This document shows, in pieces, positions 1 through 35,693 of a stretch of DNA of 35,693 nt (the stretch's first letter is position 1; each line of letters starts with the position of its first letter). This DNA is from Chloroflexota bacterium (GTDB taxonomy: Bacteria; Chloroflexota; Anaerolineae; JAAEKA01): assembly GCA_034717495.1 (NCBI GenBank), contig JAYELL010000063.1, positions 1 to 35,693 on the forward strand, read 5' to 3'. The notes under the pieces were generated by a model that saw only the letters and a program-made list of their open reading frames with translations, searched no databases and had not been told where the DNA came from. The position numbers and the translations under genes were made by a program.

Positions 1-1
1 T

Positions 2-259
2 GAAATAGGCACGCCCAAAGATTATACGGACGATCTTTACCTGGTCTATTTTGAGGTTGGCGAGTATCAGGAGAGAGCAAAGGCAATTCTGGAGAGTTAT
101 CTTGGCGAAGATCGAAAAGTAAGTATTCGAACACTTGCGCATGGGTATATCGTCGAAATCGCCTTGCAAAGCACACCGGATATTGTCAAAAGGCTTGTCG
201 ACGAAAATATCGCCGTTTATCAGGTCAACCGATTGGCAAAAAGTGACGGACGCTGGTAG
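2..259 (+). CDS. C-terminal part of a probable ABC-transporter ATP-binding protein
   Basis: An open frame enters from the left edge and ends at TAG 257-259, giving the last 85 residues of a protein. The visible part has no Walker motifs. Its end (DIVKRLVDENIAVYQVNRL) resembles the C-terminal accessory domain (DUF4162-like) found after the nucleotide-binding domain of ABC-2 type exporters, where a beta-alpha-beta unit ends in a 'valine-x-x-V' strand. This is family resemblance only. The usual final LEDxF motif is absent and the protein ends KSDGRW instead. If correct, the protein would be a cytoplasmic ATPase energising a membrane export pump encoded upstream, outside the window. Confidence 0.45.
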   Translation, partial: EIGTPKDYTDDLYLVYFEVGEYQERAKAILESYLGEDRKVSIRTLAHGYIVEIALQSTPDIVKRLVDENIAVYQVNRLAKSDGRW

Positions 260-310
260 ACACACATCTTGAACATGGAAGAGACTATCACTCAAATCGG
301 AAGGGGAAAT

Positions 311-2188
311 TTGAAGACAACCATCATATCATTCGCTGTTCTTGTTTTGCTGTTGGCGCTGGCTGCCTGCGACGCCCAGGTTCCGACGCCTGCGCCGGAA
401 CCCACTACAGAAATCTCAGAGGCCGGGGAGGGCAGCGCTCCATCCTCCGAGGACCTCTACGCCGTCACCCAATCGCCGTGCGACGTGCCCCCGGGCGGGG
501 ATGAAATCGAAGGGGAGACCATCATCTGCGGGACGGTCAGCGTGCCGGAGAATTACGACGACCCCGACGGCAATCGCATACCACTGTCATACGCTCTGCT
601 CAAGGCCAGCGGCGACTCGCCCGCGCCCGATCCGGTCATCTTCCTGCACGGCGGGCCGGGGTCCGGTGAACTGCTGACCCTGGCGACTTTCGTCGAAGAT
701 TTCGCCACCGTGCGTCAGGACCGGGATGTGCTTGTCTTTGATCAACGGGGCGCCGGTTTCTCGAACGCCCCGCTCGATTGCGCCATGGATTTGATTGAGC
801 GGGAAGAAGAGATCGCCGACGCTGTGGCCCAGGCCTCGCCCGAGGATGCTGACAAGCTGAGGCAGGCGAAAATTCTGGAAATATGCGCGCAAGCTGCACA
901 GGAGCGAGGCGTAGACCTCTCCCAGTACAACACCATCAACAACGCCCGTGACGTGCAATCCGTAGTCACCGCGCTGGGATACGAAGACTTCAACCTCTAC
1001 GGCCATTCGTATGGCACAAAACTGGCGCTTGAGACCATGCGGCAACAGCCGGCGGGGCTGCGCAGCGTAGTCGTTGATTCGGTGGCGCCGCCCGACATAG
1101 AGCTCTATGCACGCTCCCGTGAACCCGCGCTCGAGGCCGCCCAGGCGCTCTTCGCCGCTTGCGCCGCTGGCGATGCCTGCAACGCCGCCTATCCCGATCT
1201 GGAGGCGCGCTTCAACCTCTTGATGGCGCAGCTTGAGCAAGCACCCATTGTCGTGAATGAAGAACAATCCATCACGCCGGCGGAGGTGATTGCGCTTTTC
1301 AATTTGCGCAATAGCCGTTATAACGGACCCGGCATCTCTGCCCACCTTCCCCGCATGATCGCCGAGCTTGAGCAGGGCGTGACCGACACCTATGATGGGC
1401 TGATGGATGGTTCGCTCTTGCCGCCCTCGCCCTTCGATGACGAAGAGTTCGTCCTCGATGAGGAAGAGAGCCCGCCGGAGCTGACGCTTGCTGAAACCTT
1501 CAACTTTGCGGCAAATTCAACCGAATCTCTGCAGGCCGATCCAGAAGCCAAGCGCGTCTATTTTGCATTGCCGCAGCAGCCAGCGACCCAGGCGATCTTG
1601 CTCGATTTCATCGACCAATACATCCCCGCCGCCGACAGCGCCGCGCTTCTGGAAACCGCCCAGGCCATGAGCAACGACGATGTCGCCGAACTCTACACCT
1701 TGATCCGCAAATTCGCCGCATATCAGCCCAACCCGGTCATGGCGACGATCATCGTTCCCTTGCACCTCTTTGTCTGCAACGAATCCATCCCCTTCAACAC
1801 CATGGAGGGGGCCAAGGCGTATATCGAATCGGCGCCGATCCCGGCCATGACCCAGGGTGCGCTGGCCAACGCGGCCAACAGCATCGAGTTGTGCGACGGC
1901 ATGCCCACGGGAACGGTCGACGACTCCTTCCATGACCCTGTTGCCAGCGACGTCCCCACCCTGGTGATGGTCGGGCTGAACGACACCCAGACCGCGGCAA
2001 GTTGGGGGAGCGTGGCGCTGGAAACCCTCTCCAACGGAACGCTGGCGACCTTCCCGGAGAGCGGACACGGCGTCTACCAGTTTTCACAGTGCGCCAGAGA
2101 GATGGGCGCGGCCTTCTTCAACCAGCCGGACGCAGCGCTCGATACCGCCTGTATCGAGGAGTTGAAGCCGGAATTTGCGCTGCCGTAG
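311..2188 (+). CDS. TAP-like alpha/beta-hydrolase lipoprotein (peptidase S33 type)
   Basis: A secreted alpha/beta hydrolase of the tripeptidyl-aminopeptidase-like family (S33), which trims short peptides from the N-terminus outside the cell. I chose TTG 311 as start because AAGGGG lies 4-5 nt upstream; ATG 275 and TTG 269 are in frame but lack a ribosome site. From 311 the protein is 625 residues and begins with a lipoprotein signal ending LAAC (Cys20), so it is probably membrane-anchored. The oxyanion motif HGGPG (about 113-117), nucleophile elbow GHSYG (Ser233), Asp558 in GLNDT and His586 in SGHG give a complete triad. The C-terminal third fits the TAP C-terminal domain. The next gene is a truncated glycoside-hydrolase-like frame that overlaps its 3' end. 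Substrate unknown. Confidence 0.85.
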   Translation: MKTTIISFAVLVLLLALAACDAQVPTPAPEPTTEISEAGEGSAPSSEDLYAVTQSPCDVPPGGDEIEGETIICGTVSVPENYDDPDGNRIPLSYALLKASGDSPAPDPVIFLHGGPGSGELLTLATFVEDFATVRQDRDVLVFDQRGAGFSNAPLDCAMDLIEREEEIADAVAQASPEDADKLRQAKILEICAQAAQERGVDLSQYNTINNARDVQSVVTALGYEDFNLYGHSYGTKLALETMRQQPAGLRSVVVDSVAPPDIELYARSREPALEAAQALFAACAAGDACNAAYPDLEARFNLLMAQLEQAPIVVNEEQSITPAEVIALFNLRNSRYNGPGISAHLPRMIAELEQGVTDTYDGLMDGSLLPPSPFDDEEFVLDEEESPPELTLAETFNFAANSTESLQADPEAKRVYFALPQQPATQAILLDFIDQYIPAADSAALLETAQAMSNDDVAELYTLIRKFAAYQPNPVMATIIVPLHLFVCNESIPFNTMEGAKAYIESAPIPAMTQGALANAANSIELCDGMPTGTVDDSFHDPVASDVPTLVMVGLNDTQTAASWGSVALETLSNGTLATFPESGHGVYQFSQCAREMGAAFFNQPDAALDTACIEELKPEFALP

Positions 2189-3065
2189 AGGTATCTCCTC
2201 GATATTCCGGGGCGCAGACCAGCCCCGGCGCATACAACCCGGACCCAACTGGCTGGCCATCGCCAACATCTTCTATCCGACCCAGGACACAGCCCTCTCC
2301 CTGACTATCTCGGTCATCGACACCACCAGCGCGCGCCTGCCGGCAGACCTGGCCGGCAAGCCCTTCGATGACCCGGAAGTCATCCAGCGCTTCAACGGGC
2401 TGCTGGATTTTGTAGCTACCCAGACGCCTGACCTGACATTGGCCACCCTCTCCATCGGCAATGAAGTGGACGGCTACCTGAACGGCAAGCAGTGGGCGCA
2501 ATACCAGGAATTCTTCCGGGCCACATCGGCCCACGCCCGCCAACTCTGGCCCGATGTCCCCGTGGGCGCCAAAGCCATGTTTGATGGGCTGACCGGCGAC
2601 GCGCAGGAGCCGTTGATGGCCCTCAACCAGCACAGCGATGCGATCTTCGTCACCTACTACCCGCTCGACCGCGACTTCACCGTCAAAGAACCGGACATAG
2701 TGCTGGCTGACTTTGACGCCATCAGCCAACTCTATCCCGACCGTTCCATCTACTTCCTCGAACTGGGTTACCCATCGGGCGAGGACAACGACTCATCCCA
2801 GGCCATGCAGGCTGAATTCGTGCGTCAGACCTTCCAGGCGTGGGATGCCCACCAGGATCAGGTCAAATTGATCTCCTTCACATGGCTGACCGACATCGAT
2901 CCCGCCGCGGTGAAGGGGTATGAGCGCTATCATGGGATCTCAGGCAAGGGCTTTGCGTCCTATTTGGGCACATTGGGTCTGCGTACGTACAATGGTGAGG
3001 ACAAGGACGCGTTCCGGGCCTTGAACGACGAGACTAAACGACGAGGATGGACTAATGAACCATAG
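2175..3065 (+). pseudogene. 5'-truncated clan GH-A-like glycoside hydrolase
   Basis: From about 2244 this frame encodes the second half of a TIM-barrel glycosidase-like protein. Two Glu motifs of the clan GH-A kind are visible: IGNEVDGYL (Glu codon 2463-2465, possible acid/base) and YFLELGYPSG (Glu codon 2760-2762, possible nucleophile). The first barrel strands, any signal peptide and a credible start are missing. The only in-frame start near the 5' end, TTG 2175, lies inside the preceding hydrolase gene, and residues encoded by 2175-2243 look unlike protein. I infer a deletion that removed the 5' part of the gene. The stop (3063-3065) overlaps the ATG of the next gene at 3055. It is probably non-functional, though a short translated product by re-initiation cannot be excluded. 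Confidence 0.6.
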
Positions 3066-6000
3066 TAAACGACTGAAAATCGCAACTACCGTGACGGGGG
3101 TGGCAATCACACTTTTGTTCCTGTTCACCGCCTGCGCAGCTCCAGTTCCTGACCCGCCAGAAGCGACCAAAACGCCGGTGGCAACACCAAGCAAGGAAAC
3201 ATCTGCCGCGACGCCAGATTCAACAGCCAATGCGCCAACGCTGCTCGACCGCCCCTGCGATCTCTTCATCCCCGCGGGCGAGGTCGAAGGCGAGACCATC
3301 CAGTGCGGCTACGTGATCGTTCCCGCAGTTCTGGATCAGGCGGAGAGCCAGCCGGTCAAACTGGCCTATGTCATCCTAAAGGCCACCAGGGACAAACCGC
3401 TGGACGACCCCATCATTCACATCGCCGGCGGCCCGGGCATCGCCTCCACCAGCCGGGATGTCGTGTTGGAACTCGCCCGCCGCTATGCCTCCATGCGCGA
3501 GACGCGCGACATCATCCTCTACGATCAACGGGGCATGGGCAGAAGCCAGCCTTACTTCGATTGTTACCAGTTCCTGGACGATTCGACGGACTTCAGCGCG
3601 CTGGATGACGAGTCAAAACTGACCGCCGCCTGCCAGGAAGCCATGGACGCCCAGGGCTATCCGCCGGAAGCCTTCAGCACGGTCGTTTCCGCCGCCGATC
3701 TCAACGAGCTGATGGCGGCTCTGGGTTATCCCGAATACAATCTTTATGGCATCTCCTACGGCACGCGCCTACTTATGGCCCTCATGCACTACTTCCCGGA
3801 TCAGGCGCCGGTGCGCGCCATCGTCCTGGATTCGGTGGACACCCTGCCTGAAAACATCGGTACGGAACTGACTGCGGCCGGGCAACTGCTGCAACAGGAC
3901 ATGTTTGAATCTGTCTTTGCCGCCTGCGCCGAGGACGAAGCCTGCGCCACTGCCTATCCCGACCTGCGCGCCCAGTTCGATGCCCTGACCGAACAACTGG
4001 ACCGGACCCCCATCCAGCTTGACGAGAACACCAACGTGGATGGCGACACCATCTATCGCTACACCTTCCCCTACAACAGCGCATTCCAGAATATCCCCTA
4101 CCAGCCAAGGATGATTGCAGAGCTGAGCCAGGGCGTGACCACCACCCTGAGTATGATCGCCAACGGTGAAATCCCCGCGCCGGCCACCCGAACGGCCGCC
4201 TTGCCCCCGGAGCCGGAGGCGGTGGGGGATCTGCTGGACCTCTATTTGGAATGTCCCTCCCTGGAGTCAACGGAAGACGAGACAGGCAGCGAGATCGATC
4301 CGCTGGTGGGGTATTGGGATGCGGACGAAGGCGCCCTGGCGGCCCTTTTCACCAACGTCTGCCCGGAGGACATCGCCACCCAATTGACCGCCGCCGCCAG
4401 CGACACGCCCGGATTCTTCAACTATATCATCCAGCGCTTCGCCCCCGACCCGACGGTCGGCGTCAATCCCAACATCAACGGCAAACTCCTCTGCACCGAG
4501 CAATATCCCTTCCGGGAACCGTTCGGGGAGATGAAAGAAGAGATGGCGGTGGGTGGCATGCCCGCCTTCTTCATCGAAGAAACTATTGCCAACCTGACTC
4601 AGAATGTGGCCGGATGCGATGCCTGGCGGGACGCCATGACCGAGCCCACGCCCGACGAATATGGCTCCTACCCGACCTTGGTGCTCTCCGGTCAGTTCGA
4701 CAACCTGACGCCGCCGGCCTGGAGCGAAACCGCCGCCGCCCTGCTGCCTAATGCCCAACTGCTCACCATCCCCAACGCCTGGCACAGCATCATGGGCAAC
4801 AACGGCCCCTGTCCCACGGACATCACGCTTCAGTTTTTGGCGAATCCTGGCGAAGTTGTGGACGCCAGTTGTACGGAAGGGATGCAGGTGGTCTTTCTCC
4901 CACCAGCTGACGAAAAGACCGCTAGTTCCGATGAAATCACAGGAACCCCGGGCGCGCCCGCTATAGGCGATCCCTTATACCCGACCCTGGGCAATGGCGG
5001 CTATGATATCCAGCACTACGATATCGCCCTGGACGCCGACCCGGCCCGCAACGTCATCAGCGGCACGGTCACCATCGACGCCATCGCCACCCAGGATCTG
5101 AGCGCCTTCAACCTGGACCTCGCCGGCCTGACCGTGGACCAGGTGACGGTCGATTCCAACCAGGCCCCATTCAGCCGCGACGGCAACGAACTGACCATCA
5201 CCCCCGCACAGGCGCTGGCCAACGGAGCAGCGTTCAGTGCCCAGGTGCGCTACCACGGTGAGCCGGAGTTAATCGACGATCCCAGCGCGCCGATTGCGCT
5301 CGGCTGGCAAGCGCAGGACGGGGGCAGCTTTGTCGTTTCTGAACCATCCGGGGCCATGAACTGGTATCCCGGCAACAACCATCCCGCGGACAAGGCCACC
5401 TACACCTTCCGCATCACCGTCCCCGACACCTATGAAGTGGCGGCCAACGGAATCCTCAGCCAGACGTTGCCCGCTGATGGCCATGTGACCTACGTGTGGG
5501 CGGTGGATCAGCCCATGGCCAGCTATCTTGCCACGGTGCAGATCAACGATTACGACATGGTCGCTACCACCACCGGCAGCGGTGTGGCCATCCGCAACTA
5601 CTTCCTGAATGATACGCCTGCTGACGTCCGGACCGCTTTCGACGATACCGGGGCCATGCTGGACTACGTGGCCGATCTCATCGCTCCCTATCCCTTCGAC
5701 GCCTACGGCATGGTGCTGCTGCGGGAACCGACCCGTTGGGCCCTGGAAACCCAAACCCTCTCCACCTACGGCGAGGGCGGCGCATCCGATCCGACGACCG
5801 TTATGCACGAACTGGTCCACTCCTGGTTCGGCAACAGCGTTTCCCCGGCCACCTGGCAGGATGTCTGGCTGAATGAAGGTTTCGCCAAGTATTTCGAGAG
5901 TTTGTGGCTGGATCATATCGGTGAGGCGCCCATAGACGATAGCATGGATGAACTCTACCAGATCATTTCGGGTCAGCAGACTGGACCGCCAGCGCTACCC

Positions 6001-6249
6001 GCACAGACGGAGTTGTTCGGTTTGAGCACCTATTACCGGGGCGCTTACTCGCTCCACGCCCTACGCCGGACGGTTGGCGATGACATTTTCTTCGACATCT
6101 TACGTGAGTATTACCAACGCTACCAGGGTGGCAGCGCCAGCACCGCCGACTTCGTAGCCGTGGCCAGGGAACTGGGCGGGGAAGAGGCGGAGAGCGTTCT
6201 TCATGATTGGCTGTACGGCGAGCGCGTGCCCCAAGAGACCGGCGGCTAA
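3055..6249 (+). CDS. Fusion lipoprotein: TAP-like hydrolase plus M1 metallopeptidase
   Basis: A 1064-residue exported protein. A lipoprotein signal ends FTAC (Cys27), followed by a Pro/Thr-rich linker. Residues about 60-620 form a TAP-like alpha/beta hydrolase with AGGPG, GISYG (Ser234), Asp549 in GQFDN and His577 in AWHS. Residues about 640-1064 form a compact M1 aminopeptidase: a beta N-domain, WALETQT in the place of the usual GAMEN, zinc motif HELVH (His918, Glu919, His922), third ligand Glu941 in NEGFAKYFE (HExxH-x18-E spacing) and YYRGAY containing the likely catalytic Tyr. The large helical C-domain of full-length M1 enzymes is absent. Both active sites look intact, so a surface protein joining a serine and a zinc peptidase is likely. 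GAGGATGG precedes the ATG. Confidence 0.9.
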   Translation: MNHSKRLKIATTVTGVAITLLFLFTACAAPVPDPPEATKTPVATPSKETSAATPDSTANAPTLLDRPCDLFIPAGEVEGETIQCGYVIVPAVLDQAESQPVKLAYVILKATRDKPLDDPIIHIAGGPGIASTSRDVVLELARRYASMRETRDIILYDQRGMGRSQPYFDCYQFLDDSTDFSALDDESKLTAACQEAMDAQGYPPEAFSTVVSAADLNELMAALGYPEYNLYGISYGTRLLMALMHYFPDQAPVRAIVLDSVDTLPENIGTELTAAGQLLQQDMFESVFAACAEDEACATAYPDLRAQFDALTEQLDRTPIQLDENTNVDGDTIYRYTFPYNSAFQNIPYQPRMIAELSQGVTTTLSMIANGEIPAPATRTAALPPEPEAVGDLLDLYLECPSLESTEDETGSEIDPLVGYWDADEGALAALFTNVCPEDIATQLTAAASDTPGFFNYIIQRFAPDPTVGVNPNINGKLLCTEQYPFREPFGEMKEEMAVGGMPAFFIEETIANLTQNVAGCDAWRDAMTEPTPDEYGSYPTLVLSGQFDNLTPPAWSETAAALLPNAQLLTIPNAWHSIMGNNGPCPTDITLQFLANPGEVVDASCTEGMQVVFLPPADEKTASSDEITGTPGAPAIGDPLYPTLGNGGYDIQHYDIALDADPARNVISGTVTIDAIATQDLSAFNLDLAGLTVDQVTVDSNQAPFSRDGNELTITPAQALANGAAFSAQVRYHGEPELIDDPSAPIALGWQAQDGGSFVVSEPSGAMNWYPGNNHPADKATYTFRITVPDTYEVAANGILSQTLPADGHVTYVWAVDQPMASYLATVQINDYDMVATTTGSGVAIRNYFLNDTPADVRTAFDDTGAMLDYVADLIAPYPFDAYGMVLLREPTRWALETQTLSTYGEGGASDPTTVMHELVHSWFGNSVSPATWQDVWLNEGFAKYFESLWLDHIGEAPIDDSMDELYQIISGQQTGPPALPAQTELFGLSTYYRGAYSLHALRRTVGDDIFFDILREYYQRYQGGSASTADFVAVARELGGEEAESVLHDWLYGERVPQETGG

Positions 6250-6269
6250 GTCCACATGAGTCGACCAAC

Positions 6270-6680
6270 ATGATTAGCAGACAAAGCCAACTTGTTATTG
6301 CTGCCGGCTTTTTCATCGTCTGGGTCGGAATCCTGTATGCCGGAGCGGACCATCCACCTCCGTTCGGATTCCTCTGGCTCGTGCTGCTTTGCTTGCTTGC
6401 CGCCGGGATCGTGTATCTGCGTGTACCAACCTACGCAAACTGGTCGGCGACCGGTCGCAGATTCCGTTTGTTGCGCGTTTTTCTGGATGGCATCGTGGCG
6501 GGTCTACTCTTTGCATTGGTCCCGCTCCTTTTCAATCGCGGCGGGGAGCCAGACGCCCAGCCCACGTGGGTTGACCACATGATCTGGTTCGCAGTCCTGG
6601 CGGGCGTAGGCGCGGCCAACGCCATGCTCATCTACTTCTTTAGTTTTGTGTCCAACCGGCTTGCCGAAAAGACCCAATAA
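6270..6680 (+). CDS. Small four-helix membrane protein, unknown function
   Basis: A 136-residue protein from ATG 6270. An upstream in-frame start at 6207 exists but lies inside the preceding peptidase gene and would add a charged, unstructured extension. Four hydrophobic segments are visible: about residues 9-25, 33-50, 70-88 and 103-125, with a basic loop (RRFRLLR) between the second and third. No motif I recognise. It lies 20 bp after the fusion peptidase and 27 bp before the next gene, so it may be co-transcribed with them. Start uncertain because no good ribosome site is visible. Confidence 0.6.
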   Translation: MISRQSQLVIAAGFFIVWVGILYAGADHPPPFGFLWLVLLCLLAAGIVYLRVPTYANWSATGRRFRLLRVFLDGIVAGLLFALVPLLFNRGGEPDAQPTWVDHMIWFAVLAGVGAANAMLIYFFSFVSNRLAEKTQ

Positions 6681-6707
6681 TCGATTACATTAACTACGGA
6701 GTCTATT

Positions 6708-7793
6708 TTGAAACGACAATTGATTTGGATAATCCCCATCGTCATCTTGCTGCTGGTTGTGGCAGGTTATTACGGGATTCGCCTTTACCGCGAATTAACT
6801 GCGTCCGTTCAGGTCGAAGTCGGGCAAGGACCGGTCGCAGAGGAATCCTTGAACTTAACGCCGCCTCCAGTGGCCGAAGAATCATGGGTGGCGCTGCGGC
6901 TGAAGGCAGTTGGCCTGAACAAGAAGCCTGTGCTGGGCGACACGGCCATCAGTGGCCATTTGCAACGGTTGGAGGCTGGCGAAGTTAGTGAAGAAACGCT
7001 CCTGCAGTACGCCGATGACCTAGAGCATCTCAACCAGTTTACTGCCGAACAGGGCGCTCGTATCCCCACCGACTTCTGGGACGTGCAGACAGAGGAGATG
7101 GAGGCAAACAGTTGGGACGAGTACAGCATCGTCCAGCAGATCTCCATCCCCGAAGCGGAACCGTATTTGCTGTTGCTGGCCCAGGGCTATGGACGTTTTT
7201 TGCAATTCAAGGCTGCAGAAGTGTCGGGCGAGGATACGGCCCTGGACGCGGCCCTGGATATGTTCGCCTTCGTGGATGAATACCATAACAAGGTGATGCC
7301 CCCATCCGCCTCGCCAGATGATCCGGCGGAGATAAAAGGGCGGGCGAGCGCAATGTTGATGGTGTGGCAAAGCCTGGTAGCCGGCAGCACGCGCACCAAC
7401 CCGATCACCGGCGAGCCCATGTTCTCGCACAGCATCTTCGCCCGCGATAACGTGGGAACCATGCACCAGTACGATGTGGGTCAGGCCATGTCCATCGCCG
7501 ACGTGTGGGGTGTGACCGGCTTCGCTGCCCATTTTGTCGGTATTCCGGAGAACAACAACCAGGTGGAGCACATGTCCATCAGCAAGGTTTTGCAAATCGT
7601 GCTGAATGAGCCGGTAGCGGTGCTGGACGGCATCGAGGAAGAGAAGCTGCTGCTCGGGCACGCCGATCAGGCGGAGGCTGAGGCGGATATGGCCCTGAAC
7701 AACGCCATCCACAAGGAGTTTGTCCCCTTGTTTGTCGATGACTGGCAGCAGGCCGTCGAGCGCCTGCGCTGCGTGCTGAAAGATGAGTGTTAG
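6708..7793 (+). CDS. Membrane-anchored extracytoplasmic protein, unknown function
   Basis: A 361-residue protein starting at TTG 6708 with ACGGAG 6-7 nt upstream. Residues about 4-24 form one hydrophobic helix after a short basic start (MKRQ), typical of a signal anchor. The rest is soluble, acidic and probably helical, with no cysteine pattern apart from a C-terminal CVLKDEC. I do not recognise a family. It follows the small membrane protein by 27 bp and precedes another membrane protein by 48 bp, so these genes may work together at the membrane. Confidence 0.65.
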   Translation: MKRQLIWIIPIVILLLVVAGYYGIRLYRELTASVQVEVGQGPVAEESLNLTPPPVAEESWVALRLKAVGLNKKPVLGDTAISGHLQRLEAGEVSEETLLQYADDLEHLNQFTAEQGARIPTDFWDVQTEEMEANSWDEYSIVQQISIPEAEPYLLLLAQGYGRFLQFKAAEVSGEDTALDAALDMFAFVDEYHNKVMPPSASPDDPAEIKGRASAMLMVWQSLVAGSTRTNPITGEPMFSHSIFARDNVGTMHQYDVGQAMSIADVWGVTGFAAHFVGIPENNNQVEHMSISKVLQIVLNEPVAVLDGIEEEKLLLGHADQAEAEADMALNNAIHKEFVPLFVDDWQQAVERLRCVLKDEC

Positions 7794-7841
7794 CCGAAGC
7801 AACCGCTGCTACAACGAAACCGGCACGGGAAGCAACCACAC

Positions 7842-8666
7842 GTGAGCAAAACACGAAGGCCCGTTAAGCGGCCGTCAGCCGAAACCTACATCTTCATCTC
7901 CCTGGCCACCTTCGGCCTGACGGTGGCTGCAACCCGCATATTCCTGCAACTGGCCGGGTTTCCACAGTTGGGCAACTCCATCCTGCACATCGCCCATGCG
8001 ATTTGGGGTGGTTTGCTCTTGTTTGCAGCCGTGTTAGCCACGCTGATAATGGCCAATCGTTGGGCGTTTACCCTGAGTGCCGTTCTTAGCGGAGTCGGCG
8101 TCGGGCTTTTCATCGATGAAGTGGGTAAATTCATCACCCAGAAGAACGACTACTTCTTCCCGCCGGCAGCACCCCTCATCTACTCCCTTTTCCTGTTGAT
8201 GGTGCTGTTGTTCCTGATGCTTCGCCGTTCTCGCCGGCCAGGCCCCCGCGCCAGCATGTACCGCGCCCTCTTGGGAATGCAGGAAGTGCTGGACAACAAC
8301 CGGGACTCCCAGGAACGAGATCGTTTGCTGGCCGAATTGACACACGGCCGTACCGCCCCAGAACCCCACATCGTATTTTTGGCCGAACAACTGACCGCCT
8401 ACCTGCAGGACGAGTCTATCCCGCTCGCCAGTTATCGCCCCGGGATTTGGGAGCGATTCAATCGGCAGGTGCGCGCCATTGGCGAGACGTTGGGACGCAA
8501 GAACCACCGACATCTCATTGTGGGAATAACGGCCATCGTGGGTATCAACGCGCTCATGATGGTTGCGCTGCTCGTATGGGCCTGGCTTTCGCCATCCCAG
8601 TCCAGGATTATCCTCTCTGGCTTGCTGCTGGCCGAGACAGAACTCACCACCCAGAATCTCACCTGA
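7842..8666 (+). CDS. Multi-pass membrane protein, unknown function; interrupted by in-frame TGA
   Basis: Starts at GTG 7842 and runs 274 codons to TGA 8664-8666. Hydrophobic segments at about residues 17-38, 45-68, 76-97, 105-125 and 225-247 suggest an integral membrane protein with a cytoplasmic basic segment (RRSRRPGPRA) and a soluble stretch between segments four and five. The conserved-looking GLFIDEVGKFIT lies after the third helix. The frame continues past the TGA without shift into another 77 codons containing two or three more hydrophobic segments (next entry). I infer that the intact gene spans 7842-8897 and that TGA replaced a sense codon such as TGG. Function unknown. Confidence 0.6.
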   Translation: MSKTRRPVKRPSAETYIFISLATFGLTVAATRIFLQLAGFPQLGNSILHIAHAIWGGLLLFAAVLATLIMANRWAFTLSAVLSGVGVGLFIDEVGKFITQKNDYFFPPAAPLIYSLFLLMVLLFLMLRRSRRPGPRASMYRALLGMQEVLDNNRDSQERDRLLAELTHGRTAPEPHIVFLAEQLTAYLQDESIPLASYRPGIWERFNRQVRAIGETLGRKNHRHLIVGITAIVGINALMMVALLVWAWLSPSQSRIILSGLLLAETELTTQNLT

Positions 8667-8897
8667 CTGCTCGTGCGTCTGGTTCTGCAACTGAGCGTCG
8701 GCTTACTCTATCTTCTGGCCTTGCTGCGCTTCTGGCAGGGACGGGAGAGAGCTGCCGTGGATACAGCCATCTTCGCAGCCCTGTTGTCGTTGACGACCCT
8801 GCATTTGATCAATTTCTATTTGAATCAATTTGGCTCGTTGCCGGCCCTGTTCATCAACTTCGCCCTGCTGCTCTTGATGCTGGCCTACCGCTCCTGA
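8667..8897 (+). CDS. C-terminal continuation of the interrupted membrane protein
   Basis: In the same frame as the preceding gene, directly after its TGA, 76 codons stay open to a stop at 8895-8897. The segment is strongly hydrophobic (helices at roughly the first 18, the middle 20 and the last 20 residues) and includes NFYLNQFGSLPALF. GTG 8673 could serve as a separate start but has no ribosome site of its own. It is read most simply as the end of the 7842 gene, separated by one nonsense codon. It could also be made by re-initiation or TGA readthrough. Confidence 0.5.
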   Translation: MLVRLVLQLSVGLLYLLALLRFWQGRERAAVDTAIFAALLSLTTLHLINFYLNQFGSLPALFINFALLLLMLAYRS

Positions 8898-9105
8898 TAC
8901 CTGACGGAGGGCGAAGCGACGACCACCAGCTGAGAAGGCCATCAGAAAACGGCCGTTATCATGGCAGCCACAATCAACACCAAATGTCACGAAGTCCCGG
9001 AGGGGAGAGGAAGATGTCGGAATGCCAGAATGTCGGAATGTCATCATTCCGCATCTTGACACAAAGTCCCGCAGCGAAGCGAAGTGGATATTGGCATATT
9101 GACAT
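8898..9105. repeat. Intergenic dispersed repeats: octamer-phased ATGTCA type and CCGCAGCGAAGCG element
   Basis: There is no gene here. At 9013-9060 the sequence reads as 8-bp-phased variants (TGTCGGAA, TGCCAGAA, TGTCGGAA, TGTCATCA) running into ATTCCGCATCTTGACA, a string that recurs at about 26116-26133. At 9066-9089 lies CCCGCAGCGAAGCGAAGTGG, repeated with one mismatch at 18782-18805. CGAAGTCCCGGAGGG at 8989-9003 recurs at 14446-14460. Confidence 0.6.
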
Positions 9106-9109
9106 TAAA

Positions 9110-9432
9110 CCCTCCCCGCGTCCCCGCGCCTTCGCGTCCTCCGCTCCCTTCGCGCTTCGCGTCCTTTGTGACCCTTCGCGCCTTCGTGGTCCAAACCCTC
9201 CCCGCGTCCCCGCGCCTTCGCGTCCTCCGCATCCTTCGCGCTTCGCGCCCTTTGTGACCCTTCGCGCCTTCGTGGTCCAAACCCTTCGCGCCTTCGTGGT
9301 CCAAACCCTTCGCGCCTTCGTGGTCCAAACCCTTCGCGCCTTCGTGGTCCAAATCCTCCCCGCCTTCGTGGTCCAAACCCTCCCCGCGTCCCCGTGTCCT
9401 CCCTATCCTTCGCGCCTTCGTAGTCCAAACCC
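9110..9432. repeat. Tandem repeat field with 24-bp units
   Basis: Four perfect head-to-tail 24-bp units (starting ACCCTTCGCGCCTTCGTGG) occupy 9257-9280, 9281-9304, 9305-9328 and 9329-9352. A degenerate unit follows at 9353-9376, a partial one lies near 9403-9430, and another full copy is at 9171-9194. The 9171 and 9257 copies are 86 bp apart and sit in a larger repeated block. Because 24 is a multiple of 3, long false reading frames appear on both strands. The array overlaps the 3' end of the minus-strand gene that ends at 9403. Confidence 0.85.
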
Positions 9433-10068
9433 CTTCCGATTCCCTATCACAATCGTTCCGACGGCCTGAACCGCGTCCCTGTCATCCTCAAGGCTCGTTA
9501 GTTCATCCATCACCTGCTGCCACCACGTCAGGGCTCGCGGCTCCCGCGGTCCGTCCAGTTCCGCCTCGAACAGATCAGCCCCGGCTCGAACCGCCCGCAC
9601 GAAATCAAGGTATTCTTCCAGAAATTGATCGCGATAGGCAGGATCGCAGCCCTCGCTATCGAAGTGAAATCGAATTCCTTTCTCCTGCGAAAGACTCATC
9701 ACAAGCATCTGCCGGTCCGGCCCTTGCAGGGGAAAAATGACCAACTCCTGTGGATAACTCATACGGTCGATTTCGTTACCGATCCCGCCCGCCGCTCTGA
9801 GCATCCGGGCGACCAACCACGTCTCCACGCCGTCGGCAGCATGATAGATCTGATCCCAAAGTTGCAGGCACCCGCTTTCGGCAAGGCTTGTCCCAGGATC
9901 AGTCATCCAGCCCATGGCATAGTTTCCCACCGGCGCCGACTCCACCGGATGGAGGGTGTCCACAAAGGCCTGCACTCGGCCGTAGAGTTCGATGGCCGCT
10001 GCCTCGCGATCATCCGCCGGTTCCGGATCTTCGATTCCCAACGCGTGTTTTAATCTTTTTAGAAGCAT
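9403..10068 (-). CDS. Conserved-looking soluble protein, unknown function
   Basis: 221 residues from ATG 10068 (TTG 10071 is adjacent). It is acidic and soluble with no signal peptide or membrane segment. It contains WDQIYHAADGVETWL and a WWQQVMDEL segment near the end. I do not recognise a family. The last nine or so residues (KGFGLRRREG before the stop) are encoded by a unit of the neighbouring 24-bp repeat field, so the natural C-terminus may have been replaced when repeats spread. It is followed upstream on the same strand by a DUF4440-like gene after 46 bp. Confidence 0.6.
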   Translation of the reverse strand: MLLKRLKHALGIEDPEPADDREAAAIELYGRVQAFVDTLHPVESAPVGNYAMGWMTDPGTSLAESGCLQLWDQIYHAADGVETWLVARMLRAAGGIGNEIDRMSYPQELVIFPLQGPDRQMLVMSLSQEKGIRFHFDSEGCDPAYRDQFLEEYLDFVRAVRAGADLFEAELDGPREPRALTWWQQVMDELTSLEDDRDAVQAVGTIVIGNRKGFGLRRREG

Positions 10069-10114
10069 CAAAGAAGAACCAATACCACAGTAATTTACCA
10101 GCCTACCAATACAC

Positions 10115-10501
10115 CTACCCGCCCGGCGGCACCGACACCGCGGCTACCTGCTTCCAGACATCCTCCTCCAACCTGTAAACCGCCATGAAACGAGCAGTGT
10201 AGTCGAACGACTCCCCCGCGTTCTGCCCCTTGCCGCGCCAACGTCCTGTCAATATAGCCACATCCCCCATCAGTCTCACCTCATACTCATCACTTTGGGC
10301 GATCTCCCACCCTCGGTCGCCCGATCGATAGGAGATAAGCAGCTCATCCTTGCCAATCACCGAACCGTCGGCCTCGATCTGCATGAACTCGTCGGATAGA
10401 ATCGCCTCGATCGTGTCCATATCCAGGTCGAGATGGGCAGCCGCCCATCTTTTTTCGGTTTCGATGACACCAGCGATTTTTCGCTGATCATTTCGGGACA
10501 T
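10115..10501 (-). CDS. DUF4440 / SnoaL-like (NTF2 fold) protein
   Basis: 128 residues with the pattern of the NTF2-like DUF4440 family: an N-terminal helix with ETEKRWAAAHLDLDMD, then ILSDEFMQIEADGSVIGKDELL, and alternating strands ending in ARFMAVYRLEEDVWKQVAAVS. Members are small cone-shaped proteins, some enzymes and some ligand-binding, so the specific role cannot be given. Length matches the family. Start ATG 10501; GGAGAAAAG lies somewhat far upstream. It is between the unknown 221-residue gene and aqpZ, all on the minus strand. Confidence 0.75.
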   Translation of the reverse strand: MSRNDQRKIAGVIETEKRWAAAHLDLDMDTIEAILSDEFMQIEADGSVIGKDELLISYRSGDRGWEIAQSDEYEVRLMGDVAILTGRWRGKGQNAGESFDYTARFMAVYRLEEDVWKQVAAVSVPPGG

Positions 10502-10553
10502 CTTTTACAGTTCTTTTCTCCGGATCGCTCGCTCGACCTGATGGCGCCGAGCA

Positions 10554-11270
10554 CTATTCATCGGAAGTCGCTGGACCAGGTGCCTCCTGGCGCTCGCCCA
10601 CAAAACGATACAACAGAGCGCCCAGCACACCGCCAACGATCGGAGCAACCCAGAACAGCCAGAGCTGTTGGATGGCCCAGCCGCCCACGTAGATCGCTAC
10701 GCCGGTGCTCCTGGCTGGGTTCACCGACGTATTGGTCACAGGAATGCTGATGAGATGAATCAGGGTAAGCCCCAGGCCAATGGCCAGCGGGGCAAATCCC
10801 TGTGGCGCCCGATTATCAGTAGCACCCATGATGATGAATAGAAACATCATAGTCATGACAACCTCGGTCACCAGGGCCGACGTTAACGCATAACCGCCCG
10901 GTGAATGCTCGCCATAGCCATTGCTCGCGAAGCCATCAGCCACACTGAAATCTGCATTGCCACTGGCGATCACGTAGAGAACGCCCCCGGCTACTACGGC
11001 ACCGAGCACCTGTGCGACGATGTACGGCAACACCTGTTTGGCCGGAAAACGACCACCGCTCCAAAGTCCGATCGAGACCGCCGGGTTAAGATGGCACCCG
11101 GAAATATGCCCAATGGCATAAGCCATCGTCAGAACAGTAAGCCCGAACGCCAGAGCAACCCCCAGCCACCCGATGCCTACTTCGGGAAAGGACGCAGCAA
11201 GCACAGCGGCGCCACAGCCCCCCAAAACCAACCAAAACGTACCGATGAATTCTGCTCCATACTGTTTCAT
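10554..11270 (-). CDS. aqpZ: Aquaporin Z, water channel
   Basis: A 238-residue major intrinsic protein of the inner membrane that passes water. Both NPA boxes are present: HLNPAVSIG (Asn62-Ala64) and SVNPARSTG. The pore-filter residues match water-selective AqpZ rather than glycerol channels: Phe42 in the first half and the His, Thr and Arg of [16 protein letters not shown], which is nearly identical to the E. coli sequence. Six membrane helices and two half-helices fit the length. AAGGAG lies 7 nt before ATG 11270. The C-terminal tail is short and Pro/Glu-rich. Confidence 0.95.
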
Positions 11271-11377
11271 TGAGTGGCTCCTTCCTCACTGTATCAGATT
11301 CGTTGTTAGCAATGATATTGTGAACAGTTGCATTCCCGCCGGCGCCGCCGCGGCATCGATTCTGACCGATTCACCAA

Positions 11378-13714
11378 TTAACCACTACCATTTCCCTTCC
11401 CCATCGCTTCCCACACCTTCTCACTGGTAATCGGCATGGAATCGATCTCGATCCCCAGCGCATCCCGCACAGCGTTGGCGATCGCGGGCGCGGTTGGCAC
11501 CATGGCATGCTCGCCGATGCCGCGCGCCCCAAAGGGCCCGTCGTCCTGGGGCACCTCCACGATGATCGTTTCAATATCGGATGGCGCATCGATGGCCGTG
11601 GCGATTCGATAGTCGGTGAAGTTGGGGTTCAATGGCTTGCCGTCGGCCATGATGATCTGTTCCAGCAGAGCAGTACTCATGCCCTGCACAGCGCCACCCT
11701 CCATCTGCGTGCGAACCATGTCCGGGTTGATAGCCTTGCCCACGTCGAAGGCCGCGCTGATGCGCACCACTTCCAGTTGACCCGTCTCCTCGTCCACCTC
11801 CACCTCGACCCCTTGGGCGCCGGTGGTGAAGTGGACCACAGCCCTCTTGCCCTGGCCGGTGTCAGGATCCAATGGGGTGACGTAGGTGGGCATGAAGCGT
11901 CCCTTGCCCAACACCGGCCCGCCGATCCAGGTGCCATCCGGTTTTTGCATGCCATACACCACGATGTCCTTGAGCGGAATCGATTCCTCAGTAGCATAGC
12001 TGACCACGTTGCCGTCGATGATGTCCATGTCGGCGAGATTCTCTCCCCACACCTCGGCGACCATGCTGATGATCTGGGTCCTGGCCTCGTCGGCAGCCCG
12101 CAGAATAGCATTGCCCATGCTCCAGGTAATGCGGCTGGCCACCGTTTGCCACTCATAGGGTGAATAATCGGTATCCACCGTGTTCACCCGCACATCCTCG
12201 ATGGGTACACCCAGCCCTTCGGCGGCCAGCTGTGCCGCGATGGTCAGCGTACCCTGACCCATGTCGACACCACCTACATTGACCAGGCAGGTACCATCCT
12301 CGTTGAAGCGAATCGTGGCTGCTGACCCGGGATTGGGCGGCATGGCAGGCGCTTTCCACATGGCGGCAATGCCCTTACCGCGCCGCTTGTGAGGTGCCGA
12401 GGGCCGGGCCGGCTTACCCCATTCGATAGCCTCGGCCGCCTTGCTGATGCACTGACTGAGCCCGGTGGCATGCATGATCATGCCCGTTACCGTCTCATCC
12501 CCCTCCTTCAGGCAGTTCAACAGGCGTACTTCCACCGGGTCCAACTCAAGTTGTGTCGCCATGCGATCGATGTGTTGTTCGATGGCCCAGTGGATCTCCG
12601 GCATGCCGAAACCGCGCATGGCGCCGCCGATCGGATGATTGGTATAGACGCAATAGGAGTCGGCGTGCACGTTGGGCACCAGGTAAGGACCGGTGGAGCT
12701 GTAGCCGGCCGCACGGGTGATATTGACGCCATACTCGGTATAGGCGCCGCCGTCCCAGTAATAGGTGTTCTGCATGGCAGTGATCCGCCCATCGTCGGTC
12801 ATGCCCATCCTGATATAGGCCACCAGACCCTGGCGCACAAAGGTCGTGTAAAACTCCTCTGCCCGGGACATCACCAGTTTGACCGGGCGGCCCCTGGCCT
12901 GCATCGCCATGATCACACAGGCGCCCTCCATGCTGACCCCCGCCTTGGCGCCGAAGCCGCCCCCCACGTAAGGGGTGATCACCCGCAGTTTGCTGTGGCC
13001 GATGCCCAGGCTCTTGGCTATCAGGTTGCGCTGAGCAAAAGGAGACTGGCTACTGCTCCAGAGGGTGATCTTTCCATTGCCGTCTATCTGGGCAACGGCG
13101 CCGTGAGTCTCCAGGGGCACATGCTGCACGTGAGGCACCCGATAGCTATGCTCGTAGATATGGTCGGCTTCCTGCCAACCAGCTTCCATGTCCCCCTTGC
13201 GCACTTTGAACCAGTTGCTGATGTTGGTGCCCGGCTGGCGGAAGATGAAAGGAGCACACTGGTAGTCTCCCAGGCCCGGATGGATCAACGGCGCCTCAGC
13301 GCTGGCTCCAAACTCCGGATCGAAGACGCCCGGTAGCTCCTCGTAGGTCACCTCAATCAAGCTGACCGCTTTTTCGGCCAGTTCGGGCGTGTCGGCAGCC
13401 ACGCCGGCCACCGGTTCACCGACGAAGCGAACCCGGTCCACAGCGAAGGTCGGACGATCGGACAGATAGAGGCCGGTCAGACCGGGAAAATCCTGTCCGG
13501 TCACCACTACCCGCACGCCAGGCAGCGCCCTGGCCTTGCTGGTATCGATACCCGTGATGAAGCCGTGCGCGATGGGACTGCGCTTCAGCCGGCCATGCAA
13601 CAGGTTGGAACCAAACTGCATGTCGTCCACATACTGGGCGGTGCCGGTCACCTTCGCCTTGCTTTCCACCCTGGGAAACGATTGACCGACAATGGTTGTT
13701 TTTTTGATCGCCAC
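11378..13714 (-). CDS. Molybdenum hydroxylase large subunit (xanthine/aldehyde dehydrogenase family)
   Basis: The molybdopterin-binding catalytic subunit of a three-part hydroxylase that oxidises a carbon atom using water. GTG 13714 is the best start because AAAGGAG lies 7 nt upstream, giving 778 residues; a longer frame to 13780 runs into intergenic repeat. Visible features: the a/b hammerhead domain (TGTAQYVDDM), the cofactor-binding loops YVGGGFGAKAG and GGAMRGFGMPE, and the active-site Glu in ARGIGEHAMVPTAPA near the end. The CO-dehydrogenase signature with AYxCSFR is absent (AMRGFG instead), so CO is unlikely to be the substrate. It is last in an FAD / FeS / Mo operon. Purine, aldehyde or N-heterocycle are all possible substrates. 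Confidence 0.9.
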   Translation of the reverse strand: MAIKKTTIVGQSFPRVESKAKVTGTAQYVDDMQFGSNLLHGRLKRSPIAHGFITGIDTSKARALPGVRVVVTGQDFPGLTGLYLSDRPTFAVDRVRFVGEPVAGVAADTPELAEKAVSLIEVTYEELPGVFDPEFGASAEAPLIHPGLGDYQCAPFIFRQPGTNISNWFKVRKGDMEAGWQEADHIYEHSYRVPHVQHVPLETHGAVAQIDGNGKITLWSSSQSPFAQRNLIAKSLGIGHSKLRVITPYVGGGFGAKAGVSMEGACVIMAMQARGRPVKLVMSRAEEFYTTFVRQGLVAYIRMGMTDDGRITAMQNTYYWDGGAYTEYGVNITRAAGYSSTGPYLVPNVHADSYCVYTNHPIGGAMRGFGMPEIHWAIEQHIDRMATQLELDPVEVRLLNCLKEGDETVTGMIMHATGLSQCISKAAEAIEWGKPARPSAPHKRRGKGIAAMWKAPAMPPNPGSAATIRFNEDGTCLVNVGGVDMGQGTLTIAAQLAAEGLGVPIEDVRVNTVDTDYSPYEWQTVASRITWSMGNAILRAADEARTQIISMVAEVWGENLADMDIIDGNVVSYATEESIPLKDIVVYGMQKPDGTWIGGPVLGKGRFMPTYVTPLDPDTGQGKRAVVHFTTGAQGVEVEVDEETGQLEVVRISAAFDVGKAINPDMVRTQMEGGAVQGMSTALLEQIIMADGKPLNPNFTDYRIATAIDAPSDIETIIVEVPQDDGPFGARGIGEHAMVPTAPAIANAVRDALGIEIDSMPITSEKVWEAMGKGNGSG

Positions 13715-13811
13715 ACTACTCTCCTTTACCAATTGTCGATTGTCGACGGCCAGATCAGCAGGCTGGCCCCTCATTGACAATTGACCATTGGCTATTGACC
13801 GTTGACCATTA
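13715..13811. repeat. Intergenic CAATTGACCATTGGC-type repeat within the hydroxylase operon
   Basis: The gap between the FeS and Mo subunit genes holds near-repeats of TTGACCATT and CAATTGTC words (13730-13811). The same kind of string (ATTGGCAATTGACTATTAG) occurs at about 24683-24701. The last codons of the FeS-subunit gene lie inside this element. Confidence 0.5.
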
Positions 13812-14268
13812 GTCTGCCTGCCTCCCGCACCGCGTCCACGATCCGGGTATATCCGGTACAGCGACAGAGATTGCCCACCAACCCTTCCCGGATCTCCCGG
13901 TCACTGGGCGTTGGTGTGCGCTGCAATAGCGCGTGGGCTGCCATCAAAACACCCGGGGTGCAGAAACCACACTGCGTGCCGCCCAGATCGATCATCGCCT
14001 GTTGCACCGGCGCCAGCTTCTCGCCCAGGGCCAGACCCTCCACCGTGGTGATCTCATGGCCATCGGCTTCGACGCCCAGCACCAGGCAGGAGTTCACCGG
14101 CTCGCCGTCGAAGAGCACTGTGCAAGCTCCACACTCCCCTTCCGAGCAACCGTTTTTTGTGCCTGTCAGCACCAACTGCTCCCGCAACACACGCAGCAAC
14201 GTGTGGTGCGACTCCACCACGATCGCATAGGCTTCGCCGTTGACTGAAAAATCGATTTCGTTTTTCAT
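13792..14268 (-). CDS. Molybdenum hydroxylase 2Fe-2S subunit
   Basis: The small iron-sulfur subunit that carries electrons from the Mo site to FAD. From ATG 14268 it is 158 residues; GGAG sits 5 nt upstream, while the GTG at 14274 overlaps that site. The N-terminal plant-ferredoxin domain has CSEGECGACTVLFDGEPVNS plus a following Cys, and the C-terminal helical domain has CGFCTPG and CRCTGY, supplying all eight cluster cysteines. The length fits the family. It lies between the FAD and Mo subunit genes. The final residues MVNGQ come from a dispersed intergenic repeat. Confidence 0.93.
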   Translation of the reverse strand: MKNEIDFSVNGEAYAIVVESHHTLLRVLREQLVLTGTKNGCSEGECGACTVLFDGEPVNSCLVLGVEADGHEITTVEGLALGEKLAPVQQAMIDLGGTQCGFCTPGVLMAAHALLQRTPTPSDREIREGLVGNLCRCTGYTRIVDAVREAGRLMVNGQ

Positions 14269-14274
14269 TCTCAC

Positions 14275-14476
14275 TCCGTTCGGATTATGTGAAATGTCAT
14301 CATGTCACCATGCGCCCTTCAGAAGATGGTGTTCGGTAATCGGAAATCGGTGATCCGATGGGATCGACGCGGTTCAGGATCGGGTTACCGATTACCGGTA
14401 ACGGATTACCCGGATTGCGCCTCCGACCCTCGTGGCATGGTGAAACGAAGTCCCGGAGGGCGGAGCCCGTAGTGGA
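14275..14476. repeat. Intergenic repeats between FAD and FeS subunit genes
   Basis: There is no gene here. 14288-14312 has the octamer-phased ATGTCATCATGTCACCATG type; 14333-14412 has alternating CGGTAATCGGAAATCGG / GGATTACC words that can fold back on each other (ATTACCGGTAACGG core); 14446-14475 has CGAAGTCCCGGAGGG followed by CGGAGCCCGTAGTGGATTA, shared in part with 8989. Confidence 0.5.
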
Positions 14477-15346
14477 TTATGACATCGTGACATTCAGTAT
14501 CTTCTCGACACTACGCCGCGTCAACACCCGAACCATATCCCGGCGATAAACCGCGCTCGCGCGGATGTCGTCGATTGGTTTCGAAGCTTCTGCTGCCGCC
14601 CGGGCCGCCGCTGCCACACCCTCGGATGAGCTATCGCGGGCCAGCAGGTTCTCCGCCTCCGTGGCGCGAAGGGGCGTGGGGGCAACCGAACCTAGCGTTA
14701 TCCGCCATGAAGCCCCGGAGTTGGCATCGCCGTCGGGCCAGCCCAGGACAGCAACGTTCATCACTGAGATGTCGCCGACTGTCGTGCGGCCCAGCTTGTG
14801 CCAGCATCCAACGGCGCCCGTCGGAGGAGGAGGCAAAAGGATCGCCGTTAATAATTCGCCTGCCTGCAATGCTGTCGCACCCGGGCCCAGAAAAAACGCC
14901 TCCAGGGGCATTTCACGAGTTCCTGCCGGCCCGAAAAGCTCGATACTGGCGCCGTAACAGATAAGGGCAGGCGCGCTGTCCGCGGCCGGCGATCCGTTGC
15001 AGAGATTGCCGCCCATCGTGGCGCGGTTGCGCAACTGGTAGGAGGCCACCGAGCGGCAGGCGTCTGCCAGCAGGGGATAGCGCTCTACCACCAGGGGATC
15101 TACCACCACCTGGTTCATGGTCGCCGCCGCCCCGATACGCAGGCCCCCACTGCCGCCAGATGCTATCTCGCGAAAGCCGGGAATCTTTTTGACATCGATC
15201 AAAACAGCCGGAGCCAGGAATCCCCGTTCGATCCGGATCAACAGGTCGGTTGCCCCGGCCACTATCTTCGCCTTGCCATTGTATTGGATCAAAAGCCGGC
15301 TGGCCTCTTCGATCGATTGAGCCTGGTAATAATCGAAAGGTTGCAA
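14477..15346 (-). CDS. Molybdenum hydroxylase FAD-binding subunit
   Basis: 289 residues, the medium subunit that passes electrons from the iron-sulfur subunit to an external acceptor. FAD-binding motifs of the family are clear: AGATDLL and TMGGNLCNGSPAADS. The C-terminal CO-dehydrogenase flavoprotein domain follows (LGSVAPTPLRA). It starts at TTG 15346 with a strong AGGAGG 7 nt upstream and is first in the operon, followed by the FeS and Mo subunits. The last residues (NVTMS) are encoded by an ATGTCA-type repeat. No molybdenum-cofactor maturation gene lies nearby in the window. Confidence 0.92.
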   Translation of the reverse strand: MQPFDYYQAQSIEEASRLLIQYNGKAKIVAGATDLLIRIERGFLAPAVLIDVKKIPGFREIASGGSGGLRIGAAATMNQVVVDPLVVERYPLLADACRSVASYQLRNRATMGGNLCNGSPAADSAPALICYGASIELFGPAGTREMPLEAFFLGPGATALQAGELLTAILLPPPPTGAVGCWHKLGRTTVGDISVMNVAVLGWPDGDANSGASWRITLGSVAPTPLRATEAENLLARDSSSEGVAAAARAAAEASKPIDDIRASAVYRRDMVRVLTRRSVEKILNVTMS

Positions 15347-15371
15347 GATGCTAACCTCCTGAATCGAGCTA

Positions 15372-15563
15372 AAAATGGTGTTCTGTCATTGCGACGCTAC
15401 ATCGGCAGATGTGCAGGCCAAGCCCGCCAGCGAGAGGTGTGAGCCAGTTGCCCATCCAACGCCGCAGGATGCGCCCGAATAAGATACTCGCTGTTGTGTC
15501 GCTCCCGCGAAAGCGGCAGCCCAGGAGTTCACGCCATGGATCCCCGCCTACGCGGGTTCAATA
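15372..15563. repeat. CATTGCGA-type repeat and REP-like double hairpin
   Basis: 15385-15440 carries GTCATTGCGACGC followed by CGAGAGGTGTGAGC, both shared with the 21956-22130 element. 15501-15556 is a REP-like unit with two short hairpins: CCGC-GAAA-GCGG (15505-15516) and CCCGC-CTAC-GCGGG (15543-15556), separated by GCCATGGATC. This CCGCGAAAGCGG ... TGGATCCCCGC arrangement is common as dispersed repeats in bacterial genomes. It contains the end of the next minus-strand gene. Confidence 0.65.
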
Positions 15564-15969
15564 CGAACAGCAACGCCGATGCATAGGCGCCGCTGGCGCT
15601 AAAATCCTCGAATGACAACGATTCTCCTCGATAGTGGATGTCACAACGGTAGCCAAATTGGGTGGTGCCCAACACCAGGGCCGGCTGGTTTTCACCCAAC
15701 AAACGCTCTTCCAACATCTCCCGCAGCTGGTCTTCCCGGGGAATCCACACCACCTCTGTCACGAAGATGTGGTCGAGCGCCCATTCCACCGTGCCGTGGA
15801 AGGTGATGGCCAGCTTGCCGCGGATCGGTTCGGCCATAATCGTCATATTATTGATGACAAACACCTGATCCGTAAACCCCTCCATGGGAAGAGTGAAAAA
15901 ATCGAGCACGGTTGGCTGCCAGGCAAGGCCAGCGTCCTTTAGATCCTGTGCCACTGTCAGTGTTAGCAT
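15529..15969 (-). CDS. Soluble protein, unknown function
   Basis: 146 residues from ATG 15969 (start chosen because MLTLTVAQDL follows GAGGAACGGAG; a start at 15999 would overlap the neighbouring gene). Mixed alpha/beta composition without membrane segments: an N-terminal LKDAGLAWQPTVLDFF, a strand-rich centre (VFVINNMTIM, LAITFHGTVEWAL) and FGYRCDIHYRGES. No family recognised. The final residues NPRRRGSMA and the stop lie inside the REP-like repeat, so the original C-terminus may be lost or extended. It probably forms a pair with the 62-residue gene 19 bp upstream. Confidence 0.6.
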   Translation of the reverse strand: MLTLTVAQDLKDAGLAWQPTVLDFFTLPMEGFTDQVFVINNMTIMAEPIRGKLAITFHGTVEWALDHIFVTEVVWIPREDQLREMLEERLLGENQPALVLGTTQFGYRCDIHYRGESLSFEDFSASGAYASALLFVLNPRRRGSMA

Positions 15970-15988
15970 CTCCGTTCCTCGCCTGATC

Positions 15989-16177
15989 CTATTGCTCAAG
16001 CAGCCGGATGCGTTTTCGATTGGTGACGAACCAGGTCCCGCCGGCCGCCCTTACCCATAGCCCAGGATGTTCGCAGGCCAGCACTTCCCCTGCATACCAG
16101 CCACCGGCACCGGCGACCTTCAGCAGAATCTCCACCTGATCTCCCGGATTGTACAATTCCGTCAGTCGCTCTGGCAT
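15989..16177 (-). CDS. Small 62-residue protein, possible SH3-like fold
   Basis: From ATG 16177, 62 residues: a strand-rich pattern (DQVEILLKV, WYAGEVLACEHPGLWVRA, TWFVTNRKRIRLLEQ) that resembles a small SH3-like barrel. Longer starts (16201, 16288) would overlap the phzF-family gene. No catalytic residues are obvious. It stops 19 bp before the 146-residue gene on the same strand, suggesting the two are translated together. The function is unknown. Confidence 0.5.
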   Translation of the reverse strand: MPERLTELYNPGDQVEILLKVAGAGGWYAGEVLACEHPGLWVRAAGGTWFVTNRKRIRLLEQ

Positions 16178-16230
16178 GCACCAACCGCCAGGATCGACCA
16201 TCGACAAACAACCACCAATGACCCTCCGCC

Positions 16231-17172
16231 TCACTCTCGCCAGAAAAACACACCCGACATGACCGGTACGACGTCGCCGCTGACCCACACCATGCTGATC
16301 TCCTCCGGGGATCCTTCTATCTCGATCGTCACTTTGCTGGGACGCTTCATCTCGATGCCTTGTTCCGTTACGATAGTTGTGACGGGAGGCGACGCAGAAA
16401 CCAGTTGGTGATGCACCAGATAGGAGGCCATACCTCCGCTGGCGGAGCCTGTCGCCGGGTCCTCAAGAATGCCATGGTGAGGCGCAAAAAACCGCATATG
16501 AACATCGCGGTCTTCATACATTGTTTCCAGGCTGAAGACCGCCACATCGGCGCCTTCCAAACCCATCTCGCAACACACCTTGCCTAATTCTGCCGCGTCG
16601 ATTTGCAGCACGTCGATCCCGCTAACGATCGCCAAGCTGTTTACGGGCACGAAAAGCTGGGGGTACCCTGTCGATACCACCTGAACTGGTTTGCCCGTAT
16701 CGACAATGGCGTGGAAAGGAATCTGGAGGGCCTGGGCCAGTCGTCGTGCCTGCGACTGGGTTGCCGTTGCCCGGAACTGCGGCGCCTGGTGTGCGGTCAC
16801 CACGCGATCAACCTCGCCCGAGCGAACATGCAGATGCCCGGAGCGTAAACCCACGCCCAGTTCAAATGTAACAGTGGTTGTCGGTTCCTCCAATGGCACG
16901 CGGCCGAGATCGGCCAATACCCAGTGGGTGCCCACCAGGGGATGCCCCGCAAAGGGAATCTCGGCAACCGGCGTGAATATCCGGACTTTGAAGTCCGCCT
17001 GAGCGCTGTCCGGAGGAAATACGAAGGTAGTTTCGGAGAGATTGAGCTCAAGGGCCAGCTGCTGCATTTCCTTCCTGGTCAATCCGGCCGCGTCGGGGAA
17101 AACGGCCAGCGGATTGCCCCCAAAGGGCCTGTCGCAGAAGACATCGACCTGGTAGAATCGTATGGGTACCAT
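16231..17172 (-). CDS. PhzF-family isomerase/epimerase-like protein
   Basis: 313 residues matching the PhzF fold (two diaminopimelate-epimerase-like halves). The catalytic Glu47 in NLSET, the first-half EIPFAGHP motif and the second-half DPATGSA motif are all present, as in isomerases of the phenazine pathway. No other phenazine gene is in the window, so the substrate is probably different and unknown. Length is slightly above the family's usual 280-300. ATG 17172; the ribosome site is weak. It lies downstream of the RRM gene on the same strand but a hairpin separates them. Confidence 0.9.
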   Translation of the reverse strand: MVPIRFYQVDVFCDRPFGGNPLAVFPDAAGLTRKEMQQLALELNLSETTFVFPPDSAQADFKVRIFTPVAEIPFAGHPLVGTHWVLADLGRVPLEEPTTTVTFELGVGLRSGHLHVRSGEVDRVVTAHQAPQFRATATQSQARRLAQALQIPFHAIVDTGKPVQVVSTGYPQLFVPVNSLAIVSGIDVLQIDAAELGKVCCEMGLEGADVAVFSLETMYEDRDVHMRFFAPHHGILEDPATGSASGGMASYLVHHQLVSASPPVTTIVTEQGIEMKRPSKVTIEIEGSPEEISMVWVSGDVVPVMSGVFFWRE

Positions 17173-17202
17173 GAGTCACGCGAATCACAAGCATGAAACC
17201 AG

Positions 17203-17244
17203 ACAGGCCGTGAGCGACCTCTTTGACGGTCACGCACGGCCTGT
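17203..17244 (-). terminator. Possible hairpin terminator between RRM gene and phzF-family gene
   Basis: Perfect 10-bp inverted repeat ACAGGCCGTG (17203-17212) / CACGGCCTGT (17235-17244) with an inner GACC/GGTC pair (17216-17219 / 17228-17231). On the minus strand it lies downstream of the RRM gene. The following T-tract is poor (TCTGGTTTC), so termination is uncertain. A second 7-bp hairpin (GCCGGCT-ACAA-AGCCGGC, 17311-17328) sits directly after the RRM stop. Confidence 0.4.
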
Positions 17245-17335
17245 GTTACGATCAGTTCTGGACACCGGCAGATCGAGGTTTCAAGGTCCGAATCGGCCCT
17301 GCACCCCGTCGCCGGCTACAAAGCCGGCTTCGAAA

Positions 17336-17617
17336 TTACCAGTCGTTCCGAGGCCTGTCGTTGCTCCGTTCCTGGCGAGGCCGAGCCTCATTGACGCGAA
17401 GGTTGCGGCCTCCGAAAAGGGTGCCATCGAGAGCTGCAATCGCGGCAACTGCACCTTCGTCATTCATTTCGACGAACCCGAATCCGCGGGGTCGTCCCGT
17501 TTCGCGATCTGCTATCAGGTCCACGGCCTCAACCTCGCCGTATTCCCCAAACAGTTCTCGAATCTGGTCATCCTCCGCACTGAACGGCAGATTGCCAACA
17601 TAGAGTCGTTTAGACAT
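17336..17617 (-). CDS. RRM-type RNA-binding protein
   Basis: 93 residues forming a single RNA-recognition motif. RNP2 is LYVGNLPF (5-12) and RNP1 is RGFGFVEM (44-51), with the aromatic residues that stack on RNA bases. A short basic tail rich in Arg, Asn and Asp follows (ARPRQERSNDRPRNDW). Bacterial single-RRM proteins of this kind occur in cyanobacteria and Chloroflexota and are often induced by cold. AGGAG lies 9 nt before ATG 17617. The gene is monocistronic by appearance, with a hairpin 8 nt after its stop. Confidence 0.93.
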   Translation of the reverse strand: MSKRLYVGNLPFSAEDDQIRELFGEYGEVEAVDLIADRETGRPRGFGFVEMNDEGAVAAIAALDGTLFGGRNLRVNEARPRQERSNDRPRNDW

Positions 17618-18061
17618 TTTCTGATACTCCTAGCCCGGTTGTGCGTTTTCGCATCAACCACAACTTGCTTGCTCACCCAAGGGTAAGCGCTTGCTCGAAA
17701 AAACTTCCGTTTGTCCGGCGAAGTGAACCATCGATATACTGACGGAGGACAACTGCGGACCTGCACACATTGACCCGCTTATTACAAATCGCCGTTGCTG
17801 GGAACGCTGACTCGCAGTTTCAAGCGGCAGGAAGCTAGAGGCACCACCACAGACGGGAGGTCAATCGTCACCGGACAGCACAAGTGTACCCTAAAGATGA
17901 GATTCCGGCAAACTGGCGCCTGAAGTGGAAAAAGGAGAATTCCTGTTTCAGGTGGAGTCGCAGTTGACAACGGCGAGCTTCGTAGGGTAAGCTAACTCAT
18001 GGTCTATCAGGACCTTGTGGCGAATCGTCGATTGTTCCATTGTCAATGAAAGAGGGAGATC
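17618..18061. other. Divergent intergenic region between RRM gene and dienelactone hydrolase
   Basis: 444 bp without a convincing gene; a 62-codon frame inside has no coding character. It presumably holds the promoter and leader of the RRM gene (I cannot place it firmly) and, at 17964-17993, a candidate promoter for the rightward hydrolase gene. Confidence 0.5.
17964..17993 (+). promoter_or_regulatory. Candidate sigma-70 promoter for dienelactone hydrolase
   Basis: TTGACA at 17964-17969, an 18-bp spacer, then TAAGCT at 17988-17993, which keeps the first T, the A and the final T of the -10 consensus. A transcript would start near 18000, giving a leader of about 60 nt before ATG 18062. Confidence 0.4.
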
Positions 18062-18751
18062 ATGCCAACAGATACCATTACGATTCCCGTGTCATCGGGC
18101 GAGATCAGCGGCTATTACGCCTGGCCGGAGAACGATGGTCCATGGCCTGCCGTGGTCATCATCCACGAGCTGTTCGGCCTGAACGAGAACATTCGCGACA
18201 CCGCCAGGCGTTTTGCCGCCCAAGGCTACGCGGCCCTGGCCGTCGACCTCTTCCATGGACGCAACCGGACGGTCTGTATGGCCCGTTTCATGGGCGGCAT
18301 GTTCCTGCGCTCCCTCGACCATGGCGCTATCGGCGACCTGAAGGCCAGCCTCTCCCATCTGGCCAGCCTGCCCGGGGTTGACCCGCAGCGATTGGGCGCC
18401 ATCGGGTTCTGCATGGGTGGCAGTTTTGCCATCGCCTGGGCCTGCACCGACGACCGTTTGAAAGTCATTGCACCCTTCTACAGCATGAATCCTCGTCCCC
18501 TGGATGCCGTTGCACGCTCCTGCCCGGTGGTAGGCTCCTTTCCGGAAAAGGATTTCACGGCCAGCGGCGCTCGCAAGCTCGAGGAGATATTGGACCGCTC
18601 CGACGTGCCCCGCGATTTCAAGACCTACCCCGGCGCTAAACACTCCTTCTTCAACGACCGGGGGGATAACTACGATCCGGCGGCCTCCGAGGATGCCTGG
18701 AACCGCACACTGGCCTTTTTCAGTAACCATCTGCCCACAACAACGTCCTGA
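18062..18751 (+). CDS. Dienelactone hydrolase family protein
   Basis: 229 residues, an alpha/beta hydrolase of the carboxymethylenebutenolidase type, which opens enol-lactones with a cysteine nucleophile. Triad: Cys117 in GFCMGG, Asp164 in PEKDFT and His194 in AKHSFF. The family features HELFGLNENI and YAALAVDLF are present, and the length is normal (about 230). No signal peptide, so cytoplasmic. ATG 18062 follows AGGGAGA. No other aromatic-degradation genes lie nearby, and many family members act on unknown esters, so the physiological substrate is open. Confidence 0.93.
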   Translation: MPTDTITIPVSSGEISGYYAWPENDGPWPAVVIIHELFGLNENIRDTARRFAAQGYAALAVDLFHGRNRTVCMARFMGGMFLRSLDHGAIGDLKASLSHLASLPGVDPQRLGAIGFCMGGSFAIAWACTDDRLKVIAPFYSMNPRPLDAVARSCPVVGSFPEKDFTASGARKLEEILDRSDVPRDFKTYPGAKHSFFNDRGDNYDPAASEDAWNRTLAFFSNHLPTTTS

Positions 18752-19131
18752 CGACTCGGCTGCGGCCGGTCTGTGCGAAGCCTCCCGCAGCGAAGCGGAG
18801 TGGATGTGTACCACCCCTGGGAACCGCCCCGGAGTGGGTGATCGTCAGCCGAAGGGCACATCCTGAGCTTGCCGAAGGGCCCGACCGTGCCACCAGGTAT
18901 TCTCGCTGATCTTTTCTGATGTCTGATCTGCGTTTATCAGCGTCCATCTGCGGTTGTATTTTTTCTCCGATTTCACCGCTGACCTGTCCTGCCCACTCCG
19001 GGGCACCTGACGGTGAGCGTAGTCGAAGGATCTACGCAGACCTACGGCGCAGATCCTCGCTGACCCTTTTTTGGATTGATCAGCGTTCATCTGCGGTTAT
19101 CTACGCGTGCATGCATCTGACTCGTAACGAC
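18752..19131. repeat. Intergenic cluster of dispersed repeats
   Basis: There is no real gene in this 380-bp gap. Recognisable repeats: CCCGCAGCGAAGCGGAGTGG (18785-18804, also near 9068); CTGAGCTTGCCGAAGGG (18863-18879) and CGGTGAGCGTAGTCGAAGG (19011-19029), the widespread 'CTGAGCTTGTCGAAGG' type; two copies of a GATCAGCGTTCATCTGCGGTT-like unit (18899-18958 and 19051-19100); and a 12-bp inverted pair CCCCGGAGTGGG (18828-18839) / CCCACTCCGGGG (about 18991-19002). An 81-codon frame here on the minus strand is made of these repeats. Confidence 0.7.
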
Positions 19132-19956
19132 CTAACGACTCAGCAGGTAGGCGTTGAAGCGCCCTCCCACCAGGAAGTCAACCGCCACGTACCTGGCTGC
19201 AAACGCTTCCTCAAACAGCGCACGGGTGTGCGCGCGCCAGCGGCGCGCCAGAGCCAGGTCCCCCCCTTTCAAGCGCTGAAAATCCTGAGGGATGGCAATC
19301 AACAGCCTCTGATTAACAGGGATCGAGTTGGTCGCCGCCGGCTGCAGCAGGCCCTCCGCGTCAGCAGCCGGTTTATTGACCAACACCGCTCCTCCGGCCA
19401 GAGCCTGGGAGATCGTCAGCCTGCGTCGCCCCAGGCCGAGAATCTGCCCGACTCGATCATCCCCGATCTGCCAATCCACCCGAAAACGATCGCTGGCCAA
19501 CCCCTGGTTCAGCCCATCCCGCATCTCGCCATACAGATCCCGCAGATAGGTGTTGCAGACAGCGCCAAGCTTGCGCAGATTCAGCCGCGCGTTGCGGCCT
19601 TCCAACGGATCATAGGTCCAGGTAATCAGATCGATGCCCTGGGCCAGAACGTGGTCCCGCTGGGCCAGCTTCAGTCTGAAGCCCAGGCCCCGGTTCTGTA
19701 CCTCCGGTACCACAGCGGCCATGTGGGAGCAATGTTTCAGCCTGCCTTCGCTTGTCAATCCCAGAAAACCAAAGACGAAGCCCAGCAGTCGATCCTGCGA
19801 AAAGGCACCCAGGACGAGGCCTCCATTCTTCTGAATGGTCAACAGCATGTGATCGGGAACGATATCCGCATCAGGTAGAGACCAAACCTGCCGTTGTAAC
19901 CGCTCCACTGCCCGATACCCGGCATGGCTTTCCACCGGTCGGATGTCGATAGTCAT
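19132..19956 (-). CDS. GNAT-family acetyltransferase (COG3375-like)
   Basis: 274 residues. The N-terminal half has GNAT features: VLGAFSQDRLLGFVFGF as central strands, then MAAVVPEVQNRGLGFRLKLAQRD, where Q-N-R-G-L-G is the acetyl-CoA pyrophosphate-binding loop. The following TWTYDPLEGRNARLNLRKLGAV is typical of the COG3375 group of predicted acyltransferases. The C-terminal part (PQDFQRLKGGDLALARRWR) is also seen in that group. The substrate is unknown. The start is 6 bp after the SDR gene's stop on the same strand, so the two are probably one operon. Confidence 0.85.
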   Translation of the reverse strand: MTIDIRPVESHAGYRAVERLQRQVWSLPDADIVPDHMLLTIQKNGGLVLGAFSQDRLLGFVFGFLGLTSEGRLKHCSHMAAVVPEVQNRGLGFRLKLAQRDHVLAQGIDLITWTYDPLEGRNARLNLRKLGAVCNTYLRDLYGEMRDGLNQGLASDRFRVDWQIGDDRVGQILGLGRRRLTISQALAGGAVLVNKPAADAEGLLQPAATNSIPVNQRLLIAIPQDFQRLKGGDLALARRWRAHTRALFEEAFAARYVAVDFLVGGRFNAYLLSR

Positions 19957-19962
19957 CGAAAG

Positions 19963-20715
19963 CTAGCGCCCCATCCACCCGCCATCTACGGGGATCACAG
20001 CGCCACTGATGTAGGCCGATGCCTCGGAGGCAAGAAAGACGGCCAGGCCTTTCATGTCATCGGGAGTGCCCCAGCGCCCGGCGGGGATACGCGCCAGGAT
20101 CATCCGGTTGCGGGAAGGATCTTCGAGCAGCGCAGCGGTCATGTCGGTAGCCATATAGCCCGGCGCGATGGCGTTGACGGTGACGCCCCGCCCGGCCCAC
20201 TCGTTGGAAAAGGCCTTGGTCAGTTGTGCCACGCCCCCCTTGGCCGCGGCATAGGCCGGGACCGTAACGCCTCCAATGAAACTCAACAATGATGCCACGT
20301 TGATGATCCGCCCCCAGCCCTTTTGCAGCATCACCCCTCCCGCCAGCTGATTCAAGAGGAACATCGCGCTCAAATTGACCTCAATCACGTAGTCCCACGC
20401 TTCGCTGGGGAATATCTCCGCAGGATAGCGGTCCTGGACACCGTGGCTGACGAGCAATATATCCAGGGTCTGAAGTTCGCTCAACGCCCGATCGAAGGCC
20501 CTGTGAAGCTGCCCGCGGTCAGCAAGGTCGGCTTGAATGGGCACCGCCTGGTCGCCCAGTTCCTCAGCCACCCTGAAGACTGCCTCACTTCTGCCCGAGA
20601 TCGCAACCTCTGCGCCCGCCGCAAGCAGTCCCTCCGCCATAGCTTTTCCCAGGCCGCGCGTTGCTCCCGTCACCAGTGCTTTTTTACCATGAAGATCGTA
20701 CAGGGACTCTGTCAC
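19963..20715 (-). CDS. SDR-family oxidoreductase
   Basis: 250 residues, a classical short-chain dehydrogenase. The cofactor motif TGATRGLG (16-23), NVAS with the catalytic Ser region, YAAAKGG with the Tyr-x3-Lys pair, and the final GAVIPVDGGWMGR are all present. GRS at about residues 41-43 after the second strand suggests NADP(H) use. It is most like the 3-oxoacyl-ACP reductase / 2-deoxygluconate dehydrogenase-type subgroup, which is too broad to name a substrate. Starts at GTG 20715 with GAGGGAG 9 nt upstream. Followed by the GNAT gene. Confidence 0.92.
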   Translation of the reverse strand: MTESLYDLHGKKALVTGATRGLGKAMAEGLLAAGAEVAISGRSEAVFRVAEELGDQAVPIQADLADRGQLHRAFDRALSELQTLDILLVSHGVQDRYPAEIFPSEAWDYVIEVNLSAMFLLNQLAGGVMLQKGWGRIINVASLLSFIGGVTVPAYAAAKGGVAQLTKAFSNEWAGRGVTVNAIAPGYMATDMTAALLEDPSRNRMILARIPAGRWGTPDDMKGLAVFLASEASAYISGAVIPVDGGWMGR

Positions 20716-21053
20716 GCTTTGTCTCCCTCATCTCCTTTATCTGCAGGAAGCCGTCCATTGGCTGTCTGAATGGCGCAGGAAGTATACCTGAAACGGAACT
20801 GCGCAACAAGAAAGAGACAGACTGGGGCCGTAGCCTGGTCCGCCCCCAGCAGCGGTCCTGCTTTTCCAGGGCTATGGCGAAACGTGCGATTCTCAATATG
20901 CGATCTGCGTAACTCCAGTCAACAATTACCGGATACGGCAGATCCTGATATAATGAAAAAGCTTATGAGAACTCTCTCATCACCATTTCAACTTGCAGGG
21001 AGACCCGGTCAGGCTTTGCTGATCCAACCCCTCGCAAAAAAAGTGAGGTTACC
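20716..21053. other. Divergent intergenic region, SDR gene / aldo-keto reductase
   Basis: 338 bp between divergent genes. Short open frames here show no coding character. It holds the leftward ribosome site of the SDR gene and a rightward extended -10 element. Confidence 0.5.
20946..20954 (+). promoter_or_regulatory. Extended -10 promoter upstream of aldo/keto reductase
   Basis: TGATATAAT contains a perfect TATAAT (20949-20954) preceded by the TG of an extended -10. No good -35 is seen 17 bp upstream, as is usual for extended -10 promoters. The transcript would start near 20961, about 90 nt before ATG 21054. Confidence 0.45.
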
Positions 21054-21911
21054 ATGATAGAAAAGATTCCCTTCGGACGCACCGGACACCTGAGCACCCG
21101 CACCCTTTTTGGCGCAGCCGCCCTCTCCCGGGTAACCCAGGAAGAGGCCGATCGAACCCTGGAGGTGTTACTCTCGTATGGCGTAAATCACATCGATACA
21201 GCAGCCAGTTACGGTGACGCCGAGTTGCGCATTGGACCATGGATGGACACCTGCCGCGACCAGTTCTTCCTGGCCACCAAGACGGAAAAACGCACCTACG
21301 CGGAAGCCCGCGAGGAAATCCAGCGTTCCCTGGAACGACTGCGCGTCGACCAGGTAGACCTGATTCAGCTGCACTTCCTGGTGGATGAAGAGCAGTGGAA
21401 AACTGCCATGGGCCCCGGCGGCGCGCTGGAAGCAGCCATCGAGGCCCGCGACGAGGGGCTGGTTCGTTTCATCGGTGTGACCGGGCACGGCGTCCAGGTT
21501 GCCGCCCGACACTTGCGCAGCCTGGACCGCTTCGACTTTGATTCTGTGTTGCTGCCCTACTTCTACGTCATGATGCAGGACCAGCAATATGCCAGGGACT
21601 TCGAGGCTCTGCTGAAACTATGCCAGGAACGTAATGTGGCATTTCAGACCATCAAGGCCTTGAACCGGCGCCCCTGGGGCGATCGGCCACAAACCCGTTC
21701 GGTCTGGTATGAACCTCTTGAGCAGCAAGCCCACATCGACCGGGCCGTTCACTTCGTGTTGGCACGCCCTGGCATCTTCCTCAACACAGCCGGCGATATC
21801 CATCTGTTGCCGAAGATATTGGATGCGGCCAGCCGATTCGAGCAGGGGCCCAGCAATGAAGCGATGGCTGCCGATGCACAGACATTGGCGATGGAACCAC
21901 TGTTCACCTGA
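21054..21911 (+). CDS. Aldo/keto reductase
   Basis: 285 residues, a NAD(P)H-dependent TIM-barrel reductase. The catalytic tetrad is visible: Asp48 and Tyr53 in [12 protein letters not shown], Lys76 in LATKTEK and His107 in QLHFL. The motif [10 protein letters not shown] corresponds to the usual 'G-x-S-N' strand but with GVTGHG, which occurs in a subgroup of bacterial aldo/keto reductases of unknown substrate. The length is a little short of the common 310-330. GAGG lies 7-8 nt before the ATG. It stands alone on the plus strand, followed by a repeat-rich gap. Confidence 0.93.
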
Positions 21912-22140
21912 GCGATGCCTGACACTTCAGCTGACATTAGGTTCATAGTGATCATTGCGACGCCACGGCAGCACGCCAGCAGGCGGTGCGTGAGCTAGGC
22001 GTACCGTGACGCTAGCAAGCGGTGCGAGACGTCAGCAGACGGTGCGTGAGCTAGCTAGGTAAGGCCACCGAGAGGTGTGAGCTAGGAGATCGAGCGCAAG
22101 CGAGGTCGACGTGGCAATCTCACACCTTCTATTCGCAAGA
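21912..22140. repeat. CATTGCGA...GCAATCTCAC-type repeat element
   Basis: The gap holds an element running from CATTGCGACGCCAC (about 21956) to GTGGCAATCTCACAC (about 22111-22125), whose ends are partly inverted. Inside is a 21-bp direct repeat with one mismatch: AGCAGGCGGTGCGTGAGCTAG (21978-21998) and the copy at 22034-22054. CGAGAGGTGTGAGC at 22069-22082 is shared with 15431-15444. Confidence 0.6.
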
Positions 22141-22155
22141 ACGCAGTTCTCTATC

Positions 22156-22196
22156 AAAAAAGCCGGGCGCTGCTCTCCTACATTGCAGTGCCCGGC
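22156..22196 (-). terminator. Rho-independent terminator of mscS
   Basis: A 12-bp stem (GCCGGGCGCTGC 22162-22173 with GCAGTGCCCGGC 22185-22196, one G-U pair) and an 11-nt loop. On the minus strand it is followed directly by six T (22161-22156). It lies 26 bp after the stop of the MscS gene, so it ends that transcript. Confidence 0.92.
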
Positions 22197-22222
22197 TCGT
22201 GATTGTTGAGATGTAGCCCCAA

Positions 22223-23041
22223 TCATCCGCTGCCGTTGGGCTGGATCAGATGCACATCCTGCTGAGGGAAGGGAATCGAGATTCCCTCGGCATCGAAACG
22301 TGTCTTGATATTCTCGGTAAAATCAAAGAAAAGGGGCCAATAGTCGTCGATCTTCACGAAGGGCCGCACGGCAAAGTTCACACTGCTGTCAGCCAACTCC
22401 AGAACCCGTACCGTCGGCGGCGGATCGTGCAGCACGCGCTCATCGGCCATGACCATCTCCGTCAAAATATGTTTGGCCTTCTGCATATCATCGTCGTACC
22501 CGATTCCGAAAACCATATCCACCCGGCGGATGCCCTTTTCGGAGTAGTTGATGATCGTGTCCGACGTTACCACCCCGTTGGGGATAATCACTGTCTTCTG
22601 ATCGCCCGTTACCAGTACCGTGTTCACGAGCTGTATGTCCTCGACCACGCCTGTTTGGCCGCTGATCTCCACCAGATCGCCGATCCGGAAGGGGTGGAAG
22701 GTGAGAATGAGCACCCCGCCGGCGAAATTCGAGAGAGCGCCCTGTAACGCCAGGCCCACGGCGAGGCCCAGCGCCGCCACCAGCGCCGCCAATGCGGCAG
22801 TCTCGATTCCCAGCGTGCCCAGGGCAAAGGCGATTGCCAGGCCTATCACCGCTAAATTGGTCAGAGTGGCGGCCATGCGAACGACCGCTTCATCGGTGTC
22901 CCGCTTTTCGAGTTCACGGCGAACCATGCGGGAGATGACACCGGCCAGCCAGCGGCCCACCAAAAAGATGACGATGGCCGCCACGAGTTTTAGGCCCCAG
23001 GTCAGAAGAGCCGTGATGATGGGATTCAGGTCAAGTTCCAT
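22223..23041 (-). CDS. Small-conductance mechanosensitive channel, MscS family
   Basis: 272 residues, close to the classical MscS length (286). It releases small solutes across the inner membrane upon osmotic downshift. Three N-terminal membrane helices end with the pore-lining TM3, rich in small residues (AALVAALGLAVGLALQGALSNFAGG), followed by the beta-domain (FRIGDLVEISGQTGVVEDIQL, IIPNGVV) and the alpha/beta cytoplasmic vestibule. AGGAG lies before ATG 23041. It has its own clear terminator. A second, longer MscS homologue lies at 26163 in this window. Confidence 0.95.
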   Translation of the reverse strand: MELDLNPIITALLTWGLKLVAAIVIFLVGRWLAGVISRMVRRELEKRDTDEAVVRMAATLTNLAVIGLAIAFALGTLGIETAALAALVAALGLAVGLALQGALSNFAGGVLILTFHPFRIGDLVEISGQTGVVEDIQLVNTVLVTGDQKTVIIPNGVVTSDTIINYSEKGIRRVDMVFGIGYDDDMQKAKHILTEMVMADERVLHDPPPTVRVLELADSSVNFAVRPFVKIDDYWPLFFDFTENIKTRFDAEGISIPFPQQDVHLIQPNGSG

Positions 23042-23146
23042 AGTGAATGCTCCTACGTAAATGCTCCTTCGTTTAGAATGCCAATTGCTCCTGACGAATT
23101 TTCGCTCCTTTCAACAACAACGGCTGATGAGACTCACCCGCACATC

Positions 23147-23263
23147 TCAGCCCACCACATAGTCCAGCCAGTCCAGCAACATATCTGCTACGCCATCGTC
23201 ATCCTCCAGGGCGAACTGGAGCAGGTCGATCGGCCACGGCGCTCGCTTATCGCGCCCAATAGC
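23147..23263 (-). pseudogene. Possible start-less gene remnant between ctaA and mscS
   Basis: On the minus strand a 38-codon stretch stays open between TGA 23264-23266 and TGA 23147-23149. Its product includes KRAPWPIDLLQFALEDDD and MLLDWLDYVVG, and third positions are mostly G or C, as in real genes here. There is no normal start before an internal ATG. An ATG in another frame (MSYWAR) just upstream could join it through a single-base shift. It may be a decayed small gene. No family recognised. Confidence 0.3.
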
Positions 23264-23291
23264 TCATCCTGACGGCAAAGCAGTTCATTGC

Positions 23292-24422
23292 TCAGGGCGC
23301 AATGGTGGACTTCGATCCTGGAAGAGGTCCCTCACTGGAAACCTGGCTCGCCTGCCCGACGCCCTCGCCCAATATTCGCTGATCCACGAAGATTAGTACC
23401 ACGAACATCGCCATCGCTGTCGATTGATGAAGCAAGGCCAGCACAATGGGAACATGCATCCAGATCACGCTCACGCCCAAAACGATCTGGAAACAGGCCA
23501 ACACGATTAGCAGGAGCAGGCTTTTTGTAATTGTTTGCGAGGCACCGCGGCGCCCGGTGACGATCGTCAATATGACCGCAAAGATCAGGACAACGAAGGC
23601 AAACCAGCGATGCGTGAAATGTACGGTGGCAGCCAGCTCGATCAGGTTGCGCCACCAGGGCTCGACGACCGACAACAATCCGGGCGGTATGAGATAGCCA
23701 AACATCAAAGGAAAGGTGTTGGAAACGTAACCTGCCTTCAAACCTGCCATCAGGCCACCGTAGGCAATCTGGATCACCAATATCACCGTCGTAAGGACGG
23801 CCAGCCAGAAACTGGCGGATCGGGTAACTTCCTTCTCCAGCTTCGGCGTCCCATAAACGCGATTGAGCGCAGTCCACAATGTCAGCGCGAGCAGACCGAG
23901 GGCTACCAGAAGATGAACTGTCAGTCGATAATGGCTGACGGCTGGACGATCGACCAGTCCACTGCTGACCATGTACCAGCCCAGGAATCCCTGAAAGGCG
24001 AACACAAGGGCAATCAGCATATAGGCCAGGGAGTCTCGCCAGGGAATAATACCCTTGATCAGGAAATAGAGCAGGGGGATCACGACAAAAAGCCCTGCCA
24101 GTCGAGCCACCAGCCGATGAAACCACTCCAGATAGAATATCCCCTTGAAGCCATCCAGCATCATCTCACGGTTGACCAGCTGAAACTCCGGAGTCTGCTG
24201 GTATTTGGCGAATTCCGCTTGCCAGGCCTGCTCCCCAATGGGCGGCAAGACACCTGAAATGACATTCCACTCGACGATGGATAGTCCCGAATGAGTCAGT
24301 CGAACCAGGCCACCAAACGCGACCATGAAGATAATCAGCCCACAGACGATAAACAGCCACGTGGTGACCGCCTTGTTTCCTTTTGTAGAAACCATCTGGC
24401 CTTCTAGGGATCCAGAACCCAT
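23292..24422 (-). CDS. ctaA: Heme A synthase (COX15/CtaA)
   Basis: 376 residues from ATG 24422, chosen for AGGAGA 5-6 nt upstream; the frame stays open to 24542 but that part has no coding character. CtaA oxidises heme O to heme A in the membrane for aa3-type cytochrome oxidase. About eight membrane helices are visible. The heme-ligand histidines lie in EWFHRLVARLAG, HYRLTVHLL, VHFTHRWFAF and LHQSTAM, in the order expected for the family, and the N-terminal FGGLVRLTHSGLSIVEW is characteristic. The length is that of the larger (proteobacterial/mitochondrial-like) type. No oxidase subunit gene is in the window. Confidence 0.95.
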   Translation of the reverse strand: MGSGSLEGQMVSTKGNKAVTTWLFIVCGLIIFMVAFGGLVRLTHSGLSIVEWNVISGVLPPIGEQAWQAEFAKYQQTPEFQLVNREMMLDGFKGIFYLEWFHRLVARLAGLFVVIPLLYFLIKGIIPWRDSLAYMLIALVFAFQGFLGWYMVSSGLVDRPAVSHYRLTVHLLVALGLLALTLWTALNRVYGTPKLEKEVTRSASFWLAVLTTVILVIQIAYGGLMAGLKAGYVSNTFPLMFGYLIPPGLLSVVEPWWRNLIELAATVHFTHRWFAFVVLIFAVILTIVTGRRGASQTITKSLLLLIVLACFQIVLGVSVIWMHVPIVLALLHQSTAMAMFVVLIFVDQRILGEGVGQASQVSSEGPLPGSKSTIAP

Positions 24423-24458
24423 GTGTCTCTCCTGAAAAGAAATGCTCAAACCCCTATA

Positions 24459-24487
24459 CAAATACCTCGCTTTATTCGATTTGTCAA
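24459..24487 (-). promoter_or_regulatory. Candidate ctaA promoter overlapped by an inverted repeat
   Basis: On the minus strand a perfect TTGACA (24487-24482) is followed after 17 bp by TATTTG, a weak -10. The -35 overlaps a perfect inverted repeat GTCAAC-N5-GTTGAC (24483-24499), which could be an operator. It sits about 40-60 bp before ATG 24422. Confidence 0.35.
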
Positions 24488-24555
24488 CAGCCAGTTGACG
24501 GTGCCCTTCAGACAGGCTACAATTAAGTGGCCCTTTGTTCAAGCGCTTTCAGTAT

Positions 24556-24583
24556 CGTTATCGACAATTCCTTGTCGATAACG
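24556..24583. promoter_or_regulatory. Perfect 12-bp palindrome (hairpin or operator)
   Basis: CGTTATCGACAA (24556-24567), loop TTCC, TTGTCGATAACG (24572-24583): a perfect 12-bp inverted repeat with a four-base loop, not followed by a T-tract on either strand. It could be a protein-binding site or a cruciform in this divergent promoter region. Confidence 0.6.
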
Positions 24584-24723
24584 CGCTCATTGAGGCGTTG
24601 CGCTGGCTGAATTGCCCCGTTCCCAATCCCAAAGGGACGCCGGTTGGCGGGGACGGGATGCATTCGCATCGGCGAGAGGCCATTGGCAATTGACTATTAG
24701 CTAGCTCCTACGCCCCTTTTACT

Positions 24724-26046
24724 ATGAGTACTCATCAATCATTCCGATCGGAAGAGGCCAAGAAGGCACGCTTCACTGTCCTGGGAACAGCGTTGCTGAT
24801 GATCCTGATGGTCGTCGGCTTGAGCGCCTGTTCCGCGGATGGCCAGGCCATTTGGAACATCGTAGATTACCGGGTCCGCAAGGCCTTTCCGCCCCTGCTT
24901 GTCCCCGGCAGCGATGATCCGGCCCATCGAGGCAGTCTCACGGGCACGATCCGCGACGAACAGGGAAAACCGGTTTCCGACGCCGTCGCCCTGGTCGCCA
25001 CGGCGCGCGGGCAATCATTCGACGCGCGCAGCGATTCCCAGGGACGGTTTCACATCACCGGTATTCCGCCAGGTCGTTATGTCCCGGTGGCAACGGCGTG
25101 GCAATATGAGCAGCAAACAGCAAACCCTGTGCGAATCCGGGCTGGGCAGCCCACCACGGTCGATTTCAGGCTTGCCGAAGCTGTCCCCGAACCGCTAACA
25201 CCTCTGAATTTGCAGCTCGGTCCAGCTCAACTTGCCAGCTCCCGATTCCCGCAGCCATCCCTCGCCAGCCGGATTCCCTTCACGTTCACCCTCGACGGTG
25301 CAACCATTGACGGCGGGCTCATCTACCTGCCTGCCGATCCACCCGACGGTCCCTTGCCGACGTTGGCGATGATCTATCCAAGCGAACCAATCAACTGGGA
25401 TCCGGCTTCGGTGGCACTGACCAGCGCCGGTTACGCCCTGCTGGCGGTGGGGCCGGACAAGGACCGTGGCCTGGACATAGAAGCGCATGTGCGGGATTTC
25501 CGGGCGGCTCTTGAACTGTGGCAAGCCGGCCAACTGAGTCCTTTGGGCCAGCCAGCCGACGATTGGATCCTCATCTCCGGCAGTTTCGGCTCGCTGATTC
25601 TCTACCGGGCATTGAGGGATATCGAACCGCACCAGGCGCCGGCAGCAGTGATCAATATTGGGGGCATCAGCGACGCTTTCCTCGGCGTGCAATCCCTCTA
25701 CAGCGTCAATCAGGAGTTGACGATTCCGCCTCCCTATGACCTGGCAGTGGCAGCCATGGGACGCACCGATCGCGACCCCGCCTTCTTCCTCCGGCTCTCG
25801 CCCGTTCACTTCGCCAATTACTTGCCACCCACCCTGGTGATCCACACCTACAACGATGAGATCATTCCCTTTAATCAGGCATCAGCCATGGACTCCGCCC
25901 TGGCTGATGCCGGCATTCCTCATGAGCTTCTGCTTTACGAGGATACGACCCACTACCTGGACGCTCGTTACCCAACCGAGTCCACCTACATGGTCTTTGA
26001 CCGGGTGCTCGAGTTTGTCGAGACGACACTGGAACCGGCGCAGTAA
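24724..26046 (+). CDS. Lipoprotein with carboxypeptidase-regulatory-like domain and alpha/beta-hydrolase domain
   Basis: 440 residues. A lipoprotein signal ends LSAC (Cys36). Residues about 75-155 form a small beta-sandwich of the carboxypeptidase regulatory-like type (GSLTGTIRDEQGKPVSDAV, DSQGRFHITGIPPGRY). Residues about 175-435 form an alpha/beta hydrolase: nucleophile Ser287 in SGSFG, Asp378 in YNDEIIP and His410 in THYLD. The elbow has Ser in place of the first Gly of GxSxG. The substrate is unknown; an extracytoplasmic esterase or peptidase role is plausible. ATG 24724 has no strong ribosome site. It is followed by a repeat-rich gap and a lipoprotein-type MscS. Confidence 0.8.
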   Translation: MSTHQSFRSEEAKKARFTVLGTALLMILMVVGLSACSADGQAIWNIVDYRVRKAFPPLLVPGSDDPAHRGSLTGTIRDEQGKPVSDAVALVATARGQSFDARSDSQGRFHITGIPPGRYVPVATAWQYEQQTANPVRIRAGQPTTVDFRLAEAVPEPLTPLNLQLGPAQLASSRFPQPSLASRIPFTFTLDGATIDGGLIYLPADPPDGPLPTLAMIYPSEPINWDPASVALTSAGYALLAVGPDKDRGLDIEAHVRDFRAALELWQAGQLSPLGQPADDWILISGSFGSLILYRALRDIEPHQAPAAVINIGGISDAFLGVQSLYSVNQELTIPPPYDLAVAAMGRTDRDPAFFLRLSPVHFANYLPPTLVIHTYNDEIIPFNQASAMDSALADAGIPHELLLYEDTTHYLDARYPTESTYMVFDRVLEFVETTLEPAQ

Positions 26047-26079
26047 TATTTTCTGGAAGTGATGAGCAATGTGATTGCC

Positions 26080-26152
26080 GTGTCAGAATGTAATGTCAGC
26101 ATGTCAGAATGTCATGGTTCCGCATCTTGACATATTGACATATTCTTCAGGA
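26080..26152. repeat. Octamer-phased ATGTCA-type repeat
   Basis: Between two lipoprotein genes the sequence reads as variants of an 8-bp word: TGTCAGAA, TGTCAGCA, TGTCAGAA, TGTCATGG, then TTCCGCAT, CTTGACAT, ATTGACAT. The run TTCCGCATCTTGACA is shared with 9046-9060. Confidence 0.6.
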
Positions 26153-26162
26153 GAGCCGAGAT

Positions 26163-27509
26163 ATGACCAGACGAAGTGCAGTCCTATTCACGATGTTCGT
26201 CACGCTGCTGCTGCTTGCCGCCTGCAGCCAGGCGCCAGCCCCAGCGGAACAGGCAGTGGCAGATCAGGCGAGCACGATGGAGGCAATCCCTGCCAGCAAC
26301 CAGAAGAGTGAAGCGCAAACGAACGAGGATCCTCTTGCGGAGGTGATCCAGCCCCGTGAGCCTTTGCCCGCGACAGAACCGGGACCGATCTCTCAAGAAG
26401 TGGAAAAGCGCTTTGCTCGCGCAGATGGTGCAGGGTTTCTGGGCCTTGATGAAGCCGACTGGATTAACCTGGCAATCTCACTGCTGATGGTCGGCCTCAG
26501 CTACCTCATCGGTACCTGGATAATCCGCCGCCTGCTGCCTCCCCTCGTTCAACGCACCCGAATCGATTTTGATGACCAACTCCTCCAGGACGTGAGTTCC
26601 GAGCTGAGATGGCTGGTGGTTATTTTGGCACTTCATCTGGCCACATTGCGACTGGGTTTTCTAAGTGTTGGCTTCAAACAAGTTCTGATAGACATCTATT
26701 TTGTTCTGGGTCTGGCTGTCGTATTTCACATGGCCTGGAAAACGATCGCGCTGGGAGAAGCGTGGTTTCGCGCAAAGTCAGTGGAAGAGCAGCGCGAGGA
26801 ACAGCTCGCCCCTGGCATTACGGCGGTTTCCCGTTTGACCTACGTACTTGCCACCGTGGTCGCCGTGTCTGTCCTGCTCTCTCACTTCGGTGTCAACGTA
26901 CTCGCCTTCAGTGCTGCTCTCGGCCTTACCGGCCTGGCCCTCTCTCTGGCCGCCAAGGATACACTGGCCGACATAATCGCCGGTTTCATGGTACTGATCG
27001 ACCAGCCTTTCCGGGTCGGCGACCGGATCGAAATCCAGGAAATTGGTACCTGGGGAGACGTGGTGGAGATTGGTTTACGTACCACGAGTATCCGCACGCG
27101 CGACAATCGCATGGTGATTGTGCCCAACTCCATCATCGGCAAAAACCAGGTGGTCAACTACACCTTTCCCGATCCCCGCTTCCGCATTCAAACCCATGTG
27201 GGCATAGACTACGATACCGATATTGAAGCAGCGCGTCGCGTCATCGTTGATACGGTGCGCAAGGTGGACGGTGTACTGCAGGACAAGCCAGTGGATGCCC
27301 TCTATGTCGAAATGGGCGAAACAGCGATGATCTTTCGGGTACGCTGGTGGATCGCGTCCTACGAGGATACGCGACGCATGTTCGACAAGGTGCACACCTC
27401 CCTGCAGCAAGCCCTGGATGAAGCAGGAATCGAAATACCTTTCACTACCTATGATGTCAATCTCAAGCTGGACAATCAGAACTCCGATGTACTGATCCCG
27501 GCAGGTTGA
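26163..27509 (+). CDS. MscS-family channel with lipoprotein signal
   Basis: 448 residues. The N-terminus has a lipoprotein signal ending LAAC (Cys21) and an extracytoplasmic Ala/Pro/Glu-rich linker to about residue 95, followed by four or five membrane helices, the MscS pore helix (LAFSAALGLTGLALSLAAKDTLADIIAGF), the beta-domain (FRVGDRIEIQEIGTWGDVVEIGLRTT, VIVPNSIIGKNQVVNY) and the alpha/beta vestibule. Family function is a tension-gated channel. AGGAG lies 9 nt before the ATG. The lipid-anchored N-terminus is unusual for MscS proteins and would tether the periplasmic-side tail to the membrane. It probably acts alongside the small MscS at 22223. Confidence 0.9.
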   Translation: MTRRSAVLFTMFVTLLLLAACSQAPAPAEQAVADQASTMEAIPASNQKSEAQTNEDPLAEVIQPREPLPATEPGPISQEVEKRFARADGAGFLGLDEADWINLAISLLMVGLSYLIGTWIIRRLLPPLVQRTRIDFDDQLLQDVSSELRWLVVILALHLATLRLGFLSVGFKQVLIDIYFVLGLAVVFHMAWKTIALGEAWFRAKSVEEQREEQLAPGITAVSRLTYVLATVVAVSVLLSHFGVNVLAFSAALGLTGLALSLAAKDTLADIIAGFMVLIDQPFRVGDRIEIQEIGTWGDVVEIGLRTTSIRTRDNRMVIVPNSIIGKNQVVNYTFPDPRFRIQTHVGIDYDTDIEAARRVIVDTVRKVDGVLQDKPVDALYVEMGETAMIFRVRWWIASYEDTRRMFDKVHTSLQQALDEAGIEIPFTTYDVNLKLDNQNSDVLIPAG

Positions 27510-27516
27510 TCATGTC

Positions 27517-27564
27517 ACTCTGACACTCTGATACTCTGAAACTCTGACATTCCGATACTCCGAC
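27517..27564. repeat. Six tandem 8-bp degenerate repeats
   Basis: ACTCTGAC, ACTCTGAT, ACTCTGAA, ACTCTGAC, ATTCCGAT, ACTCCGAC run head to tail, with two weaker units after. The position is 7 bp after the MscS gene and shortly before the chelatase promoter. It resembles the other 8-bp-phased repeats of the window. Confidence 0.75.
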
Positions 27565-27566
27565 AT

Positions 27567-27595
27567 TTCATCATTCCCAGCCATCAGGGTATAAT
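27567..27595 (+). promoter_or_regulatory. Candidate promoter of the chelatase gene
   Basis: A perfect TATAAT at 27590-27595, 17 bp after a weak -35 (TTCATC, 27567-27572). A transcript would start near 27602, about 100 nt before the chosen ATG. Confidence 0.4.
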
Positions 27596-27701
27596 CCCGA
27601 GTGTGCGAATTATGACAGAGAGCGAAGGAATTCTCGTTTGTCCGCTGATTCGCTGATCCGTTCACTCGCCCTGTCGCAATATGCCGAAGGACCAAAGCCA
27701 G

Positions 27702-28811
27702 ATGTCACGCATTTTCCCCTTCACAGCCGTTGTCGGTCAGAACCGAATGAAACGAGCCCTGGTGCTCAACGCAATCAATCCCCAGATCGGTGGCGTGCTG
27801 ATTCGCGGTGAGCGCGGCACTGCCAAAAGCACCGCCGCCAGGGGCCTGGCCTTCCTCTTGCCGGGAATACGGATCGTCTCTGACTGCCATTTCGGCTGTG
27901 ATCCCGAAATGCCCTCCACCTATTGCGATGAATGCCGGGCCCGTGTCGACGCCGGAGAAGTACTGCCTGTGACCACGCGTCGCACCAGCTTCATCGACCT
28001 TCCCGTCAGCGCGACGGAAGACCGTGTCGTCGGTACCCTGGACATCGAAAAGGCGATTCAAAAGGGCGAGCGGGACTTCGAGCCGGGTGTCCTGGCATCC
28101 GCCAACCGGGGACTGCTCTACGTGGACGAGGTCAATCTGCTCGATGATCACGTCGTGGACCTTCTGCTGGACAGTGCTGCCATGGGCATGAATGTGGTGG
28201 AACGAGAGGGAATCAGCTTTACCCACCCGGCTGAGTTCATCCTGGTCGGCACCATGAACCCGGAGGAGGGCGATCTCAGGCCCCAACTGCTGGACCGCTT
28301 CGGCCTGGCCGTGGATATGACAGGAATCCACGATGCACGCTCCCGGGTCGAAATCGTCAAGCGACGGATCGCCTTTGAGCAAAACCCCGATGATTTTCGA
28401 GAGGAATGGGAACCCAGGGAGGAAGAGCTGTCGAACAGCATTGAGCAGGCCCGCAGCCGGCTGCCACTGGTCACCTACTCCGATCGTGACCTCTTTGCCA
28501 TTGCCGCTTTGACTGCCGATTTCAAGGTCGATGGCCACAGAGCCGACATTGTGATCCTCAAGGCGGCTCGCGCCCACGCAGCCTACGAAGGCCGCCTGCA
28601 AATCACCGACCGCGATATTCTGCTGGCCGCGGAGTTGGCCCTGCCCCACCGGCTCAAACGCCAACCTTTCCAGGAAACGGCCCTGGAGCAAGGACAGTTG
28701 GAGGATCGTCTGCGCCGGGCACAGGAGCAGGCCCAGGCGGAAACCACGGAGAGCACCAGCGCTCAGATGGCGGATCCATCAAAAAAAGCCCGGAGGGGTC
28801 CGAATCGGTAG
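27702..28811 (+). CDS. chlD: Mg/Co-chelatase AAA+ subunit (ChlI-like), 0-frame product of chlD
   Basis: 369 residues from ATG 27702 (MSRIFPFTAVVGQ; ATG 27681 is in frame). AAA+ ATPase of the ChlI/BchI type that powers metal insertion into a tetrapyrrole together with a large CobN/ChlH subunit. Walker A is GERGTAKST (36-44), Walker B is LLYVDEVN, and the ChlI-specific insertions FIDLPVSATEDRVVGTLD and FTHPAEFILVGTMNPEEGDLRPQLLDRFGL are present, with sensor and arginine-finger regions. After the AAA+ lid the protein enters a Gln/Ala/Glu-rich linker and stops at TAG 28809-28811. In the -1 frame the linker continues into a VWA domain (next entries). Whether Mg or Co is the metal cannot be told; no large subunit is in the window. 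Confidence 0.92.
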   Translation: MSRIFPFTAVVGQNRMKRALVLNAINPQIGGVLIRGERGTAKSTAARGLAFLLPGIRIVSDCHFGCDPEMPSTYCDECRARVDAGEVLPVTTRRTSFIDLPVSATEDRVVGTLDIEKAIQKGERDFEPGVLASANRGLLYVDEVNLLDDHVVDLLLDSAAMGMNVVEREGISFTHPAEFILVGTMNPEEGDLRPQLLDRFGLAVDMTGIHDARSRVEIVKRRIAFEQNPDDFREEWEPREEELSNSIEQARSRLPLVTYSDRDLFAIAALTADFKVDGHRADIVILKAARAHAAYEGRLQITDRDILLAAELALPHRLKRQPFQETALEQGQLEDRLRRAQEQAQAETTESTSAQMADPSKKARRGPNR

Positions 28812-28835
28812 ACGACGACGGTCTAACCGGACCCC
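28781..28835 (+). promoter_or_regulatory. Programmed -1 ribosomal frameshift signal
   Basis: Slippery heptamer A AAA AAA at 28781-28787, read in the 0-frame as TCA AAA AAA; a 7-nt spacer (GCCCGGA); then a stem GGGGTCCG (28795-28802) / CGGACCCC (28828-28835), perfect over 8 bp, with an inner helix TAGAC (28809-28813) / GTCTA (28821-28825). The 0-frame stop TAG is within the structure. A shift of -1 continues at AGC 28787-28789 into the VWA frame with no stop. The arrangement is like that of dnaX. RNA-polymerase slippage on A7 (one added A) would give the same result. Confidence 0.75.
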
Positions 28836-29764
28836 CATCCAATAGCGCAGCACCCAATGCCACCAATCCCGGCGACAAGCAAGGACGAAACCGACCTGTC
28901 AATGTCGGTCAGACCTTCCAGTCGAAACGATTGGACACCCCACTCGACCGGCTCACTCGTCAAAGGGCGGGACGACGCAGCGTCACACGCACCGATCGGA
29001 AACGCGGGCGCTATGTCAAAAGCCGTCCAGCCGGGGATCGCCCTGACGACATTGCCTTCGACGCAACCTTCCGTTCCGCAGCAGTCCACCAGCGCCGGCG
29101 CCGGCAGGAAGCGCAAACTGAGGGCAAAGAAGCACTGGCCCTGGAGTTGCGGAAACACGACCTCCAACGCAAGGTGAGGGTGCGGCGCGCCAGCAATCTG
29201 ATCCTGTTTGTGGTCGACGCAAGCTGGTCTATGGCGGCAGCCGAACGGATGGAAGCCACCAAGGGTGCGATCATGAGCCTGCTGATGGACGCTTACCAGC
29301 GACGCGATCAGGTAGGGCTGGTGGTCTTCCAGAAGGACCAGGCCCGCTTGATCTTGCCTCCTACCTCCAGCGTTGACCTGGCCCATCGTGCCCTGGAAAA
29401 CATCCCCGTCGGCGGAAAAACACCCCTGAGCAGCGGCCTGCTGCTGGCCCATCGCATTTGCGAAGGTGCCCGTCGCCGCGATGAAGAGGTGCGCCCCCTG
29501 ATCATCCTGTTGACCGATGGCGCTGGCAATGTCAGCATGACCGGAATGCCGGCCCAGGAAGAAGCCATGCACATGGCAAGTCTCATTGAACAGGCAGGAA
29601 CACCCTCCGTCGTCGTCAACATGGAGCATGTAGCCTTCGACCGGGGACTGGCCCAGGCGCTGGCCGACAATATGGGCGCCCCCTGCTACTGCCTGCCTGA
29701 TCTCGCCGCCGAGACTCTGGTCCAGACCGTGCAAGATGGTTTGCGACTGGTAGCTGGATCGTGA
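28787..29764 (+). CDS. chlD: Linker and VWA domain of ChlD-type chelatase subunit, reached by -1 frameshift
   Basis: 325 codons in the -1 frame. With the preceding frame they give a protein of about 687 residues, the size of one-piece AAA+/VWA chelatase subunits. After an acidic, Asn/Pro-rich linker come the basic GRRSVTRTDRKRGRYVKS segment and a von Willebrand A domain with a full MIDAS metal site: DASWS (Asp about residue 506 of the joined protein), the Thr of GGKTPLSSGL and the Asp of LLTDGAGN. The first usable start within this frame is TTG 28931, without a ribosome site and after the conserved linker had begun, so independent translation is unlikely. The role is the D-type partner that docks the ATPase ring on the metal-inserting subunit. 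Confidence 0.85.
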   Translation, partial: SPEGSESVDDDGLTGPPSNSAAPNATNPGDKQGRNRPVNVGQTFQSKRLDTPLDRLTRQRAGRRSVTRTDRKRGRYVKSRPAGDRPDDIAFDATFRSAAVHQRRRRQEAQTEGKEALALELRKHDLQRKVRVRRASNLILFVVDASWSMAAAERMEATKGAIMSLLMDAYQRRDQVGLVVFQKDQARLILPPTSSVDLAHRALENIPVGGKTPLSSGLLLAHRICEGARRRDEEVRPLIILLTDGAGNVSMTGMPAQEEAMHMASLIEQAGTPSVVVNMEHVAFDRGLAQALADNMGAPCYCLPDLAAETLVQTVQDGLRLVAGS

Positions 29765-29819
29765 TTCTGGCATCACCCGACCGTGGACCAGGCGCTTTTC
29801 TCCCCACCCATTTCTGTTC

Positions 29820-30719
29820 ATGAAACGCGGTCAACTGGCAGCGGACGCAGCTCTGCTTTTTGTTACAGCCATCTGGGGAGCAACTTTCGTCATGGTCCAG
29901 GATGCTGTGAGCGGGTTTCCGGTGTTCGCCTTTCTCACCTTGCGTTTTTCCCTGGCCACCCTGGCTCTACTGCCCTTTTTCTTGCGGGCGCGCCGCTCGA
30001 GCGGGTTTCGGCTTAATGCCGTTGGCACTGTCGGTTTTGACAGGCTACGTAGCCTGTTGCCAGGCATTCTTGTGGGCATCGCGCTCTTCGTCGGCTACAG
30101 TTTTCAGACCTTTGGGCTTCGTTTCACCACACCTGCCAAGGCCGGCTTCATCACCGGACTATCGGTTGTGATGGTGCCCATCGGCCAGGCTCTTTTTTTC
30201 CGGAAACCACCAGATCGCGGCGCGATTGCCGGAGTCGGCCTGGCAACCGTGGGCCTGGCGCTACTCAGCCTGGAAAGCGACCTGTCGATTCACCTGGGCG
30301 ATATCCTGGTGTTCTGTTGCGCCATAGGGTTCGCCGCCCACATCCTCCTGGTCGGTCGCTTTGCTCCTGCCTGGCAACCGTTGCAGCTGGCCTTCGTCCA
30401 GATAGTCACGGTAGCGATATTGAGCCTCGGGCTGGCAGGACTCGCGGAACAGCCCATCGGTTGGCCCACTGCCAACGTCTGGTTTGCCGCAGCCTTTACC
30501 GGTCTGTTGGCGACCTCCCTGGCCTTTTTTCTGCAGAGCCGCGCGCAACGGGACACAACGCCGACACACACGGCCCTGATATTCTCGGCTGAGCCGGTAT
30601 TCGCCGGTATTTTCAGCCTCCTGTTGATTGGCGAAGTCCTCGGGATGCGTCAGATCGCCGGCTGTGCTCTGATCCTGGCCGGCATGCTGGCAGCAGAATA
30701 CCGCGGCAGAAGTGAATAA
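29820..30719 (+). CDS. DMT-superfamily (EamA) transporter
   Basis: 299 residues with ten hydrophobic helices in two EamA repeats, each of five. Signatures include LLFVTAIWGATFVMVQDAV at the start, LRFSLATLALLPF, FTTPAKAGFITGLSVVMVPI at the end of the first repeat and ALIFSAEPVFAGIFSLLLIGE in the second. These inner-membrane proteins export metabolites such as amino acids; the substrate is not predictable. ATG 29820 has no clear ribosome site. It follows the chelatase gene by 55 bp and could be on the same transcript. Confidence 0.92.
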   Translation: MKRGQLAADAALLFVTAIWGATFVMVQDAVSGFPVFAFLTLRFSLATLALLPFFLRARRSSGFRLNAVGTVGFDRLRSLLPGILVGIALFVGYSFQTFGLRFTTPAKAGFITGLSVVMVPIGQALFFRKPPDRGAIAGVGLATVGLALLSLESDLSIHLGDILVFCCAIGFAAHILLVGRFAPAWQPLQLAFVQIVTVAILSLGLAGLAEQPIGWPTANVWFAAAFTGLLATSLAFFLQSRAQRDTTPTHTALIFSAEPVFAGIFSLLLIGEVLGMRQIAGCALILAGMLAAEYRGRSE

Positions 30720-30742
30720 AGCCATCCATTGAGGTGCTAACC

Positions 30743-31102
30743 ATGTCTGATAACACCATCACCCTGTCAGAACTTCGCGCCGCCGTGTCAGAGTTTGTTT
30801 CCGAAAGAGACTGGGAAACCTACCATACGCCCAAGAGCCTCAGCATGTCCATTGCCATCGAAGCCGCCGAGCTCATGGAATTATTCCAATGGCATGGCAA
30901 CGAGCAGTCACGCCAGGCGGGCGAGCATGAGGAAAAACGGACGGAAGCAGCCGACGAGTTGGCTGACGTTTTGATCTACTGCCTGGCATTTGCCAATACG
31001 CTGCAATTGGACATCAGCGATGCCGTGGCCTCGAAACTGGACATCAACCAACGGCGCTACCCGCCAGGAAAGTTGCCCAGCCGCCACCATGATTTGGAGT
31101 AG
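30743..31102 (+). CDS. MazG-like nucleotide pyrophosphohydrolase
   Basis: 119 residues from ATG 30743, chosen because GAGGTG sits 6 nt upstream (a GTG at 30734 is also in frame). All-alpha NTP pyrophosphohydrolase with the metal-binding Glu pattern IAIEAAELMELFQW and the later ADELADVLIYCL, which together coordinate Mg. The protein ends with KLDINQRRYPPGK, typical of the dCTP-pyrophosphatase-like (XTP3TPA-like) subgroup. It probably cleans the nucleotide pool of unwanted dNTPs. It lies 23 bp after the DMT transporter. Confidence 0.9.
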   Translation: MSDNTITLSELRAAVSEFVSERDWETYHTPKSLSMSIAIEAAELMELFQWHGNEQSRQAGEHEEKRTEAADELADVLIYCLAFANTLQLDISDAVASKLDINQRRYPPGKLPSRHHDLE

Positions 31103-31192
31103 AGCGCCCTGCGATAATCGTTTTATCGATCACCCTCTCCGCTCTCGTCGATTGACCCGGTCAAGGCCCAGTAACACAGAGGAGCCCCCCCG

Positions 31193-32020
31193 TTGAGAAA
31201 AAAACCACCCCCACCGAAAGTCTCGGTTCCCAATATTCCTGGCAGTTATTTTGACCGGATCAACAGTGAACGCGACAACTTCGATCACTGGGCGGTGCTT
31301 GCCGATGCAGCGATGGAAAATGATGATTTTCGGCTGGCTTTGTCAGCGCAGGCTGAGATGGAACGGCTGGCGGAGCAGACCGACTCTGACACCTGGCTTG
31401 TTGAGACCTTCCTCAGTCGCTTCGATTACCACGATCGGCAAGGAAATTACCATGAGGCGGCGCAGGCGTGGCAAGCAGCAGCCGGGATTAACGAGCAGAT
31501 CAATGAAACTATAGAAGTCCTGCTGCAGATGTTCCTCATGGCAGACATGCTCGACGAAGCCCAGGACTATACCGACAGTGAATGGCTATCCAAACCGGTT
31601 GCCGATTATTACCGTGCTTCCATAGCACACCGCCGCGGCGACCCTGTTCGGGCGACCTATCTCTGGAGACAGATCGCCAATACCAACCTGGAAGATTTTC
31701 CCGAGGCCCTGGTGGTGCGGGCAACAGCCATGTGCTGGATCGGCCAACCCCTTCAGGCGCTCAGTCTGCTGCTGGAAGATCATCGCAGAAGATCAGCAGA
31801 TTGGGATCACATCCTGCACACCTCTTTGGTGATGGCTCTCGCCTGGGCCATTCAGGGAGACCTCGCGACAGCTCAGGCCAATCTTAAGACAGCTTTGAGC
31901 TCTTTCGACGCGCCGCACGAGCGTCTGGGTGCGTTGGATTGGTACGAGTTCGAGCAGCTGGTCCAGGATGAGACAATCAAGGCCGAACTGAGACCCTTTT
32001 TCGAACTTGACGATCAGTAA
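31193..32020 (+). CDS. TPR-like helical repeat protein, unknown function
   Basis: 275 residues from TTG 31193, with AGAGGAG about 9 nt upstream. It is rich in paired helices with tetratricopeptide-like spacing: DHWAVLADAAMENDDFRLAL, YHDRQGNYHEAAQAWQAAAG, YYRASIAHRRGDPVRATYLW and ALAWAIQGDLATAQANLKTAL. No signal peptide or enzyme motif, so probably a cytoplasmic protein-interaction scaffold. It ends 6 bp before the converging gene on the minus strand. Confidence 0.7.
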   Translation: MRKKPPPPKVSVPNIPGSYFDRINSERDNFDHWAVLADAAMENDDFRLALSAQAEMERLAEQTDSDTWLVETFLSRFDYHDRQGNYHEAAQAWQAAAGINEQINETIEVLLQMFLMADMLDEAQDYTDSEWLSKPVADYYRASIAHRRGDPVRATYLWRQIANTNLEDFPEALVVRATAMCWIGQPLQALSLLLEDHRRRSADWDHILHTSLVMALAWAIQGDLATAQANLKTALSSFDAPHERLGALDWYEFEQLVQDETIKAELRPFFELDDQ

Positions 32021-32026
32021 ACCTGG

Positions 32027-32617
32027 TTAATCCTGACCTGCCGGCGAGCCAAAGAGCCACCAGGCGCGTTCGGAGGAATAACGTTTCTCTTCCCCGCTCG
32101 GCCCCACATAATCGCCGCTCTGCCACATGCCCTGAAGGCGTGAGTCCAGCTGGTCCAGTTGCTGACCTTCCCCGCTTGTCATCTTGTCGGCTCGGGCCAG
32201 GGCACTTTTCAGGATGTCGATACGGTTCCGAATGTGGACCTCGCTGGCATAATCCTCACGAGCCTTCGGATTGCGGCCGACATCATCCAAATACCACTGC
32301 CAGGAACTGAGCAAGGCCTTCATCTCTCGCGTCAGCTTCTCCGCCCACTGGTCTCTATAGGTTCGTCGGGCTGCGCCGACGCGATTTTCGATCGAGACCA
32401 GGCCTTTTCGTTGCTCGGCCGAAAGATCAGTCCGATACCAGCTCAGGTTGTCGACGAGTTCAAGCAGGGCGCCGAGGGTCATCTTTGGTTGTTTGGTACC
32501 GCTCGGCGTTTCGACCACCATCTGTCGATACAATCGATCATCCAGAAGATAGTCATCCAGTTCGTAGGTCATCGCCCCGGCAATAGCCAGATCAGTCGCA
32601 AGTTGTTGATCGTTCAT
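32027..32617 (-). CDS. Helical soluble protein, unknown function
   Basis: 196 residues from ATG 32617, which has GGAG 9 nt upstream (the GTG at 32626 abuts that site). Mostly helical: LATDLAIAGAMTYELDDYLL, LLELVDNLSWYRTDLS and a long charged central helix. The C-terminus SSERAWWLFGSPAGQD may be a tail. No family recognised. It is the last gene of the probable crp-family operon, 27 bp after dtd, and ends tail-to-tail with the TPR-like gene without a visible terminator. Confidence 0.65.
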   Translation of the reverse strand: MNDQQLATDLAIAGAMTYELDDYLLDDRLYRQMVVETPSGTKQPKMTLGALLELVDNLSWYRTDLSAEQRKGLVSIENRVGAARRTYRDQWAEKLTREMKALLSSWQWYLDDVGRNPKAREDYASEVHIRNRIDILKSALARADKMTSGEGQQLDQLDSRLQGMWQSGDYVGPSGEEKRYSSERAWWLFGSPAGQD

Positions 32618-32644
32618 CGTGCTCACTCCAATTCCAGTTGAGTT

Positions 32645-33109
32645 TCATCTTCGGGGCCTGTTCATCAGGTCCGCAGTATCCAACCAAAGGGTCACAGGCC
32701 CATCATTGACAAGATGCACAGCCATCATAGCTCCAAAAATACCTGTTTGCACCGGGACACCTTGATCGCTCAAATGCCTGCCGAAACTTTCGATCAACGG
32801 CTCGGCCTGCTCCGGCCGGGCCGCATCGGTGAAGCTGGGCCGACGCCCCTTTCTGGCATCTCCGAAAAGGGTAAACTGGCTCACCAGCAGAACCGATCCG
32901 CGCACATCATCGAGGGAGAGATTAAACTTGCCCGCCTCATCCTCGAACACCCGCAGGCCCGCGATCTTTCGGGCTAACCATGCAGCTTGTTCCTCACTGT
33001 CGTCGTGAGTAACCCCTAGCAGGACGACGAAACCCTGGTTGATCTCGCCGACTATCTGGCTGTCTACTTCTACGGATGCTTCACTTACACGCTGTACGAC
33101 CGCTCTCAT
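32645..33109 (-). CDS. dtd: D-aminoacyl-tRNA deacylase
   Basis: 154 residues, near the usual 145-150. Dtd removes D-amino acids and glycine mischarged on tRNA, protecting translation. The family motifs are intact: [15 protein letters not shown] at the start, [17 protein letters not shown] in the active site and the C-terminal [11 protein letters not shown] corresponding to the cross-subunit Gly-cisPro/NxGP(V/F)T motif. ATG 33109 follows GAGGT by 4 nt. That site overlaps the stop of the preceding MFS-like gene, so the two are translationally linked. Confidence 0.97.
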
Positions 33110-33116
33110 TTGTACC

Positions 33117-34175
33117 TCACACCATAATGCTTCTTCGCCGCCAGATCAAACCCGCAACTGGCAGCGAAAACAGCGCAGCGCCCAGAAACACAGCCGTTGG
33201 ACCGCCGATTACCAGCAAGACAGCGCCCAGCAGAGGACCGGTTACCTCACCCACCAGCTGTGCCGGTGGCATACTTTTTCCGCTCTGCGGAGGCACAATT
33301 GCCTCATTCAGGGAGACCAATCCTGCCAATCCACCCTGCAGCACCATGAGCGCCACCAGTTGCCACGATTCAGACGCCCATGCCATGGCTACAATGGTCG
33401 GAATCGACAGCACCGCGGCCGCCAGAGACATCGGAAAGGCCCGGTTCCCCCAGCCGCTGGCGATGGACGCGACCAGGCCACGGAATAACCAGGCCGCCGC
33501 AAAGGCCAGTCCCACCATCGCTACAGGGAGTCCGGCATTTAAAAGCAGCGCAGGTGCCAACCAGGCCCAGCACAAATAGGATACACTATATGCCAACGGC
33601 AGCCAATTCGCGTGCGGCGCGATTTCTGCAGGCCGATCACCGGCCTTGGGTGCGAATCCGCCGTCTGAGACACCACCTTGACCCAGCAGCCAGACCAGGA
33701 ACAGACAACCTGCGCCAATCAACCACGTACCGGGCCCCAATGCCAGTGGACCGGCCACAGCCATAGCCAACACCAGCCAGCCCAATCCATAAGGAACCAC
33801 CGACCAGCGTTGCCGGAGGCCTTGCTCCAGAACAGGCCACGCCAGGCCGAAGAGCAGCCAGAGCAGGATGCTGAGCGGGCCTTCCTCAGGGGACAGGCCC
33901 AGGAACAGCAGTGCTACCGCTGCCAGAATACCTGCCTGCGAAGGCACACGTTTGCTGCCATACCTGGTCAGCAAGAGTGTCCCGAGCCGTGCCGCTGCCA
34001 CTGCCAGAGCAGCCGTAACCAACACCTCGCCATGTTCACTATGGGCGATCACGGCCAGCGGCACAAAGACCTCCCGCCATCCATAGACAAAGGGAAGAAA
34101 CGCCCTGACCGCGGCCTCTGGCCATGGCCCATCGGTGTTTGCCCTCGCCGGTGCCCCGGGGTTCCGCCGGTCCAT
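33117..34175 (-). CDS. MFS-like membrane transporter
   Basis: 352 residues from ATG 34175 (ATG 34250 is in frame but its 25 extra residues are polar and overlap the preceding gene). Eleven or twelve hydrophobic segments cover nearly the whole protein, and the basic loop [12 protein letters not shown] after the second segment fits the MFS loop 2-3 position, though the classical motif is degenerate. [26 protein letters not shown] is typical of drug/sugar transporter C-halves. The substrate is unknown. Its start lies in a TGATG overlap with a third-frame end of the truncated upstream gene, suggesting ancient translational coupling. Confidence 0.7.
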
Positions 34176-34194
34176 CAGCGTGCCAGGTCCGTTG

Positions 34195-34530
34195 TCAACG
34201 CAGCAACCACCCTCTCGGGCTGAAGGGGATCGATCCAGACTTGAAACCATTGCCGAATGGTCCCATCAGGTCCACCAGGCACCCGGGCGGTTTTTCGGCG
34301 AGCCAGGCGACGGTCGGATGATTGTCGGCATTGCCCGGAAAAGGGACTGCCGAATCATCGATCTGTGCAGGAAAGAGAGTTCGTCGAAGGGTTGCAGAGC
34401 AGTCATCGCCGCACAGGAGGAGAAAGAACTGGCCAGGTCGGCGGACTGACACAGGCGAGGGCAACCGGACCCGCACCATGGTTCGTTGGTCCGGTTCAAA
34501 GCGGCCCACGAGGATAGCAGGTTGATCCAC
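34195..34530 (-). pseudogene. Truncated PyrK-like (dihydroorotate dehydrogenase electron-transfer) protein
   Basis: 111 residues resembling only the first domain (flavin-binding barrel) of PyrK-type ferredoxin-reductase-like proteins: RVRLPSPVSVRRPGQFFLLL, TLRRTLFPAQIDD and VDLMGPFGNGF. The usual NAD domain and the C-terminal 2Fe-2S cysteine cluster are missing; the frame ends at TGA 34195-34197. Another minus-strand frame continues as WFQVWIDPLQPERVVAALT and ends in a TGATG overlap with the next gene's ATG 34175. A frameshift and probably an internal deletion are therefore likely. GTG 34530 starts 2 bp after the crp-family stop. Family normally donates electrons to PyrD; this copy is probably dead. 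Confidence 0.55.
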
Positions 34531-34532
34531 TG

Positions 34533-35231
34533 TTAACTCTGGTTCGCCACAGAATCCAGTAGATCCGAGTCTTTGATGATCACTCGGCCACGCTGGGTTG
34601 TGATCAATCCCTGTTTGCGAAAACGACTCATGACGCGAATCGCTGTCTCTACAGTCGTTCCCGTCATATCGGCCAGATCCTGACGGGTCAAACGCATCTG
34701 GATTTTGATGCCATCGTCGGTATCTGCGCCGTTGTACATGGCCAGACGAATCAACGCGCGCGCGATACGGCGCTCGACGCGATCAATGGCAAGGCTCTGC
34801 ACAAGATCATTGCTTACCCGAAGCCGCCGTCCCAATTCATTGATCACAGCCAGTGCAAGAGTTGGGTGACGCTCCAGAAGATCCAGGAAATCATCGCGGG
34901 CGATACTGATCACCGCGACCTCTTCCATGGCCTGGGCAGTCTGCCCGTAGCGAGCCCCTTCGAAGACGGCAACCTCGCCCAACATGCGCCCCGGCCCAAG
35001 CACGTCAAGCACGACATCTCGTCCATCCACAGAATGCCGCACAAGTTTGACACGCCCCATCCACACCACGTAGAGGAATTCCGGCTCCTCGCCCTCGAAG
35101 AACAAAAAGCCATCACGTGCAAAGCAAAGACCGTTTAAAAGGTTGGCAACTTCCTCCCAATCCCGCTCCCTGAGCGAGGCAAAGAGTGGCACCGTGCGAA
35201 CTGCCTGCACCATGTTCAATTGAAGCTTGTC
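34533..35231 (-). CDS. Crp/Fnr-family transcriptional regulator
   Basis: 232 residues from GTG 35231, chosen because GAGGAA lies 6 nt upstream; the open frame reaches GTG 35315, with ATG 35213 another option. An N-terminal cyclic-nucleotide-type effector domain (FFEGEEPEFLYVVWMGRVKL, GPGRMLGEVAVFEG) is followed by the dimer helix and a C-terminal helix-turn-helix (LTRQDLADMTGTTVETAIRVMSRF) typical of Crp/Fnr. No Fnr-type N-terminal cysteine cluster is present, so it is not an oxygen sensor of that kind; the effector is unknown. It leads a minus-strand operon of about five genes and is divergent from recA, with its own strong promoter. Confidence 0.92.
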   Translation of the reverse strand, partial: DKLQLNMVQAVRTVPLFASLRERDWEEVANLLNGLCFARDGFLFFEGEEPEFLYVVWMGRVKLVRHSVDGRDVVLDVLGPGRMLGEVAVFEGARYGQTAQAMEEVAVISIARDDFLDLLERHPTLALAVINELGRRLRVSNDLVQSLAIDRVERRIARALIRLAMYNGADTDDGIKIQMRLTRQDLADMTGTTVETAIRVMSRFRKQGLITTQRGRVIIKDSDLLDSVANQS

Positions 35232-35332
35232 CACGGGAAGTTCCTCGTTGCCCTCCAGTCGAGTCAGGGGTTCCGGCACGATAGACCATAATATTTCCTG
35301 CCGAGATAAGTGCACCTGGGCACAACCATAGC

Positions 35333-35361
35333 ATTATAGCACGGCCCAGCAGGGGTGGCAA
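35333..35361 (-). promoter_or_regulatory. Sigma-70 promoter of the crp-family operon
   Basis: On the minus strand TTGCCA (35361-35356), 17-bp spacer, TATAAT (35338-35333), close to consensus. The transcript would start near 35326, about 95 nt before GTG 35231. Confidence 0.75.
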
Positions 35362-35390
35362 TTTGCATCCCGGATTCCCATACCCCTGAT

Positions 35391-35419
35391 TTGACAATAT
35401 AGAACATTCGTGCTACACT
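35391..35419 (+). promoter_or_regulatory. Sigma-70 promoter of recA with possible SOS box
   Basis: TTGACA (35391-35396), 17-bp spacer, TACACT (35414-35419), preceded by TG. Within the spacer GAACATTCGTGC (35402-35413) resembles the Gram-positive-type LexA box GAAC-N4-GTTC with one mismatch, placed where a repressor would block the promoter. Confidence 0.65.
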
Positions 35420-35435
35420 CGCCTTTACATGCTTT

Positions 35436-35454
35436 CCTGGTTGATCGAACCAGG
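35436..35454 (+). other. Hairpin in recA leader
   Basis: CCTGGTT (35436-35442) / AACCAGG (35448-35454) with a 5-nt loop, followed by GAGCTTTT. It is in the recA leader about 65 nt before the ATG. It could be a weak attenuator or a stabilising leader structure. Confidence 0.4.
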
Positions 35455-35520
35455 GAGCTTTTCATCCAGCCGACGCCCATTGATCTGGGCACGACAAGCT
35501 AATATTCAGGAGGCACACTA

Positions 35521-35693
35521 TGCGTGGCGACGGCAAAAATAAGGCCTTGGAAACAACCCTGGCCACTCTCAAAAAGCGTTTTGGTGAAGGCGCCATCATG
35601 AAACTGGGCGAGGCAGCTGACCTGCGGGTCGAAGCCATCCCCACCGGCTCCCTCTCCCTCGACCTGGCTCTTGGCATCGGTGGCGTGCCCAGA
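35521..35693 (+). CDS. recA: RecA, N-terminal part
   Basis: The window ends after 57 codons of recA, the DNA strand-exchange protein and SOS co-protease. [20 protein letters not shown] and [19 protein letters not shown] are the conserved N-terminal segments just before the Walker A loop. AGGAGG lies 6 nt before ATG 35521. The promoter carries a possible LexA site. Divergent from the crp-family regulator. Confidence 0.97.

Follow-up and report, generated by a model that had tools for sequence, protein, structure and literature searches.

A predicted lipoprotein of Chloroflexota joining a TAP-like serine hydrolase to a two-domain M1 peptidase

Results and discussion

Gene content of the locus

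The window, that is, the whole stretch of DNA that was analysed, comprises 35,693 nucleotides of contig JAYELL010000063.1 from a Chloroflexota bacterium (assembly GCA_034717495.1). The genes and features relevant to this study were as follows:

269..2188, + strand: stand-alone TAP-like lipoprotein gene upstream of the fusion, a distant paralog (context)
2175..3065, + strand: open reading frame between the stand-alone TAP gene and the fusion, with no ATG near its start
3043..3047, + strand: likely Shine-Dalgarno sequence GAGGA, 7 nt 5' of the fusion ATG (read from the sequence)
3055..6249, + strand: fusion lipoprotein of 1064 aa, TAP-like hydrolase plus two-domain M1 peptidase (frame, Pfam, intact ortholog)
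3055..3135, + strand: predicted lipoprotein signal peptide with lipobox LFTA-C27 (sequence; LALAAC in the ortholog)
3136..3240, + strand: low-complexity tether past the lipidated Cys, residues 28-62 (low pLDDT)
3241..4884, + strand: TAP-like alpha/beta-hydrolase domain, residues 63-610 (Pfam, alignment, Hip1-like fold)
4885..4980, + strand: interdomain linker, residues 611-642 (poorly conserved; pLDDT below 50 for residues 611-633)
4981..5544, + strand: M1 N-terminal beta domain, PF17900 (Pfam)
5545..6231, + strand: M1 catalytic domain, PF01433, without a C-terminal domain (Pfam, fold)

The fusion is encoded by one ATG-started frame of 1064 residues with no internal stops, the start of which overlaps the 3' end of the preceding open reading frame by 11 nt. 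Four Pfam matches, all exceeding the curated cut-offs, were found on the protein: Abhydrolase_1 (residues 119-298, 7e-18) and Abhydrolase_4/TAP-like (515-599, 3e-11), followed in the C-terminal half by Peptidase_M1_N (653-825, 2e-12) and Peptidase_M1 (865-1052, 4e-25). The first-pass annotation had described a single 1064-residue frame with a lipobox and a stand-alone TAP-like lipoprotein just upstream of it; the frame and the lipobox were both confirmed, and the upstream gene was shown to be real by its Pfam matches. No Pfam domain and no family was found for the open reading frame at 2175-3065, which looks like a truncated sugar-hydrolase-type protein.

The TAP half

The catalytic residues of the N-terminal half were each identical in 17/17 aligned TAP relatives:

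3754..3756, + strand: Ser234, nucleophile (GISYGT)
4699..4701, + strand: Asp549 of the triad
4783..4785, + strand: His577 of the triad

The complete Ser/Asp/His triad proposed earlier for this half is thus present. PF00561 and PF08386 were detected in this order and above cut-off in the TAP half and in 25/25 aligned relatives, and a profile built from the 25 relatives matched Hip1 over its full length (1e-42). Since a fold search with the whole chain was filled by matches to the M1 half, the TAP half was modelled and searched separately, giving a model with pLDDT 81 whose closest solved folds were Hip1 (Z about 30, rmsd 5.3 over 417 residues) and TnmK1 (Z 29). Hip1/CaeA (Rv2224c) of Mycobacterium tuberculosis and the tripeptidyl-peptidases TPP B/C (SlpD/SlpE) of S. 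lividans are, like the TAP half, Cys-rich S33 TAP-like serine hydrolases of the cell envelope with the triad order Ser-Asp-His. Unlike Hip1, to which it is about 20% identical, the TAP half is longer (about 560 vs 470 residues), has an extra helical lid and is followed by a second enzyme. Ten Cys (68, 84, 170, 193, 291, 297, 480, 521, 586 and 606) were invariant across the aligned relatives of the TAP half, reminiscent of Hip1, for which five disulfides have been predicted (PMC4022732).

The M1 half

The following sites were located in the C-terminal half:

5746..5748, + strand: Glu898 in ALETQ, at the position of the GAMEN Glu (alignment)
5806..5820, + strand: HELVH zinc motif, residues 918-922 (sequence, alignment)
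5875..5877, + strand: Glu941, third zinc ligand (sequence, alignment)
6031..6033, + strand: Tyr993, at the catalytic Tyr position (conserved 8/8)

The zinc site is made up of His918, His922 and Glu941, with Glu919 as the general base; the HELVH-x18-E noticed previously in this half was borne out residue by residue, and HEXXH-x18-E is kept in 8/8 stand-alone M1 relatives. In M1 enzymes the Glu of the GAMEN motif holds the N-terminus of the substrate. The corresponding position here reads WALETQT, in which the Glu is kept (E898, 8/8) and the Met and Asn of GXMEN are not. Tyr993 was invariant in the same eight relatives and aligns with the catalytic Tyr of M1dr from Deinococcus radiodurans (PDB 6A8Z, 6IFF, 6IFG and 6KOY), the best solved relative of the M1 half by sequence (3e-68, 32-33% identity). 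M1dr likewise has HEXXH-x18-E and ALET replacing GAMEN, and consists of the N-terminal beta and catalytic domains only. In the fold comparison it aligned with residues 634-1064 at Z 54 (rmsd 1.7 for 427 residues); as the chain ends at residue 1064, directly past the catalytic domain, the M1 half falls in the two-domain M1 subgroup. M1dr differs in being a single 474-aa enzyme, whereas the M1 half here is the C-terminal part of a 1064-aa chain behind a serine hydrolase.

The first reading of the DNA had also taken both families to act at the N-termini of peptides. This holds for M1 but is less certain for the TAP half, as Hip1 has esterase activity besides and cleaves GroEL2 (PMC4022732), and TnmK1, about as close in fold, is described only as a "secreted hydrolase".

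Anchor, linker and whole-chain model

The N-terminus of the fusion protein has an n-region containing K/R, followed by L-F-T-A-C27, which fits the PROSITE-type lipobox pattern with a less usual Phe at -3. A signal peptide, lipobox and Cys were recognized by pattern in both the fusion and its ortholog from a second genome (LALAA-C), and the protein is predicted to be lipid-anchored and extracytoplasmic.

The 32-residue linker between the two enzymes is predicted with low confidence and is poorly conserved, and in other genomes M1 relatives occur singly as anchored or secreted proteins, so one might suppose that export of the precursor is followed by cleavage in the disordered linker, which would leave the TAP enzyme lipid-anchored and set the M1 enzyme free, the fusion being only an arrangement for export. 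This is improbable, because no recognisable conserved cleavage site occurs in the linker and its length is equal in the two orthologs. For the uncut chain, which is the form preferred here, the full-length model had a pTM of 0.52, with pLDDT above 90 for most of the M1 half and disorder at residues 611-633. Given this disorder and the pTM, the two enzymes are modelled as flexibly tethered, with no predicted relative pose, and no sign of a channel or of a fixed arrangement between the active sites was seen in the full-length model.

An intact ortholog in a second genome

When 396 genomes of the class were searched, a second intact fusion was found, one uninterrupted open reading frame of 1065 aa in DUEF01000205.1 ("Caldilineae bacterium isolate G439", hereafter G276), a MAG from another family of the same class as the source genome. 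The two proteins are 75% identical, share the junction and the linker length, and keep all catalytic residues; conservation is lowest in three stretches, namely the signal and tether, a short segment of the lid, and the linker. Pairwise dN/dS (Nei-Gojobori, own script) indicated purifying selection on both halves, with values of 0.16 (TAP) and 0.22 (M1).

It had been foreseen that separate adjacent genes in all relatives would point to a lost stop codon or an assembly error near residue 630, and M1 is indeed unfused in relatives of up to 64% identity. The ortholog, however, comes from an independent MAG and carries neither a frameshift nor a stop at the identical junction, and together with the selection on both halves it excludes such an artefact in practice, leaving it a very small probability. 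Moreover, TAP and M1 are non-adjacent in the relatives, so that a lost stop would have nothing to join. The fusion is therefore a real, selected gene fusion, with both active sites complete and conserved in a second genome.

Origin of the fusion

A balanced alignment of 27 rows was used; a mixed alignment of 54 rows was left out because TAP rows had been placed on the M1 half. The closest M1 relatives from the other genomes examined (up to 64% identity) were all stand-alone proteins; they measure about 460-600 aa, and a lipobox of their own is present in most. The two fused M1s pair in the M1 tree (SH-aLRT 98) and are sister to an unfused M1 lipoprotein of genome G294 (99), deep inside the stand-alone M1s. 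Because the fused M1s nest within stand-alone M1 lipoproteins, the fusion is derived and the unfused M1 lipoprotein is ancestral. The coding sequence of a TAP lipoprotein would then have joined that of a stand-alone M1 lipoprotein, replacing the signal peptide and anchor of the latter. The M1 of G294 is split across two contig ends. A separate signal peptide and lipobox are present on the 5' part, and the 3' part is followed by a homolog (45%) of the window gene at 7842-8666, an arrangement to be expected if the locus is partly syntenic.

The neighbouring TAP gene had been read as a sign of duplication and fusion. That gene is adjacent and 32% identical to the fused TAP over its full length, and in G276 a similar signal-peptide stretch is common to the fusion and the TAP gene. 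Nevertheless, the gene at 269-2188 groups in the TAP tree with stand-alone TAPs of two other families (f45 and f35; support 100), the path length between it and the fused TAP exceeds 3 substitutions per site, and a tree constrained to pair it with the fused TAPs was rejected (AU test, p = 4.8e-5). A recent tandem duplication of this neighbour was accordingly rejected as the source of the TAP half and is most improbable; the two do of course share an ancient ancestor within the TAP family.

Distribution and transfer

The TAP-M1 fusion was present in two of about 750 Chloroflexota genomes, namely the source genome (G000) and G276, and no third case was found in this broad but not exhaustive sample. 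None occurred among 294 Planctomycetota genomes, in viral contigs or in plasmids, where no place covering 80% of the query was found. A scan of contigs, made with two short patterns only, returned the G276 record and stand-alone M1s. In the papers searched, which took in only a minor part of the subscription literature, no TAP-M1 fusion was described. Both kinds of enzyme are known singly and their combination is rare.

The two carriers belong to different families and their rpoB proteins are 66% identical, compared with 75% for the fusion and 85-88% for the neighbouring TAP; the DNA of this TAP gene is 87% identical, and the match stops near the gene boundaries. As the fusion and the TAP exceed rpoB in identity, horizontal transfer is the likeliest explanation. 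Mis-binning of one MAG could also produce this pattern, as the contigs of G276 are short (4.1 and 10 kb).

Proposed function

With a probability of roughly 0.6, the fusion is a membrane-anchored extracytoplasmic bifunctional peptidase in which the TAP half cuts short peptides and the M1 half trims them. The enzymatic activity of both halves, the type of substrate and the order of the steps are inferred. In the proposed mechanism, oligopeptides would first be shortened from their N-termini by the lipid-anchored TAP-like serine hydrolase, which, to judge from its family, would release pieces about the size of a tripeptide. The two-domain M1 zinc aminopeptidase, held to it by the flexible linker, would remove single N-terminal residues from the TAP products, and the released amino acids would feed uptake. 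The hand-over from TAP to M1 is chemically sensible and sequential processing by the fusion protein can reasonably be supposed; we infer a benefit of tethering, and the fusion probably speeds peptide chopping outside the cell.

The tripeptidyl step itself is a guess by analogy, because the TAP family includes esterases, endopeptidase-like enzymes and hydrolases of other substrates; the TAP-like precedent for it is found in the tripeptidyl-peptidases of S. lividans (PMC4022732). A cultured member of the Chloroflexota has 18 S33 genes and a lipoprotein M01, together with experimental signs of a proteolytic metabolism (PMC8129789). The genomic association of TAP and M1 activities is weak, since the two are non-neighbours in the other genomes examined, the one exception being G358, whose TAP carries a fused beta-lactamase-like domain.

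Because esterases and other hydrolases are found among TAP-fold enzymes, the main rival is that two unrelated activities sit on one anchor. The two enzymes would then share only a secretion signal and a lipid anchor, and each would work independently on substrates of its own, the TAP half perhaps as an esterase or other hydrolase, and the fusion would save an anchor and fix a 1:1 ratio. The disordered, fast-evolving linker and the presence of Hip1 and TnmK1 among the kin agree with this, as does a TAP plus beta-lactamase-like fusion in the source genome, which indicates that TAP domains become combined with hydrolases unrelated to them. The M1 and S12/beta-lactamase-like partners are, however, plausibly peptide-related, the S12/beta-lactamase-like fold including D-aminopeptidases and DD-peptidases, and an M1dr-type enzyme binds a tripeptide, the expected product of TAP. 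We regard this rival as unlikely, though far less so than the cleaved precursor, and stepwise digestion by a bifunctional peptidase as the better reading.

Exopeptidases that work in succession normally occur as individual proteins, and a natural fusion that puts a serine-type and a zinc-type exopeptidase on a single anchor would offer a clean system for testing whether tethering speeds sequential peptide digestion.

Related fusions and analogous systems

The additional fusion of the source genome is a lipoprotein of 1310 aa with a TAP and a beta-lactamase-like domain (PF00144; L065:2916-6845:+). In G358, a beta-lactamase-like plus TAP fusion of reverse order (L093:1-1893:-) lies directly downstream of a stand-alone M1 lipoprotein. 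Like TAP-M1, these are lipoproteins in which a TAP domain is joined to a second exported hydrolase, but this second enzyme is an S12/beta-lactamase-like serine hydrolase and not an M1. On the basis of these two genomes, TAP lipoproteins of this class seem to have been joined repeatedly to other exported hydrolases, and the pattern, more than the single protein, may merit following. More tentatively, and doubtful as a whole, an S33 tripeptidyl-peptidase might hand tripeptides to a tethered M1 aminopeptidase as one instance of a wider, undescribed habit of this Chloroflexota class, that of multi-hydrolase lipoproteins built around TAP domains (TAP-M1, TAP-S12 and S12-TAP), beside M1-M1 tandems. 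The fusion illustrates how domain shuffling reshapes the envelope enzymes of proteolytic Chloroflexota, and the products apparently also move from one distant family to another.

A functional analogy can be drawn with the Thermoplasma tricorn factors F1 (S33) and F3 (M1), which are thought to share one peptide stream downstream of tricorn and, like the fusion, pair an S33-fold peptidase with an M1 aminopeptidase. They are separate cytosolic proteins, with F1 of another S33 subtype, whereas here the two enzymes form one exported chain. The fold matches included F1 (1mt3) for the TAP half and F3 (1z1w) for the M1 half.

Probable transfer and apparent signal-peptide exchange among TAP genes

The stand-alone TAP-like lipoprotein gene upstream of the fusion was 87% identical in DNA (window 241-2188) to L088 532-2500 from a genome of another family, whereas the rpoB proteins of the same two genomes were only 66% identical. 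Because of this disparity, and because the DNA match stops near the gene boundaries, recent horizontal transfer of the neighbouring TAP gene is likely, or the same evidence could reflect mis-binning. The signal-peptide region of the orthologous fusion in G276, a MAG of another family in the same class (L037 3549-3603), matched the corresponding stretch of the stand-alone TAP gene (window 354-408) at 87% DNA identity, while that of the window fusion was unrelated; signal sequences were apparently exchanged between TAP paralogs.

Other genes of the window

An ORF at window 2175-3065, with no ATG near its start, begins within the last part of the TAP gene and shares 11 nt with the beginning of the fusion. 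No family match was found for this ORF, whose product resembles a truncated protein of the TIM-barrel sugar-hydrolase type. A molybdenum hydroxylase set (large MoCoBD subunit, [2Fe-2S] subunit and FAD subunit) occupies window 11378-15346 (-).

Other multidomain TAP and M1 proteins

The genome of the window encodes a further two-hydrolase fusion (L065:2916-6845:+, contig C79), a lipoprotein of 1310 aa in which a TAP domain precedes a domain resembling serine beta-lactamases (PF00144). The opposite domain order was found in genome G358, at the end of contig C409, directly 3' of a stand-alone two-domain M1 lipoprotein gene, so that beta-lactamase-like, TAP and M1 modules lie side by side:

L093:1-1893, minus strand, beta-lactamase-like + TAP fusion
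L093:2067-4007, minus strand, M1 lipoprotein

A TAP ORF of about 1200 aa in G227 (L091:2962-6567:-) carries two Gmad2 immunoglobulin-like domains C-terminal to the TAP domain, and TAP ORFs of similar length were also present in G207, G257 and G347. Two adjacent long ORFs on contig C6 of G041, each with two M1-like regions, are apparent M1-M1 tandem fusions:

L070 3924-8888, plus strand, 1655 aa
L070 8960-12556, plus strand, 1199 aa
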